This document shows, in pieces, positions 1 through 60,089 of a DNA stretch of 60,089 nt (position 1 is the first letter of the stretch; each line of letters begins with the position of its first letter). Made by a program: the position numbers and the translations under genes. The notes beneath the pieces are model-generated. The model made no database searches and was not told the origin of the DNA. It saw nothing but the letters and a program-made list of their open reading frames with translations. The stretch is from Planctomycetota bacterium (GTDB lineage Bacteria > Planctomycetota > Phycisphaerae > Tepidisphaerales > Tepidisphaeraceae): NCBI GenBank assembly GCA_039182125.1, contig JBCDCH010000022.1, positions 1 to 60,089 of the forward strand. Reading direction: 5' to 3'.

Positions 1-427
1 CGCCGAGTTGCCCGCCAAACCAGCCGCGGTTGCTCCGATAGTGGGTGTCGATCGTCAGCACAACCGCGCAGCAGATCGTCAGTAGCCCACCGGTCCACGC
101 CGTCGCGCCGAGCCCATAGCCGACGAGTCGCCGGACGACGGGCGTGTGCCGAGGTTGGACGGTCTGCCAGAATGTCCACGGCCACAGGCCGCGCAAGCTC
201 GTGTTCCACGACGCGAGCCACGGCAGCCGGCTCACTTCGACCAACCATTGCGGCGCGTCATCGGAGCCGCTGGCATAGGCGAGCGAGTGGGCAAGCGCGT
301 ACCCGCAGTTCGGACAGCGCGGCACCTCGTCGGGAACGTCCGCCCCGCAAAGCGGGCAAGGCACCACCTCGATCGGCGTCATCGCTTGCGGCTCGTCGAT
401 CGGCGTGACTCGGGTCGGTGCGGTCAT
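1..427 (-). CDS. Zinc-ribbon membrane protein, partial (C-terminus outside window)
   Basis: The reverse strand is open from an ATG at 427 to the window edge (142 codons). The protein starts MTAPTRVTPIDEP and carries a zinc ribbon of the form CPLCG-x10-CPNCGY near residues 24-42. A tryptophan-rich stretch follows, and then a hydrophobic segment around residues 108-125 (GLLTICCAVVLTI) that should cross the membrane. The ribbon would lie on the cytoplasmic side if the N-terminus stays inside. The gene begins 43 bases beyond the end of the LURP-one-like gene, on the same strand, so the two may be co-transcribed. I cannot name a specific function. Small zinc-ribbon-plus-transmembrane proteins are common and mostly uncharacterised. 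Confidence 0.7.
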   Translation of the reverse strand, partial: MTAPTRVTPIDEPQAMTPIEVVPCPLCGADVPDEVPRCPNCGYALAHSLAYASGSDDAPQWLVEVSRLPWLASWNTSLRGLWPWTFWQTVQPRHTPVVRRLVGYGLGATAWTGGLLTICCAVVLTIDTHYRSNRGWFGGQLG

Positions 428-470
428 AGGGTGGTCACGGGTGTGGCCAAAGGGAGTACCCCACGGCCGG

Positions 471-1055
471 TCAGTTCTGGCGTCCTTCGATCGCCGCGAG
501 CAGGACTGCTGCGCCCAAGCCCAGTCGGCGGTCCAGGAGTCGGCCGGTGTCCATGCTGAAGTCGAGATCAATCTTCGCCACGAACGGGTTGAACCGTTGC
601 TTGGCGATGAAAACGGTCTGCCCGTTGACGTCCGCATGAAAGGCTTGCGGGAAGAGCCAACTGGCATCGCCCACACGCCGGACAACGGCCTTGAGCGTGC
701 TGTCCTCTTCGATCTTGCCGATGACGTTCTCGTGCGCGTCGAGGATTTCCCAGCTATCACGCAGCATCGACGTGAACCCGAGACGCCGCAGGCTGCCGAC
801 GTGTTCGCTGGTGCGCGGGTCGATGACGTCGTAGGCGGCGGAGAAGTCGATGACGCTGCGTGCCCCGATGACCAGCAACGGCTCGGTCATGTCCTCGTCG
901 CGGAAGAGTCGGATGTCTTCCTTGAGCTTGAACGCCTTCTGCTTGGAGTAGCCGACGAGGTTGTCGTCGGCGTCGTACACATGGAACGCGCCGCCGAAGA
1001 GCTTGAGAACCTTCTTGCGGATGACGAAGCGATCGAGGGCGAACACGTCTTGCAT
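471..1055 (-). CDS. LURP-one-related / phospholipid-scramblase-like protein
   Basis: A 194-residue soluble protein. It opens with MQDVFALDRFVIRKKVLKLFGGAFHVYDADDNLVGYSKQ (split here: residues 1-20, then DNLVGYSKQKAFKLKEDI), the typical start of the LURP-one-like fold: a beta strand, then a phrase on how the molecule is drawn from memory (VYDADDNLVGY), then KLKEDIRLF. A second cycle, WEILDAHENVIGKIEED, repeats the pattern, as expected of the Tubby-like 12-stranded barrel. The family (LURP-one, YxjI, scramblase-related) is proposed to bind membranes or nucleotides, but its bacterial role is unknown. The length is normal. It follows pheT on the same strand, separated by a strong inverted repeat. 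Confidence 0.75.
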   Translation of the reverse strand: MQDVFALDRFVIRKKVLKLFGGAFHVYDADDNLVGYSKQKAFKLKEDIRLFRDEDMTEPLLVIGARSVIDFSAAYDVIDPRTSEHVGSLRRLGFTSMLRDSWEILDAHENVIGKIEEDSTLKAVVRRVGDASWLFPQAFHADVNGQTVFIAKQRFNPFVAKIDLDFSMDTGRLLDRRLGLGAAVLLAAIEGRQN

Positions 1056-1084
1056 GGCGACAGGCTAACGAAAATCAGAACTGA

Positions 1085-1154
1085 ACGCCCACGGCTTCAG
1101 CCGTGGGTCGGCAAGCGTAACCGATCGCGGACCCACGGCTGAAGCCGTGGGCGT
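1085..1154. repeat. 25-bp perfect inverted repeat, each arm itself a hairpin
   Basis: Bases 1085-1109 and 1130-1154 are exact reverse complements of each other, separated by 20 bases. Each arm contains its own 9-bp-stem hairpin (CCCACGGCT-TC-AGCCGTGGG). The pair starts 4 bases beyond the pheT stop codon and lies before the LURP-one-like gene, both read on the reverse strand. The paired short palindromes in opposite orientation resemble REP/BIME elements. There is no T-tract, so a standard intrinsic terminator is less likely. Confidence 0.8.
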
Positions 1155-1158
1155 GGAG

Positions 1159-3189
1159 TCACACGCGAACTTCCGCGCCGACCTTTTCCGCGGCCGCCGC
1201 CTGGGCTTTGGCCATCGCGGTATCGACGTCTTCGCCCACGAGCGTTTTGTCAGGGCTACGGAAGACCAGTTGGAGCGTGAGGGACTTCTGCCCGTGCTTG
1301 AGCGGCTTGCCGCGGTAGGTGGTGACGTGCTCGACGGTCTCGAGGTCGGGCAGGTCGGCCGAGCGGATCGCGGCGTCGACGTCGGCGTAGGCAACGTCTT
1401 CGCCCAGCAGCAGCGACAGGTCACGCCGCACGGCGGGGAGCTTGGGGATCGGCACGAGCGCCGGCTCGGCGACGCGGCCGGCGAGCAGCGGTTCGATGTC
1501 CAGCTCGGCCACCGCGACCGGTTCGCGCAGGCCGAGCTTGTCGGCGACGCCGCGGCCGCACATGCCGACGTGGCCGATCGCCTGGTCGCCCCAGTGCAAC
1601 ACGCCGCACGCCTGTTTGCCGAAGCCGTTGCGATGGTCGGGCTTGACGGAGATGTCGCGTGAACCGTCGAGCGTGTGGAGCAACGTGCCGAGCGTGCCTC
1701 GCAAGTGCGCGAAGTCGCCACCGGCCAGCGCTAGCTTCACCCGTTCGACCGGCTCGGCGCCCTCGTACCAGAAAGCGCTGCCGATTTCGTAAAGCAGGGC
1801 GGTGGGTGTGCCGTTGGATTCGTTGCGGCGGACGCTTTCGAGCAGGCCGGGGATGACCGAAGGGCGTAGCGCGTTGTCGGCCTTGCGGACGCGAGGGTCC
1901 GCCTGCTGCAACCCCGTCGCGTCCGGCGGAAGGAAGTCACTCGCCACCGCATCGCTCGCGAAGCTGAAGGTCACCGACTCGAACCAACCGCTGGCAACCA
2001 GGGTTCGGCGGATCAAGTCGGTCGCCCGTCGTTCGGGGGACGCGGGCTTGGCGATGATCTCGATCTTCTCGCGGGTGGGAATGCGTTCGTAGCCGATGCC
2101 GCGGGCGATCTCTTCGATCAGGTCGGCCTCGATGCGAATGTCCTGCCGGTGTGGCGGGGCGGTGCATTGGATCAAGTCGCCCGAGCGCTGCGGTTGCAGG
2201 TCGAACGCGGCGAGAACCTTGCTCGCCTCGTCGCCGCCCACGGGAATGCCCAGAAGGCGCTCAACGTTGCCGAGGTCCACCGTGACGACCGGCGGCTCGT
2301 GGGCGTCGCTGCCCGCCTCGCTGTATCCCTTGGTCACGGTGCAACCGGTGATCTGCTGCATGAGCGCGGCGTTGTAGTCGCTGCCACGCTTGGGCCAGTT
2401 CGCCGGGACGCCGCGCTCGAAGCGGTAGCTCGCTTCGGAGTGCAGCGCGAAGTGCCGGGCGACGGTGCGGATGTTGAGCGGGTCCCAGCGGGCACATTCG
2501 AGCAGCACCGTGTCGGTCGCGTCGGACACTTCGCTGTCGGCCCCGCCCATGACGCCGGCGAGGCTCGACGCCTTCTCGGTGTCGGCGACCACGAGCATGT
2601 CCGGCGTGAGCTTGCGCGGATGGTCGTCGAGCGTCGTGAGCTGCTCGCCGTCGGTCGCATGGCGGATGATCAGCTTGCCGCTAGTGACTGTGTCACCGGC
2701 GACCTTGGCGAAGTCGAACGCGTGGCTCGGTTGGCCGATCGCGAGCATGACGTAGTTGGTCACGTCGACGACGTTGTTGATCGCACGCTGGCCGACGGCT
2801 TCGAGGCGCTTGCGGAGCCAGTCGGGCGAGGGGCCGACCTTGACACCGCGCAGCACACGCGCGGTGAAGTGCGGGCAAAGGTCCGTGCGAATCTCCACGC
2901 CCACCGCATCGCTCGATGCTTCGTCGCTCTCGGTCAGCTCAAACGTCAACGGCTTGAACGTTAGCCCGAACAGCGCGCACACCTCGCGGCCAACGCCCTC
3001 ATGGCTGAGCATGTCCGGGCGATTGGACGTGACTTCGACGTCGTAGACGGTGTCGTTGTCCAGCGTGGACCCGAGCTCCTGGACGTCCTCGATCGGGAAG
3101 CCGGCCATCGTGAGTTTGTCGACGATGTCGGCGGTGGGCGGGACGGGTCCGTCGATGAAATCGGCAAGCCAGTTGCGGCTGATGAGCAT
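1159..3189 (-). CDS. pheT: Phenylalanyl-tRNA synthetase beta subunit, short form
   Basis: This is the beta subunit of phenylalanyl-tRNA synthetase, which pairs with PheS to charge tRNA-Phe. The start at 3189 gives MLISRNWLADFIDG, matching the usual PheT opening (M-x-I-S-x-x-W-L). An upstream in-frame extension would run into the divergent gene. Visible are TSNRPDMLSHEGVGRE near residue 52, a B3/B4 editing-type region (INNVVDVTNYVMLAIGQPSHAFD), the B5 region, the core synthetase-like domain and the C-terminal ferredoxin-fold anticodon-binding domain (LPAVRRDLSLLL to the end). The protein is 676 residues against about 800 for E. coli. The OB-fold tRNA-binding domain that normally sits at residues 40-150 is absent, because FPIEDVQELGSTLDNDTVYDVEVTSNRPD runs straight through that point. 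Confidence 0.95.
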   Translation of the reverse strand: MLISRNWLADFIDGPVPPTADIVDKLTMAGFPIEDVQELGSTLDNDTVYDVEVTSNRPDMLSHEGVGREVCALFGLTFKPLTFELTESDEASSDAVGVEIRTDLCPHFTARVLRGVKVGPSPDWLRKRLEAVGQRAINNVVDVTNYVMLAIGQPSHAFDFAKVAGDTVTSGKLIIRHATDGEQLTTLDDHPRKLTPDMLVVADTEKASSLAGVMGGADSEVSDATDTVLLECARWDPLNIRTVARHFALHSEASYRFERGVPANWPKRGSDYNAALMQQITGCTVTKGYSEAGSDAHEPPVVTVDLGNVERLLGIPVGGDEASKVLAAFDLQPQRSGDLIQCTAPPHRQDIRIEADLIEEIARGIGYERIPTREKIEIIAKPASPERRATDLIRRTLVASGWFESVTFSFASDAVASDFLPPDATGLQQADPRVRKADNALRPSVIPGLLESVRRNESNGTPTALLYEIGSAFWYEGAEPVERVKLALAGGDFAHLRGTLGTLLHTLDGSRDISVKPDHRNGFGKQACGVLHWGDQAIGHVGMCGRGVADKLGLREPVAVAELDIEPLLAGRVAEPALVPIPKLPAVRRDLSLLLGEDVAYADVDAAIRSADLPDLETVEHVTTYRGKPLKHGQKSLTLQLVFRSPDKTLVGEDVDTAMAKAQAAAAEKVGAEVRV

Positions 3190-3223
3190 GGCAGCACCGT
3201 AGCCGGCGCGGTAGCCTCTCGCC

Positions 3224-4198
3224 ATGCCCGACCCGCTCAAGTCCGCGCTGATCCGCCAATACGACGCGATGTTCGCCATGCTCGACGCCGCGATCATGCA
3301 GTGCCCCGACGACGCATGGACCGACGCCAGCGTTGGCCCGGCCGGTTGGAAGCTCGCTTACCACGGCTTGCACTTCACCGAAGCGTACTTGTGCCCCGGT
3401 TGGGATGCCCATGAGCTTGCGTCATTTGCCCACGATGGGGCGTTCCTGTTCGAGCCATGGAAGAAGCCCGACGGCACGATGTTCGAACCGCCGGACGTGA
3501 CGTACGACAAAGCCACGATCCGCCAGTATCTCACCGACGTGAAAGCCCACGCACATCAGGTAATCGACGCGCTCGACATGGACGAGCCGAGCCCGTTCGG
3601 GCACATCGAAGGCACCCGGCTGGACGTGCTGATCTACAACCTCCGCCACGCGGCGCACCACGTCGGTCAGCTCGGTTTGGTCACCCGCAGGAACGGTGGT
3701 GGTGTCGTTCGCTGGAGCCGTAACGGCGAGTCGCACGTGGCCGAATCGTGCGACGGATCAGTTCATCGCACATGGCCCGCCGGGGATGCCGCAGGTGCCG
3801 CAGGTGGGGAGTTGTGGTTCGGCTTCCTTTTCGCCGCTGCCGACCGACATGACACTCAGGACGCGCTCGGCCTTGACGTCGCACTTGGGGCAGTCGGCCT
3901 TGTCGCGGCTGCTCATAGACTTGGCCAGCTTCTCGAACCGATGGCCACACTTGCAGGCGTATTCGTAGACGGGCATGGCGGATTCTACGGTTTCCAGCTG
4001 ATGTGGACATCGACCCCGTCGAGCAGGCCTTTCACGGACTCGCCGACCGCCACGCCGCGCCATCCGTTGAACATCGGGAGCCCGTCGATCGACCGACCCG
4101 AGAGGTGGCGGTGGGCGATCTTCATGGTTTCCTGCCGGCTGGCGACGAGGTCCGGGTCGATCCCGCGGCTGTGGCAAAGGGCGGCCACGGCGGCGTGA
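3224..4198 (+). CDS. DinB-fold protein with an apparently read-through C-terminus
   Basis: Residues 1 to about 165 form a DinB/YfiT-type four-helix-bundle protein. Metal-ligand histidine positions are visible in KLAYHGLHFTEAYL and in NLRHAAHHVGQLGL, the latter being the hallmark C-terminal motif. DinB-fold proteins are metal-dependent and include thiol-S-transferases, but this substrate is unknown. The family normally ends just after a phrase like RNGGGVVRW (base about 3710). Here the frame stays open for another 160 residues, antisense across the whole FmdB gene and the end of the RNase D gene. That tail has no recognisable features. A lost stop codon or a sequencing frameshift is likely. 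The biological protein probably ends near 3720-3760. Confidence 0.75.
   Translation: MPDPLKSALIRQYDAMFAMLDAAIMQCPDDAWTDASVGPAGWKLAYHGLHFTEAYLCPGWDAHELASFAHDGAFLFEPWKKPDGTMFEPPDVTYDKATIRQYLTDVKAHAHQVIDALDMDEPSPFGHIEGTRLDVLIYNLRHAAHHVGQLGLVTRRNGGGVVRWSRNGESHVAESCDGSVHRTWPAGDAAGAAGGELWFGFLFAAADRHDTQDALGLDVALGAVGLVAAAHRLGQLLEPMATLAGVFVDGHGGFYGFQLMWTSTPSSRPFTDSPTATPRHPLNIGSPSIDRPERWRWAIFMVSCRLATRSGSIPRLWQRAATAA
3758..3976 (-). CDS. FmdB-family zinc-ribbon protein
   Basis: A 72-residue protein beginning MPVYEYACKCGHRFEKL, the standard opening of the FmdB/regulatory zinc-ribbon family (TIGR02605-type). Zinc ligands C8, C10, C29 and C32 are all present. A second cysteine cluster at the C-terminus (C59, C62, C69) is rich in Gly and Pro. 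The start at 3976 fits the family exactly, whereas longer upstream readings overlap RNase D. The ATG lies 8 bases beyond the RNase D stop, so the two form an operon. The family's molecular role is poorly defined. It is entirely antisense to the tail of the DinB reading frame. Confidence 0.9.
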   Translation of the reverse strand: MPVYEYACKCGHRFEKLAKSMSSRDKADCPKCDVKAERVLSVMSVGSGEKEAEPQLPTCGTCGIPGGPCAMN

Positions 4199-5295
4199 AA
4201 GGCACTGGCGTGGAACCGCTCGGTTGGTGTCGGCTCGTCGGGGATCTTCGGCGGCGGCGGGGCGTTCTCGGCCTCGGCGGTGCCCGCCTGCCATGCCGCG
4301 ACGATCTCGTCGCCGAAGTCTTGCGCGACCGGCCGGGGCATGAACTTGATCCCGCTGAGTTCGCTCACCTTGAGCTTGCGCTTTCGGCTCAGATAGATCA
4401 GCACCTCGTCTTTCACAAACGCCCGCGGCGGCAGGTCGTTGTCGCGGCTACGTTGATCGCGCCAAGCGACGAGTTCGCGCAGAACGCACTTTTGCGCGGG
4501 TGTGAGTGAGCCGGCGGATTTGACCCGGCCGGTCGCGTCGTCGAGATCGAAGCGGTGTCGATCGAGCGAGCAGAGCGCGTCGGCCTCGGTCTGGGCGTGG
4601 TCGGCGTGCCCAGCGTCGGCGAGGCGCTGCTCCAGGATCGCCGCCATCGCCGGCAGGAACCGCACATCGTCGGCCGCGTAGTGAAGCTGCCGCCCCGAAA
4701 GCGGTCGCTCGGACCAGTCGGTGAAGGTCAGCCCCTTGCCCGGCCGGTAGCCGAGCAGTTCGGCGGTGAGCTTCGCGAGTGATACGGGATACGCCATGTG
4801 GCAGAAGCCCGCCGCGATCTGCGTGTCGAGCACGTTCGCCGCCGGCCGGCCGAGGTGTCGCACGACCGGCTCCAGGTCCTGTTCGCCGGCATGCACCCAC
4901 TTACGCACCGCCGCATCGGCGAGCAGCTCCCAGATTGGTGTGATGTCGATGTCCGCAAGCGGGTCGACCAGGACGATTTCGTCGACGGTTGAGAGCTGGA
5001 TCACACAAAGCAGGGGGTGGTAGCTCGACTCGCCGATGAACTCGGTGTCGTAGGCGATCCCGTCAGTCTGGCGCATCCGCCCCAGGGCGTCGATGAGGTC
5101 GGCGTCGTTGTCGATCAGCACGGCTTTACCGGTCGGCACGCGGGGGTTGTCGGGCAGCGGGCCGAGTTTCGGAGCGTCGCCGTCGTGCTGGTCCTTGTGA
5201 TGGGCGCGGCGGAAGGAGCCGCGATGGTGGCGTTGGCGGTCGGCGTGGCGGGCGGTGTTGGGCGAACCGTCGCCCTTGGATGGAGCAGAAGCCAT
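3985..5295 (-). CDS. rnd: RNase D-like 3'-5' exoribonuclease with HRDC domain
   Basis: A DEDDy-type 3'-5' exonuclease that trims structured RNA, in the RNase D role in tRNA 3' maturation. With the ATG at 5295 the protein is 436 residues. The active-site motifs are Exo I (AYDTEF, D83 and E85), Exo II (HAGEQD, D140) and Exo III (Y206-AADD, Y206 and D210). HRDC-type helical regions follow, at LTPAQKCVLRELVAWRDQRSR and at the end of the protein. The first 45 residues are basic and His-rich and look like an unstructured tail. The reading frame extends further upstream, but MASAPSK is the only sensible start. It is followed directly by the FmdB gene. Confidence 0.88.
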   Translation of the reverse strand: MASAPSKGDGSPNTARHADRQRHHRGSFRRAHHKDQHDGDAPKLGPLPDNPRVPTGKAVLIDNDADLIDALGRMRQTDGIAYDTEFIGESSYHPLLCVIQLSTVDEIVLVDPLADIDITPIWELLADAAVRKWVHAGEQDLEPVVRHLGRPAANVLDTQIAAGFCHMAYPVSLAKLTAELLGYRPGKGLTFTDWSERPLSGRQLHYAADDVRFLPAMAAILEQRLADAGHADHAQTEADALCSLDRHRFDLDDATGRVKSAGSLTPAQKCVLRELVAWRDQRSRDNDLPPRAFVKDEVLIYLSRKRKLKVSELSGIKFMPRPVAQDFGDEIVAAWQAGTAEAENAPPPPKIPDEPTPTERFHASAFHAAVAALCHSRGIDPDLVASRQETMKIAHRHLSGRSIDGLPMFNGWRGVAVGESVKGLLDGVDVHISWKP

Positions 5296-5394
5296 GGCGA
5301 CATCATGGCAGCGTTGACCCGCAGGACAACGCCACCCCGTCGCAGCCGGGGGTGTTGCCGCATAATCGGACTCGGCGATAAGGAATCTGATCCA

Positions 5395-5411
5395 CGAACT
5401 TTGAAAGTTCG
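5395..5411. promoter_or_regulatory. Palindrome between divergent genes, possible operator
   Basis: The 17-bp sequence CGAACTT-TGA-AAGTTCG has perfect 7-bp arms. It lies in the AT-richer part of the gap between the RNase D gene (reverse strand, start 5295) and the receiver-domain gene (forward strand, from 5450). Its position suggests a binding site for a dimeric regulator. No particular protein can be named. Confidence 0.4.
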
Positions 5412-5449
5412 CGTGAATTTTCCGGCGCCAATCGGCGTCGCGGCACGCC

Positions 5450-5926
5450 ATGTGTGTGCATTCGTGCGTGGATGCGTCCTCCAGACAGTCTCTCGTTCCC
5501 GCCACACATGTGAGAGTGCTGCCCGATTTACGGGGGCTACGTGTCATGGTGGTCGAGGACGAGGTAGCCTCGCGGGTCGCGCTCAATCACCTGCTGGGCC
5601 GTCTGGGCGTCAAAGTGACGCAGGTCGGCGACGCCGAGGCCGCCGCCCGGCTGGTCCGGTCAACGCCCGTGGCCGCTCGCCCTCAAGCCGTCCTCGTCGA
5701 CTACAACCTGCCCGGGGCGGACGGTCTTTCGTTCCTCCAGTGGCTGGAAAGTTTCGATGCGGCGGTCCGACTCGCGTTGGTGACAGCCCAGGATCGGGCC
5801 GCACTTCATGATCTGCCCGAGTCGGTGGCATTCTTCCGCAAGCCCGCATCCTTTGATCGTATTGTGAGCTTCCTCGCACTCACCTTGTCCGATCCTTCAA
5901 AACAAACCACAACCCGTGGTGTTTGA
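5450..5926 (+). CDS. Stand-alone response-regulator receiver domain protein
   Basis: A CheY-like receiver with no output domain. The phosphorylation pocket is complete: acidic pair E36/D37 (VMVVEDE), acceptor D84 (VLVDYNLPGADG), T112 (LALVTAQ) and K131 (FFRKPAS). It likely passes a phosphoryl signal to or from an unlinked histidine kinase. The start is uncertain. The ATG at 5450 gives 158 residues with about 25 extra at the front, a GTG at 5510 fits the domain better, and an ATG at 5546 would cut into the first strand. No partner kinase is present in the window. Confidence 0.8.
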   Translation: MCVHSCVDASSRQSLVPATHVRVLPDLRGLRVMVVEDEVASRVALNHLLGRLGVKVTQVGDAEAAARLVRSTPVAARPQAVLVDYNLPGADGLSFLQWLESFDAAVRLALVTAQDRAALHDLPESVAFFRKPASFDRIVSFLALTLSDPSKQTTTRGV

Positions 5927-5965
5927 CCTGATCCGCCCCCACCGTTGCCGGTAGGATGATGGTGT

Positions 5966-7222
5966 ATGGCTCAGGCAAGCCAATCCGTGCCGGTCAAGCT
6001 CCGCATCCTCGCCGATGCGGCCAAGTATGACGCGTCCTGCTCCTCGTCGGGCGCTCGTCGACGCGGCAAGAATGACGGCGGCCTCGGTAATAACACTGGC
6101 GTCGGCATTTGCCATTCCTACACGCCCGACGGCCGCTGCGTCTCGCTACTCAAAATTTTACTGACCAACTACTGCATTTACGACTGCAAGTACTGTGTCA
6201 ATCGTGTTTCTTCCGACGTCGAGCGCGCCCGTTTCATGGTTGACGAGGTCGTGAATCTGACGCTCGATTTCTACAAGCGAAACTACATCGAGGGCCTTTT
6301 TCTTAGCTCCGGCATCATCCGCGATGTCGATTACACCATGGAGCAACTCATCGCCGTGGCGAAGACGTTGCGGTCGACGCATAAGTACAACGGTTACATC
6401 CACCTCAAGGCGGTGCCGCTGGCGTCGCCGGAGTTGTTAGCCGAGGCGGGGCGTTGGGCGGATCGGCTCAGCGCCAACATCGAAATGCCGCGCCAGGCCG
6501 ACCTCGACACGCTTGCCCCTGAAAAGAAGATTGCCGATGCCGACGCGACGATGGCCACGCTCAAGACCGGCATCGACGAAGCCAAGGCCGAACGCAAAGC
6601 TCCGAAGTTCGCGCCCGCCGGTCAGTCCACGCAGATGATCGTTGGCGCGACCGCGGCCACCGATGCCGACATCCTCGACCAGTCCAACCGTCTTTACAGC
6701 GAGCATCAACTCAAGCGCGTCTACTACTCCGCATTCAGCCCGATCCCGCACGGCGACGATCGCTTGCCGCTGCAAAAGCCGCCGCTGGTTCGTGAGCATC
6801 GGCTCTACCAGTCCGATTGGTTGTTGCGGTTCTATGGCTTTCGTGTTGATGAGATCACCACCAAGAGTGAGCCGAACCTGCCGCTGGAAATCGACCCCAA
6901 ACTCGCGTGGGCTTTGCGTAACCGGGCGTACTTCCCGGTCAACCTCAACACGGCCAGCCCACAACGCATGCTCCGCGTCCCCGGTCTGGGCAAACGCACG
7001 GTCGGCCGCATCCTGAAGATGCGACGCTGGCAACCGGTCCGAAGCGACGACCTGCAAAAGCTACGCGTCTCGCTCAAGAAGGTGCTGCCCTGGGTCGTCG
7101 TGGCCGATCGCAATCCAGCCACCAAGCACCTTGACGCCGACGACCTAAAACTGCGAATCACCAAGCCCAAGCAACTGGAACTGTTTGACCTGCAGGCGAG
7201 CTCGCTGAGCGGCGAAGTGTGA
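5966..7222 (+). CDS. Putative DNA modification/repair radical SAM protein
   Basis: A radical S-adenosylmethionine enzyme with the 4Fe-4S ligands C70, C74 and C77 in TNYCIYDCKYCVNR. Upstream GLGNNTGVGICHSYTPDGRCVSLLKIL and downstream FLSSGIIRDVDYTMEQL are typical of the TIGR03916 family (putative DNA modification/repair radical SAM protein). The C-terminal part contains a helix-hairpin-helix motif, NLNTASPQRMLRVPGLGKRTV, consistent with DNA binding. In this family the gene is usually next to a DUF4130-UdgX gene. That partner is present here but lies 1.8 kb downstream, beyond an aldo/keto reductase and a reverse-strand gene. The reaction catalysed is unknown. The length of 418 residues is normal. 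Confidence 0.92.
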   Translation: MAQASQSVPVKLRILADAAKYDASCSSSGARRRGKNDGGLGNNTGVGICHSYTPDGRCVSLLKILLTNYCIYDCKYCVNRVSSDVERARFMVDEVVNLTLDFYKRNYIEGLFLSSGIIRDVDYTMEQLIAVAKTLRSTHKYNGYIHLKAVPLASPELLAEAGRWADRLSANIEMPRQADLDTLAPEKKIADADATMATLKTGIDEAKAERKAPKFAPAGQSTQMIVGATAATDADILDQSNRLYSEHQLKRVYYSAFSPIPHGDDRLPLQKPPLVREHRLYQSDWLLRFYGFRVDEITTKSEPNLPLEIDPKLAWALRNRAYFPVNLNTASPQRMLRVPGLGKRTVGRILKMRRWQPVRSDDLQKLRVSLKKVLPWVVVADRNPATKHLDADDLKLRITKPKQLELFDLQASSLSGEV

Positions 7223-7233
7223 CACACTCCAAG

Positions 7234-7270
7234 TTTGCTTCTCATTCTCAGTGGGTGCCGGGGTTTGAGC
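7234..7270. repeat. Degenerate third copy of the 56-bp palindromic repeat
   Basis: The 15 bases from 7234 (TGCTTCTCATTCTCA) are identical to the first part of the two 56-bp repeats at 10484 and 11888. A later TTTGAGCA resembles the start of the second arm (TTGAGCA). The centre and the last part have diverged. It begins 12 bases after the radical SAM stop codon. The match is short, so this could be chance. Confidence 0.35.
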
Positions 7271-7299
7271 ACGGATCGTCATGTGGCATGATCGGACGC

Positions 7300-8286
7300 A
7301 TGAAGCACCGGCGGTTTACCGCGTTGAATCGTGACGTGTCCGAGATGGGACTGGGCTGCTGGCAGATCGGGGGCAACTGGGGCGAGGTCACCGACGAGAC
7401 CGCGCTCGACGTTCTCGTCGCCGCCCGGGAGGGTGGTGTTGATTTCTTCGACACCGCCGACGTTTACGGCGACGGCCGGTCAGAAAAGCTCATCGGCCGA
7501 TTCCTGCGCGAGCGCGATGCCAATGTCACCGTCGCGACCAAGCTCGGCCGTCGTGGTGATCCGACCGACCCGGCGACGGTCAGCTACGAACGCCTTGCCG
7601 CCTACACCGAGCGCTCGCTTGCCAACCTTGGCGTCGGGGCGATCGACCTCACGCAGTTGCACTGCATCGACACCGATCTGCTCCGCGACGGCGGCTGCTT
7701 CGACGCACTGCGCCGGCTGCGCGATGCCGGCAAGATCAAGGCTTTTGGGGCGAGTGTGGAGTCGGTCGAGCAGGCCATGATTTGCCTGCGGCATGACGAC
7801 CTCGCGTCGTTGCAGATCATCTTCAACGTGTTTCGCCAGAAAGTGATCCAACCGCTGTTCGACATGGCCGAGGAGCAGGGCGTCGCGCTGATCGTGCGGC
7901 TACCACTGGCGAGCGGACTACTCGCGGGGAAGTTCGAGAAGGGCACCACGTTTCGCGACGAGGATCACCGCCACTTCAACCGTGACGGCGCGGCGTTCAA
8001 CGTGGGCGAGACGTTCGCCGGTTTGCCGTTCGAGAAGGGCGTCGAACTCGCCGAAGCCGCCTGGCCGCACTTGCGGACCGAGGGCGCGTCCATGGCTCAG
8101 GCGGCATTGCGGTGGGTGTTGGATCACGACGCGGTGACGACGGTCATCGCCGGCGCGAGCCGGCCGGATCAAGTCCGCGACAACGCCGCCGCAAGTGACT
8201 TACCGAGCCTGACCGACGCGCAGCACGCGGCATTGCACGGGCTCTACCGCGATGAAGTCCACGCCCACATCCGCGGGCCGTACTGA
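7300..8286 (+). CDS. Aldo/keto reductase
   Basis: A TIM-barrel NADPH-dependent oxidoreductase that reduces carbonyl groups. The catalytic tetrad is D51 (FFDTADVYGDG), Y56, K81 (VATKLG) and H121 (LTQLHCID). The start at 7300 gives MKHRRFTALNRDVSEMGLGCWQIGG, the normal beginning of the family, while the upstream in-frame ATG at 7288 adds only MIGR. The length is 328 residues. The protein is closest in style to the AKR group that includes YhdN/IolS-like enzymes. The substrate cannot be read from sequence. It separates the two members of the radical SAM/UdgX pair. Confidence 0.9.
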   Translation: MKHRRFTALNRDVSEMGLGCWQIGGNWGEVTDETALDVLVAAREGGVDFFDTADVYGDGRSEKLIGRFLRERDANVTVATKLGRRGDPTDPATVSYERLAAYTERSLANLGVGAIDLTQLHCIDTDLLRDGGCFDALRRLRDAGKIKAFGASVESVEQAMICLRHDDLASLQIIFNVFRQKVIQPLFDMAEEQGVALIVRLPLASGLLAGKFEKGTTFRDEDHRHFNRDGAAFNVGETFAGLPFEKGVELAEAAWPHLRTEGASMAQAALRWVLDHDAVTTVIAGASRPDQVRDNAAASDLPSLTDAQHAALHGLYRDEVHAHIRGPY

Positions 8287-8318
8287 TCTCACTCGGCTGG
8301 CGCTCATTGCGCCTGCGC

Positions 8319-9002
8319 TCATTGCACCGGGCCGACGAGCACGACGTTGTCGATGAGAATGGCGTTGTCGGTGTCGAAGCCGAACTTCTCGCCGTCGGCG
8401 AGGAAGCTGACGTCGATGTTGGAGAGTTCGCCGGCGGCGAGGACGGCGTTGAGATCGTCGAGGTTGCCGCGCTCGATGTTTTTGAGCTGGACGACGAACG
8501 ATTGCATGCCACCGGCGTTGAGGTCGTAGGACGGCCGGTCGGCGGTGAGCTCGATCACTTCGACGTTTTTCTCACCGTCATACGTCTGGAAGTTGGCGGT
8601 GACCATGAAGTCGAGGAAGGTTCCGGTCGCGCCCTCGAAGCCGATGTCGAAGTGAAGGACGTAGGCGCGGGGCGATTCGACGGTCGCGGCTTTTTCGTCG
8701 GCGACGAACGCGCCGGTACCCACGCCGAAGCCGAAGTAACGTCCGCTGAACGCGTCCTCGCCGAAGAGTTCGAGGGCCGAGAAGTCGGCACTCCCTCGGA
8801 GCACCTTCGAGCCGTTGCGTTCGACGATCTCGTGGGCGTGTTGCGGCTCACCGACGTAGTCGTGGCCTTGGTAGGCGAAGCTGTAGGCGTACCCGTGCGG
8901 ATCGAAGTCGGCCCGAACCAGCACCGCCCGCTTGGGGTCGTGCGCGCCGACCGATGCGAGCATCACGAGCGTCCCGACGGCAGTGAGGGTGGAGCGTTTC
9001 AC
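8319..9002 (-). CDS. Secreted hypothetical protein
   Basis: A protein of about 227 residues reading from a GTG at 9002. It has a clear signal peptide (MKRSTLTAVGTLVMLASVGA) followed by a beta-rich sequence (LVRADFDPHGYAYSFAYQG, YVLHFDIGFEGATGTFLDFMV, ILIDNVVLVGPV). The alternating pattern and the closing phrase, in which an Asp/Asn-rich strand names a bound feature (NAILIDNVVLVG), resemble carbohydrate-binding jelly-roll modules such as CBM families 4 or 22. I infer a secreted or periplasmic beta-sandwich, and the ligand is unknown. The gene converges on the aldo/keto reductase (32-base gap) and diverges from the UdgX fusion (48-base gap). Confidence 0.75.
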   Translation of the reverse strand: MKRSTLTAVGTLVMLASVGAHDPKRAVLVRADFDPHGYAYSFAYQGHDYVGEPQHAHEIVERNGSKVLRGSADFSALELFGEDAFSGRYFGFGVGTGAFVADEKAATVESPRAYVLHFDIGFEGATGTFLDFMVTANFQTYDGEKNVEVIELTADRPSYDLNAGGMQSFVVQLKNIERGNLDDLNAVLAAGELSNIDVSFLADGEKFGFDTDNAILIDNVVLVGPVQ

Positions 9003-9050
9003 GTCTGGGAATGTACCAGATCGAGGCGGCTCGCGCCTATCGTTAGGTTG

Positions 9051-10439
9051 ATGTTTCATGTGCCGATCGGTCGCGACTTTGCGGCGTTCCGCAGGGCGGT
9101 GCGGACGCTCGTCGCATTGGATGTCGAGCCGGCGGGAGTGAGCTTTGAGGAGGCATCGCTCTTCGGCGGCGACCCGTTGCCATCGGGCGTGGAAAGTCGG
9201 CCGCTCAACCTGCCGCCGCAGTTCGCCAGCGCTGTCAAGCTCGTCGCCCACCACCGCGACGAACAACGCTGGGCGTTGCTGTATCGCCTGATCCGTCGCG
9301 TCACCAAGGGCGAGCGGCACGTCCTCGATCTCGCGACTGATGACGACGTGTCCCGGCTCGCTCGGATGGAAAAGCAAATCCGCTTCGACCGCCACAAGAC
9401 ACATGCGTTCGTGCGGTTCCGCGAAGTAAATGATGAGATGGGGGACGGTCGGATGGTTGCGTGGTATCGCCCCGATCACTACACGTTGCCGCTCTCGGCA
9501 CCGCACTTCGTCGAACGCTACCGGGCGATGCGCTGGGCCATCCTCGCGCCCGACGAGTCGGCGACGTGGGACGGCGAGCACCTCACGTTTGGCCCAGGCG
9601 TCCCACGCGACCAGGCGCCCACCGATGATCAGTTCGAAGACCTCTGGCAGACTTACTACGCGTCCATCTTCAACCCCGCCCGGATCAAGATGAATGCGAT
9701 GAAGAAGGAAATGCCGCAGCGGTTCTGGGATTTGTTGCCGGAGACGCGGGCGATGCCACGGATGCTCGCCGACGCGCCGCAGCGGGTGCAGGCCATGGTC
9801 AAAGCCACGGCACAACCGACGCGCTCCGCCGCCGACTTCGTTCCCGTCGACCGCAGCTTGCCGGTGTTGCGCGAAGCGGCGGCGGGTTGCCGTGGCTGCG
9901 ATCTGTGCGAGGCCGCAACGCAGACGGTTTTCGGTGAGGGTCCGACCGACGCGCCGATCGTGTTCGTCGGCGAGCAACCCGGCGACAAGGAAGACCTCGC
10001 CGGCCGGCCGTTCGTCGGACCCGCCGGGCAACTCATGGACGAACTCCTCGCCGAAGCCGGCGTCGATCGTAAGCGGGTGTACGTCACCAACACCGTCAAG
10101 CACTTCAAGTTCGAGCAGCGCGGCCGACTTCGCCTGCACCGCACACCCGCCGCCCGCGAGGTCAACGCCTGCATGCCCTGGCTCCGTGCCGAACTCGACA
10201 CGATCAAGCCGACGCTCATCGTCGCCCTGGGCGCAACGGCCGCACAGGCGATCATGGGCCGGCAGTTCCGCGTCACGCAGAGTCGCGGCCAGGTGATGAG
10301 GTGCCGCTACGCCGAGAAGTTCATGGCCACCATCCACCCCAGCGCGATCCTGCGCATCCCCAACGAGCCCCGCCAAGCCCAGGCCAAGCGCGACTTCATC
10401 GCGGACATGCGCACGGTGGGGCGTCTGTCGGCAGGATGA
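9051..10439 (+). CDS. udgX: DUF4130-UdgX fusion, uracil-DNA-binding protein
   Basis: A 462-residue fusion. Residues 1 to about 240 are the DUF4130 module (TIGR03915-type: LYRLIRRVTKGERHVLDLA, MEKQIRFDRHKTHAFVRF). Residues about 265-462 are a UdgX-type uracil-DNA glycosylase superfamily domain (TIGR03914). Visible are the iron-sulfur-type CRGC, FGEGP, motif A GEQPGDKEDLAGRPFVGPAG, the R-loop LRLHRTPAAREVNACMPW and motif B HPSAILR. H363 in LRLH corresponds to the histidine of the KRRIH loop in Mycobacterium smegmatis UdgX, which forms a covalent link to the abasic site after uracil removal. The ATG at 9051 is chosen because residues upstream in frame are antisense to the secreted hypothetical. 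Confidence 0.93.
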   Translation: MFHVPIGRDFAAFRRAVRTLVALDVEPAGVSFEEASLFGGDPLPSGVESRPLNLPPQFASAVKLVAHHRDEQRWALLYRLIRRVTKGERHVLDLATDDDVSRLARMEKQIRFDRHKTHAFVRFREVNDEMGDGRMVAWYRPDHYTLPLSAPHFVERYRAMRWAILAPDESATWDGEHLTFGPGVPRDQAPTDDQFEDLWQTYYASIFNPARIKMNAMKKEMPQRFWDLLPETRAMPRMLADAPQRVQAMVKATAQPTRSAADFVPVDRSLPVLREAAAGCRGCDLCEAATQTVFGEGPTDAPIVFVGEQPGDKEDLAGRPFVGPAGQLMDELLAEAGVDRKRVYVTNTVKHFKFEQRGRLRLHRTPAAREVNACMPWLRAELDTIKPTLIVALGATAAQAIMGRQFRVTQSRGQVMRCRYAEKFMATIHPSAILRIPNEPRQAQAKRDFIADMRTVGRLSAG

Positions 10440-10480
10440 CCGGGGCGGGATGACCGGGGGGGCGGGATAACCGGGGGCGG
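10435..10480. repeat. G-rich short tandem repeat at the end of udgX
   Basis: Three imperfect units of the form GAT(G/A)ACCGGGG..CGG, of 14, 17 and 15 bases, lie head to tail. The first contains the udgX stop codon. Runs of five to seven G bases occur on the forward strand. It borders directly on the left 56-bp inverted repeat. Confidence 0.7.
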
Positions 10481-10483
10481 GAG

Positions 10484-10539
10484 TTCTGCTTCTCATTCTC
10501 ATGCTCAAGGGTGAGGCACGGTTGAGCATGAGAATGAGA
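10484..10539 (+). repeat. Left 56-bp inverted repeat flanking the AAA ATPase gene
   Basis: These 56 bases are the exact reverse complement of 11888-11943. The unit is internally palindromic: a perfect 19-bp stem (10490-10508 with 10522-10540, TTCTCATTCTCATGCTCAA and its complement) around the 13-base loop GGGTGAGGCACGG. Six further bases (TTCTGC) on the outer side make the unit asymmetric. The two copies point outward symmetrically around the ATPase gene like terminal inverted repeats. No target-site duplication is visible outside them. Confidence 0.9.
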
Positions 10540-10595
10540 ACGAATCGGAAAACAGCGCGTCATGGGGCGAGGCGCGCAATGCCGGCCTGGCTTGT

Positions 10596-11861
10596 GTGAA
10601 ACCACAACCCATCACACGTCGTTGCGCCACCTCCGTTCTTGTCGAGAACGCCGAGGAGGAGGGCGCATTGTCGGCCGACGCGACCGCGTCGGCTTCGGTC
10701 AGCCCGACTCAACACGGCCCGACCCAGCTCAACGCCCGGTTCCTCTCGGACGTTCGGCCCACGAAAGTTCGCTGGCTTTGGCCGGGGATGCTCCCGGCCG
10801 GAAAGTTGGTGGTGCTCGCGGGTGATCCGGGCCAGGGCAAGAGCCTGCTCGCGGCAAAAATCTGTGCGCAGGTCAGCACGGGGGGCAGGTGGCCCGACGG
10901 CGGAAAATGTCCAAGGGGCTACGCGTTGTTCATTAGCGCCGAGGACGACCCGGCCGACACCACCCTGCCACGGATCATGGCGGCGGGGGGCTGCCCCTCG
11001 CGGGTGGGCTGCGCCGACATGATCGACGAGAACGGCCGGGATCGGGGCTTCGACCTGCGCGACACCCAGGCCATCGACCAACTCATCCAGACCATCAAGT
11101 CCACCCACCGCCAACGGCATGAAGACTGGCAAGCCAAGCAACGCCGGCAGGCCGACCCTTTCGACGTCGAGGACGACAAGGATCCGACCGGGCCGGAGCA
11201 GATCGGGCCTAATCAGATCGGGCCGCCCAAGTTGCGCCTGATCGTGATCGATCCGGTTAGCGCGTTCATGTCCGGCTCGGACGGACACTCCAATGCCGAA
11301 GTGCGCGGCATGCTCAAGCCGCTGGCGGAGTTGGCCACACGGACTGGCGCTTGCGTCGTGCTCATCACCCACCTCTCCAAGGGTGGTACCGGCAAGGCCG
11401 TCTACCGTTCGATGGGTAGTTTGGCATTCATGGCCGCGGCGCGGGTCGGGCTGCTGCTGACCAAGAGTCCCGACGACGAGCGCCGCCGGTTGATCGTGCC
11501 GGTGAAGAACAACCTCTCGGGCGATCAGGCCGGACGTGCCTACACCCTCACCACCAACCCGACCGACCCCGATACGCCGGTGGCACTGCTCGAACCGGGC
11601 GAGGTTGACGCCTCTCACGTGCTGCGCCGCCTCGACCATGAAGCCTTCGAGGACGGCCCGACCAAGCTCGAAGAGATGATCGACTTCGTCCGCGACAAAC
11701 TCGCCGATGGCGAGATCCCCGGACGGGTTATGCACCTGGCATTGGGTGAGGCGGGAATGAGCATGGCGACCTTCCGGCGTGCTTGCGGCACCATCGGCGT
11801 CCGCACCCGTCGCGGCGAAGGACGCCAGTGCTTCTATAGCCTCCCCGTCGAGCCCGACTAG
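10596..11861 (+). CDS. RepA-like AAA ATPase (AAA_25 family)
   Basis: A 421-residue P-loop ATPase resembling RepA-type replicative helicases of plasmids and phages. Walker A is AGDPGQGKSLLAAKI near residues 76-90. An ISAEDDPADT phrase follows, and Walker B is LRLIVIDPVSAFM, followed by the family-typical segment GACVVLITHLSKG and then GSLAFMAAARVGLLL. The C-terminal 60 residues (LEEMIDFVRDKLADGEIPGRVMHLALGEAG) look like a small winged-helix DNA-binding domain. The start is a GTG at 10596 with no obvious ribosome site. About 50 low-complexity residues precede the ATPase core. The gene stands alone between two perfect 56-bp inverted repeats, suggesting a small mobile or formerly mobile unit. No primase or integrase is adjacent. 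Confidence 0.85.
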   Translation: MKPQPITRRCATSVLVENAEEEGALSADATASASVSPTQHGPTQLNARFLSDVRPTKVRWLWPGMLPAGKLVVLAGDPGQGKSLLAAKICAQVSTGGRWPDGGKCPRGYALFISAEDDPADTTLPRIMAAGGCPSRVGCADMIDENGRDRGFDLRDTQAIDQLIQTIKSTHRQRHEDWQAKQRRQADPFDVEDDKDPTGPEQIGPNQIGPPKLRLIVIDPVSAFMSGSDGHSNAEVRGMLKPLAELATRTGACVVLITHLSKGGTGKAVYRSMGSLAFMAAARVGLLLTKSPDDERRRLIVPVKNNLSGDQAGRAYTLTTNPTDPDTPVALLEPGEVDASHVLRRLDHEAFEDGPTKLEEMIDFVRDKLADGEIPGRVMHLALGEAGMSMATFRRACGTIGVRTRRGEGRQCFYSLPVEPD

Positions 11862-11887
11862 CACCCCATGTCGTGTCGGGCACTCCC

Positions 11888-11943
11888 TCTCATTCTCATG
11901 CTCAACCGTGCCTCACCCTTGAGCATGAGAATGAGAAGCAGAA
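11888..11943 (-). repeat. Right 56-bp inverted repeat, abutting the ssrA promoter
   Basis: Exact reverse complement of the left copy at 10484-10539. It starts 26 bases after the ATPase stop codon, and its last base is directly followed by the TTGAAC box of the tmRNA promoter. The 18-to-19-bp stem with 13-base loop can fold in RNA as well as in single-stranded DNA, but no T-tract follows, so it is not a textbook terminator. Confidence 0.9.
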
Positions 11944-11973
11944 TTGAACATGCTGCTGGCCATGGCGTACAAT
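11944..11973 (+). promoter_or_regulatory. Sigma-70-type promoter of ssrA
   Basis: TTGAAC (11944-11949) and TACAAT (11968-11973) are separated by 18 bases and match the housekeeping consensus closely. Transcription would start near 11980, about 40 bases before the mature tmRNA 5' end, leaving a leader for RNase P to remove. Confidence 0.7.
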
Positions 11974-12021
11974 CAGTCTGTGGCGGGCGTTCCGTCACGC
12001 GACGTTCTGATCGACGTCACC

Positions 12022-12401
12022 GGGGGCGACCGGCTTCGACCGGATGGCTACGGTGGCGGTGGCATGCCGAGGACGCCCAACAGGCCTCGTTAAAAAGTGG
12101 GCAAAACCATAACTGCCAACACCAATGCAGTCGCAGGTCGCATCGGCTTCGATGCCCCTGTAACCCTGGCCGCCTAAGTGCCGCCGACGGGTCAAGTGAA
12201 GTGCTCGCGAGCGCTTGATCCGACAACCAGCGAGCTGGCCGTGATGAGCCGTTGTCGGCATCACGGCGAGATTTAGACAACTGGCCACCACGGCAGGGCG
12301 TCGCCTCCCGTCCGTGGTAGCGAGATCAAACAGACGACTACGCATGTAGAAGCCGTCATTCGGGTTATCCCGGGACGGGGGTTCGATTCCCCCCGCCTCC
12401 A
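12022..12401 (+). ncRNA. ssrA: Transfer-messenger RNA (tmRNA)
   Basis: tmRNA rescues stalled ribosomes and tags the unfinished protein for degradation. The 5' end GGGGGCG pairs with 3' CGCCTCC (12394-12400) to make the seven-pair acceptor stem. It is followed by CGACCGGCTTCGACCGG, the typical tmRNA 5' D-loop-like segment, and the T arm GGGTTCGATTCCCCC lies near the end. The tag frame follows CAAAACCATAACT and reads ANTNAVAGRIGFDAPVTLAA, then TAA. It ends in the usual LAA. The tag is 20 codons, longer than the 10-11 of E. coli. Base 12401 is the discriminator, and the genome then reads CTA, so CCA is not encoded. The gene is one-piece, not permuted. Confidence 0.95.
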
Positions 12402-12438
12402 CTACAAACGCCTAACGGCATCGAAACGCATAGCGACG

Positions 12439-12468
12439 CATAAACCCTGGCAAATGCTGGGGTTTATG
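12439..12468 (+). terminator. Probable ssrA terminator hairpin
   Basis: CATAAACCC (12439-12447) pairs with GGGTTTATG (12460-12468) around a 12-base loop, 37 bases after the mature tmRNA end. It is followed by a T/G-rich TGTGTG run rather than a pure T-tract. Confidence 0.5.
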
Positions 12469-12602
12469 TGTGTCCGGGCGTCAAGGCGACTCGGCACCGC
12501 GATGCATCGCCGGAAGGCGGAAGGGGCCAGGAGTCACAGTCGACGGGGTGTGCTTGATCTGTCAGACCAAGATTGGCGGCGACTCCTGACCCGTTCGAGT
12601 TC

Positions 12603-12635
12603 AAAAAGAGAGACGGCCCTTTTCAGGACCGTCTC
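12603..12635 (-). terminator. Intrinsic terminator of the PEP-CTERM gene at 12663
   Basis: On the reverse strand GAGACGGTCC and GGGCCGTCTC (12626-12635 and 12610-12619) form a 10-bp stem with one G-T pair and a six-base loop. A run of five T bases follows shortly after (12607-12603). It sits 28 bases beyond the stop codon. Confidence 0.85.
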
Positions 12636-12662
12636 CCGTTTGGTGTGTTGAGTTCGGCTATC

Positions 12663-13364
12663 TCAGACGCGCCGACGGCGTGTCATGAGGCCGAGACCGG
12701 CAAGGCCGAGTAGACCGAGGGAAGTCGGTTCGGGGACGACGGCCGTGGCGGAGAAGGTGTCAATCGCCAGGACATACGGCGGGTTGGCGGCAGGGCCGGG
12801 CAGGTCGAAGGTGATCTCGCCGATCGCTCCACCCAGATTGGCCGCAGTGAACACGAATTCATTGTCACTGACCGAGCCGCTGGCGATCTCGAAGTCTTCG
12901 AGCAGGAGCGTGCCTTCGACGTCGAAGATGTCGAGGGTCGCTGCCGCCCCGTTGGCGCGGTTGGCACCGAAGAAAGAGACCTCCGCCGCGCCGAGGCCGC
13001 TGAAGGTGATCGAGCCCGTCTGGTCGCCGTTGTTGGCGCCGCCGGTCAGGGTGTTGCCGAAGGAGCCGGTGAAAACGGCATCGCCGCCGCCGGTGTTGAC
13101 GAACAGGTATGCTGCCGGGCCGATGTTGTAGCTTGGGCCGTCGAACGACTGCTGCTGCTGACCGCCGCCGAAGGTGACCTCGAAGCCGTCGCTTTCGAGC
13201 GTCACGTCGTCGAATACACCGGCTGCGGAATCGGCACCGTTGATCGGACCGGTGACGAAGCCGTCGATGGTGTTGAATTCGGTGGAAACCGTCTGACCGA
13301 CGGCCGTGTGGGCCAAGGCCAGGCCAGCGATCACTGTCATTGTATGAAGCGGGGTGCTTCTCAT
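12663..13364 (-). CDS. PEP-CTERM sorting domain protein
   Basis: A 233-residue secreted protein. The N-terminus MRSTPLHTMTVIAGLALAHTAVGQ is a signal peptide, and a GGAG ribosome site lies 6 bases before the ATG at 13364. The C-terminus VPEPTSLGLLGLAGLGLMTRRRRV is a full PEP-CTERM signal (VPEP, hydrophobic helix, arginine cluster), recognised by an exosortase and thought to place proteins at the cell surface or in extracellular matrix. The mature part is Gly-, Asp- and Asn-rich with beta character (ITFDLPGPAANPPYVLAIDTFSATAV) and no named domain. No exosortase gene is in this window. A terminator follows directly. Confidence 0.88.
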   Translation of the reverse strand: MRSTPLHTMTVIAGLALAHTAVGQTVSTEFNTIDGFVTGPINGADSAAGVFDDVTLESDGFEVTFGGGQQQQSFDGPSYNIGPAAYLFVNTGGGDAVFTGSFGNTLTGGANNGDQTGSITFSGLGAAEVSFFGANRANGAAATLDIFDVEGTLLLEDFEIASGSVSDNEFVFTAANLGGAIGEITFDLPGPAANPPYVLAIDTFSATAVVPEPTSLGLLGLAGLGLMTRRRRV

Positions 13365-13500
13365 TCATTTCTCCAAGTCTGGTGAGGACAGCTAGGACTG
13401 TGACATGGTTACAACACCATGCGTGCCTGCAGAAGCTGTCATTGATTCATGTCGAAGATCTCGGCGGGACGGCAAAACGTCCGTCTACGGTCTGACCCAA

Positions 13501-13541
13501 CGAAGCTAGGCCCGCTTCACAACGAGGCAGGCCTAGCTTCG
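13501..13541 (-). terminator. Hairpin downstream of the spondin-like gene
   Basis: CGAAGCTAGGCC (13501-13512) pairs perfectly with GGCCTAGCTTCG (13530-13541) around a 17-base loop, 113 bases beyond the reverse-strand stop at 13654. There is no T-tract on either side, so it may be a weak terminator or an mRNA-end stabiliser. Confidence 0.5.
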
Positions 13542-13653
13542 TCAGAAGAAAATGAAGTCGCTCGTCGTGATTGCTAGTCAGCGGTAGACTCGCAGATCAC
13601 GCGATAGCCGCAGGGACTGGTCCCGCAAGAGCGCGAAACTCGTTCTCACAGCA

Positions 13654-14478
13654 TCACGCACGACGACGACGCAGGAGCGTCAGCCCCGCGACGCCGAGCA
13701 CGCCAGCTGTGCCGGGCTCCGGCACGGCGACGGTGATGCGGCCGACCAGGTCGAACTCGCCGGGTACGCTCGTGACGGTGCCGACCGGGGTGACGATGCC
13801 GATGAGCGTCTGCAGGTAGTCGCCCTCGGGCTCGAGGTCGAAGTAGTTGGTGACGACCTGGTTTTGCGGCGTGCCGCCGGGGCCGGGCTGGTTGATGACG
13901 AAGGCGGGGCCGTCGAAGACGTCGTTGAGTTCGGTGCCGGCGTCGTTGATGCCGCTGCCGAAGATTTCAATGGTGAAGGGGCCGTTGAAGTTACCAGCCG
14001 CGTCGAAGACTTCGTTGGCGACTGGATTGCCGTTGGCGACGAAGAGGTCGTTGCTGGGCACGACCATGCTGGCGTAGCTGAAGAAGCGTTGCTCCGTTGG
14101 GTCAGAGACGACAAAGTCAAAGGTCGCGCTGTCGCCGGGGCTGAAAACGGGGACGGCGTTGCCGCTGGCCAGGGTGGTGTCGATACCTTCGGGGTTACTG
14201 GCGGCAAAGGCCGCGGCGATGTCAGCCGTCGCGCCGAGTTCGGCGAGGCTTTCCAGGAAGGCAAAATCCGGGTTCAGCAAGCTGCCGCCGTCATAACTGT
14301 CGAAGGTGCCGTCGTGCAGGCCGATCCAGAAGGGCGTCAGCGACACGCCGCCGGCCGGCTGAAGGTTCTCGACGGTGACCGAGACGGTCTGCGCCGAAGC
14401 GGTCGAGGCGAGTTGAAGCGTGCCCAGTGCCGCAAACGCAGCGACCGAGACGGTCGTGATAGTTTTCAGTGAGTACAC
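13654..14478 (-). CDS. Spondin-like domain protein with PEP-CTERM tail
   Basis: A 274-residue secreted protein. The GTG at 14478 is preferred because AAGGAGAGA lies directly before it and the product then begins with a signal peptide (TVSVAAFAALGTLQLASTASAQ). The mature part matches the bacterial spondin_N pattern: VTVENLQPAGGVSLTPFWIGLHDGTF, SLAELGATADI, VFSPGDSATFDFV and FSYASMVVPSNDLFVANGNP. Spondin_N domains occur in animal extracellular-matrix proteins and in secreted bacterial proteins, and some bind calcium. The C-terminus VPEPGTAGVLGVAGLTLLRRRRA is a PEP-CTERM signal, so the product should be surface-sorted by an exosortase. It lies next to another PEP-CTERM gene, but they appear to be separate units. 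Confidence 0.9.
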   Translation of the reverse strand: MYSLKTITTVSVAAFAALGTLQLASTASAQTVSVTVENLQPAGGVSLTPFWIGLHDGTFDSYDGGSLLNPDFAFLESLAELGATADIAAAFAASNPEGIDTTLASGNAVPVFSPGDSATFDFVVSDPTEQRFFSYASMVVPSNDLFVANGNPVANEVFDAAGNFNGPFTIEIFGSGINDAGTELNDVFDGPAFVINQPGPGGTPQNQVVTNYFDLEPEGDYLQTLIGIVTPVGTVTSVPGEFDLVGRITVAVPEPGTAGVLGVAGLTLLRRRRA

Positions 14479-14814
14479 AGTCTCTCCTTGTTTGGCCGCG
14501 CGGAAACGCGACCGATGGTAATGATGAGAGCCGCTCGGCGAAGTGGCCGCGGCTTCGAGATTGTCCAACGTAGTGAAGTCTGACTAACGGTCACAACCTT
14601 TCGCGCGTGCTTCAAATTTTTTTAAGACGAACCCGCCGATTCCCGCCATCGGCTTTTCCGTGGCGTTTCCCGCGTTCGGCGTGTTCAGGCATGCCGAACG
14701 GGTCGGCCAGTGCTCACCGAATGCGATTGTGTGGCAGGTGTTGACCCGTGGGGCAACGTTTATGCCGCAGCTTGGCTTTGGCGCAACGAGCTAAGCAGAG
14801 TCTCCGCTTACGCT
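14479..14814. other. Intergenic region between two reverse-strand genes
   Basis: No convincing gene is visible here. It holds the 5' region of the spondin-like gene, with an AT-rich stretch near 14612-14630 (AAATTTTTTTAAG) that could contain its promoter. A hairpin with 8-bp arms (CGTTCGGC 14673-14680 with GCCGAACG 14693-14700) lies further upstream. Confidence 0.5.
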
Positions 14815-14858
14815 CAACACACCCCGCCGCGATCCGTGGATCGCGGCGGGGTGTGTTG
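14815..14858 (-). terminator. Long perfect hairpin ending the giant gene
   Basis: Bases 14815-14835 and 14838-14858 are perfect reverse complements (21 bp each) separated by only two bases, giving a very stable stem with a GC-rich core and a TGTGTT edge. It sits 17 bases beyond the stop codon of the 21-kb gene. No other gene is close enough for it to serve, so I read it as that gene's terminator and possible 3'-end protector. Confidence 0.8.
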
Positions 14859-14875
14859 GTGCGGGACGTTTGGGG

Positions 14876-17800
14876 TCATGCCGCGATGCGGGTGGTGCTT
14901 GTGGCGATGTTGCGGAAGGCGTCCTTGTCGGGGGCGTAGCTGAGCACTTCGGCGAAGAGCGTGTACGAGCCTTCGGGCAGGTCGACCGGGAGGCCGGCCT
15001 CGATGCGGATGCGGAGGCTGCCGTTGGGGGCGAACTCGAGCACGTCGGAGGACCAGCCCAGCAGCACGTCCGAGCCGTCGAGCGTGCCATCAAGCGAAGC
15101 CCGCAGGGCGACCCGGGCAAACGCGGCCGCGGGGACGTCGTCGAGGTTGACGATGCGGACGTCGGCGAAGCCGTTGCGGTTGAGCCCGTTGCCGAAGGAG
15201 ACGTTCTCGAACTCGGCGGCGAGGCGGACGTTGCGGGGGTTGTTGTAGAACACGAACGATTCTTCGAGCCGGCCGGTGCGGTTGCCGTCGCGGTTGGCGG
15301 TGAAGATCGGCAGCTGCGTGCGGCTGATGCCGGTGCCGTCGCTGACGCGGATGTCGCCATCGGCGTCGATGTTGAGGCTGTTGGTCGCGACGATGCGGAA
15401 GCGGTCCGCAATGGCGTTGCCGGTGGTGTAGATGTTGAAGTCGTCGCCGGCGTAGAAGTTGCCGGTGATGCGGACCTCGGCCGGCTCGATCTGATCGATG
15501 CCGCCGATGAGGATGTCGTTGGCCCGGAGCGTGGTGAGCGGGTTGATGACCTGCGTCGTGGAGTCGACGGCCCTTGTGCCCAACAGCAGCGATCCGGGGA
15601 TCGTGATGTTGGCGACACGGTCGTCCGAGCCGACGCGGATGTCGTCGGCGTCGACGATCAGGTCTCCGCCACGGACGATTTGCACATCGCCCAGGACGGT
15701 CACAGTGCCGCCGGCGTGGAGGTCGATCGCACCGCGCTGTGTGTGCGTCGTGACGGAGCCCTCGACGGTGAGGTCGTCGCTCGCTTCGACGCTCAACGGC
15801 ACGTTGAGGTCGATGTCGCCGAGTGTGACCTCGCCGCCGGTGACGCGGACCTGCGCGAAGTACTGGCTCAGGCCGGCCGCACTGCGGAGTCCGAACGCCG
15901 CGCCGTCCACGCCGATGGCCGTCGGGCCGTCGATCGTGCGAGGTTGCAGCAGGAAGTCCGCGTTGCCGCTGACGCTTTCGGTCGCGGTCGGGAGGCTGAC
16001 ACGGTCGGCGGTGATGACGAAGTCTCGTCGGTTGGACGCGGCGAGAATGGCGCCGTTGTCGGCCTCGATCGCGTCGGCGGTCAGGTTGATGCCGCCATGA
16101 CTCCAAAGGCGAGCGTCTTCGGTGAACCGCATGCCGCCATCGGCGGCGAGGTTGATGACGGCCCGGCGGCGTGAGCCGAGCGCGGCATCGACGACGATGT
16201 CGCCGGTGTTGATGCGCAAGCCGCGTGAGTGAGTCGTCGAGAGCGTGTCACGGACGAAGGTGGTGCCGGTGCCGTCGAACTGATCGAACCGCTGCGTGAG
16301 CAGGGGCGCGTCGATGGTGACGTTGATCGCATCGACGACCATGACGCGGCGGAGCCGGTCGGTGGTGCCGACGGCCGCGTCGAACCGCACGTCGCCGCCG
16401 GCGGCGACCGAGAGCGTCTGCACGCCGTCGATGCTGCCGAGCAGTTCGATCGAGCCCCTGGCGTTGATGCCGACGTAGCCGGTGAGTTGGGTGTCGGCGT
16501 CGAGCGTGACGTCGCCGCCGGTGAGGATGTCGGTGCCGAGCCCGAGCGTGTCGGCGTCGATCGCGACGTCGCCGTCCGCGTCGATGAAGAAGCCGTCGGG
16601 CAGGTTGAGCGCCGAAGCGACGAGCGAGACCTGGCCGGTGGCGGTGATGTCGCCCAGGGTCGCGGCGTCGGCAGTGGCTCGCAGGGCGAGGTTGCCAGTG
16701 CTCGTTGCACCGGCCAACCCGACCGTCCGTCCCGACAGCGTGAGCGTGCCGGCAACGTCGGTGACGTTGAGGCTGAGCGTCGTCGGCGTCGAGAGGGCGG
16801 CATCGCCCGCGACGGTCAGGCGGTCATGCGACAGGTTCTGCGTCGCGGTGATCGTCGCGTCACCGCCAACTTGGGCATCGGTGATCGCCGTGCGACCGGT
16901 GACGGCGATGTCGGCGTTGTTGTTGGTGCGGACGACGTTCAGGTCGGTCTGGCCACCGCCACGGATACGCAGGTCGTTCGCATCGATCCGCTCGCTGTCG
17001 ATCGCGCCGGTGGTGGTGATGTCCACCGTTTCGGCCGCAGTGATGCGTTCGCTGTCGAGTTCCGTAACGTCGAGGTCGACCGTGCCGGCCGCGTCGATCG
17101 TGTTGGTCGCGAAGGTGGAGGTGACATCGACATCGACGTGGCGTGCGCGGATGGCGTCGGCGGTGGTCCAGAAGCCGGCATCGAGGGTGAGATCGTTGCC
17201 CGCCTGGAGTGTGTTGTAGTTGCCGCCGGTGCCGGAGACGGCGTTGATGTCGCCCGTGGCTTCGATGCGGTCGGTGTTGGTGATGCCGGCGTCGGCGAAG
17301 AGTGTGACGTTGCGGCCGATGAGCCGTTGCGAGTCGAGCGCGTTGCCCGCATCGACGTTCAGGTCGCGGGTCGTGGCGCGATCGAGTTCGACACTGCCGA
17401 CGGCGTCGATGTCGGCGTCGTTGGCGGTCAGTTCGTCGACGATGACGCCCGCGGCCGAGTCGATCGTCGCGTCACCGGTTGCGGTGATGTTGTCGACATT
17501 GAGATTCGCGCCGCTGCTGAGCGAGGCGTTGGAGGCGGTGGTCATGCTCACGCCGTCGAGCGTGGTACCGGCGACGATCCGCAGGTCGGCCGTTGCGGTG
17601 GTGGTGTCGGTCAGAACGGCACCGTCGGCGTCGATGTCGATGCCCGATCCGTTCGTCGTGCCGAGCGTCACGTCCGCAGCGCCGTCGACGTCCACGCCCG
17701 CATTGCCACGCAGGGTGTTGATATTGATGTCATCACCCGCGTCGATGGCGGCGGCGCCGTCGGCGGTAAGCGTGTCGACGTCGACGGTGGTGCCTGCGTC

Positions 17801-20800
17801 AACGGTGCTGTTGCCCGTCGTGGCGAGACGTGTGGCCGTGACCGAAGTCGTCGCGTCGGTGTCGAGCGTGCCGGCCGTCAACTCGGTGATGGCGATCGTC
17901 CGTGCGTCAAGGTCGGCGAGGCCGTCGACGTCGACGAGTTTGGCGGTAAGTGTTTCGTCGGCGGTGAGTGTGGCGTTGTTGGTGACGGCGATGGAGGTGT
18001 CGCTGTTGATGTCGGTGGCGTTGACGACGGCGTTGCCGGCGGCGGTGACGCGGTCGGCGTCGAAGCTGTTGGTCGCGGTCGCTGTGAGATTGCCGCCGCT
18101 GCTGAGCTTGTCGGCGGTGATGTCACGGCCTGCGGTCACGGTCAGGTCGGCGTCCGCGAGAAGTTCACCGAAGCTCCCGTCCCGGCCGGCGTTGACCGTC
18201 GCGACCGACAACGTGCTCAGGCGGGCGATGTCCGCGTCATTGCCCGCATCGACGTTCGCGTTGCCGGTGACGCTGAGATTGATCGCCTGAAGGTCGGTGC
18301 CCGCGTCGAGGTCGGCGGTGCCGGTGATGGTCATGGTGCCAGCGAGCATGTTGGCGTCGGTGTCGGCCGTGACGTTTCCGTCGGCCGTGAGCGAATCGCT
18401 GCTGAGCTGGCCGGTCGAAAGCAGGTTGGCGTTGTTGGATTCGGTCGTGGCCAGGGTGAGCGTTGTGCCGGCGTCGATCGCGAGGTCCGCGTCGGTCCGC
18501 AGTGTGTCGGAGACGACGCCAGCGACCGTCGCGATCGTGACGTCGTCGTCGGCGTCGAGCGTGGTGCTGTTGACGCTGTCGGCGTCGAGTTGCACAGTGC
18601 CTGTGGCGTCGAAGGTGGTGCTGGTCACGTTGCCGACCGCGTCGATGTCGGCGTTGACGGCTTCGGTCGTGCCAAGCTGGACGCCGGCACCGGCGTCGAT
18701 GTCGAGATCGCCGTCGGTGTCGAGGGCCGTGCTGTTGAGCGGGCCGTCGACGGTGAGTGTCGCATTACCGAGGGCGATCAGGTTGGTGCTGGTGACCGAC
18801 TGATCGGCATCGACGATCACGTTTCCGGTTGCGGTGAGGGCGCCGTTGGTCAGGTCGCCCGCAGCGGTGAGGTTGACGTTGGCACCGGCGGTCACGGTCA
18901 GATCGACGCTCGCCCCGGCGGTCACGGTCAGGTCGCCTGCCGCGTCGATCGTGTGCGAGTCGAGGTCGCCCACGACATTGAGCGTCGCCGTGCCACCGGC
19001 GTTGATGACGGAGCTCGTGAGAATGTCGTCGGCCTCCACGATGACGTTGCCGGCGGCGGTGAGTGTGCCGTTGGTCATTTGGCCGGCTACGTCGATGTCG
19101 ACATTGTCGCCGGCTGTGGTGTCGAGGTCGACGGTGCCACCGGCGCTGATGTCGAGGTCACCCTCGACGTCGATGTCGCCGGAGTCGATCAGGCCGACGG
19201 CCGTGAGAGCGGCGTTGCCCGTCGCGGTCAGCGTGGTGCTGTTGAAGCTGTCGGCATCGAGATCGACGTTGCCCGCGGCATCGAGCATACCACTGGTGAC
19301 GTTACCGACCGCGTCGATGTCGACGTTGGCCCCGGCGGTGTCGGCCAACTGAACGCCCGCCTCGGCGTCGATCGTGAGATCACCCTCCGCGTCGGTCGTG
19401 CCGGCGTTGAGTGCATCCTCGGCGGTGATGGATGCGGTACCCGTTGCGGTGAGCTGCGTACTCGTGAGCGTGGCGTTGGCGTCGATCACGACGTTGCCGA
19501 CGGCGGCGAGCGTTCCGTTGGTCAGATCGCCGGCGGCGGTGAGATCGACGTTGTTAGCCTCGGTCGTGTCGAGATCAAGGGTGGTGCCTGCGTTGGCAGT
19601 GAGGTCGCCCTCGACGTCGATGGTGCCGGAGTCGATCAGGCCGGCGGTCGTCAGAGTGGCGTTGCCTGTCGCGGTCAGTGTGGTGCTGTTGAAGCTGTCG
19701 GCGTCCAGGTCGACGTTGCCCGCTGCATTGAGGGTGCCGCTGGTGACGTTGCCGACCGCGTCGATGTCGACGTTGGCGGCATCGGTGTTGGTGAGTTGCA
19801 CGCCCGCTTCGGCATCGATGGTCAGATCACCCTCGGCGTCGGTGGTTTGCATGTTCAACGCGTTTTCGGCCGTGATGTCGACCGTGCCGGCGGCGATCAG
19901 CGTGGAACTGGTCAGCGATGCGTCGGCGTCGATGACGACACTGCCGGCAGCGGTCAGACTGCCGCTGGTCATGGCACCGGTCGCGCGAATGTCGACGTCG
20001 TAGCCAGCGGTGGTGTCGAGATCGACCGTGCTGCCGGCGATGATGTCGAGATCGCCCTCGGCGTCGATGGTGTCGGAGTCGAACGCACCAACGACGTCGA
20101 TGTTCACCGTGCCGCCGGCAGTAACGCCGGTCGAGGTGAACGTGTCATCGGCATCAATGTCGACGTTGCCCGATGCGTCGAGCGTGCCGTTGGTCAAGGC
20201 CCCGGTCACGGTCCAGTCGGCGTTGCCTGCGGTTGTCGCGGTGAAGTCGGCGGCGTCGGTCGCCGTAACGAGCAGGATGCCGGCCGCGTCGAGCTCGTCG
20301 GACGTGAGTGCACCGGTGATGTCGATGGTGACGTTGCCGGTCGCGGTGAAGTTGTCGGAGTCGAGCGTGGTGCCGCTGGTGAGGTTGGCGTTGACGGTCG
20401 TGGTGGTGCCCAGGTCGATCGACGTGACGGCGGTGGCCAAGAGGTCGGCGTCGGTTGCGAGATTGCCGGAGGTGATCGAAGTGCCGGCGTCGAGCGTGAC
20501 GTTGCCGCCGGCGTCGAGATCGGTCGAGCCGATCGCGGTGGCGGCGGTGGTGATCACGGTGCCATCGGCGTCGATGACGTTGGTCGTGATGGTGCCGGTG
20601 TCGGTCACCATGGCGAGGTTGCCGGCGGCGACAATGGCGGTCGCGCTGTCGATGGTGGCGGTCGCATCGAGCCGGACGTCGGCGGCGCTGGTGACGTCGT
20701 CGGCGACGAGGTTGTCGCCGGCGGTGTAGTCGACGTTGCCGGCGACGGTGACGGTCACGTCGAGGTCGCCGCCGATGAGCGCGACGGCGTTGCCGTCGGC

Positions 20801-23800
20801 GGTGATCCGCTCGGCGCCGAGACTCGCTGCGGCGATGTCGACCCATCCGCCCGCAACGATCACGTTGCTCGTGACGGCGTTGGTCACGTTGATGTCGATG
20901 TCGCTGCCGGCGGAGATGCGGGTGCTGTTGGTGAGCGTGTCTCCGACGGTGAGTGTGACGGTGGTGCCGGCGATGGTTTCATCGAGCACCATGGCGGCCG
21001 GCGTGTCGAGCTGTACCGAGCCGAGCGTGGACATGCGGGTCGAGTTGAACGCATCGTCGGCGGTGACGGCGATGTTGGCGTCGGAGCTGATATCGGTGGA
21101 GGTGAAGGTGGTGCCCGCGTCCAAGGCGACGTTGCCGGTCGCGTCAATAACACCGACGGTCAGCGCATCGGCGGCCGTGGCGATCAGCACACCGGTCGTC
21201 GTGGCAGCGGTGATATTCAAATCATCGGCGTCAACGAGCCGGACATCGTCGGCGCTGCCACGGGCGGTATCGACGTCATTGGTGGCGCGGGTGAGGGTGA
21301 AGTCACCGGCCGTGCCGTCGGTGCGCAGGTCGGCCGCGACGATGTCGTCGGTTTGCGTGACGGTGGCGTTGTTGCTCGTGAGATGGGCATCGCCGGTGCC
21401 GATGTCGAGGCCGACGCGGGAGTCGACCGTGCCGATCGCCCAGTCGTGATCGTTGCGGAAAACAAGGTTGTCATCGGCGATGTCGAACGCGGCGACGGAG
21501 ACGCGGTTGGTCTCGTGGTTCAGACTCACCGCGGCACCGGCGTCGACGGCCAGGTGGTCCGCGTCAATGAAGCTGGTCGCCGTGACCGTCGTCGCGGCGT
21601 AAAGGCGTAGCTCGTCACCGGCATAGACCGGAGCGTTGAGCGCGATCGCGCCGGTGTGGCTGAGCAGTTCGATGGTGTCGTTACGCTCGCCGGGGGTTTC
21701 GTTGAGCGCGCCGTTGACGGTGATGTCGCCGGTGTTGGCGACGAGCTTGAGATAACCGGCGCCGGCGGCGGAGTCGACGTTCTGCGCGACGGTGATCGAG
21801 CCGCCGACGATGCGGGTGGGGTTGTTGATGCGGGAGTTGCCGGCCCCTTGCTGCGTGCCGATCGAGCCGAGCGTGACCGGGCCCGTGCCGGTGGTGGCGG
21901 TGCCGATGACGAGCTCGGCGAAGGTGCCGCTGATGGCGTCGAGGTCGAGGTCGGAAATGTCCAGACCACCGGCACCCGCGGGCGAACCGATCGCGATCGC
22001 GCGATCAAGGGCGTACGGCTCGACGGTCATCGTCCGCGTGTCGGCGGCTTGATGGATGATCGAGTTGACCCCGCCGTTGAAATCGACGTCGTTGGTCCGC
22101 AAGCGCAGGTTGCCGGTCGTGACGACAAGCTGGTTGACGACCTGCACGGCCGCGACGCTGGTCACATCGACCGAGCCGAGCACGGCAGTCCGTTGAAAGC
22201 GGGTTTGCCCCGTGGCAAGGGTGACGACGAGGTCGCCCGCGGTGAGATCCTGTGCGAAGGTGAGATCGCGGGCTTGTGCGATCGTGAGCGGGGCGGTGTC
22301 GAGGTCGACGGTGTCGTTGAACGAGATGTCACCGGCTTCCGATCGCACGAGCATGCTGGTGGGCGTTTCGAGCTGGCCGACGCGGTTGCCGAAGACGACA
22401 TCGCCCTGGGTGTAGATGGTGACGAGGCCGCCGGCGTCGAAGCGGGCGCTGGAGGCGAAGCTGAGCGCGCCGAGTCGGGTCGGATCGACGGCGGACCCGA
22501 GCGAGACGAAGCCGACGATGCCGACATCCCGGGCGAAGCTGGCGGCGGTCGCACGGCCCAGGGTGAAGTTCCCGTCGACCGACAAGTCCGAGGCGACCGA
22601 CAGGCCGGCGTTGGTGCTCACGAGAAGGTCGGTGCCGATGTCGAGCGCACCGAGGGTGATCTCGTCGTTGGCGTAGATCGCGGCGGTACCGTCGACGTCG
22701 AAGCTGATGGTTTCGCCCAGCGCGACGGTGCCGAGCAGGGTGAGGTCGAGGGTGGTGCCAAAGGTAGCATCGCCGGCGACGGTGACGTCCTGATCGAGCG
22801 AGACCGAAGCGGCCCGGCCTATGACGAAGTCGGCATCGGTGTCGATGGTGCCGGCCACTTCGAGGGCGCCGTTGGTGTGGATGGCCAGATTGCCGACGAC
22901 TTCGACGTTCTCCAGGGCGATGTCGTCATTGACGGCGAGGGTCATCGCGCCCGAGACGTCGATGTCGGCACCGCCGGCGAACGTGATCTCGCCGATCTGC
23001 GTGAGGTCTCCGAGATTGCCGATCGACACGTCGCCGACGACCTCCAGGTCACGGGCGAAGCTGACCTTGTCGGCGACGCCGAGGGTGAGCGTGCCGTCGA
23101 CTTCCATGTTGCCGGTGACGGTGACGTCGTCGTTGGTGGCGAGGTTCAGGTCGCCGATGATCTCGGCGATCGCCAGGCGGATGTCGTCGTTGGTGTAGAT
23201 GCTCGCGTTGCCCCTGACGTCCAGGAGTGTGTTGGCCGCGAAGGTGACGCGCTCGACGGCGGTAAGGTCGGTGTCGGTGCCGATGTCCACGTTGCCCTGC
23301 ACCTCCACATCCTGGGCGAAGGAGAGCCGACCGGCGGTGGCGACGACGATGTCGCCGGTGACGGTGAGGCTGCCGAGGAAGTCAACGTTGTCGGCGTCGG
23401 TGATGATGAGGTCGCCGTCGATGGTGACGTCGCCCCCGAACGTGACATCACCGGCCTCGGTGATGGTGAGCGTGCCCTCGAGTTCGACGGAACGTTCGAG
23501 GCTGACGTTGCCGCGACCTGACGAGTTGAGCGTGAGGTTGTGGATCGGGTAGCTGCTACCGATCGCGCCGGTGACGGTGATGTCGGAGACGTCCTCGATG
23601 AGCAGGTTCTCGGTGAGCGAGCCGGCGACGCCGTCGATCTTGCCCTTGCCCGCGCCGAAGACCGAGACATGCCCGGCGGTCGCGCGGAGGATCGCGTCAA
23701 CGTCGTCGTGGACGACGATGTTATCGTCGACTTCGATGAACGTGCCCGAGACGATCGGGTTGGCCGAATCGAGGTTGAGCGTGTTGCCGGAGCCGACGAT

Positions 23801-26800
23801 GACGACCGGCGAGTCGGTGGCTTCGAGACGTTCGACGTTGATGGTGCCGCCGCGCGGGGCGCGGAGCCGAATACCGTCGGTGAACGTCGCGTTGGCCGAG
23901 TGGAAGGTGTGGCTGCCGTCGATGCGGCCGATGATGATTTCTTCAAACCCGTCCTCGAAATAGTCGAGCTCGGCTTCCTTGAGACTGAACGGGTAGGGGT
24001 CGCCGATCTCGACGGTCGGGGGCGTCTGGTAGTTCGCGCCGGGCGATTCGATGGTCAGCGACGTGACGCGGTCGCCGGTGATGACGGCGCGAGCGGTGGC
24101 CTGCTGGCCGGGTAGGCTGATGCGCACCTCGGGCGCGGACCCGTAGCCGCTGCCGGGGTCGGTGACGGTGAAGCCGGTGACTTGGCCGTCGCTGTTGTAG
24201 GTCGCCGTGACGGTGGCGGCTTCGTCGGGGTTGCCGCCGACGAGGCTGACGGTCGGCGGGAAGCTGGCGTTGTAGTTGCTGCCGCCGAAGGTCAGGCGGA
24301 CGCTTTGCAGCTCGCCGTCACGGACATCAGCGACACCGAAGGCGCGTTGGCCGGGCGGGGTGAGAGTGACGATGGGTTCGCCGGTGTACCCGCGGCCTTC
24401 CCAGAGGTTGGTGAAGCCCGTGACGACGCCGCCGCTGATGGTGGCTTCGACGGTGGCCTGGGTGCCGTTGAGACCGATCTCGGCCGAGGGGCGGACGGGC
24501 GAGAGTTCGATGCTGCCACCGCCGGCGCCGACGAAGCTGTTCACGTCGATGTCGTCGGCGACGAACTTGATACCGCCGTCGCCGGAGTCGATCTTGCCGC
24601 CACGGTAGACGATGCGGCCCTGATCGTCGCGCTCGTAGATCGGGACGGTCTGTGCCGCGTCTTGCCAGAGAAGGTTGCCCGAGGCATCGACGGCCTGGAC
24701 CGGCTGACCCAGTGCGAGGGTGCCGGTGAAGTTGGTGATGGCGATGTCGCCGTCGATGGTGGAGACACCGTTGATCGAGTCGAGCAGGCCGAGTCGGGTG
24801 CCGTCCTTTTCGAGAACATAAATCGCGGCTTCGAGAGCGGTGGTGTGAGCAACCATGGTTTCGACGTCTGTTTTGAGGGGTTTGTGAGCGTCACCGATGC
24901 CGGTGACGGCGGAAGCGACCAGCGAGCCGCCGGCGGCCTGGATGTGAGCGCGGTTGGTGGCTGGTCCGGAGAGTCGGGCGAAGCCGTTGGAAACGATGTT
25001 GACCGCCGGCGGGTTGGACTGGGCGTAGCCGTTGCCGGGGTAGGTGATGCGGAAGCCGGTGATCGTGCCGGTCCCGTCGTCGACGATCGCCGTGGCGGTC
25101 GCACCGCCTTCGAGCTGGACCGAAGGGAGGAACTCCGTGGAGTAGCCGCTGCCGCCGTTGGTGACATTGATCGCGGTGACCTGGCCGTCGGCATCGACGA
25201 CGGCCGTGGCGGTCGCGCCGCTGCCGCCGCCGGTGAGGTCGTCGAGTGTGTCGGGGTTCTGCACGTTGGCGTAAGCGAAGTCGCCATGCCGCCAGTCCAG
25301 ATTCGAGCTGCCGAAGTCGACGTCACCGGACTGGTGGATCGCGCCGCCCTCGGAGCGGAGCGTGATGGTGCCGCGTCCGTCGCCGCTACCGGCGATCGAG
25401 CCGACGGTGGAACTGGTCACATGGGCGTCGAGACGAATCGAGTCGTGCGCGGCGAACTTGATGATCGGTGCGGGCGTGGCGAAGTAGCCGCTACCGCCAT
25501 CGAGCAGGGTCAGGGCGGTGACGACGCCGTTGGTCAGTGTCGCGGTGGCGCGAGCACCAGTGCCGTTGCCGATCGGGTCGACGATGGTGACGACCGGCGT
25601 GTGGGTATACCCGGAGCCGCCGGCGGTCAGGTTCAACGCGGTGATCACGCCATCGACGACGGTGGCCGTGGCGGTCGCTTCGGTGACGGCGTCGGGGTAC
25701 TGGCCGGTGACGCGGAGCAGCACGTCGCCGTTGTTGGTCGCATGGATGGCGTGATCGGCGTTGAAGCCCTGGGCCGTGGTGATGCGAACGGTGTCGGCGT
25801 GGAGCGCGGCCTCCTGTTCGACGTGCTTCGCGTCGATCTCCAGCGTTTGCCGGACATCGATCGCGCTGGCCAGTCGTACCGAACCGGCCGGGATGTTGAG
25901 CGACACGTCGTCGATCTCCGCCGGCGCGTTGGACGGACGAGGGGTGCCTGGGTTGGCGTAGCCGGCGAAGCGGATCGACTTGCCGCCGGTCGTGAGACGG
26001 TTGATCGACGCGTTGCGGTCGAAGACGACATCGCCGGTCGTGGTGGAGGAGAAAGTGACCGAATCGTCGCGACTGGTGCGGTCGAGAAGCGTAACGGACG
26101 GTGTGGCGGAGTAGCCTTCGCCGGGGTCGATCACATGAATCCCGGTGACGACGCCGTTATCGTCGATGGAAGCGACGGCTTTCGCGCCGCGGCCGGTGGC
26201 GTCGGTGATGCGCACTTCTGGCGCGACCACATAGCCGGTGCCGCCGGTGGCGACTTCGATTTTCTTGAGATGTCCGCAAGTGCCGTCGACGTCGATGGTG
26301 CCGACGGTTGCGGGAGTGGTCGGGAGGATCGCATCGTCGATGCGAATGCCCTCGGCGTTGACGTTGGTGACATCATCGGCGACGAGGTTGTACTCGTCGT
26401 TGCCGAGCCCGCCGCGTAGAACCAAGCCCTCGTTGTCGGTGCGGCTGCGGGTGGTTGGGTTGGTGACGTTGAACACGTCGCGGCCGCGACTGCCGTGGAT
26501 CTCGGTCACTGCGAGCAGATCGAAGGTGGCCTTGTTGTTGTCGCCGGCCGAGACGGTGCTGTTGTTGCCCGAGAGGTTGGCCGTGACGGGGAGGGTCGAT
26601 TCGACGAACGAGATCAGGTTGCTCGTCGCGTTGCCGTTGAGCAGGAGTTGATCGACGCCGAAGGTTCGGGCGAAGCGGACAGTGTTGAACGAGCCGGCCG
26701 CGCCGCCGTGGACGGTGTCATTGCCACCGCCGGGTCGGAAGTCGTTGGTGCCGGTGCCGCCGCGGAGGGTGTCGTTGCCGCCACCGCCGTCGAGTGTTGC

Positions 26801-29800
26801 AGCGGCCGAGCCGTTGACGCGCAGGTCGTCGTTGCCGCTGCCGCCGGTGAGGGTGGCCGTGGGGGCGGTGTTGAGTGAGATGGTGTCGTTGCCGGCACCG
26901 CCGTCGAAGTCGACGGAGATGCCGCTCAGTCCGGAGGCGTCGATCGTGTCGTTGCCCTCGTCGCCGGACGCGACGACCCGTGCGACACCCGTGAACGTTT
27001 GCGTCTCGGTGCCGCTGAAGGTGTTGTAGCGGACGTTGACGGTGGACGGATTGCCGGCGTCGTTCCAGACGGTGAAGTGTTCGTTGCCGTCGCGGAGCTT
27101 GAGCGGGTCCTGATTGCTGACACGCTTCTCGGCGGCGCCGCCCATGTGCAGCAGCAGCGTGTTCGGCGTTTCGTTGCCGGCGTCGTCGACGGCGGTGATC
27201 TTCGAGGCGAAGACCGGCGGGCCGTCGTTACCTCCGCGGGTGAAGCTGAAGACCGTGGCCCGGGCGAAGGTCTTGCCGCCGCGGTGGAGCGTGATGGTGT
27301 AGCTCTTCCACGGCGTCCAGATGCGTAGGCCGACCCAGTAGTAATACCGGGCGTAAACCTCGCCGGAGAAATGCAGGTCGGCCAGGTCCAGCGGGTTGCC
27401 GGTGTACTCCACCAGTTCGATCGCTTCGAGGACGCGGAGTTTTCCGTCGTTGTCAGGGTCGTTGAGGTTGATGCGGGCGTTGAAGTTGAAGCCGCCCTCG
27501 ATGCCGGCGCGGGCGAGGTATGCATCGACTCCGCCGTAAAGACCCAGGCTCGCGCTGAAGCTGAATTCGTCCACGTCGGCACCGGTGCCGTCGGCGTTCT
27601 CGCGGTCGGAGATGTAGAACCCTTCGAGCAGATCGCCCGGATCGCGCGAGTCGGCGAACAGACGCAAACCCTTGGTGTCGTAGCCCATGTGGAGCTGCGC
27701 TTCGAGTTCGACGTTGATCCGCAGGCCGATCTCCAGCACGAGGATGCGGGCCAGCGTGATCCGCTTGTCGAACACGAAATCCACCGACGGCAGGGAGAAA
27801 GTGACCAGCGGCACGTCCTCGCCCATGAGTAGGCGGAAGATCGTGGTCGGGTCCTTGAGGATCGGGATGTCGAAGCCGCCGGGGTCGGTCGCGGAGCCGA
27901 ACTTGCTGTTGTTGTTGCTGCGTTCCTTGCGGTCGGCTTCATCGAGCTTGCCGAGGGCGTTCGTCGCCGCGTCCGCGCCGGCGCCGGGGTCTTGCAGCAG
28001 CGACTGGTTACGCTGGGTGATCGACGGGGCACGAACCTCGGAGTTGTCGTAGTAGATCTGCATCTTCCCGCCGGGCACCTTGGCCAGCCAGAAGTTGCCG
28101 ATCGGCAGGTAGACGTTGGCGTTGTCCGGCACGGCTGCCATGACGGCCGAGAGGTCGCGCACGAGCGTGATCGTGTCGATGACCGCCGCGACGGCTTTGC
28201 CCTTGGGCCCGCCGAACTGTGTGAGCAGATCGGTCAGTCGCACGTTGCGGCCGGCGATGTCGCTGAGCACGGGGATCTTCGAGTTGACCACGTCGATCAG
28301 CGGATCGACCGGCTTGAACGCCTTGTCCGCCTCGACCGCGATCGGCTTGATGAACTTGTTGAGGAACGAGCCCAGGTCCAGCCGGATGTCGTTGATCCCG
28401 ATCTCGGGCACGAAGTCGCGCTTCTCGCTGCCGTCGGGGTTGACCTTCACCGAGTCGCTACGCCAGTCGACGTTGAGCGTGCCGGTCAGGCGAGGGATGG
28501 CGGCGTTCTCACTGACGAAGAACTCGACGTCGAGGTTGACTACCGCCTCGGCCGAGACGTCGAGCTCGAACAGGTCCAGGCCCGCCTCACTGATCTCTTC
28601 GAACGTGATGCGGTTGGGCGTCGCGTCGGCGGTGATCTCGTCGCCGCTGCTGACCCAGGTGCCTTCGTCTTCCTCGGCGATGTACCAGGTGCCGGACTCG
28701 TAGATGACGGGGGTGAAGTTCCCATCGTCGTCGAGGACAGGCTCGCCGCCGCTGACGGGATCGGAGCCGTCCATGAGTACGAAGCCGGTCGGCGAAGCAC
28801 CGGGGCGTGCGAGGTAATCGCCGCTGGCCGTGGAGGGGTCGACGACGTTGACACCGATGCGCCCGGCCACACGGGTCGGGAGGTCGTTGTTGCGATTGAC
28901 GCCGTAGTCCCCGTCGTTGCGGCCGAAGGGCGTGGTGGTGCTGGCTTGGCTCGGGTCGTAGAAGTAGTCGCCGTTGCCCAGCGGGTCGAGGCCGACGCGA
29001 ACGGTGTCGGTCGCCGCGAGGTTGAAGAAGAAAAGACTTCCGAACGCCGCGAACGGCGCGGTTTGGTCGAACCGCACCATCTGCGTCGTATCGCGGCTTC
29101 CCGTCTGCGGCACATACCTGCCGAGGAAGTCGAGTTGTGCCGGGACCGCGGTGCCGCTGCCGTTGTCGACGGCGACGACCCAGAACGGCATCTCGTCGCT
29201 GCCCGGCTCGGCGCTGCCGTCATGCACGCAGTCCTGCGGGAGCGTCGGCGTGCCGGTTGCGGACCAGTCGGTGCCGTCGGAGAGGACGGGCATGACGTCG
29301 AGGATGGACGTGTTGCCGTTGCCATCGGCGGGGCCGTGGACCCACAAGCCCGCCGCGTCGCGGATGGAGTAGCCGGTGATTGACGACGCACGGCTGGCGA
29401 CGGTGAAGCCCGTCTGCCGCCCGGTGAGCCCGGCCTCGAACTGAAGCTGCAACTCGTTGTAGGCGTCGTCGGAGTTGGTCACGACATAGAACCCGTCGGT
29501 CAGCGAGTAGCCGAAGCCGACCGTTAGGTCCCAGCCGAGCTTGAACGAGAGTCCGCCGTCGATGCCGAGTTGGAACGCCGGTGCGAGACTGTCGAAGTCG
29601 AAGGACAGATCCAGCCCGGTATCGAGCAGCGTCTGGCCGAGCCGCACCTTGAACTCGAACGAGTCGGCCCCGTAGCCGCCGCGCCCGGTGAGCTTTTTGC
29701 CGTCGGCGTCGAAGAAGTCGAGCACCACGTCATCGACGCTGTCGGCACCGACCAGCCCCTCGACCGAAGAGATGCCATTGTCCTTGAGCAGCAGGTCGAT

Positions 29801-32800
29801 CCCCGCCGGGCCGAGGAAGTCGTAGACCGATTCCTTGAGTGACTGGAAGAACGCATCGCCCTGGCCACGCAGGTCGTAACGCAGGTCCTCGAGCCAGCCG
29901 CTGCGCCAGTCGAACACCCCATCGACGGCGTCGCCCAGGACCGGGCCGATGACCGGAATGTTGAGCGAGTCGAGTCCACGCAGGCCCGATTCGACAGTGC
30001 CGAGGATGACGTCGATTCCGTCGAGCAGCAAAGCCGGATCACGCAGCGCGTCGAGCAGGGTCGGCGTGTTCTCGCCGCTGGTGGCTGCGTCGAGGTCCGG
30101 GGCGTAGATGCTCACCGCCTCGCCGGTCGCAAGGCCGTCGATGCTGGCCTGGAGTGCGTCCACTTGGGCCTGCTGTGCGGGCGTAAGCGGGTCATCGTCG
30201 GCCGCGGCGTAGACGGCGGAGATCTGGCTGCGGTAGCTTTCGAGCAGTTCGCTGGCATCCGCGAAGTCGCCGAGATCGGGAACGACGATCGTGAAGACGT
30301 TGCCGGCAAGCTCAACGGTCTGTTCACCGCTGCCTTGGATCTGGACGTCGACGTCGGTGTCGGTGAACGGGTCGATGAACTCGGTCGGCGTGAACAGCGG
30401 CAGGTGCGCCTCGACCGAGCCGGCGAAGTCGGCGCTGAACTGTTCGGCCGTCGGGGCGGTCTCGCTGCCGGTAGGCGTGAGGTAGTGCCGACCAACGGCG
30501 AGATCGGCGGTGAGGGTCGCGGTGTTGCCGGTGGTTTGCAGGTCGAGCTGCTCGGTGCCGCTGTCGTGGGTGTAGACGGGCGCGTCGTCGTTGGTCACGG
30601 CGGGGCCGGCCAGATGCACTCGACCGTTGCGGACAAAAATCCCCAGCGCACCGGCGGCGGCGGTGAAGTTGACATCGTCAACCACGGCTTCGATTCCGAC
30701 ATTCACCCGTGTCCCGTTGGTGCCGTCGTGGCCGTACAGGAACGTCCGCGGTGCGTTCGGGTCGGTCAGATCGATGCCGAGCGAGAGTTGGGTTGTGGCG
30801 ACAAGCCTGGTCTCGAGCGGGCTGCTTTGCGACATGTCGTTGAAGACCGAGAGGGCGTCGGGCACGTCCTGGCCGGTGAAGCGGTAGAAGTCGGCCAGCG
30901 TCATCGAGAGCGACCGGGCCGACGCCGCGGCGGTGGTGTAGGTCAGGTCGAGCCGGTAGCTGTTGTTGGCCGAGTCGAAGCCGAGCGCAACGGTCGAGCT
31001 CGGAATGTCGAGGGCGGCGGCGATGGCGGGTGCGAGGTCGGCGATGTTGCTGGCGGTGGCCGACCCGAGCCGCGCGATGCCGGTGAGCAGGTCGCCCTTG
31101 ACGTCGATCAGGTCACGCACGGGCCGGTCCACCAGCGGAACGTCGAACCCGTTGAAGAGCGTGAGCTCGTCTTGCACGGTGTCGAGCACGGGCAGCACGT
31201 CCGTGAGTGCTTGTTCGATGACGCCGAGCCCGAACGCGCCTTGCAAGCCGGCCTCCCCGAACGCCGCGTTGTTCGGGCCGAACGCGACCGAGGCGTAGTT
31301 CGGATTCGCCACCGGTTGATAGACGCCCAGCTGCACCAGCGTCGTGTCCGGGTCCTTGGTGAGCGTGAAGAGCGACGACGCGTCGATGACGGTGGTCGTG
31401 TCGTCGGCGTTGAAGCGTGTCGCGGAGGTCAGCGCGGCGTTGTACTGCGTCGCGAGCTGGGCGAACGTCGTGTTGCTCTGCGTGTCGGCTTTGTTGACGG
31501 TCGCGCCGTAGCGGATGTCGTCGTGGATGAAGTAGAGTGTGTGCGCACCGGTGGCGGTCTTGAACTTGCCGGCGGACTGTCCGGGGATGGCGATCGGTGC
31601 GCCTTCGGCGACCGATTTCGTCACGGTGCGATCCGCGATGTCGGCGATGCTCACCGTGACGGTCGCACCGTCGGCGATGTCGTCGTCGCCCGCGGCGAGG
31701 TCGTTGCGGGTGATGCCGGTGAGGGCGAGGGCGGCGGTGCCCTTGCCGGTGCCGTCGGAGCCGGTGACGGTGCGTGTGAAGTCGGAGACGAGTGTCGGCG
31801 AGAAGCCGGTCAGCGACGTCGGTGTCGGCAGGGCGAGCGTGACCCGCGCGTCGAGGTCGGCGTCGGTGCCGGTGAATCGCAGCGTATTGAGCCCGTAGTC
31901 CGCCGCACCGGCGAAGCTCGCGTCGGACAGTTGTAGCGTTCCGTCCGCGAACGGTCGGCCGTTGGTGTGCGCCTTGACCGTCGGTGCGGCGATGCCGGTC
32001 CGCGCGGTCAGGGTCGACTCGGCCGCGCCTGCGCCGTCGTTGAACCCGAACACGGTCGCGGCGGGATTGGTCGTGCTGTTGATCAGCCGGAGCTGCGTCG
32101 GCCAGCCGACGTCCGGCGGGTTGACCGCGTAGACATAAATCTCGTTGGTCTGTGCGCCGGTCGAGGTGGAGAACGTCGTGAAGAACACGTCCTGCACCAG
32201 TGTCGGGTCACCGACGTCGGCGAGCGCGGCGTTGATCTGGCGGACGAGTTGACCGAGCGAGGTGTTGGTCGCGGTGTCGGCCGCTGCGACGGTAACGGTG
32301 TGCGTGGTGCCGTCGTGCGTGAATGTGAACGAAAGGTCCGACGCGAGGACGCCGGCGGTGTGGGTAAGGGTGATCGCGCTGTTGCCGTTCGTGCGGTAGG
32401 CGGTGACGAGCTCGAACTGGCCGTCGTTGATGCCGTGGCGGGCGATGAGTTTGCCGTCGAGGCCGGCTTGTTGCAGCGCCTGGTTCGCATCGCCGATCAA
32501 TGCCTGCACGTGATCGTTACCGGTGGTCCAGCCGTGCGGGATCGTGACGGTGTTCCTCTGTTGCAGGGCAAAGTCGAGATCGAACGTGGCGTCGGCGGTG
32601 AGGACATTGCTCGTCACCGGGGCCGAAGCGATGACGATCGGCTCGGCCGGCGTGATGCGGAAGGCAACGCCGAAGTCGAGCGAGCGGCCGATCGTCGGAC
32701 TGACGGTGACCGGGCTGTTACTACGGATGTTCGTCAGCGGCAGCGTGGCGAAATCGACGCCGACCGGCAGCGCGGCGGTCGGCGTGTCGGCAGCCGCCAA

Positions 32801-35800
32801 CTCGAACGTCACGGTGCCGGCCGCCTTGTCGTAGATCGGTGTGACACTCAGCCCATCGAACATCCCGGGCGTGGTGAAATCGTCGATCGTCTGCAACGCG
32901 ACGGGGCGTGGCCGGTCCGCGATGCCGCCGACCATCAGGCCCAGGCTCACGGGTTGATGCGCGTTGACGTCGCTGGTCGGCTCGACCGAGAAGCTGCTCC
33001 ACGGCGACCCGGTCGGCAACCGCAGTACGAGCCGGTCGTCCTCGAACTCGGCCACGAGCGTGGTTGCCGGAATGCCGGCCGCGACGAGGGCGGCGTTGAC
33101 GTCGGCGATCGTGTCGGTCACCGAACCGCGGTTGTTGTCAGCGACGGTGACGGCGAAGTCGTTGCTGCCGTCGTTGATCTTGAACGAGATGTCGCTGGGC
33201 AGGTTCGTCGCCATCGGCAACGTGCCCTTGATCCGGTTGGAGGCGAAGGTGTCGAGCACGCCGATCGACTCGCCGACCGGTAGCACGCCGAGTCGGACCA
33301 AGTCGGGGGCGGCCGATTCAAGCAGGTAGCCGTCGGCGCTGCCGTGGCCGGCAGAGTTGATGCCGTTGCGGTTGGAGCCGCCGAAGCCGGCGTGGCCGTT
33401 CTTGCGCGTGACCTTGACCACGGCGGTTTCGCCGTTGGCGACCAGACCCGCATGCACCGCGGCCGCAGCGATCGGCGTGTCGAGCTTGTAGAAGTTGGTC
33501 CCGACGACGCTGCCCGACGTGGTGCCGGTGACGCTGATGTACCGAGGCGTGTCGTTTGCCAACGTCGAGAGGGCGGTCGTTTGGGGCAGCGGTGCGGCGC
33601 GCTCGGCCGGCGGCGCGGCCGGCACTAGCGCGAACCACTTCACCGCGTTGCTCGTGCCCTTGAACGTCAGTGCGTCCGTGCCCGAAGCGACCAGCGGAAC
33701 GCCCGCGGAAGTCAGTGCCGCGTTGATGTCCGTGAGCAGGTCGGTGAAGTTGGTCCGGGTCCCGTCGGCGGCGACGTTCACGGTCGTTGCGGTTCCGTCG
33801 ATGCTGGTCACCACGCCGAAGCTGAACGCGCCACGCAAGTCCGACCACTCGGCCGGCTTGGGTGTCGAATCGTCGCTGAGTGGGAGGCGGTAGTCGGTGA
33901 GCTCGTCGGTCCGGGCCAGGCTCATGATCGGCTCGACGACGTCGATCTTCGAGCCGATCGCGTCATCGAACAGCTCGCCGAACTTCAGCGCGTCGCCGAA
34001 GCTGGTCGCGTCGGTCAACGGCACCGGTAGGCCGAGCAGGTCGGTGTTGGAAGCGTCGAGCGCGTGGTACAGTTGGCCAACGTCCTGAATGCCGCGGATG
34101 AGGTCATCGACGGTGAGGGCGGCGAAGTACTGCAACGAACCGAACTGGCTGGTCGAGTAGACAAGCGGGTCGTCGCCGAAGGGGTCGGTCGACGAGATCG
34201 TCAACTTCGTTCCGGTGGAGGTGGCCGCAACGCCACCGATGCTCGCGCTGATCGGCAGGTCGGCGGTGACCGTGCCGGTAAGGGTGCCGAAGCCAGTTGC
34301 GGCGGTCGCGTTCCAATTGTCCAGCGTTTTGCTTGCACCGCCGCTGAAGCTGACGGGATACTGACCGACCGAGGCGATCGAGCCGTCGGTGATCGTGCCG
34401 CCGATGACACCGAGCTGCATCGGTGCGTCGAAGTCATTCGTGCTCACTCCGGCTTGAGCCGCGAGCTTGGCAAAGTTGACGCCGACTTTGTTGGTCGGCA
34501 GCGTCGAGCCCCAGGTATGAGCATCGAGTTCGAGCGACACGCGGACTTCGATGTCCGCGCCGCCGCCGACCGTCACCGACGGTGCGGTGTTTATGGTCAG
34601 CCCGAGATCGCGCTGAAGTTCGGGTAAATCAAGGCTTTTCGTGAATCCCTTGACGTTTTGTGCCTTGAGAACAAGGTCGATGCGTCGCGCGTTGGACGCG
34701 GAGGGTTTGACGAAGTTGCCGGTGACTTCGATGTCGGCGGTGGTGCCGGCGGTCAGGGTGGTGAGTTGCGTTTGCAACGCCGTGACGAGCCCGGTGACGT
34801 CGGTGAGCGTCGGGTTGGCCGTGAGGTAGCTGCTGACGGCGCTCTTGACTTGGAGGTAGTCGCCGATCTGCGTGGGCTGGATCGAGCTCGTGTAGTTGGT
34901 CGAGCCGTCGGAGTTGGTGGGGTAGAGCAACGTACCGATGGTCTCGTTGATGAGCGGGACGATCGCAGTCTCCGACTGCCCGGGCGCGCTGAATCCGCTG
35001 ATGCGGGTGCCGATGTCCTGGATCAGCGTCGCGGCTTCGTTGAGCCGTTGCCGGATCGACGCATCCAGCGGCAGGTCTTGCGTGACGGTGACCGTCTCCA
35101 CCGCGACGTTGTCGATGCGGATCGTGAGGGTGCGGGCGCCGAGTGTCGCGTAAGGGGACTGGGCGTTTTCGTAACGGACGGAGCGCAGGATGGACTGGAG
35201 GGTCGACGCGTTGTTGGCGAGGCCCGTGATCGAAAGCGTGCCGGTCGTGGCGTCGAACAGCCCGGTGCCGACGCCGGTGTTGGTGGCCGAGAGAATGTCC
35301 TCGCCGTTGCGATAGCCGGCGGTGACCTGGACGTCGATGCGGTTGAAGGTGCCGGCGCCGCTGACGGTCAGGGCATTGTCGAGCACCTGCGGCCCGGTGC
35401 CGACCAAGTGCCCCACGCTGTCCACGGCCGATACGGTCGGCGCGGCCAACAGTCCGCTGAAGCGGGAGAGATCGACCAGCGTTTCGATGCCTTCGACGGC
35501 TTCGACTTCGGCGGTGTCGCCGACGATTTGTTCGAGGTGCCAGTCGTTCGCATGGCCTGTCGGGTCGTCGGAGGCGGCGACCGTTGCGTCGGTTCGCCGG
35601 GCCAGGGCCTTGAGGAACGCCGAGCCGGTTTCGCCGGCCCCGACGTCACAGCCGTACAGGAGGATCGACGCATCATCGGCCAAGGCGTCGGACCAGGCGT
35701 TGAGTTCGTCGGCCGCGGATTCGAGGGTGACCTCGTCGACCAGCCGGCCGTCAAGGGCCAGCGCGCCGCTGCGGCCATGAGTGATGACGTGAACCGCCGA

Positions 35801-36115
35801 GACGCCACGCAAGCCATGCAAAGCCGCACCGATTTGGCCGAGTGGATCGTCGCCGGTGAGCAGAACAACGCGGGTGGCCGGGTCGTCGAGAACGCTCAGC
35901 TCCTCGGCCGCCAGGGCGGCATCGATCGCCACCACGCGCCGGACGGGTTGGACCTCCGGTGTCGCCGAGACGACCTCGGTCGGCACATCCGTCGAACTGG
36001 TCCGCACCACATCGGCGGCGTCACCGGAGAGGTAAACGCGCCGCTCAAGTTTCTCGAGCACGAGTTGTGGGGAAACGGTACCGGGGGCACTCAACCGTTG
36101 GGCGGGCATCTTCAT
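14876..36115 (-). CDS. Giant secreted repeat protein: LEPR-XLL-like motif, DUF4347, RTX, GSGY and haemagglutinin-like repeats
   Basis: One uninterrupted reverse-strand frame of 21.2 kb, about 7079 residues. From the N-terminus: VLEKLERRVYLSGDA (LEPR-XLL-like export motif of planctomycetes, near base 36040); DUF4347 (VVLLTGDDPLGQI to WHLEQIVGDTAEVEA, about 35930-35480, with ITHG and LLYGCDVG); a cadherin-like beta domain (35440-35080); a long region without named domains (to about 27000); RTX-type repeats (GNDTI, GGSGNDDL, GGGGNDTL, about 26960-26690); ten or so GSGY repeats (26260-24000); then filamentous-haemagglutinin-like beta-helix repeats rich in DAGNV and DLTNGTL to the end. The C-terminus (TLFAEVLSYAPDKDAFRNIATS) has no PEP-CTERM, anchor or autotransporter barrel. 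A TTG at 36190 would add 25 residues. Function is probably adhesion or an outer surface layer. Confidence 0.93.
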   Translation of the reverse strand: MKMPAQRLSAPGTVSPQLVLEKLERRVYLSGDAADVVRTSSTDVPTEVVSATPEVQPVRRVVAIDAALAAEELSVLDDPATRVVLLTGDDPLGQIGAALHGLRGVSAVHVITHGRSGALALDGRLVDEVTLESAADELNAWSDALADDASILLYGCDVGAGETGSAFLKALARRTDATVAASDDPTGHANDWHLEQIVGDTAEVEAVEGIETLVDLSRFSGLLAAPTVSAVDSVGHLVGTGPQVLDNALTVSGAGTFNRIDVQVTAGYRNGEDILSATNTGVGTGLFDATTGTLSITGLANNASTLQSILRSVRYENAQSPYATLGARTLTIRIDNVAVETVTVTQDLPLDASIRQRLNEAATLIQDIGTRISGFSAPGQSETAIVPLINETIGTLLYPTNSDGSTNYTSSIQPTQIGDYLQVKSAVSSYLTANPTLTDVTGLVTALQTQLTTLTAGTTADIEVTGNFVKPSASNARRIDLVLKAQNVKGFTKSLDLPELQRDLGLTINTAPSVTVGGGADIEVRVSLELDAHTWGSTLPTNKVGVNFAKLAAQAGVSTNDFDAPMQLGVIGGTITDGSIASVGQYPVSFSGGASKTLDNWNATAATGFGTLTGTVTADLPISASIGGVAATSTGTKLTISSTDPFGDDPLVYSTSQFGSLQYFAALTVDDLIRGIQDVGQLYHALDASNTDLLGLPVPLTDATSFGDALKFGELFDDAIGSKIDVVEPIMSLARTDELTDYRLPLSDDSTPKPAEWSDLRGAFSFGVVTSIDGTATTVNVAADGTRTNFTDLLTDINAALTSAGVPLVASGTDALTFKGTSNAVKWFALVPAAPPAERAAPLPQTTALSTLANDTPRYISVTGTTSGSVVGTNFYKLDTPIAAAAVHAGLVANGETAVVKVTRKNGHAGFGGSNRNGINSAGHGSADGYLLESAAPDLVRLGVLPVGESIGVLDTFASNRIKGTLPMATNLPSDISFKINDGSNDFAVTVADNNRGSVTDTIADVNAALVAAGIPATTLVAEFEDDRLVLRLPTGSPWSSFSVEPTSDVNAHQPVSLGLMVGGIADRPRPVALQTIDDFTTPGMFDGLSVTPIYDKAAGTVTFELAAADTPTAALPVGVDFATLPLTNIRSNSPVTVSPTIGRSLDFGVAFRITPAEPIVIASAPVTSNVLTADATFDLDFALQQRNTVTIPHGWTTGNDHVQALIGDANQALQQAGLDGKLIARHGINDGQFELVTAYRTNGNSAITLTHTAGVLASDLSFTFTHDGTTHTVTVAAADTATNTSLGQLVRQINAALADVGDPTLVQDVFFTTFSTSTGAQTNEIYVYAVNPPDVGWPTQLRLINSTTNPAATVFGFNDGAGAAESTLTARTGIAAPTVKAHTNGRPFADGTLQLSDASFAGAADYGLNTLRFTGTDADLDARVTLALPTPTSLTGFSPTLVSDFTRTVTGSDGTGKGTAALALTGITRNDLAAGDDDIADGATVTVSIADIADRTVTKSVAEGAPIAIPGQSAGKFKTATGAHTLYFIHDDIRYGATVNKADTQSNTTFAQLATQYNAALTSATRFNADDTTTVIDASSLFTLTKDPDTTLVQLGVYQPVANPNYASVAFGPNNAAFGEAGLQGAFGLGVIEQALTDVLPVLDTVQDELTLFNGFDVPLVDRPVRDLIDVKGDLLTGIARLGSATASNIADLAPAIAAALDIPSSTVALGFDSANNSYRLDLTYTTAAASARSLSMTLADFYRFTGQDVPDALSVFNDMSQSSPLETRLVATTQLSLGIDLTDPNAPRTFLYGHDGTNGTRVNVGIEAVVDDVNFTAAAGALGIFVRNGRVHLAGPAVTNDDAPVYTHDSGTEQLDLQTTGNTATLTADLAVGRHYLTPTGSETAPTAEQFSADFAGSVEAHLPLFTPTEFIDPFTDTDVDVQIQGSGEQTVELAGNVFTIVVPDLGDFADASELLESYRSQISAVYAAADDDPLTPAQQAQVDALQASIDGLATGEAVSIYAPDLDAATSGENTPTLLDALRDPALLLDGIDVILGTVESGLRGLDSLNIPVIGPVLGDAVDGVFDWRSGWLEDLRYDLRGQGDAFFQSLKESVYDFLGPAGIDLLLKDNGISSVEGLVGADSVDDVVLDFFDADGKKLTGRGGYGADSFEFKVRLGQTLLDTGLDLSFDFDSLAPAFQLGIDGGLSFKLGWDLTVGFGYSLTDGFYVVTNSDDAYNELQLQFEAGLTGRQTGFTVASRASSITGYSIRDAAGLWVHGPADGNGNTSILDVMPVLSDGTDWSATGTPTLPQDCVHDGSAEPGSDEMPFWVVAVDNGSGTAVPAQLDFLGRYVPQTGSRDTTQMVRFDQTAPFAAFGSLFFFNLAATDTVRVGLDPLGNGDYFYDPSQASTTTPFGRNDGDYGVNRNNDLPTRVAGRIGVNVVDPSTASGDYLARPGASPTGFVLMDGSDPVSGGEPVLDDDGNFTPVIYESGTWYIAEEDEGTWVSSGDEITADATPNRITFEEISEAGLDLFELDVSAEAVVNLDVEFFVSENAAIPRLTGTLNVDWRSDSVKVNPDGSEKRDFVPEIGINDIRLDLGSFLNKFIKPIAVEADKAFKPVDPLIDVVNSKIPVLSDIAGRNVRLTDLLTQFGGPKGKAVAAVIDTITLVRDLSAVMAAVPDNANVYLPIGNFWLAKVPGGKMQIYYDNSEVRAPSITQRNQSLLQDPGAGADAATNALGKLDEADRKERSNNNSKFGSATDPGGFDIPILKDPTTIFRLLMGEDVPLVTFSLPSVDFVFDKRITLARILVLEIGLRINVELEAQLHMGYDTKGLRLFADSRDPGDLLEGFYISDRENADGTGADVDEFSFSASLGLYGGVDAYLARAGIEGGFNFNARINLNDPDNDGKLRVLEAIELVEYTGNPLDLADLHFSGEVYARYYYWVGLRIWTPWKSYTITLHRGGKTFARATVFSFTRGGNDGPPVFASKITAVDDAGNETPNTLLLHMGGAAEKRVSNQDPLKLRDGNEHFTVWNDAGNPSTVNVRYNTFSGTETQTFTGVARVVASGDEGNDTIDASGLSGISVDFDGGAGNDTISLNTAPTATLTGGSGNDDLRVNGSAAATLDGGGGNDTLRGGTGTNDFRPGGGNDTVHGGAAGSFNTVRFARTFGVDQLLLNGNATSNLISFVESTLPVTANLSGNNSTVSAGDNNKATFDLLAVTEIHGSRGRDVFNVTNPTTRSRTDNEGLVLRGGLGNDEYNLVADDVTNVNAEGIRIDDAILPTTPATVGTIDVDGTCGHLKKIEVATGGTGYVVAPEVRITDATGRGAKAVASIDDNGVVTGIHVIDPGEGYSATPSVTLLDRTSRDDSVTFSSTTTGDVVFDRNASINRLTTGGKSIRFAGYANPGTPRPSNAPAEIDDVSLNIPAGSVRLASAIDVRQTLEIDAKHVEQEAALHADTVRITTAQGFNADHAIHATNNGDVLLRVTGQYPDAVTEATATATVVDGVITALNLTAGGSGYTHTPVVTIVDPIGNGTGARATATLTNGVVTALTLLDGGSGYFATPAPIIKFAAHDSIRLDAHVTSSTVGSIAGSGDGRGTITLRSEGGAIHQSGDVDFGSSNLDWRHGDFAYANVQNPDTLDDLTGGGSGATATAVVDADGQVTAINVTNGGSGYSTEFLPSVQLEGGATATAIVDDGTGTITGFRITYPGNGYAQSNPPAVNIVSNGFARLSGPATNRAHIQAAGGSLVASAVTGIGDAHKPLKTDVETMVAHTTALEAAIYVLEKDGTRLGLLDSINGVSTIDGDIAITNFTGTLALGQPVQAVDASGNLLWQDAAQTVPIYERDDQGRIVYRGGKIDSGDGGIKFVADDIDVNSFVGAGGGSIELSPVRPSAEIGLNGTQATVEATISGGVVTGFTNLWEGRGYTGEPIVTLTPPGQRAFGVADVRDGELQSVRLTFGGSNYNASFPPTVSLVGGNPDEAATVTATYNSDGQVTGFTVTDPGSGYGSAPEVRISLPGQQATARAVITGDRVTSLTIESPGANYQTPPTVEIGDPYPFSLKEAELDYFEDGFEEIIIGRIDGSHTFHSANATFTDGIRLRAPRGGTINVERLEATDSPVVIVGSGNTLNLDSANPIVSGTFIEVDDNIVVHDDVDAILRATAGHVSVFGAGKGKIDGVAGSLTENLLIEDVSDITVTGAIGSSYPIHNLTLNSSGRGNVSLERSVELEGTLTITEAGDVTFGGDVTIDGDLIITDADNVDFLGSLTVTGDIVVATAGRLSFAQDVEVQGNVDIGTDTDLTAVERVTFAANTLLDVRGNASIYTNDDIRLAIAEIIGDLNLATNDDVTVTGNMEVDGTLTLGVADKVSFARDLEVVGDVSIGNLGDLTQIGEITFAGGADIDVSGAMTLAVNDDIALENVEVVGNLAIHTNGALEVAGTIDTDADFVIGRAASVSLDQDVTVAGDATFGTTLDLTLLGTVALGETISFDVDGTAAIYANDEITLGALDIGTDLLVSTNAGLSVASDLSVDGNFTLGRATAASFARDVGIVGFVSLGSAVDPTRLGALSFASSARFDAGGLVTIYTQGDVVFGNRVGQLETPTSMLVRSEAGDISFNDTVDLDTAPLTIAQARDLTFAQDLTAGDLVVTLATGQTRFQRTAVLGSVDVTSVAAVQVVNQLVVTTGNLRLRTNDVDFNGGVNSIIHQAADTRTMTVEPYALDRAIAIGSPAGAGGLDISDLDLDAISGTFAELVIGTATTGTGPVTLGSIGTQQGAGNSRINNPTRIVGGSITVAQNVDSAAGAGYLKLVANTGDITVNGALNETPGERNDTIELLSHTGAIALNAPVYAGDELRLYAATTVTATSFIDADHLAVDAGAAVSLNHETNRVSVAAFDIADDNLVFRNDHDWAIGTVDSRVGLDIGTGDAHLTSNNATVTQTDDIVAADLRTDGTAGDFTLTRATNDVDTARGSADDVRLVDADDLNITAATTTGVLIATAADALTVGVIDATGNVALDAGTTFTSTDISSDANIAVTADDAFNSTRMSTLGSVQLDTPAAMVLDETIAGTTVTLTVGDTLTNSTRISAGSDIDINVTNAVTSNVIVAGGWVDIAAASLGAERITADGNAVALIGGDLDVTVTVAGNVDYTAGDNLVADDVTSAADVRLDATATIDSATAIVAAGNLAMVTDTGTITTNVIDADGTVITTAATAIGSTDLDAGGNVTLDAGTSITSGNLATDADLLATAVTSIDLGTTTTVNANLTSGTTLDSDNFTATGNVTIDITGALTSDELDAAGILLVTATDAADFTATTAGNADWTVTGALTNGTLDASGNVDIDADDTFTSTGVTAGGTVNIDVVGAFDSDTIDAEGDLDIIAGSTVDLDTTAGYDVDIRATGAMTSGSLTAAGSVVIDADASLTSSTLIAAGTVDITAENALNMQTTDAEGDLTIDAEAGVQLTNTDAANVDIDAVGNVTSGTLNAAGNVDLDADSFNSTTLTATGNATLTTAGLIDSGTIDVEGDLTANAGTTLDLDTTEANNVDLTAAGDLTNGTLAAVGNVVIDANATLTSTQLTATGTASITAEDALNAGTTDAEGDLTIDAEAGVQLADTAGANVDIDAVGNVTSGMLDAAGNVDLDADSFNSTTLTATGNAALTAVGLIDSGDIDVEGDLDISAGGTVDLDTTAGDNVDIDVAGQMTNGTLTAAGNVIVEADDILTSSVINAGGTATLNVVGDLDSHTIDAAGDLTVTAGASVDLTVTAGANVNLTAAGDLTNGALTATGNVIVDADQSVTSTNLIALGNATLTVDGPLNSTALDTDGDLDIDAGAGVQLGTTEAVNADIDAVGNVTSTTFDATGTVQLDADSVNSTTLDADDDVTIATVAGVVSDTLRTDADLAIDAGTTLTLATTESNNANLLSTGQLSSDSLTADGNVTADTDANMLAGTMTITGTADLDAGTDLQAINLSVTGNANVDAGNDADIARLSTLSVATVNAGRDGSFGELLADADLTVTAGRDITADKLSSGGNLTATATNSFDADRVTAAGNAVVNATDINSDTSIAVTNNATLTADETLTAKLVDVDGLADLDARTIAITELTAGTLDTDATTSVTATRLATTGNSTVDAGTTVDVDTLTADGAAAIDAGDDININTLRGNAGVDVDGAADVTLGTTNGSGIDIDADGAVLTDTTTATADLRIVAGTTLDGVSMTTASNASLSSGANLNVDNITATGDATIDSAAGVIVDELTANDADIDAVGSVELDRATTRDLNVDAGNALDSQRLIGRNVTLFADAGITNTDRIEATGDINAVSGTGGNYNTLQAGNDLTLDAGFWTTADAIRARHVDVDVTSTFATNTIDAAGTVDLDVTELDSERITAAETVDITTTGAIDSERIDANDLRIRGGGQTDLNVVRTNNNADIAVTGRTAITDAQVGGDATITATQNLSHDRLTVAGDAALSTPTTLSLNVTDVAGTLTLSGRTVGLAGATSTGNLALRATADAATLGDITATGQVSLVASALNLPDGFFIDADGDVAIDADTLGLGTDILTGGDVTLDADTQLTGYVGINARGSIELLGSIDGVQTLSVAAGGDVRFDAAVGTTDRLRRVMVVDAINVTIDAPLLTQRFDQFDGTGTTFVRDTLSTTHSRGLRINTGDIVVDAALGSRRRAVINLAADGGMRFTEDARLWSHGGINLTADAIEADNGAILAASNRRDFVITADRVSLPTATESVSGNADFLLQPRTIDGPTAIGVDGAAFGLRSAAGLSQYFAQVRVTGGEVTLGDIDLNVPLSVEASDDLTVEGSVTTHTQRGAIDLHAGGTVTVLGDVQIVRGGDLIVDADDIRVGSDDRVANITIPGSLLLGTRAVDSTTQVINPLTTLRANDILIGGIDQIEPAEVRITGNFYAGDDFNIYTTGNAIADRFRIVATNSLNIDADGDIRVSDGTGISRTQLPIFTANRDGNRTGRLEESFVFYNNPRNVRLAAEFENVSFGNGLNRNGFADVRIVNLDDVPAAAFARVALRASLDGTLDGSDVLLGWSSDVLEFAPNGSLRIRIEAGLPVDLPEGSYTLFAEVLSYAPDKDAFRNIATSTTRIAA
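19181..20074 (-). repeat. 447-bp super-repeat within the giant gene
   Basis: Near-identical segments start at 19181, 19628 and 20075, a period of 447 bases or exactly 149 residues. Each period consists of two related units of 73 and 76 residues (compare AGNVDLDADSFNSTTLTATG with AVGNVVIDANATLTSTQLTA). The first two copies share most bases over the opening 150 positions, and the third is more diverged. It lies inside a wider field of looser copies from about 17000 to 21200. The 73-76-residue unit fits three beta-helix turns of about 25 residues. Confidence 0.8.
24000..26270 (-). repeat. GSGY-type protein repeats in the giant gene
   Basis: About ten units share the pattern (G/N)Y-x4-P-x-V-x-(I/L), then a Gly/Ala-rich A-x-A-x-V strand, then G-x-V-T-x-(I/L/F). 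Examples are GYVVAPEVRI, GYSATPSVTL, GYTHTPVVTI, GYTGEPIVTL, GYGSAPEVRI and NYQTPPTVEI. They occur in three groups separated by spacer sequence. Such repeats are found in large secreted and phage-tail-like proteins and are probably small beta modules. Confidence 0.7.
26690..26960 (-). repeat. RTX calcium-binding nonapeptide block in the giant gene
   Basis: The block encodes GNDTIDASGL, GGAGNDTISL, GGSGNDDLRV, GGGGNDTLRGGTGTND and GGGNDTVHGG, variants of the GGxGxDxUx nonapeptide that binds calcium in a parallel beta roll. Calcium-triggered folding outside the cell is the known role of this repeat in type I secreted proteins. Confidence 0.8.
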
Positions 36116-36354
36116 GATGGGTCTTGGAAGAACATCGCGGCGATATGCCGCAGAAGTCTCATCGACGGCCCGAATGAGCCTTTCGATCAAGTTCCAAAAC
36201 CGTGCCGGCCCGCGAAAACCTGCCGCGACCCGTCGGTCAACACTGGTAAATGCGAAGCCAAGCGATCGAGAGCCGCTATGGGACGTGCTTCGTCAAAACT
36301 CGGACGTGACGGCGGCTTACAACATGTTGGCGCAGCGACGTTTAGGTTGCGCCC

Positions 36355-37986
36355 TCATACCCCGGCGTTTGCCGGCTCGACCGCGGGGATGAGGTTGTCG
36401 ACGACTTTCGCGCTGCAGAGGACGCCCGGCATGCCCGCGCCGGGGTGGGTGCCGGCACCGACGAAGTACAGGCCGTCGATGTCCTCGGACTTGTTGTGGA
36501 AGCGGAACCAGGCCGACTGTTTGAAGATCGGCTGGATCGAGAAGCCGCTGCCGAAGTGGGTGTTGAGGTTGTCGCGGAAGTGGTCGGGGGTGACGTAGAA
36601 GTCACCGGTGATGCACTCGCTCAGGCCGGGCAGGATCGTGCGTTCGAGGTAGCGGACGACGTCGTCGCGGAAGGCGTCGCCGAACTTGGCCCAGTCGACG
36701 GTGCCGTCGGGGTGCGTGGGGATGTCGGCCGGGTCGGCCTTGCCGCCGGGTTGGAGGTTGGGGACGGGGACGAGCACGTAAAAGCTCTCCATGCCCTCGG
36801 GGGCCATGCTCGGGTCGGTCGCGGTGGGGCGGTGCAGGTAAACGCTCAGGTCCTCGCGCTCGACCTGCTTCATGTCGAAGAGTTTGTCGAGCAGCTCCTT
36901 GTACGTTTCGCCGAGGACGATGGTGTGGTGGGCGACGTCGTCGTACTTCCTGGTGGTGCCGAAGTAGAGCACGAACAGGCCCATGCTGTACTTCATCTTG
37001 TCGAGCTTGGCATCCTTGAACGACGGCCGATGCTCGGGGGCGATGAGGTTGCGGTAGATCGCCGGCGGGTCGCCGTTGACGATGACCACTGGCTCCCAAT
37101 CGACGTCCCGTGGGTCAATACCAGGATTCCCGGGAGCGATTTGTTCACCACTCCGAAGTCGCACTGACTTCGCCCATTGCCGGAGGCCAAACTTCTCTTG
37201 CTTGGGTCGATCCGGCCAGTCGTGTATGTCGATCGACGCCACCTCCTCCCCCAACCGCAGCTCAATCCCTTCCTCCTCCATCAGCTTCTGCAACCCGCGG
37301 ACGATCGCGCCGGTGCCGCCCATCGCGAACTGGACGCCCCATTCGCGTTCGAGGTAGAAGATGAGCGAGTAGATGCTCGTCGTGTTGAACGGGTTGCCGC
37401 CGACGAGCAGCGGTTGGAAGCTGAACACGCGGCGCAGGTTCTCGTTCTTGATGTACTTGCTGCTCATCTGCCAGACCGTCCGCCACGCGCCGAGCTTGGC
37501 GAGGTCGGGGGCGCACTTGAGCATCGTCGTGAACTTGTCGAACGGCTGATCGCCGAGGTCGGTAAAGCCCTTGTCGAAGATACGTTTGGAGTGGGCGAGG
37601 TACTTGCGAAAGCCCTCGACGTCGCGATCGCCGCCGAACTTGCGGATCTCGCCCTCGAACTGCTCCATCGTGCCGCCGTAGTTGAACTGCTCGCCGTTGG
37701 CGAACTGGATGCGGTACCACGGGTAGATGTCGCGGAACTCGACGTAGTCCTCCCGGCGTTTGCCGAAGAGCTCAAAGAGTTCGTCGAAGAGGAACTTCGC
37801 GGTGATGACGGTCGGGCCGGCGTCGTGGACGAAGGTGCCGTGCTCGGTTTCGTGGTGGTACTGGTAGCCGCGTCCGCCGAGCTTGTCCTGCTTGTCGATG
37901 AGCGTGACGTCGTAGCCCTTGGCCCGCATGCGCAGCGCGGACGCTATCCCACCAAATCCGCCACCGATCACAATCGCTTTTGGCAT
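36355..37986 (-). CDS. crtI: CrtI-type phytoene desaturase
   Basis: A 543-residue FAD-dependent desaturase/isomerase of the carotenoid pathway. The Rossmann motif VIGGGFGGIASALRM sits at residues 6-20, followed by DKQDKLGGRGY and a substrate region with HDAGPTVIT. The C-terminal FAD motif is GLYFVGAGTHPGAGMPGVLCSAKVV. The length is slightly above the usual 490-510. The excess is an insert at about residues 255-298, between the strands DIHDW and VVIVNGDPP, containing GLRQWAKSVRLRSGEQ with visibly different codon use. No crtB or other carotenoid genes are nearby. It lies between an RTX protein gene and the giant gene, all on the reverse strand. A related CrtI-like role (for example CrtN/CrtO-type substrates) is possible. 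Confidence 0.9.
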   Translation of the reverse strand: MPKAIVIGGGFGGIASALRMRAKGYDVTLIDKQDKLGGRGYQYHHETEHGTFVHDAGPTVITAKFLFDELFELFGKRREDYVEFRDIYPWYRIQFANGEQFNYGGTMEQFEGEIRKFGGDRDVEGFRKYLAHSKRIFDKGFTDLGDQPFDKFTTMLKCAPDLAKLGAWRTVWQMSSKYIKNENLRRVFSFQPLLVGGNPFNTTSIYSLIFYLEREWGVQFAMGGTGAIVRGLQKLMEEEGIELRLGEEVASIDIHDWPDRPKQEKFGLRQWAKSVRLRSGEQIAPGNPGIDPRDVDWEPVVIVNGDPPAIYRNLIAPEHRPSFKDAKLDKMKYSMGLFVLYFGTTRKYDDVAHHTIVLGETYKELLDKLFDMKQVEREDLSVYLHRPTATDPSMAPEGMESFYVLVPVPNLQPGGKADPADIPTHPDGTVDWAKFGDAFRDDVVRYLERTILPGLSECITGDFYVTPDHFRDNLNTHFGSGFSIQPIFKQSAWFRFHNKSEDIDGLYFVGAGTHPGAGMPGVLCSAKVVDNLIPAVEPANAGV

Positions 37987-38009
37987 TGCAAGAACGATAG
38001 GACGACCGT

Positions 38010-38030
38010 CCGGTCGGACGGTCCGACCGG
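38010..38030. promoter_or_regulatory. 21-bp palindrome upstream of crtI
   Basis: CCGGTCGGAC-G-GTCCGACCGG has perfect 10-bp arms around one base. It lies 24 bases before the crtI start and 32 bases after the RTX gene stop. The symmetry suits a dimeric repressor operator better than a terminator, since the loop is too tight and no T-tract follows. Confidence 0.45.
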
Positions 38031-38061
38031 GCGGTGGGTGAATGGTTTGAAAGCAAGCCGA

Positions 38062-39783
38062 TTAGCGCTTGCCGGGTTGTTGGGCCGGCGGGTCGTCGAT
38101 CGGCTGCGGCGGGCCGGCGACGTCGGGGCCGGGCTTGACCTTGACCATTACGCCGTTGCCGTTGTTGTCGGTGAGCTCGATGTCGCCGGCACGCACGGCC
38201 CAGAACTCGAAGATCGGCTCGCCGTCGAGCATGAGCTGGGCGTAGCGCGTCTGGCCGTAGCGGCGTTGGTCCTCGACGCTGATCTGGTCGACGGTGACGT
38301 TGCCTTCGAGCAGCAGGACATCTTCGTTGCGGAGGTCGAGGATGCGTCGGCGTTGGATGCCGTCGCCGCCGCCGAGGTCGGAGAAGCCGATGATGCCCTC
38401 GACGGGTTGGCGGACGGTGTCGCGGCCGGGGCCGAGGATGAGGTTGCACTGCCCGGTGCCGAGCGTGATGTCGTCGTCGCCGGCGTCGGCGCTGACCAGG
38501 TCGTCGCCCGCGCCGGTGACGATGGTGTCGTTGCCAGGGCCGGTGAAGAACAGTTCGTCGGGTGAGAAGAAGCTCTGCCCGCCTTCGAGGAAGCGTCGGC
38601 GGTAGCTCTGGTGGCCGGTCAGATCGGTGCCGGTGACGGTATCGGCGGCGCTTCCGGTGATGACCACCTCGACAAACGCCGTTGCCGGCAGCGAGTTCAT
38701 GTCCAGCGTGATCGGCTGGTCGGTCATCAGCCCCATGTTCAGCTCGTAGAACACCGGCTGCGTGTCGGTCTGCGTGATTTGGTCGGGGTTGATGTCCCTG
38801 GCGAAGAAGAGCGCATCGGTGCCGCCGTCGATGACGGGCTTGGACGGGTCGTCGTCTTCGTAGGCGTCGATGAGCGTGTGGTTGCCGACCTCGGTCGCGC
38901 CGATGAGCACGAAGTAGTCATCGCCTGGCCCGGCGATGAGTGTGTCGTTGTCGTCGCGGCCGATGAGCACCTGCGTACCGCCGCCGCCGAAGAGGACGTC
39001 AGCGCCTTCGTTGCCGTCGAAGTAGTCGAATGAAAACTCGTACTGCCCCGGCTCGGTGATGAGCAGGTCGTCGCCCGCGCCGCCGAAGAGCGTGTCGTTG
39101 TTCTGGCCGCCGTAGAGCGTGTCGTTGCCGGCCTCGCCTTGGAGGACGTCGTTGCCGAGATCGCCGTAGAGCACGTCGTTGCCACCGCCGCCGTTGACGC
39201 TGTCGTCGTCGGCATTGCCGCGCAGGTCGTCGGCACCTTCGTTACCGAGGAGGGTGTCGTTGCCGTTGCCGCCGAGGATGGTGTCGTCGCCGTCGTTGCC
39301 GTTGATGGAGTCGGGTCCGTCGGGGTTGGCGGAGTTGCCGGGGCCGCCGTTGATGTCGTCGTTGCCCGGCCCGCCGGCGATGGTGTCGGAGCCGCCGCCG
39401 CCCTTGACCTCGTCGTCGAAGTCGCCCGCGTCGATGCCGTCGTTGCCCGGGCCGCCGTCGAGGAAGTCCTCGTCCATGCCGCCGACCAGGGCGTCGTCGC
39501 CCTCGTTGCCGTAGACCGAGTCGCGACCCTCACCGCCGACGAGTTGGTCGTTGCCGGCGAGCCCGTAGATCCGATCGTCACCGGCGAGGCCGTCGACCTG
39601 GTCGTCACCGTCGGTGGTGCCACGCGGCTGGCCGTCGACCTCGAAGTTGGCGTCGATGCGGTCGTCGCCGGGCGTGCCGGTGATCTGAGCGAGCGTGGTG
39701 AAGCCGACCAGTCCGGCGGCGATGACGGTGGCGGAAGCCGCCAACGCCAGGCGGTGTTTCGGTGCGTTCATGGGACGAGTCAC
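38062..39783 (-). CDS. Secreted RTX-repeat calcium-binding protein
   Basis: A 573-residue protein. The GTG at 39783 has AGGG at good spacing, while an ATG at 39771 would be too far away. The N-terminus contains a signal peptide (HRLALAASATVIAAGLVGFTTLA). Residues about 35-240 are a nearly unbroken series of RTX nonapeptides (GLAGNDQLVGGEGRDSVYGN, GGPGNDDINGG, GNGNDTLLGNEGADDL, GQNNDTLFGGAGDDLL). A second block lies near residue 425 (GPGNDTIVTGAGDDLVSADAGDDDITLG). Between and after are beta-rich segments, one of which (ILDLRNEDVLLLEGNVTVDQIS) resembles the DxxxEF-type strand of other RTX proteins. The tail is Pro-rich and basic (PPQPIDDPPAQQPGKR). Calcium-dependent folding after export is expected. 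No PEP-CTERM or type I exporter genes are nearby. Confidence 0.88.
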   Translation of the reverse strand: MTRPMNAPKHRLALAASATVIAAGLVGFTTLAQITGTPGDDRIDANFEVDGQPRGTTDGDDQVDGLAGDDRIYGLAGNDQLVGGEGRDSVYGNEGDDALVGGMDEDFLDGGPGNDGIDAGDFDDEVKGGGGSDTIAGGPGNDDINGGPGNSANPDGPDSINGNDGDDTILGGNGNDTLLGNEGADDLRGNADDDSVNGGGGNDVLYGDLGNDVLQGEAGNDTLYGGQNNDTLFGGAGDDLLITEPGQYEFSFDYFDGNEGADVLFGGGGTQVLIGRDDNDTLIAGPGDDYFVLIGATEVGNHTLIDAYEDDDPSKPVIDGGTDALFFARDINPDQITQTDTQPVFYELNMGLMTDQPITLDMNSLPATAFVEVVITGSAADTVTGTDLTGHQSYRRRFLEGGQSFFSPDELFFTGPGNDTIVTGAGDDLVSADAGDDDITLGTGQCNLILGPGRDTVRQPVEGIIGFSDLGGGDGIQRRRILDLRNEDVLLLEGNVTVDQISVEDQRRYGQTRYAQLMLDGEPIFEFWAVRAGDIELTDNNGNGVMVKVKPGPDVAGPPQPIDDPPAQQPGKR

Positions 39784-39936
39784 GAGAACCCTTTCGTTCG
39801 TTGTGGCGAGCGCGAGTGCGCGATGATGAAGTTGCCGGCGGAACCCCGACCGGTCGACCGACCGGTCAACGAATCGACACAGGTCGCAGGATAACGTTTG
39901 GCGATATTTTGCAAATCACCATGCGGCCATGCAAAA

Positions 39937-39964
39937 CGCCCGCGCATCGGTTGATGCGCGGGCG
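39937..39964 (-). terminator. Intrinsic terminator of the PEP-CTERM gene at 39988
   Basis: CGCCCGCGCATC (39937-39948) and GATGCGCGGGCG (39953-39964) form a perfect 12-bp stem with a four-base loop. On the reverse strand the stem is followed by TTTT. It lies 23 bases after the stop codon. Confidence 0.85.
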
Positions 39965-39987
39965 ATTGGTTGAGTTCGTGTTGTCGG

Positions 39988-40782
39988 TTACCGACGCCGG
40001 AGCAGGCCCAAGCCCAGCACGCCGAGCAGGCCGAGGCTGGCCGGTTCGGGAACGAACGTCGCCGTCACGGTCAGGAAGTGACCCAGCTCATCGGCGGTGA
40101 AGTCGTCGCCGATCTGACTCGTGCCGAGCCCGTAGTTGATCTCGCCGGAGCCGACGCCGCCGTTCTGGAAGAAGACATTCGTGGTCGGGCTGAAGCCCGT
40201 CGTGAAGTCGAGCACGAAGTCGGTGGTGCCGACGTAAGATCCAAGAACATCCGAATCGATGGCTTCGAAGAAGTCGCGTGCCGAGTCCGGCTCCGATCCG
40301 TCGGGAACGGTCAGCCCAACGCCACTGGTGCCGATGAACGCAGGGACAAAGTTGCTGAACGTGTCCGGTGCGTCGGTGGAGTCATCAAACTGGACGAAAT
40401 AGCTCACACCGGTCGCGTTGCCCTGGCCGACCTGGACGTCGACGCCCGAGTATCCGCGAAGCAGTTGGTCGAGCGAAATCTCGAAGCCGACATTGCCCGG
40501 ATCTTCGACGGTGAAGGCGAGTTGGAAGCTGGAGTTGCCGACGCTGGTTTGCACGACGCCGCCGGTGAAGGCTGCGGTGTTCACCAACTGCGTGGTATGC
40601 GTGAAGCTCACGGCATTGCCGGCGACGCCGACCGGGCCAACGCTGGTCTGGTGAGTCGCGACGTCGAAGACGCCGCTGCTGTTGTCGGTGCTGGTGATGC
40701 CGCTGATATGCGCTGATGCGGTGGCGGCCGACAATGCGACAACGACGGCAGCGAAGCTGCCGCGGGTCAGGATGGTTTGCAT
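39988..40782 (-). CDS. PEP-CTERM sorting domain protein
   Basis: A 264-residue secreted protein. The ATG at 40782 is preceded by GAGGAAACAGAAC (ribosome site) and yields a clear signal peptide (MQTILTRGSFAAVVVALSAATASA). The mature domain is beta-rich (VSFTHTTQLVNTAAFTGGVV, FQLAFTVEDPGNVGFEISLDQLLRGY) without a recognised family. The C-terminus VPEPASLGLLGVLGLGLLRRR is a standard PEP-CTERM signal for exosortase-dependent surface sorting. An upstream in-frame extension to 40857 lacks signal-peptide character. It is transcribed alone with its own terminator. Confidence 0.88.
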   Translation of the reverse strand: MQTILTRGSFAAVVVALSAATASAHISGITSTDNSSGVFDVATHQTSVGPVGVAGNAVSFTHTTQLVNTAAFTGGVVQTSVGNSSFQLAFTVEDPGNVGFEISLDQLLRGYSGVDVQVGQGNATGVSYFVQFDDSTDAPDTFSNFVPAFIGTSGVGLTVPDGSEPDSARDFFEAIDSDVLGSYVGTTDFVLDFTTGFSPTTNVFFQNGGVGSGEINYGLGTSQIGDDFTADELGHFLTVTATFVPEPASLGLLGVLGLGLLRRR

Positions 40783-40939
40783 GTTCTGTTTCCTCGTTAG
40801 AAATCCTCGTGGCCGAACTCCCTCATGCGGCCGCCTATGAGCGTGATGCTCATGCACGCATTGATCAGGCTCGACGCGAACGGAAAGCTCAGGAACCGCG
40901 TGTCGTGCGGTGGGCTGGGTAGTTTGCTACGGTTGCACC

Positions 40940-41434
40940 ATGCGAAATGCAGCGATGATGCTCGGGCTCGGTGTGTTGGTCGGTGGCTGTGCGTTGGTGG
41001 GGCGACCGGAACCCCGGGAGATGGAGGCGATTCGTGGCAGCTTCGCCTACGAGGGCACGTCGATCTCGCCGGCGTTGGTGCAGTTGTTCAGTGCGTTTCC
41101 GACGGAGGTCGGCCCGGTGGTTCACGCGGTGGACCTCACTGCCGCCGGTGTTTCGCCTGGCTTCCCGGCCGGTGTGGACGACGCGGGCTGGATCACCGGC
41201 GAGGACGGTTTCGCGTACCGCGTTGTCGGCCGACTCGATGATGGCACCCATGTGCTTCACACCCGTGGAGCCGGGTACGAGGATGAGCCGACCGAGCGCG
41301 TGGTGTTCGTCGTCTTCGAAGCCCGGTATCGGGCCGACGACACGCCCCGCATCCTGATGCGCTGCACCGGCAACAACCCGATCGCAACCGGCAATACGCC
41401 GGTGATAGTTGGGGATGAGGTCGAGGTGCGGTAA
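40940..41434 (+). CDS. Small lipoprotein of unknown function
   Basis: A 164-residue protein from the ATG at 40940. It begins MRNAAMMLGLGVLVGGCALVG, a lipoprotein signal with lipobox LVGGC, so the cysteine at residue 17 should be lipidated. The remainder is a small acidic domain (SFAYEGTSISPALVQLFSAF, VVFVVFEARYRADDTP) without a known family. Its stop codon overlaps the start of the next gene (TAATG), showing translational coupling with the membrane-anchored hypothetical. Confidence 0.8.
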   Translation: MRNAAMMLGLGVLVGGCALVGRPEPREMEAIRGSFAYEGTSISPALVQLFSAFPTEVGPVVHAVDLTAAGVSPGFPAGVDDAGWITGEDGFAYRVVGRLDDGTHVLHTRGAGYEDEPTERVVFVVFEARYRADDTPRILMRCTGNNPIATGNTPVIVGDEVEVR

Positions 41435-41859
41435 TGCCACGTCGTTCAACAGTCATCCTGTTTAGCGCACTGGTGTTGTTTATCGCAGGCGGAACTGCTT
41501 TTTTGTATTCGTGGTGGACCGACGAGCTTCGGCCAATCCGCGCGGTGATCGGCCGCGGAGAGCAGAACTGGGGCGACGATGCCACGCGAATGCTAGAACG
41601 CGTGGAGTCCCGTTCGGACAATCCCAATCAACTTGCGGAGCGATTAGTCGAAGAATCAGCTGGGTCTCTTGTTGTCGAGGGGTTGCTGATGATGGAGCGG
41701 CACAAGCATCCAAAGCTTGAGCGCTATCTGGGCCGGTTCGCTGATGATGAAAGATGGACTTGGTATCTCGACAGTGTCTGCGACACGGTGATACAAATTC
41801 AAAGTCGTCACTGTGCCACTAGCAGCAACGATCAAGTCGAAAAGCAGCATCAGCGGTGA
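41434..41859 (+). CDS. Membrane-anchored hypothetical protein
   Basis: A 141-residue protein whose ATG overlaps the stop of the lipoprotein gene by one base. A single N-terminal membrane segment (STVILFSALVLFIAGGTAFLYSWW, residues 5-28) is followed by a soluble, helical, charged domain that I do not recognise. The coupled pair probably works together at the membrane. The 3' third is lower in GC than its surroundings. Confidence 0.7.
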   Translation: MPRRSTVILFSALVLFIAGGTAFLYSWWTDELRPIRAVIGRGEQNWGDDATRMLERVESRSDNPNQLAERLVEESAGSLVVEGLLMMERHKHPKLERYLGRFADDERWTWYLDSVCDTVIQIQSRHCATSSNDQVEKQHQR

Positions 41860-41949
41860 GCGGCCAAGTTAATGGGCGACACAGGTGTTTCGTAACCGCA
41901 GGACTCAGTATTATTTGGGGGCAAAGGTACGCAGTGATGCGAACACGGC

Positions 41950-43293
41950 TCAGACCAGCACTTCGCGTTCGATGTACTTGGTGTCGACGTCGCCGGCTTG
42001 GAAGTTCTTGTCGTCGAGGAGGCGCAGGTGCAGGGGGATCGTCGTGGCAATTGGGCCGATCTGGAACTCGTTGAGGGCGCGCTTGCTGGTGGCGATGGCT
42101 TCGGCACGGGTGGGGCGGTGGCAGATGAGCTTGCCGATCATCGAGTCGTAGTTGGGCGGGATGCGATAGCCGGCGTGGGCGTGGGTGTCGAGGCGGACGC
42201 CGGGGCCGCCGGGGGCGATGTAGGTTTCGAGCGTGCCGGGCTGGGGGGCGAAGTTGCGGCTCGGGTCTTCGGCGTTGATGCGGCACTCGATCGCGTGCCC
42301 GGTGAGCGTGATGTCCTTCTGCTTGAACGGCAACTCCTCGCCGGCGGCGACGCGGATCATCGTTTGGATCAGGTCGACGCCGGTGACCATCTCGGTGACC
42401 GGATGCTCGACCTGGATGCGGGCGTTGACTTCGAGCAAGTAAAAATTCTTGTCGTCGTCGAGCAGGAACTCGACCGTGCCCGCGCCGCTGTAGTCCGCTT
42501 CCTTCGCCAGCCGCACGGCACTCTCGCATAGTGAGTTGCGCGTCTTCGGATCGAGCACCGGGCAGGGGGCTTCCTCGATGAGCTTCTGATGGCGCCGCTG
42601 CATGGAGCAGTCGCGTTCGTAGAGGTGCACCGCGTTGCCGTGGCGGTCGGCGATGATCTGCACCTCGACGTGCTTGCCCTTTTCGATGAACTTCTCGAGG
42701 TAGACCGCGGGGTTCTTGAACGCGGCCTCTGCTTCCTGCATCGCTTGGCCGACGGCGTTGCGGAGGGATTGCTCGTTGGTGGCGACGCGCATGCCGCGCC
42801 CGCCGCCGCCGGCGCTGGCCTTGACGATGACGGGGTAGCCGATCTTCTTGGCGACGTCGATGGCTTCCTGTTCGTCTTCGAGCGCGCCCTCGGAGCCGGG
42901 GACGGTGGGGGTCTTGGCCTTGCGGGCGATGCGTTTGCAGTTGACCTTGTCGCCGAGGTTGCGCATCGCCTCGCCGGAGGGGCCGATGAACTCGATCTTG
43001 CACTCACGACAGATGTCGGCGAAGGCGGCGTTCTCCGCGAGGAAGCCGTAGCCGGGGTGGATGGCTTCTGCGCCGGTGATTTCGGCGGCGGCGATGATGC
43101 GCGGGATGTTCAGGTACGAATCGCCGGCCGGGCCTTTGCCGATGCAGACCGCTTCGTCGGCGAGTTGCAGGTACGACGCCTCGGCGTCGGCCTCGGAGTA
43201 GACGCACACCGGCGAGACGCCCATCTCGCGACAGGCCCGGATGATCCGAAGCGCGATCTCCCCACGGTTGGCGATGAGAATGCGATTGAACAT
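41950..43293 (-). CDS. accC: Acetyl-CoA carboxylase, biotin carboxylase subunit
   Basis: This is the ATP-grasp subunit that carboxylates biotin on AccB in the first step of fatty-acid synthesis. At 447 residues it equals the E. coli enzyme. Visible are the N-terminal [17 protein letters not shown], the ATP-binding glycine loop [15 protein letters not shown], the catalytic region [16 protein letters not shown] written here as [14 protein letters not shown], and [16 protein letters not shown]. It starts 4 bases after the accB stop codon and is the last gene of a pepP-accB-accC operon. Confidence 0.98.
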
Positions 43294-43297
43294 GCGC

Positions 43298-43885
43298 TTA
43301 CGCCTTCACCAGGAACAGAGTCTGCCCGTACTCGACGGAGTCGCCGGCCTTCACGAGGATCTTGGCGATCTCGCCGGTGGTTTCGGCTTTGATGTTGTTG
43401 AAGACCTTCATCGCTTCGATGATGCAGACGTCGGTGTCGGAGGTGACTTTGGAGCCAACGGTGACGAAGTCCTTGGCGTCGGGGTTGGGGGCGGCGTAGA
43501 AGGTGCCGACCATGGGACTCTTGATGGGCGTGAGTCCGGCGGTGTCGTCAGCGGCTTCGGCGGGGGCAGGCGGAGGCGTCGAAGCCGCGGGGGCAACCGG
43601 CGCGGGAGCCGGGGGCGCCGCGGTCGGTGCCGGTGCGGCGACCGGCGCGGTCTGCGTGATCTGCCCGCGACGAAGGTAGATGCGTTGCTCGCCGTCGCGC
43701 AGGTTGAGAAGGGAAAGGTCGTTGTCGGACATGAGCTTGCCGAGTTGCTCGAGCAGGTTCAGGTCCATCGGCGAGCCGGGCTTGGCCAGGGACTTCGCTG
43801 CGGGCTTTGTCGCGGCCGACTTCTTCGGCGCGGCTTTTCCGATCGGCTTGCGGGCCGGACGTTTGGTGACTTTCTTCTTGCTCAA
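43298..43885 (-). CDS. accB: Biotin carboxyl carrier protein of acetyl-CoA carboxylase
   Basis: It carries the biotin that shuttles CO2 between AccC and the carboxyltransferase. The C-terminal biotinyl domain contains [10 protein letters not shown], with K160 as the biotinylated lysine. Before it comes a long Ala/Pro linker (about 45 residues), and the N-terminus is basic and Lys/Ala-rich ([25 protein letters not shown]), longer than in E. coli. I chose the TTG at 43885 because GGAG lies six bases before it. The frame continues to another TTG at 43936, which has no ribosome site and nearly overlaps pepP. It forms an operon with pepP upstream and accC downstream. Confidence 0.95.
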
Positions 43886-43932
43886 CGGTGACTCCAAATG
43901 ACTGTGAAGTGCGGTGACTGCGGCGGACGGAC

Positions 43933-45069
43933 TCAACCGATGTGGCAGTCCTCGAACCCGCGGGGCAGGGTGCTGAGCACTTCGCAGCCGCTGTGGGTGA
44001 TCAGTACGTCGTCTTCGATGCGAACACCGCCGATGCCAGGCAGGTAAATGCCCGGCTCGACCGTGACAACCATGCCGGGCCGAAGCTCATCGACCGGCTC
44101 GGTCTTGCGGAGCGACGGGAGTTCGTGAATGTCGAGACCGATGCCGTGGCCGAGGCTGTGGCCGAACTTCGGCCCGTAGCCAGCTTTCTCGATGTGCTTG
44201 CGTGCGATGCCGTCGGCTTCCTGCGTCGAGACGCCCGGCCGGAGGAACGCGATGGCTTTCTCCTGGGCTTCGAGAACGATCTTGTGAATCTTCTTCACCT
44301 CGGGGGCGACCCGGCCGATGACGAAGGTCCGCGTCAGGTCCGAGCAATAGCCCCCCAGCCGGCAGCCCCAGTCGAAGAGCAACGGCTCGTCGGGTTTCAC
44401 CAGCACATCCTTGGGGCCGTAGTGCGGCAGGGCGCTGTTCTCGGCCGTCGCGACGATCGGCTCGAAGCTCGTCCCGTCCGCCCCGCGGCTGCGCAACTCG
44501 CTGATGAGCAAGCCCGCGAGATACGCCTCGGTGACGCCCGGCTCGATCGAATCGCGGATCGCCTCGAATGACTCCTCGGCCAGCGCGACGCTTTTGCGGA
44601 GCAGGCCGATCTCGTGGTCGTCCTTCACCTTTCGCTGGTTGAGCATCACGTCTTCCAGTGGCACCAACTCGGCGTCGGGGTCGATCTCGGCGAGCTGCTT
44701 GCGGATGGTCTGGATTTGGCCGTAGGTGTAGGTGTTGGCGTCGAAGCCGATGCGTTTGGCTTCGACTTCGCCGATCAGCTCGGCGAGGGCGAGAGGCATC
44801 TTCTTGTCGCCGCGGACCAGCAGCTTGAGCCAGCCCGCTTCCTGGTTGGCTTGTTCCTCGTAGCGAAAGTCCGTGACGAGATGGATCAGACCGTTGGAAC
44901 GGAAAACGACCACGCTGTCGTGGCCGGTGAAGTTGGTCAGGTATTGGCAATCAGGGGCGTGGTTCACCAGCAGGCAGTCGAGCTTGAGCGCTTCGAGGGC
45001 CTTCTTGAGGTTGCGGTGGCGGGCCTTGAGGTAGGCCTTGGCTCGGGCGACGGGCTTGGCGACGGGCAT
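43933..45069 (-). CDS. pepP: Xaa-Pro aminopeptidase (M24 family)
   Basis: A dimetal peptidase that removes N-terminal residues ahead of proline. With the ATG at 45069 it has 378 residues. The five metal ligands of the pita-bread fold are D233 and D244 (LLFDWGCRLGGYCSDLTRTF), H308 (GHSLGHGIG), E338 (VVTVEPGIY) and E352 (GVRIEDDVL). An N-terminal creatinase-like domain precedes them. Many bacteria have this peptidase directly upstream of efp or accBC. Here efp is missing from the usual spot and accB follows directly after 47 bases. Confidence 0.93.
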   Translation of the reverse strand: MPVAKPVARAKAYLKARHRNLKKALEALKLDCLLVNHAPDCQYLTNFTGHDSVVVFRSNGLIHLVTDFRYEEQANQEAGWLKLLVRGDKKMPLALAELIGEVEAKRIGFDANTYTYGQIQTIRKQLAEIDPDAELVPLEDVMLNQRKVKDDHEIGLLRKSVALAEESFEAIRDSIEPGVTEAYLAGLLISELRSRGADGTSFEPIVATAENSALPHYGPKDVLVKPDEPLLFDWGCRLGGYCSDLTRTFVIGRVAPEVKKIHKIVLEAQEKAIAFLRPGVSTQEADGIARKHIEKAGYGPKFGHSLGHGIGLDIHELPSLRKTEPVDELRPGMVVTVEPGIYLPGIGGVRIEDDVLITHSGCEVLSTLPRGFEDCHIG

Positions 45070-45136
45070 GGTGGTGGGGTTGCCGCTGGCGGCGAGGTGC
45101 GGGTGCAGCCGCGACCATATTCGGCGGCCCATGACG

Positions 45137-45171
45137 GATCAAACGTTGCGATCAAACGCCGCGATCAAACG
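45137..45171. repeat. Three direct repeats, 13-bp period, between divergent genes
   Basis: GATCAAACG occurs at 45137, 45150 and 45163, with TTGC and CCGC filling the gaps, so the period is exactly 13 bp. The block lies between the pepP start (45069, reverse) and the PilZ gene start (45240, forward). Evenly spaced direct copies in a divergent promoter region suggest a regulator-binding array. Confidence 0.6.
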
Positions 45172-45239
45172 GGGCCGGCATTCTCGCGAGCGGCCTTCAG
45201 CGGCCCGTCGATCGGTCCGATGCGCCGCGTGGAGACCCC

Positions 45240-45644
45240 GTGAAGCACCTATCGGCCGAAAATTTGCTCGAAATCGTCCGCAGCCTCCGCAGTGACGTCG
45301 ACCAAGCCCAGCGCCGCCGACAGCCGCGCGTCGGCATGCGGCACACGGTCCGCCTCATCCCCTGCGACCCGGCCCAGATTCCGCTGCCCGAACATGCCGA
45401 GCGAGCGTGGGTGCGCGACGTGTCCCGAAAGGGTCTCGGGCTACTCGTCGGGCAGACGTTCGAGTTGGATCAAACCGTGCTCCTGGAGATCTCCAGCGAT
45501 ACCCACGGCGGCATCGCCCACCTGCTCGGCCGTGTCGTCCGGTGCGAGGAGATCAGCTCCGATAACTGCCACGTCGGTATCGAGCTCATTCTCGACACCC
45601 CGCAGGACGAGATCGCCAAGCTGACCGACCGCATCCCGGCGTAA
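45240..45644 (+). CDS. PilZ domain protein
   Basis: A 134-residue single-domain protein starting at a GTG. The cyclic-di-GMP-binding motifs are RRRQPRVGMRH (RxxxR type, residues 25-35) and DVSRKGLGL (D/NxSxxG, about residue 60), followed by the expected beta barrel (LLEISSDTHGGIAHLLGRVVRCE). A short N-terminal helix precedes the domain. PilZ proteins sense cyclic-di-GMP and alter motility, adhesion or exopolysaccharide, though here the target is unknown. The pseudopilin genes 2 kb downstream are a tempting but unproven connection. Confidence 0.85.
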   Translation: MKHLSAENLLEIVRSLRSDVDQAQRRRQPRVGMRHTVRLIPCDPAQIPLPEHAERAWVRDVSRKGLGLLVGQTFELDQTVLLEISSDTHGGIAHLLGRVVRCEEISSDNCHVGIELILDTPQDEIAKLTDRIPA

Positions 45645-45688
45645 TCGCGCGGGTTCAACCCGTTGGGTGTCGGTGTTATCTTCAGGGA

Positions 45689-47035
45689 ATGCTACTGCTC
45701 GCCTTGTTTCTTGTCGCCGACCTGTCGCTTTTCACCGCCGATCCGGAAACGGTGGCGGAGCTCGAGAAGAAGCTGGACGAAGGTGCCCCGTGGGTCGACG
45801 AGTTCGGCCAGCCGACGGCGGGGGCGTGGGAGGGGAAGGTTGAAGAAGCTGTAGAGCTTGTGGCCCCTTTCGTCAACGACACTCCGTTGGTCGGTGAAGA
45901 GTTTGACCTGATACCCGCAGCGTGGAAGTGGGACGCTGCTCGGAAGCTTTTTCTCTTTGATGACGAACCACGGTTGTACGTCGGTGTCGGCTCGGAAGGC
46001 TTTCTGCCGTTCACGCCTGTTGATGGCCGCGAGTTTCTCTTCGACGGACTGGGCGAGCTGAATCCTGTCGCGACAGCGGTGAATCCCTATGAGCGTGTAG
46101 GCGATTTGGGGATGCGGTATGTTTCCCACCACTGGTCAAATCTGTTACAGCGCTACCCGGATGGATTGAGTCGATGGTCGACCGAACTCGAAGTCACACT
46201 CGCTCAGGCTGGGTTTAGCGGACTTGGTCCGGACATGACATTCACGAGCGGAGACACTCCGTCGATGATCTCACTCGTCAGAAACGACGATCCTCGCGTG
46301 ATCGCGCTTGCGATGGCCCTTGGGGAAGGCGCGGTTGCATGCCTCATCGACGAAGAGAGAGTCCCGTACTTCGTGCCGACTCAAGAAGTCATGGCCGGCG
46401 GTGATTCGCCAGTGAAACGAATGCTTCTCGAAGCGTTGCACACAGAGAGTTATGCCGGTGACGGCGATGCTCTAATGAAGGAGTACGACGTGACATCTGT
46501 ACGTCAACTCGCTCGTGCCTCCGTCGAACTGAACCCAGAAGACCTTGCTACAGCACGACGTATTCATGCCTCATTGGTGCGTGACGCCATCCATGTGGAG
46601 ATGCAGTCTGTGGGCGTTTCGACGCCAATCTTCGCCGAAGCTCCCGGTTTCGATGGCCTCATCCACCGCGGCGATGTCGTCCCCGAAGATCTCGAAGGAC
46701 CGATCATCCAAATCGTCACCCTTCCTATGGCCGGGCCTGGCTTTGCGGGGATGTCGGAGGACGAAGCGGTCAAGCGTTGGCGGGCGGCGGTGCGACATGC
46801 CCGGGAGGATGAGCGGATCGTCGCGGTGTTGTGGGGGCGGTTTTGGGATGATCCGGTGACGGGGATCGGGCCGAAGACGGACGACATCCGTCTCGTGCAA
46901 GGCCGGGCCGAGGCGGCGGGGCTGTGGGACGTCACCGGCCGACCCAAGCTCTCGCTCTTGAGACGGTTGAACGCCAAGACCGATCCCACGGACCCACCGG
47001 CGGAAGAGTCACAGGTGGACGATGAGCGAGAGTGA
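45689..47035 (+). CDS. Hypothetical secreted or membrane-attached protein
   Basis: A 448-residue protein with a short hydrophobic N-terminus (MLLLALFLVADLSLFTA) that could be a signal peptide. The rest is acidic and mixed alpha/beta. I recognise no domain or motif. The segment from about 45930 to 46700 uses visibly more AT-ending codons than the flanking genes, hinting at faster evolution or transfer. The last 14 bases overlap the start of thiL in another frame, so the two are translationally coupled. Confidence 0.7.
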   Translation: MLLLALFLVADLSLFTADPETVAELEKKLDEGAPWVDEFGQPTAGAWEGKVEEAVELVAPFVNDTPLVGEEFDLIPAAWKWDAARKLFLFDDEPRLYVGVGSEGFLPFTPVDGREFLFDGLGELNPVATAVNPYERVGDLGMRYVSHHWSNLLQRYPDGLSRWSTELEVTLAQAGFSGLGPDMTFTSGDTPSMISLVRNDDPRVIALAMALGEGAVACLIDEERVPYFVPTQEVMAGGDSPVKRMLLEALHTESYAGDGDALMKEYDVTSVRQLARASVELNPEDLATARRIHASLVRDAIHVEMQSVGVSTPIFAEAPGFDGLIHRGDVVPEDLEGPIIQIVTLPMAGPGFAGMSEDEAVKRWRAAVRHAREDERIVAVLWGRFWDDPVTGIGPKTDDIRLVQGRAEAAGLWDVTGRPKLSLLRRLNAKTDPTDPPAEESQVDDERE

Positions 47036-47861
47036 CTTTCATCGCTGGCTCGCCGATCGGCAACGCGCGAGTCGACACGTGCCGATGCCGGCCGGGGACG
47101 ACCTGGCCGGCATCGCGGTGCCTTCGGGCATGCTTCTCGCCGGCTCCGATCAGGTTCTCGAAGGCGTGCATTTCGAGAAGTGGACTGACCCGGTCCTGGT
47201 CGGCCGCAAGGCAATGAACCGGAACCTCTCCGACGTTGCGGCGATGGGGGCGCTGCCTCACGCGGCGATCGTCACCGCCGCCTTGCCGACCGGCTACGGG
47301 CTGGAGAACGCCAAACAACTTTACCTCGGCCTCGAAGCCGCGGCGGCGGTGTTCGACTGCCCGATCGTCGGCGGGGACACGGGTAGTTGGAACGGCCCTT
47401 TGGCGCTCTCGGTGACGATTCTGGCCGATCCGGCGGGGTTCACGCCCATCACGCGTCGCGGTGCCAGGCCCGGCGACGGGCTGTTCGTCACCGGGCCGTT
47501 GGGCGATTCGCTCGCTTCGGGCCGGCACATGACCTTCAGCCCCCGCATCCGCGAGGCCCGTCGGCTGGTGCGGACGTCCGAAATCCACGCCATGATCGAC
47601 CTCTCCGACGGCCTGACCCGCGATCTACCCAGGCTTTGCACTGCTTCGGGCGTTGGTGCCGACCTCGAATCGGACCAAATCCCGTGCAACGCCACCCTCG
47701 AAGCGGCTCTGAACGATGGGGAGGACTACGAACTGCTCCTCGCCGCCCCTGCGATCGCCGACGGCTGCGGCGTGGCCCGAATCGGCACGGTGACGGCCGA
47801 ACCGGTCGTGCGGATCGACGGTCAGCCCCTGCCCCCGGGCGGCTGGGAACACGGCCTGTAA
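47022..47861 (+). CDS. thiL: Thiamine-monophosphate kinase
   Basis: It phosphorylates thiamine monophosphate to the active diphosphate, the last step of thiamine synthesis. Family motifs are in order: PAGDDLAGI (metal and nucleotide, near residue 25), NRNLSDVAAMGA, VGGDT, LSDGLTRDLPRL and NDGEDYELL. The length of 279 residues is somewhat below the usual 310-330, because the N-terminus is short. The ATG at 47022 is inside the end of the preceding gene. No other thi genes are nearby. Confidence 0.93.
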   Translation: MSESDFHRWLADRQRASRHVPMPAGDDLAGIAVPSGMLLAGSDQVLEGVHFEKWTDPVLVGRKAMNRNLSDVAAMGALPHAAIVTAALPTGYGLENAKQLYLGLEAAAAVFDCPIVGGDTGSWNGPLALSVTILADPAGFTPITRRGARPGDGLFVTGPLGDSLASGRHMTFSPRIREARRLVRTSEIHAMIDLSDGLTRDLPRLCTASGVGADLESDQIPCNATLEAALNDGEDYELLLAAPAIADGCGVARIGTVTAEPVVRIDGQPLPPGGWEHGL

Positions 47862-47900
47862 CACCCCGTTCGGTGGACATTGCGAACCGTTCGGGCGACC

Positions 47901-48737
47901 ATGCCTGCCATGCGCCACCCTCAACGACCGCCACGCCGTCGGCGGCACCATCCCGGGTCCGCCGGCTTTACGCTCATCGAACTGCTGGTGGTCATCGGCA
48001 TCATCGCGCTGCTGACCGTCGCCCTGGTCGTCGGCTTGTCAGGCGCGTCCGGCGCGGCTCAGGAACGCGCGACAAACCTGACGCTCGAAAAGCTACGCAC
48101 CATGACCGACGAGGCCGAGCGGTCGATCGGGAGTGCGTTCTACGGCATTGGTGGAGCGGTCGGCTTTCGTTATGACGGTGCAACAGTCGGTACGCCTCCC
48201 AATCAGGTAAAGACCCTTTCCGCCGTCAACGCAGGCCAACTTGATCCGGCCGTCGCCGCAGGGGAATCGGCTTTCTTCGCGACGGAAGCAATGCGTGACA
48301 CGCTGGCCATCATGGCTTCATTGCAAACTGTCCCCACCAACGTCGATGTTCTGTCGGCATTGGATGACTCAGAACGATTTCCGATCGGGATCGACACATC
48401 CAATGCGACAGCGATTGATGGATTGATTCAAGATCCGGGGCCATCGGGCGATACATTGGCGCCGTCGATCCAAGATCGCATGTTGCTCGTCTCCGATGCC
48501 TGGGGATTCCCAATCATCTACTGCCCCGGCACAGGTGACCCTTCCGGTATTGGCGTAACGTCGGTCGTTGGCGATGCTGGCGGGCTGACCAATGTCCTGA
48601 CTGAGAGTGGAGGCAACGTCACGGTGATCTCTTCCAATGGCAAAGGTTTTTGGGTCTCGCCCGGACCGGACGGGCTATATCAAACTGATGCCGACAACGT
48701 CTATTCGACCGAAGTGAAAATCGAGCCGGTGGATTAA
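47901..48737 (+). CDS. Pseudopilin, type II secretion/type IV pilus-like (GspG/H-type)
   Basis: A 278-residue protein. After a long basic leader (PQRPPRRRRHHPGSAG) comes the prepilin peptidase site and helix G-FTLIELLVVIGIIALLTVALVVGL, with Glu at +5 as required for assembly. A coiled N-terminal helix (AAQERATNLTLEKLRTMTDEAE) and a globular C-terminus follow. The C-terminal YCPGTGDPSGIG and FWVSPGPDGLYQTDADNVYS, naming a result with Asp and Gly, resemble the end of GspG-like proteins of planctomycetes. A second possible ATG is at 47910. Its stop is directly followed by the next pseudopilin start, the first join of a five-gene cluster. Confidence 0.87.
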   Translation: MPAMRHPQRPPRRRRHHPGSAGFTLIELLVVIGIIALLTVALVVGLSGASGAAQERATNLTLEKLRTMTDEAERSIGSAFYGIGGAVGFRYDGATVGTPPNQVKTLSAVNAGQLDPAVAAGESAFFATEAMRDTLAIMASLQTVPTNVDVLSALDDSERFPIGIDTSNATAIDGLIQDPGPSGDTLAPSIQDRMLLVSDAWGFPIIYCPGTGDPSGIGVTSVVGDAGGLTNVLTESGGNVTVISSNGKGFWVSPGPDGLYQTDADNVYSTEVKIEPVD

Positions 48738-49889
48738 GTGATACAACGTCGCACAAAATCTCGTGGTTTCGCACGCCGCGGTTTCACGCTCATCGAGCTC
48801 ACCGTCGTGCTGGGCCTGATCCTGGTGCTGGCCACGCTGGCGATCCCGGCGGTCAGTGCCCTGCGCGGCACCCGCAGCGCCGAGGCCGGGGCCAACGTCG
48901 CCGCGTCGATGCTCAGCCGGGCCCGTGCCGAAGCGGTCAACCGTGCCGCCCCGGTCGGCGTGCTGTTTTACCTCGACCCCGAGGAAGGCCGCACCACCAT
49001 GGCCCTCGTCGGCACCCCCGCGGCCAGCCTCACCGATCCCGACCCGTTCGATCAATACATGGGCTGGCGTGACAACGTCGGCTACGTCACCGACGACACG
49101 TCGGTCGAGCCGGTCCAGACCGCCGACGTGGTCATCGCGTTGCAACAGGACGACCAGACCGGCCGGCCGTTGGTCCGCAAGTTCGTCTGCATCGCCGACC
49201 ACACGAGTGACCCGGCCAACGCACCGCCGCAGCCGCCGGCGACCTCCAACGGGACATGGGGCCTGATCGGTACCGTCCCGTCCGGCGGCCTCGAACTGCT
49301 CTTCGACCAGGAAAACGGCGACTCCACCGGCAACGTCACCCTCGGCACCGAAGTCCTGCCCAACGGCGTCGGTTTGCAGGTCATCATCCAGCCGGCCACC
49401 AACACCTCCGGCCAGCCCATCTCCGACCGCTACGCCCGCACTGGTGTCATCATGTTCGACGCCGACGGCAAGCTGCTCTCCACCACGGTCGAACTCAACG
49501 TCAACTCGTCACTCGGCGTACTGCTGGGACTCGACAACGACACACCTACCGACGGCACCGATGATGTCCCCCTGTCCGTGACCTTTGCCACCGGCTTCGG
49601 CATCGTCGCTTATAACAACGCCGACTTCACCGCCGACGAGAATCGCACAGACGCCGACTGGTTCGACTCGGGTCGAGAAATCATCACACCCGACGAAGGT
49701 CCGTACGTCGGCCGGAGTGCGATCCCCAATGTCGCGGACGGCTTCTTTGATGTCACGGACTACCGCGAAGGCGGTGCCGGTCCGGAACTGATCGAGGAGC
49801 AATGGCTCGATCGCAACGCCACGCCGCTGATGATCAACCGCTTTACCGGCACGCCGTTCAACACCGACGGCGCAGGGAGCGTCAACTGA
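48738..49889 (+). CDS. Pseudopilin (GspH-like), enlarged
   Basis: A 383-residue protein starting at a GTG in the base right after the previous stop codon. The leader is short and basic (IQRRTKSRGFARRG), followed by FTLIELTVVLGLILVLATLAIPAVSAL, a prepilin signal with the +5 Glu. SAEAGANVAASMLSRARAEAVNRAAPV then matches the GspH/FimT pattern. The globular part is about twice the normal GspH length and Asp/Thr-rich. Its stop codon overlaps the next ATG (TGATG). Confidence 0.88.
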   Translation: MIQRRTKSRGFARRGFTLIELTVVLGLILVLATLAIPAVSALRGTRSAEAGANVAASMLSRARAEAVNRAAPVGVLFYLDPEEGRTTMALVGTPAASLTDPDPFDQYMGWRDNVGYVTDDTSVEPVQTADVVIALQQDDQTGRPLVRKFVCIADHTSDPANAPPQPPATSNGTWGLIGTVPSGGLELLFDQENGDSTGNVTLGTEVLPNGVGLQVIIQPATNTSGQPISDRYARTGVIMFDADGKLLSTTVELNVNSSLGVLLGLDNDTPTDGTDDVPLSVTFATGFGIVAYNNADFTADENRTDADWFDSGREIITPDEGPYVGRSAIPNVADGFFDVTDYREGGAGPELIEEQWLDRNATPLMINRFTGTPFNTDGAGSVN

Positions 49890-51109
49890 TGAAGTACTCG
49901 CCCCGAACCAACCCGAGCCGCAGCGCGGCCCTCGCCACGCGTGGCTTCACGTTCGTCGAGGTCATGTTCGCCACGGTCATCCTCGGCATCGGCCTGATCA
50001 TGGTCGCCGCACTGCTCCCGGTCGGCATGCGCCAGACCACCGAAACCGCCGACAACGTCACCGGCCGCGCCATCGCCGAAAACGGCTTCTTCACGCTTCA
50101 GGCCGCCGCCAATGAGGATGTTCTGGCTGTTAACAGCGGTGGCGGAAACTTCATTGGCTACTTCCCCATTGGGTTCCCCGTCACGGAGGATTTGTCTGAC
50201 ATCGCTAGCGCGGATGATATTGGCGAACAGGTTGCCGTCGGCACCATGCTGGTCGACAGTACCGATCTCGACGATTACGTCGACAGCTTTGCCGATCCGA
50301 CTAACGGTTATGTCACGTTTCCCTTAGCCGATGGAGACGAGCGAGGGGCACGGCTTGCCGCGTCGATGGGACCAAACAACTCGGCCATGCGTCGGACCTT
50401 CGGCAATCGGCTGCTTACGTCTGACCCACGTTTTGCATGGATTGTCTTGTACCAACGCGCCCTTACCCAAGACGGCACCGGTCCTGGCGTGGTGCCCTCC
50501 AATACCATCACTGCAACCGTCATCGCACTGAAGAACCAATCCGGCGGAGCGTTCACCACTCGCGACGTGTGGCACCCGGCGAACCAGCCCCACCTCTTCG
50601 AAATCAGTGAACTCCGCGGCGAAACCCTCAATGAGGGCGTACTCACTCCAGCGTCGATCACCTTCGTCGACACGGACATTGATGGAGCCACCGATGGCTA
50701 CTACTCCGGCGACTATCCGAATGACGACTACACCGGCGACATTGACTGGAACAGCAATACGAAGATGGGGGCAATAGCCGAAGGGGCGTATGTGGTTGTC
50801 GCCAACGACAACATCGAGACCGACCGGGAGCTGTACAACGACTTGGAAGGTGTCGTGCTACGCCTTGGCCGGCGCACCGACGATGGCTCGGACGAAGATG
50901 TGCGGACGTACGAGCTTGATCCGGATTTCGGCTTGCCCGTGATCGACACGCCCAGCGGTGCGATTCCCGATGGGAGCGATGAAAACCCGCTGGTCTGGGT
51001 CATCGGCCGACAGGCGGTCATCAACTTTGACAATGACGCCGAGGTAACCGGCTTCGAAGGCCAGCCCATGCCGATCGGGTTCTTTCAGGCCAGGATGCCG
51101 CTGCGGTGA
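49889..51109 (+). CDS. Pseudopilin (GspI/PilV-like), enlarged
   Basis: A 406-residue protein coupled to the previous gene by a TGATG overlap. The leader MKYSPRTNPSRSAALATRG precedes FTFVEVMFATVILGIGLIMVAALLPVGM, which has the GspI/PilV-type pattern (E-V-M-x-A) with the +5 Glu. The C-terminal domain is several times the GspI length and Asp-rich (DTDIDGATDGYYSGDYPNDDYTGDIDW). The phrase NDNIETDRELYNDLEGVVLRLGRRTDDGSDEDVRTYEL has no known domain. It is presumably a tip or minor subunit of a pilus-like fibre. Confidence 0.87.
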   Translation: MKYSPRTNPSRSAALATRGFTFVEVMFATVILGIGLIMVAALLPVGMRQTTETADNVTGRAIAENGFFTLQAAANEDVLAVNSGGGNFIGYFPIGFPVTEDLSDIASADDIGEQVAVGTMLVDSTDLDDYVDSFADPTNGYVTFPLADGDERGARLAASMGPNNSAMRRTFGNRLLTSDPRFAWIVLYQRALTQDGTGPGVVPSNTITATVIALKNQSGGAFTTRDVWHPANQPHLFEISELRGETLNEGVLTPASITFVDTDIDGATDGYYSGDYPNDDYTGDIDWNSNTKMGAIAEGAYVVVANDNIETDRELYNDLEGVVLRLGRRTDDGSDEDVRTYELDPDFGLPVIDTPSGAIPDGSDENPLVWVIGRQAVINFDNDAEVTGFEGQPMPIGFFQARMPLR

Positions 51110-51171
51110 TGGGTCGGCGTTTCTGACTCGCTGCCCACCATCGGCCGGACTCCACGAACACTCTTTTCGCC

Positions 51172-53133
51172 ATGCACACGTTACGATTTACAGGCCGATC
51201 CGTTCTGCGACGCGGGTTCACGTTGATCGAGGCATTGATCGCGACGGCGTTGGTGTTGTTGCTCGGCGTTGCCGTGGTGCAGGTGTTCACCGTCACCAGC
51301 GACACCGTCGCCGCCGGCACCGCCCTGAGCGAGATCACTCGCAACCACAAAGCCGTCCGCGAAGTCCTCGCCCGAGACTTCACCGGCACCGACGCCCCCG
51401 GCAACGAAGAACAACTCCGTGCATCAGGAATCATCGACACGGCGGAGACGCCGTTCATCAGCATTGTGATGTCTCGTGTTGCGGTTTTCCCTGATGCGAT
51501 TGCTGCGGAGCTTGATGACGACGCTCCTGATCTGACGGATGGGTCCGTTAGTGACGAGGCGTGGGACAACATTGTTCGCGATGACGACTTCAATGGTGAC
51601 GGAGCGGTGTCGGGAGAAGAGATCATCCCACGTCCCATTCTCGAGGCTCGAAACTCTCGAGTGGACACATTGATGTTTTTTACGCGCGGCGAGTTCCGAT
51701 CACAGAGCGGGCTAGAGAGTTATGTTGATCCATACGACGCTGATCAAGCATTCGTGCATTATGGACACCTTCGTATGTTCAACGGGGACTGGGCCAATTT
51801 AAATCGTACATCAGCTTACGGGTACCCGGGTCGCCGCTTTACTCAAGGCGGAGCAGGGGTCAATGGCAACAATCGGTTTGCCAGCGACTTGGTTTTAGGC
51901 CGTATGGCTATTTTGCTCGCTGATCCAACAGATGATGTTAATGGCGACGGTGTTTTGGAAGGCTTGGCTCCTGGAACCGCCTACATAAATCGGAATTGGG
52001 CCGAACCCAATGACGACAGTACGACGGGAATGCGGCCTTTGAGCGCGTCAGGGGGCAGCGGCCGTGTGGTTTTCAGTGTTGACACAAATGGTGATGGTGT
52101 AACGGATGTTGAATCAGGCCTTGAGAATATTGACGGTCTTGATTTCTCAATGGATGAAGCTCGCGTTGATCTTGCATCGGTAAACCTCGAAGATTTTCGC
52201 GAGCGTGTCGACTATGTCGCTGGGCTTGGGCTTACCAATCCTTACTGGTGGGATAGGCGTGTCGCTTTCGGGGCATTTCCGCTTACATCTGGCAGCACGA
52301 CAACAAACGAGGCTTTCCGGTTTATGGGGAACGTACTTTTGCCAGATTTCTCTGCAAGCGATGAGTTGTATTTCGATCCAGATTCGATGGCGCAGCGACA
52401 TCACATCCTAATGCCCGGAGCGTCGCAGTTCATCGTTGAGTTTGCTGGAGATTTTGCGACGCAAAACTCCGACGGTGAATATATTTCACCACTCCCGGAT
52501 GGCGTGCTCGACTTCTACATCGCTAATGAGGATTTCAACGGAAGCGACGCAAGCGGAGAGGCAGATGATGATACGGAGGAGGTTCGCCGCATCCGTTGGT
52601 ATGGGTATCCACGAGACGGTAACGGTGATGGAATCATCGCCCGAGAACGGCCTGACGAGAACGGAGATCCCAGCAATGACGAGATTTCCGAGGACATCCT
52701 TCCGTTGTTCGATTGGATTCCGTGGCAGGGAACGAGTGGCACGGGTGCTCAGACGGCGTGGCCGTTTGAACGGCTCCATCCGATCGACAATCTCGACTTC
52801 AGCGAACGCCCTGAGTCAGATGAAAGCTATGGATACAACGGTGATGATTACAGCAGTGGTTTGTACGGCGATTTCGAGCGTATTGATCCAGATGATAATG
52901 TAAGGTGGGATGGCGTGTACCAAGTCTCTTGGAGCCCGCAGTTGTTTGGCACCTACAGCGAGCCAGCTTTTGTTGCGAATGTCGGTGGTCAGCAAGTGAA
53001 CATTCGCCTCCGTCCCTCCCTCATCCGGATTGTCGTCGGGGCGACCGATCCGCAGGGTCGGCTTGAGGGGACGGTGTTTCAGGAGCATGTTTTCCGGGTT
53101 CGGGGGCCGGCGAACTTTGAGCCGGTGAACTGA
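51172..53133 (+). CDS. Pseudopilin (GspJ/PulJ-like), greatly enlarged, with calcium-loop-like motifs
   Basis: A 653-residue protein (GspJ is normally about 200). The leader MHTLRFTGRSVLRRG is followed by FTLIEALIATALVLLLGVAVVQVF, a prepilin signal with the +5 Glu. The globular part contains at least four EF-hand-like loops of DxNxDG type: DDDFNGDGAVSGEE, DDVNGDGVLEG, DTNGDGVTDVESG and DGNGDGIIARE. Such loops bind calcium. The final part (QVSWSPQLFGTYSEPAF, LIRIVVGATDPQGRLEGTVFQEHVF) resembles the GspJ core fold. Codon use from about 51430 to 52990 is clearly richer in A/T third positions than in the flanking sequence, suggesting a recently acquired or fast-changing insert. Confidence 0.87.
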   Translation: MHTLRFTGRSVLRRGFTLIEALIATALVLLLGVAVVQVFTVTSDTVAAGTALSEITRNHKAVREVLARDFTGTDAPGNEEQLRASGIIDTAETPFISIVMSRVAVFPDAIAAELDDDAPDLTDGSVSDEAWDNIVRDDDFNGDGAVSGEEIIPRPILEARNSRVDTLMFFTRGEFRSQSGLESYVDPYDADQAFVHYGHLRMFNGDWANLNRTSAYGYPGRRFTQGGAGVNGNNRFASDLVLGRMAILLADPTDDVNGDGVLEGLAPGTAYINRNWAEPNDDSTTGMRPLSASGGSGRVVFSVDTNGDGVTDVESGLENIDGLDFSMDEARVDLASVNLEDFRERVDYVAGLGLTNPYWWDRRVAFGAFPLTSGSTTTNEAFRFMGNVLLPDFSASDELYFDPDSMAQRHHILMPGASQFIVEFAGDFATQNSDGEYISPLPDGVLDFYIANEDFNGSDASGEADDDTEEVRRIRWYGYPRDGNGDGIIARERPDENGDPSNDEISEDILPLFDWIPWQGTSGTGAQTAWPFERLHPIDNLDFSERPESDESYGYNGDDYSSGLYGDFERIDPDDNVRWDGVYQVSWSPQLFGTYSEPAFVANVGGQQVNIRLRPSLIRIVVGATDPQGRLEGTVFQEHVFRVRGPANFEPVN

Positions 53134-53188
53134 ACGTCGTCGCGGCTTACTTTCCCGCGTTCCGCCCTAAAATCACGCGATTTCCGCC

Positions 53189-53219
53189 CACCGGCCGACC
53201 CGTTTCGGGGCGGCCGGTG
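53189..53219. terminator. Hairpin between the GspJ-like and GspK-like genes
   Basis: CACCGGCCG (53189-53197) pairs with CGGCCGGTG (53211-53219), and an inner CCCG-TTT-CGGG continues the stem past one mismatch. It lies 55 bases after the upstream stop. The downstream run TTTGGGG is a poor T-tract, so it could reduce rather than stop transcription. Confidence 0.45.
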
Positions 53220-53339
53220 TCGGTTTGGGGCGGGCTTGCATTGGGGCCGGTGGGGCAGGACAGTGCGAATAGTTGACAGTTCCCCGAAGCCGGCCGATCG
53301 ACGACCGATCCCCGGCTCGACCCACGGAGCGATCCCACC

Positions 53340-56300
53340 ATGCCCATCGACACCCACGCCCCCATGTCGAATCCTCAGCCCAATCCCGCGCCCAGCCGCC
53401 GATCCACTCCACACGGCGATCGCGGCGTGATCCTCGTGTTCGTCGTCGTGTTCCTGGTGCTGTTGGCGATCATCGGGGCGGCGTTTGTGAGCGCGACCCG
53501 GATCGACCGCATGCAGATCGGCAACCTCGGCGGCCGCAACATCGAGCGCGACCCCAACATCCGCGACGTCTACGACCAAGCTGTCGAGGCGGTGTTGGAG
53601 GGGTTGTCGAACGACCCGTTGTTGGATGTGGATGGTTTGGGCGACGGATACATGGCCTCGCTGTTGCCGCGTTTGGTTTTGGAGACGGATGCGACGAGTA
53701 GCGAAGAGTTCGTTGGCGTTTGGCCGAAAGTCTCCGCGCCGCTAGGAGCTATTGCTTCGACGACGTTCGCCGAGGACTTTTTCATCGGCAGTATCAAAGA
53801 CCCTTTCACCGATGCGGCGGGGTTTCGTTGGCATAACGGCGTGTACGGTCTTTCCGACGATGGCCGCATGGTCGGGATTTGGGATCAAGAGTTGGAGTGG
53901 TACCAGGGCGGGGAGGCCGCGCTGCCCGAGCGGAAGCGGATCTTCCCGGCTTTGCGTCCTTTGGATTCGCTTGGTGAATTGACGGATGCGGGTGATTTTC
54001 TGCAGCAAGGACAGCCCGTTTTCGCCGGTGATGCCGATGGTGACGGGATCGCCGACTGCGGCATGTCGTTGGTGGTCCTCGATGACTCGTTCCCCGTTGG
54101 CGACATCGACCGTTACCTGCGTGGCGATCGGATTTACGTCGTCGGTTATCGCATCGTCGACAAGAACGCTCAGGTCAACGTGAACACGGCCAGGAGTCGT
54201 GACGGGATGCGGTTTGCCACGACCGATGGCAATGTCGAACTCGAGGCGTTGACCGATCAGGACAACGGCGAGTTCGGCGGCAACATCTTCGGGCCGACGT
54301 TGGCCGAACCGCAGCGTTGGGGCTTCTTCCGTTCGGATGTCGGGCTGATCGAGCTTTTCGAGTTCTCCGGGCTCAACGCCGTGACCTTCGACGACGCGGA
54401 AGATGCGACCTTGGCACGGTTGCGGGAGTTGCATCAACTCGATCGCGCCCGGCTTGGCTTGGTGAACGAAAGCGATCCTGGCAACGACATCCCGACGGTG
54501 GCCCAGATTTTCGCGCGACCGTTGGACGTGTTCAACAACGACTGGGACGCGGGAGACAACACCGTGGCCCTCTCGGCGAGTGGCGGTGAGCCGGAGGTTC
54601 GTACCGATTTCTACTACAACGGTGTTGGCGACGTGATGGAGTGGAACCTCGCGGCCCGCTCCGACATCGGTGGCCGGTTCTTCGAGTCGCCGGACTGGGA
54701 CGGGGCTGCGGACCGGGAAGAGCCTGACGTCTTGGCAGCTGCCCCGTATCTCAAGATCGAGAGCAACGCGCTGCACTTCCGTGGCGGTTACGAGCCGCGG
54801 TTTGGCGATTCGTCGGTGGCGGATGACCTGCGCATCACCGTCGGCTTGCCGGCGTACAACCAGTCCGGCGGCCGTGGTCCGCTGATCGATGGCGGCTTCA
54901 ATGTCGTCGCCCAACCGTTTCTCGGCCAGGTCTACCCGTTCATGGTCGTTGAAGATGACGGCGATCGGATCTTCCAACTCGAGACGGCCGACGGGACCGG
55001 CGGCACGATCAATGCCGTTGTTCCGATCAATGACGGTGCGTTCTTCGACCCCAACGTGGCCCCGGCCGACGGTCATGGCTCTTGGCTTGCAGCCGGTAAG
55101 ATCTTCACCGATGATCCAGACTTTCTTCTCGCGGGTAATTCCCCGGAGGCGTATACCTGGAAATTCTCCGACGCCTCCGCTGAGAACAGCCGGTTCGTCG
55201 GTCCCGGAGTATTGCATGGTGCAAATGATGGTGAGTTTGCGTATTTTCGCTCCCTGCGTTCCCTGATCACGACCGAGAACGGCATCGTCCTCGGTGTTCA
55301 GCCGATCGAGTTGCTTGATACGGTCGGGACACCGGCCAATCCGACCGACCCCGGTTTGTACGGTTCTGCCTCGGCCCAGGCTCTGGCACGGACGCACCTG
55401 CTGTTGGGGTGGACCCAGGAACCGCTGGTGGTGACCAACCCGGGCCTTACGCCCGACGGTGACGCGGCCATCGCTGCCAGTGCCGCCTCGGCCAACACCT
55501 CGACGGTCCGCGAGTTGGGCAGGGCGTACTACCACCTGATGGCCGACCCGACTAACAGGCTTGCCGGCGAGGTGCCGATCCCACAGCCGGGGGGCTTCGA
55601 AGGGACCCTTGACGCTGGCGGGGTCGACGATGTGAACGGTACGGAGAACAGCGTGTTCCGCTCCACGCTTCGGTATCCCAGGACTGCGGGAGGGACCGAA
55701 CCAAACCTGAGCGCGGCCCAAATGGCGCTGCTCCGTGCGTTCACCGCTGCAGTCAATACCAAGGACCTGCGTGACGCCGACGACGACATCACCGCCTACT
55801 GGATCGACCTCGGCCCGCTGGCCACGGACCCCGATGGCGACGAGATCTACGGTGGCGGTACCGATTGGGCCGGCACCAACGTCTCGGCGATCGTCTACGG
55901 CGTGGAGCGCCAGCCGTACATCACCGAGGTCGTGGTGTGGGATGTTGGCGGCACCGACAGCGTCGCTATCGAGTTGTACAACCCTCACGAAGCGGACATT
56001 ACCCTCAATGATTGGTATCTCGTCGCGGGTGACCGAACTACTGGTGCGGCTGCAGAACTTACGTTGCCTGCGACACCTGCGGCTCAAATCTCACTCGACT
56101 CGGTTGTTGTGCCGGCGAACGGATATGTCGTTATTGCTAGCGATCCAACTCCAATCGCACCAGGGGCTACGACTTGGAAAGCCACCATTGGTAATCCTGG
56201 CACGTTCGGGGGCGGCGAGTTCTTCCTCGATACCGACCTTGATTCCGGTGCTGATCTCGCTGCGTTTGTCGACGAGGAAATGTATCTCATGCGTCCGCTG

Positions 56301-58109
56301 GCCGAAACCGGTTTACCCGCTACCGATTCGGACAACTTGTTTGATGGTGAGATTCAAAAGTCTGATACGGAAGCTACGGAGCTTGGCGTGGCCGGACTTG
56401 AGCTTCATGGTCAGGAATCGGGTACTGTTTCGGCCCCAAACTTCGCCAATATGGTTCCGGTCGACCAGGTCGATTTACGCAACATGATCGAAGACGATCA
56501 TCGTTATCTCTACCAACGTCAGACCGGATCTTGGGCCATGGTGTATCCCGGGCGACATGATCGCAGTGATGTCGACAACGTCACCAATTCACCCACGTTT
56601 GGCCCTGACGGCATTGCCTTGTCGAACAACGGGGCTGCGCCACTGGATGGCCTACCTCAGACGGATATCGAAGTTCATAACCCAGCCGCATCAGTTCTGC
56701 TTGCGGAGGACCCCGGTTATTTCGGCACACGTTACACCCTCGGCCTCCCGAACGAACCCACGGTTCAGTCCGTCACCGAAATCCAGGTGCAGAATTTCCG
56801 CGAGTCGGACGCAGCCAACCTTGGCACAACTCTCGAAGACGGCGAGACGTTGCCCGATGGCAGCACCACCGCGTCTCCTGAGCTTCGGGCCTTCCCGTTC
56901 GGCATGTTTCCGCGGGACGGCGACCTATTGCAGGTGACGATGTTCGGAAGCCATAAACTGTTCGTCAGCCCTGCGGTCGGTACGATTTTGCAAGACGACG
57001 ATACTGGCAACAACACGTCCGACGCGATCGCGAATGCTGCAGATGGACGCGTGATTGAGCTGACGTCCGTTTCGATGGACCTCGGCTACATGACCGTCCC
57101 CGACCCGCTTGACACCACCGCCACGGTGTCTGGCATCCCGTCGAACATCGGCCGGTTCGATCCAATACAGGGCGGGTTCACTGATGACTACACCTTCGCC
57201 GCCGATCTGTTCGAGGTGGTTCGTGCTGGGCAGGTGCCGGGTAACGACTACTTCCCTAACGTCCGGCGTGAGGAGTGGGGACCCTACGTCGACGCGGCCG
57301 GTGGCAGCGTTGACACGCTGCTCTACGACTTTCGTCTCACCGATGGCCCGGCTCGTTCGGACAACGCCGGCGATTTCGGTGCCGAAATGCCCGACGCCAT
57401 GTGGGACACGCTCCCGAAGCCGATCGACAACGATCTCGATGTGTTTCGGCCGAGCGCGTTGAGCCGCGAGCAGGTGAACAACGACGCCGAGCGTCTCCTT
57501 CCCGTGCAGGGGCGGATCAACATCAACACGGCTCCCGCCGAGGTGCTGGCCATGTTGCCCTTGGTCGTTGATCCGGCAACCGGTGAGGTCGATGGTGTCG
57601 CGACCACGCAGATGGCGATCGCCATCGCCAACTACCGCGACGGGATCGTTGACGAAACGATCGCCACGTCCGGCGACATCGCCGGCGGTAATGTGTTTGA
57701 ATCGGTGTTCGACTTGCTTGACGCCGACGACGACACCGGCCGCATTCAGTTCGCCGACGACGGTGAAGTAACGGCGGTTGGTAGCGACAACGAGCGGATC
57801 AACATCGGCAACTTCACGCCGGTTGATGGTTCGACCCAGATGCCGACGATCACAGCCGGTACATCGGGTAGTTGGGAGTCCGAGTACAACCGCCTCACCC
57901 GCATCAGCAACTTGATCACGACCCGCTCCGACTCGTTCGACGTCTACATCGTCGTCCAGTCGTGGGGTGGTTGGGGGGCTGCGTCCGGTGGCGATGACTC
58001 ATTCATCCGGCTCATCGACGAACGTCGTGGCCACTTCCAGGTCAACCGTGGAAGAACCACGACCGGCGGTTTCACGGTCACGCAGTTCGCCGTTCCGCCG
58101 AAGGATTGA
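53340..58109 (+). CDS. Very large GspK/PilX-like protein with lamin-tail-like module
   Basis: A 1589-residue protein (GspK is usually about 320). After a polar leader comes the membrane helix GVILVFVVVFLVLLAIIGAAF (residues 30-50) without the +5 Glu, as is characteristic of GspK. Two GspK-type helical signatures, VDKNAQVNVNTARSRDGM (about residue 275) and GRININTAPAEVLAMLPLV (about 1390), flank the large insert. Near residues 860-945 a segment (ITEVVVWDVGGTDSVAIELYN, SLDSVVVPANGYVVIAS) fits the lamin-tail (LTD) immunoglobulin-like fold. Bases around 55990-56470 in this module are less GC-rich than their surroundings. It probably caps the pseudopilus made by the four preceding gene products. 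A strong terminator follows. Confidence 0.88.
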   Translation: MPIDTHAPMSNPQPNPAPSRRSTPHGDRGVILVFVVVFLVLLAIIGAAFVSATRIDRMQIGNLGGRNIERDPNIRDVYDQAVEAVLEGLSNDPLLDVDGLGDGYMASLLPRLVLETDATSSEEFVGVWPKVSAPLGAIASTTFAEDFFIGSIKDPFTDAAGFRWHNGVYGLSDDGRMVGIWDQELEWYQGGEAALPERKRIFPALRPLDSLGELTDAGDFLQQGQPVFAGDADGDGIADCGMSLVVLDDSFPVGDIDRYLRGDRIYVVGYRIVDKNAQVNVNTARSRDGMRFATTDGNVELEALTDQDNGEFGGNIFGPTLAEPQRWGFFRSDVGLIELFEFSGLNAVTFDDAEDATLARLRELHQLDRARLGLVNESDPGNDIPTVAQIFARPLDVFNNDWDAGDNTVALSASGGEPEVRTDFYYNGVGDVMEWNLAARSDIGGRFFESPDWDGAADREEPDVLAAAPYLKIESNALHFRGGYEPRFGDSSVADDLRITVGLPAYNQSGGRGPLIDGGFNVVAQPFLGQVYPFMVVEDDGDRIFQLETADGTGGTINAVVPINDGAFFDPNVAPADGHGSWLAAGKIFTDDPDFLLAGNSPEAYTWKFSDASAENSRFVGPGVLHGANDGEFAYFRSLRSLITTENGIVLGVQPIELLDTVGTPANPTDPGLYGSASAQALARTHLLLGWTQEPLVVTNPGLTPDGDAAIAASAASANTSTVRELGRAYYHLMADPTNRLAGEVPIPQPGGFEGTLDAGGVDDVNGTENSVFRSTLRYPRTAGGTEPNLSAAQMALLRAFTAAVNTKDLRDADDDITAYWIDLGPLATDPDGDEIYGGGTDWAGTNVSAIVYGVERQPYITEVVVWDVGGTDSVAIELYNPHEADITLNDWYLVAGDRTTGAAAELTLPATPAAQISLDSVVVPANGYVVIASDPTPIAPGATTWKATIGNPGTFGGGEFFLDTDLDSGADLAAFVDEEMYLMRPLAETGLPATDSDNLFDGEIQKSDTEATELGVAGLELHGQESGTVSAPNFANMVPVDQVDLRNMIEDDHRYLYQRQTGSWAMVYPGRHDRSDVDNVTNSPTFGPDGIALSNNGAAPLDGLPQTDIEVHNPAASVLLAEDPGYFGTRYTLGLPNEPTVQSVTEIQVQNFRESDAANLGTTLEDGETLPDGSTTASPELRAFPFGMFPRDGDLLQVTMFGSHKLFVSPAVGTILQDDDTGNNTSDAIANAADGRVIELTSVSMDLGYMTVPDPLDTTATVSGIPSNIGRFDPIQGGFTDDYTFAADLFEVVRAGQVPGNDYFPNVRREEWGPYVDAAGGSVDTLLYDFRLTDGPARSDNAGDFGAEMPDAMWDTLPKPIDNDLDVFRPSALSREQVNNDAERLLPVQGRININTAPAEVLAMLPLVVDPATGEVDGVATTQMAIAIANYRDGIVDETIATSGDIAGGNVFESVFDLLDADDDTGRIQFADDGEVTAVGSDNERINIGNFTPVDGSTQMPTITAGTSGSWESEYNRLTRISNLITTRSDSFDVYIVVQSWGGWGAASGGDDSFIRLIDERRGHFQVNRGRTTTGGFTVTQFAVPPKD

Positions 58110-58128
58110 GTTACGCTCGACACAAAAT

Positions 58129-58159
58129 GCCCCGCGAAGTTCAATGAACTTCGCGGGGC
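58129..58159 (+). terminator. Intrinsic terminator after the GspK-like gene
   Basis: GCCCCGCGAAGTTC (58129-58142) and GAACTTCGCGGGGC (58146-58159) form a perfect 14-bp stem with a three-base loop, 20 bases after the stop at 58109. The oxidoreductase gene converges on it (stop at 58181) and may share it: on the reverse strand the stem is followed by ATTTTG. Confidence 0.85.
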
Positions 58160-58180
58160 GTTCGCGTTGGTGAGTTCGAT

Positions 58181-59365
58181 TCAGAAGCTCGCCACTGGGG
58201 CGATGTCTACTTCGCGGGTCTTTTTGATGAAGGTGCTGGTGCTGATCTTTTCCTGCAGTAACTGGTGGTACTCGTTGTCGTCGATCGGCAGGTCAACCCA
58301 ATCGTCTTTCCACGCGGACATGAGCATGGCGTTGGCGAGGGCGACGCCGTTGAGGCCGTCGGTGCCGGGGGCGAGTAGGGGCTTGCCGTCGAGGATGGCC
58401 TCGGTGAAGTTGATGAGGATGCCGCGGTGTTCGGGACCGTTGCCGCCGGGGATCTTGGTGTCCCAGGTTTCGGGCTTGTCGAAGGACTGTTCGCTTTCGT
58501 CGAGGAACTGCTTCACGCTGTCGGGCGTTCGCCAGTAGCGGATGTCGCTGCCTTCGAGCGTGACCTTGCCATGATCGGCGGCGATCTCCATGAACTGGCT
58601 GCCGGGTGCCTCGCCGGTGCTGGTGACGAAGACGCCTGTCGCGCCGTTCTCATATTCGACGTAGGCGGTGACCTCGTCCTCGGTTTCGATGTGATGGTGG
58701 TGACCCATCTTGCAGAACGCGCGGACACGCTTGGGCATGCCGCAGATCCATTGCCAGAGGTCGAGGTTGTGCGGCGACTGGTTGAGCAGCACCGCGCCGC
58801 CTTCACCTTCCCAGGTTCCTTTCCAGCCGGCGGTGTCGTAGTAGAACTGCGTGCGGAACCAGTCGGTGAGCACGTACATGGTGCGTTTGATCTCGCCGAG
58901 CTCGCCGGACTGGACGAGCTTGCGCATCTGCTGATGCGACTTGCGGGTGCGCTGGTTGAACATGATGCCGAAGACCAGGCCCTTCTCGGCCTTGGCTTTC
59001 TCGGCGGCGGCGTTCATCTCCTTGACCTGCTTAGTGTAAACCCCGGCCGGCTTTTCGCTGAGCACATGCAGGCCGTGGTCGAAGCCCTTGATCGCCAGCG
59101 GCGGGTGCAGGTAGTGGGGCGTCGCGATGAGGATCGCGTCGACCTCGCCGGACGCCATGAGTTCCTCCGGCGTCGCGAAGCCTTTGACCGGGTGGTGCGC
59201 GAACTCGTTGAGCCCGCGGTCGAGCTTTCTCGGATCGGTATCCGCGATGGCCGTGATGCGGAGGCGGGAGACGGGGTTGGGGCCGGTGAGCATGGACAGG
59301 TGCGCGCTGCCCATGCCGCCGATGCCGATGATGCCCAGTCGCAGTTCGTTGGCGTTTTGGTTCAT
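58181..59365 (-). CDS. Gfo/Idh/MocA-family oxidoreductase
   Basis: A 394-residue NAD(P)-dependent dehydrogenase, the family that oxidises or isomerises sugars and inositols. The Rossmann motif is LGIIGIGGMGSAH (residues 10-22), ADTDP is the nucleotide-ribose-binding turn at 41-45, and the EKPAG motif is at 104-108. The C-terminal domain begins with MFNQRTRKSHQQMRKLV, then GGAVLLNQSPHNLDLWQWICG holds the catalytic-type Asn/His/Asp. The ATG at 59365 gives MNQNANELRL. The longer frame upstream is not supported. Planctomycetes have many paralogues, so the substrate cannot be assigned. Confidence 0.92.
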   Translation of the reverse strand: MNQNANELRLGIIGIGGMGSAHLSMLTGPNPVSRLRITAIADTDPRKLDRGLNEFAHHPVKGFATPEELMASGEVDAILIATPHYLHPPLAIKGFDHGLHVLSEKPAGVYTKQVKEMNAAAEKAKAEKGLVFGIMFNQRTRKSHQQMRKLVQSGELGEIKRTMYVLTDWFRTQFYYDTAGWKGTWEGEGGAVLLNQSPHNLDLWQWICGMPKRVRAFCKMGHHHHIETEDEVTAYVEYENGATGVFVTSTGEAPGSQFMEIAADHGKVTLEGSDIRYWRTPDSVKQFLDESEQSFDKPETWDTKIPGGNGPEHRGILINFTEAILDGKPLLAPGTDGLNGVALANAMLMSAWKDDWVDLPIDDNEYHQLLQEKISTSTFIKKTREVDIAPVASF

Positions 59366-59409
59366 GGTGTGCCGACAGGTTGGCCCAGCGTGCCCGGAAA
59401 TGCAACGGG

Positions 59410-60089
59410 TCAGTCGAGGTGGATCGTGCCGTTGAGCGTGGTGCGGGCCTGGCCGGCGAGACGCACGCGATTGCCGTGGAGCTGGACGTCGACGGTGCCG
59501 CCGCGTCGGCTGCGCTGTCGGCAACGAAGTTGGGTCTTGCCCAGCCGCTCCGCCCAGAACGTCGCGAGGGCGCAGTGGGCGCTGCCGGTCACGGGGTCTT
59601 CGTCGATGCCATAGGCCGGCGCGAAGAATCGGCTGAACACGTCGAAGCCATCGCGGCCGGGAGCGGTCACGATCAGGCCGCGGGCGTCGGACTCTTTCAA
59701 TGCCACCAAGTCGGGCATGGCCGAATCGACGTCCTCGACCAGCACGAGCAAGTCCTCGCCCGCTTCGAACCGTTCACCGGCCAAGCCGAATGTCGATCCG
59801 GAACTTGGCGTCACCGGTCGGGCGGGGAAGTCGAGCGTGATCGCGTCGCCGATCCGCTCGGCATGTAATGGCCCGCTGAGCGTGTGGAAGGTGGTGACGC
59901 CGGCGCGGTCGAGGACATGGGCGGAGGCGAGCGTGGCGTGGCCGCAGAGCTTCACCTCCGACGCCGGGGTGAACCAACGCAGGTCGAACGTGCCGTCAGC
60001 CCGCTGCACGACGAACGCCGTCTCGCTCAGGTTCATCTGGGCCGCGATTTGTTGCATGAGCGGCTCGGGCAGCGCCGTCTCGGTGACCG
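59410..60089 (-). CDS. PhzF-family protein, partial (N-terminus outside window)
   Basis: A PhzF/diaminopimelate-epimerase-fold protein. The frame is open to the window edge, reading VTETALPEPLMQQIAAQMNLSETAFV, so the true start lies outside. About 30 N-terminal residues are missing. Conserved elements are NLSETAFV (catalytic Glu), FTPASEVKLCGHATLASAHVL, and the C-terminal FFAPAYGIDEDPVTGSAHCAL. PhzF itself isomerises a phenazine precursor, but most family members have unknown substrates and phenazine synthesis is not implied. It lies 44 bases upstream of the oxidoreductase on the same strand. Confidence 0.9.
   Translation of the reverse strand, partial: VTETALPEPLMQQIAAQMNLSETAFVVQRADGTFDLRWFTPASEVKLCGHATLASAHVLDRAGVTTFHTLSGPLHAERIGDAITLDFPARPVTPSSGSTFGLAGERFEAGEDLLVLVEDVDSAMPDLVALKESDARGLIVTAPGRDGFDVFSRFFAPAYGIDEDPVTGSAHCALATFWAERLGKTQLRCRQRSRRGGTVDVQLHGNRVRLAGQARTTLNGTIHLD

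Follow-up and report, generated by a model that had tools for sequence, protein, structure and literature searches.

The question posed by positions 10484-11943 of the window (the whole 60,089-nucleotide stretch of Planctomycetota DNA that was analysed) is what role is served by two perfect, hairpin-forming inverted repeats that enclose a single ATPase gene. A sequence-only reading had described two 56-bp arms that are exact reverse complements, each able to fold on itself through a 19-bp stem, and our analysis bears this out. The left arm (10484-10539, + strand) lies 57-112 bp upstream of the annotated start codon of the ATPase gene, the right arm (11888-11943, - strand) lies 26 bp past its stop codon, and the two arms, with 1348 nt between them, are 100% complementary. 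Each is nearly palindromic, its 19-bp stem being closed by a loop that contains a small GTG-AGG-CAC hairpin. Folded alone as DNA, the left arm reached -21.5 kcal/mol (z = -8.6), with 0 of 200 shuffles equally stable; the right arm carries the same sequence in reverse complement.

Chance can be ruled out as the source of these arms, since the half-site CTCATTCTCATGCTCA matched 8 times in the window with at most 3 mismatches compared to 0.24 matches expected, all of them within or overlapping the arms, and since a 1.28-Mb sample of the genome, in which the arms are the longest inverted repeat with distant arms, contained no other near that length. A partial copy of the inner part of the hairpin (11744-11765, + strand; 18 of 22 positions) lies within the 3' end of the ATPase gene and may be due to chance. 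Further hairpin copies flanking the same ATPase had been proposed as support for a mobile unit, and single copies scattered downstream of unrelated genes as evidence against one. Neither was seen: the two arms are the only copies in the source genome, and the sequence was absent from 396 other genomes of the class. A search of IMG/VR was likewise negative, both for the hairpin and for close relatives of the ATPase protein. A dispersed REP-like family was rejected on the same grounds, namely that the genome holds no further copies. Palindromes of other kinds are dispersed in this genome. A REPIN-like family, with arms containing GCCCACGGCTTCAGCCGTGGGTC and differing loops, was found 11 times in the 1.28-Mb sample (window 1085-1154, and contigs C1, C4, C13, C15, C20, C27, C35 and C39 of the source assembly, G000), and a second family, AACCGCGTTGCGGAGCAACGC, about 5 times. 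Two further identities were considered for the arms and set aside. Integron attC sites, suggested by GTTGAGC/GCTCAAG, were rejected because the copies are inverted and no other integron feature was seen. The N15-type telomere is also 56 bp long, but the site here falls short of a perfect palindrome, and there was no sign of a protelomerase.

As the sequence-only reading had stated, the arms enclose only a RepA/AAA_25-type ATPase, encoded by an intact reading frame of 421 aa (10596-11861, + strand; the GTG start codon at 10596 is uncertain). A Pfam scan of this protein matched AAA_25 (E 9e-31, 107 bits against a cut-off of 27) and nothing else above cut-off, with no match to prim-pol, DUF927 or D5/Primase_Cterm. 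The Walker A motif GDPGQGKS and positions D219, H259 and R271 were invariant in a 4-sequence alignment, so that all catalytic positions in it are kept, while the first ~50 residues were not conserved; the protein also lacks an N-terminal primase region that is present in longer homologues. Using a profile built from four family members, RSF1010 RepA was the top sequence relative in the PDB (1g8y, E 4e-9), and the structure model matched RecA-fold proteins, RSF1010 RepA included. The protein therefore belongs to the AAA_25, or RepA-type, class of ATPases. In the full-length model the RecA-type core is followed by a C-terminal helix-helix-helix-strand-strand arrangement (pLDDT about 76-90), which was recovered in the same order, albeit with low confidence, when this part was folded alone. 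We take it to be a predicted winged helix, encoded at approximately 11700-11846 (+ strand). Codon usage of the gene is typical of the source genome; its composition thus shows no sign of recent import, and import from a compositionally foreign donor was rejected. In a quick tree of 70 ATPases the protein occupied a long branch, as did the other ATPases bracketed by repeats (see below), which did not group with one another.

The unit lies between a gene encoding a TIGR03915 domain and a UdgX-type uracil-DNA glycosylase domain (9075-10439, + strand; true start uncertain) and ssrA, the tmRNA gene (12022-12402, + strand), whose predicted promoter (TTGAAC, 18 nt, TACAAT; 11944-11973, + strand) starts at the base after the right arm. 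A UDG-type gene lies upstream of ssrA, on one contig and strand, in four other genomes of the same family (G010, G019, G020 and G021). Based on a reading of open reading frames, made without a domain scan, the slot between the two genes holds a GNAT acetyltransferase gene in G021 (~1.2 kb) and a serpin gene in G010 (~1.4 kb); it is longer in G020 and G019. Because its content differs among relatives, the unit can be said to occupy a variable slot. The ATPase was not found at this position without its repeats in any relative, the unit being absent from their slots. A precise empty site lacking the 1.46-kb segment, which had been put forward as a further sign of mobility, was not found among the genomes searched; no other member of the source genus was among them, and the nearest belong to other genera and hold other slot genes. 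No integrase match occurred in the 16 kb around the unit, which sits on the 5' side of ssrA and not at its 3' end.

Several observations concern ssrA and the wider window. A second tmRNA match above cut-off lies on a contig of 3.6 kb in this assembly (G000:C130:3242-3598, L110) and reflects either contamination or a second ssrA. In another member of the family (G012:C88, L057), the 3' side of ssrA holds, at a distance of ~2 kb, the ATPase gene together with a tyrosine integrase gene, which form an integrative element at ssrA, and in G021 a 495-aa reading frame that looks like a tyrosine integrase (L101, 2958-4445) runs into the 3' end of ssrA. Positions 14876-36190 of the window (- strand) form a single, very repetitive reading frame of 7104 aa that looks adhesin-like.

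Matches to the ATPase were present in 138 of 397 genomes of the class. Many of the homologue loci that we inspected have a tyrosine integrase nearby, and one has a serine recombinase. A paralogous AAA_25 ATPase of the source genome lies beside a phage capsid gene, in what is likely a prophage or satellite (L054; G000:C16:50000-64000), and GAAGGTGCGCA repeats are found in its 3' end. Given the nearby integrases and this paralogue, we read the family as the replication-module ATPase of integrative elements and phages, some copies of which, including that of the window, stand alone. The mobile-element ancestry ascribed earlier to the ATPase is upheld by these loci and by homologues on plasmids and phages. 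In one genome (G053; L052, 7137-8471) AAA_25 and Phage_integrase matches fall in one reading frame, either a fused ATPase-integrase or an assembly artefact.

A repeat scan across homologous loci, which were chosen by protein similarity and not by repeats, revealed a sharp peak of short repeats at the stop codon of the ATPase gene. At least 8 repeated 9-mers occurred between -100 and +200 of the stop codon in 49% of 53 homologues, whereas the share was 9% among 292 ends of other genes from these loci (odds ratio 9.5, p about 1e-10) and 0.1% in shuffles; about half of the homologues were without a strong 3' cluster. A second homologue set gave 28% against a background of 6%. The repeats are element-specific and often form hairpins, yet are alike in look (CGAAGGTGCTCA, CAAGATGCTCA, CGAAGGATGCCAA and others); some lie within the coding region. 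They are also present in homologues that are not enclosed by repeats. Many homologues share the motif AAGR-N3-4-YCA, which the hairpin of the window does not fit. This motif was derived from the first set of loci and is partly circular on that set; it was found in 5 of 18 homologues of the second set compared to 1 of 167 background ends, and was weak in the third, most distant set (2 of 20 versus 3 of 159). Folding is likewise stronger at the 3' ends of the ATPase genes than at the ends of control genes (z < -3 in 25% versus 4%, p 3e-5), the ATPase end in the window reaching z = -5.8. Beyond the class, repeats are densely clustered immediately behind the AAA ATPase gene of the Corynebacterium glutamicum plasmid pCG2; no clear cluster was seen in five other homologues from plasmids or phages. 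In the 6.8-kb pCG2 the cluster (L359, 2338-2800) consists of direct and inverted CATACATA/CCCCCACTTA repeats and is a likely origin.

Strong sharing of repeats across both sides of the ATPase gene is rare, with two other clear cases, and neither has an integrase in the DNA examined. In G281, CAAGATGC..GCATCTTG hairpins occur twice on the 3' side and once, inverted, on the 5' side, at a locus that ends at a contig end; they were found nowhere else in that genome at the same stringency. In G212, TGAGCATATGAGATGATGAGATGAGAAA-type hairpins lie on both sides of the gene, inside a 785-kb contig, and are concentrated at that locus. The G212 arms resemble those of the window in sequence, but the copies there point in one direction, an arrangement that argues against terminal inverted repeats. 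The tie between bracketing and a missing integrase is suggestive only (p 0.10, not significant). Two further loci (L316 and L320) share repeats on both sides of the ATPase and were not counted among the bracketed cases, and a candidate fourth bracketed orphan in G114 (L318) was rejected, since its repeats occur dispersed through the G114 genome. Intergenic regions of G114 and its sister genomes in genus g71 are full of short tandem repeats (CTAACTCC, GATCCGTGATC and CAAATTC types) that recur across genomes.

Sequence comparisons indicate that stand-alone members of the family change places. In the sister species G114 and G138 (genus g71), a stand-alone ATPase with 85% nucleotide identity has differing neighbourhoods, lying beside alaS in G114 and between other genes in G138. 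Within the limits of their contigs, seven sister genomes had no match to this ATPase next to alaS; the left flank of the G138 unit was found in G084 and the right one in G104, in both cases without the ATPase and never together in one genome. Neither the G114 nor the G138 ATPase is bracketed by locus-specific hairpins.

Taken together, these findings favor, with a probability of roughly 55%, the reading that the unit is an orphaned replication module, that is, a Rep-type gene that retains its own candidate DNA recognition sites. Since origin-like repeats at the 3' end of the ATPase gene are common in the family, a role for the hairpins other than as transposition ends is suggested. The right hairpin is most likely an origin-like site of the Rep gene, because it has the same position as the stem-loop of pRN1 and the downstream origin of SaPIs. 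The left hairpin is a second, inverted copy and possibly an operator or a duplicated origin; upstream repeat copies stand where an operator is expected, ahead of the unit's first gene, and in iteron plasmids rep is controlled by operator repeats that are akin to the iterons. If the module works as SaPI Rep, P4 alpha and pRN1 Rep do, its winged helix would bind the hairpin that immediately follows the gene, where rings of the ATPase may assemble and then melt the DNA, while the upstream hairpin would either limit synthesis of the protein or provide a second copy of the origin. The gene would have descended from integrase-bearing elements and now be integrase-free in the variable UdgX-type/ssrA slot. 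We infer DNA binding, melting, replication and autoregulation by the ATPase from this layout; the site consists of one hairpin per side and not a tandem iteron array, and the exact identity of the two arms is left unaccounted for by the Rep/origin reading.

An extension of the Rep/origin reading, which we consider a long shot, is that orphan RepA-type genes of this kind, each with its two origin hairpins, make up a minimal chromosomal replicon or a unit that can be amplified, in which Rep acts at both hairpins and copies the single-gene segment between them; if true, this would be a selfish element that has neither transposase nor integrase. The bracketed orphans in any case invite the question of whether a lone Rep gene is able to persist or to move. 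To our knowledge, the replication origins and plasmid tools available for Planctomycetota are few, and the element-specific 3' repeats of RepA-type ATPases offer a clonable and testable list of candidate origins for this phylum.

The sequence-only reading had suggested that this may be a non-autonomous or undescribed mobile unit. In a non-autonomous unit the hairpins would be terminal inverted repeats cut by a recombinase acting in trans, and the ATPase would be cargo or helper. Perfect inverted arms that exactly enclose one gene, a slot that varies among relatives and the differing neighbourhoods of a related stand-alone ATPase in sister species are all consistent with it. However, the sequences next to the arms show no target-site duplication (...GCGGGAG on the left, TTGAACATG... 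on the right), searches of the source genome, 396 other genomes of the class and IMG/VR gave no further copy and no partner element that shares the ends, the G212 copies face the same way, and the 3' repeats occur in non-enclosed homologues as well. Thus, mobility of stand-alone ATPases gains some support from G114 and G138 while hairpins as transposon ends do not, and we regard this explanation as unlikely. Slightly less probable is a relic without present function: what remains of an integrative element, its arms made identical by duplication or gene conversion of one palindrome. The lack of a nearby integrase, the long branch of the protein and the absence of the primase region of longer homologues agree with this, but the intact reading frame with its full set of catalytic positions, the genome-typical codon usage and two arms free of mismatches do not.

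A role of the hairpins in ending transcription or in insulating the ATPase gene from its neighbours is likewise improbable. Both hairpins are intergenic, and strong hairpins are not scarce in this genome (~65 in the 1.28-Mb sample), but terminator prediction returned no terminator-like site or T-tract in the region, and this explanation leaves unaccounted for the 3'-end repeats of homologues, some of which lie within coding sequence.

Comparison with known systems places the proposed orphaned module nearest to elements that pair a Rep protein with a downstream origin. Rep of SaPIs and other PICIs and Cch2 of SCCmec have an iteron origin downstream of the rep gene (PMC7581432, PMC6092414), with the gene order primase, rep, ori in PICIs (PMC6092414). 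The unit resembles these in its Rep-type ATPase; its predicted winged helix may be the counterpart of their C-terminal DNA-binding domain, and downstream repeats that differ between elements are common in its family, although the unit itself has a single hairpin there. It differs in that its ATPase is of the RepA/AAA_25 type while theirs are DUF927 or D5/Primase_Cterm, in the one hairpin on either side, and in the lack of an integrase, a primase and att sites. Replication of pRN1 depends on a stem-loop immediately 3' of rep that keeps its fold but varies in sequence from relative to relative, and the pRN1 Rep has a C-terminal winged helix (PMC4234260). The stem-loop at 11888-11943, 26 bp past the stop codon, and the predicted winged helix parallel this arrangement, whereas pRN1 Rep has a prim-pol domain, to which the ATPase of the window has no match, together with an SF3 helicase, and pRN1 has no second inverted stem-loop upstream. 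RSF1010 provides the closest ATPase of known structure, RepA, and hairpins (ssiA and ssiB) that are recognised during initiation (PMC4234260); its origin, however, is recognised by RepC and not RepA, its ssi sites are read by the primase RepB', and the unit has neither RepB nor RepC.

Among mobile elements, mobile insertion cassettes and MITE-flanked genes (PMC3913671, PMC4133298) also carry a gene within inverted repeats and no transposase, but here neither a target duplication nor a related element whose ends match was found. Terminal inverted repeats, as in a TIR transposon, are present. IS200/IS605-like and REP/RAYT elements differ in that neither the reading frames nor a Pfam scan showed a transposase inside the unit, as had been stated from the sequence, and the hairpin is not dispersed in the genome. 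Elements integrated at ssrA would differ in both integrase content and position, the unit being 5' of that gene. Taken together, these comparisons suggest that the unit is best read as a variation on the known Rep-plus-origin replication module, and that the 3' repeats tie integrative elements of Planctomycetota to the SaPI/pRN1 layout of Rep plus downstream origin by way of a different ATPase family.
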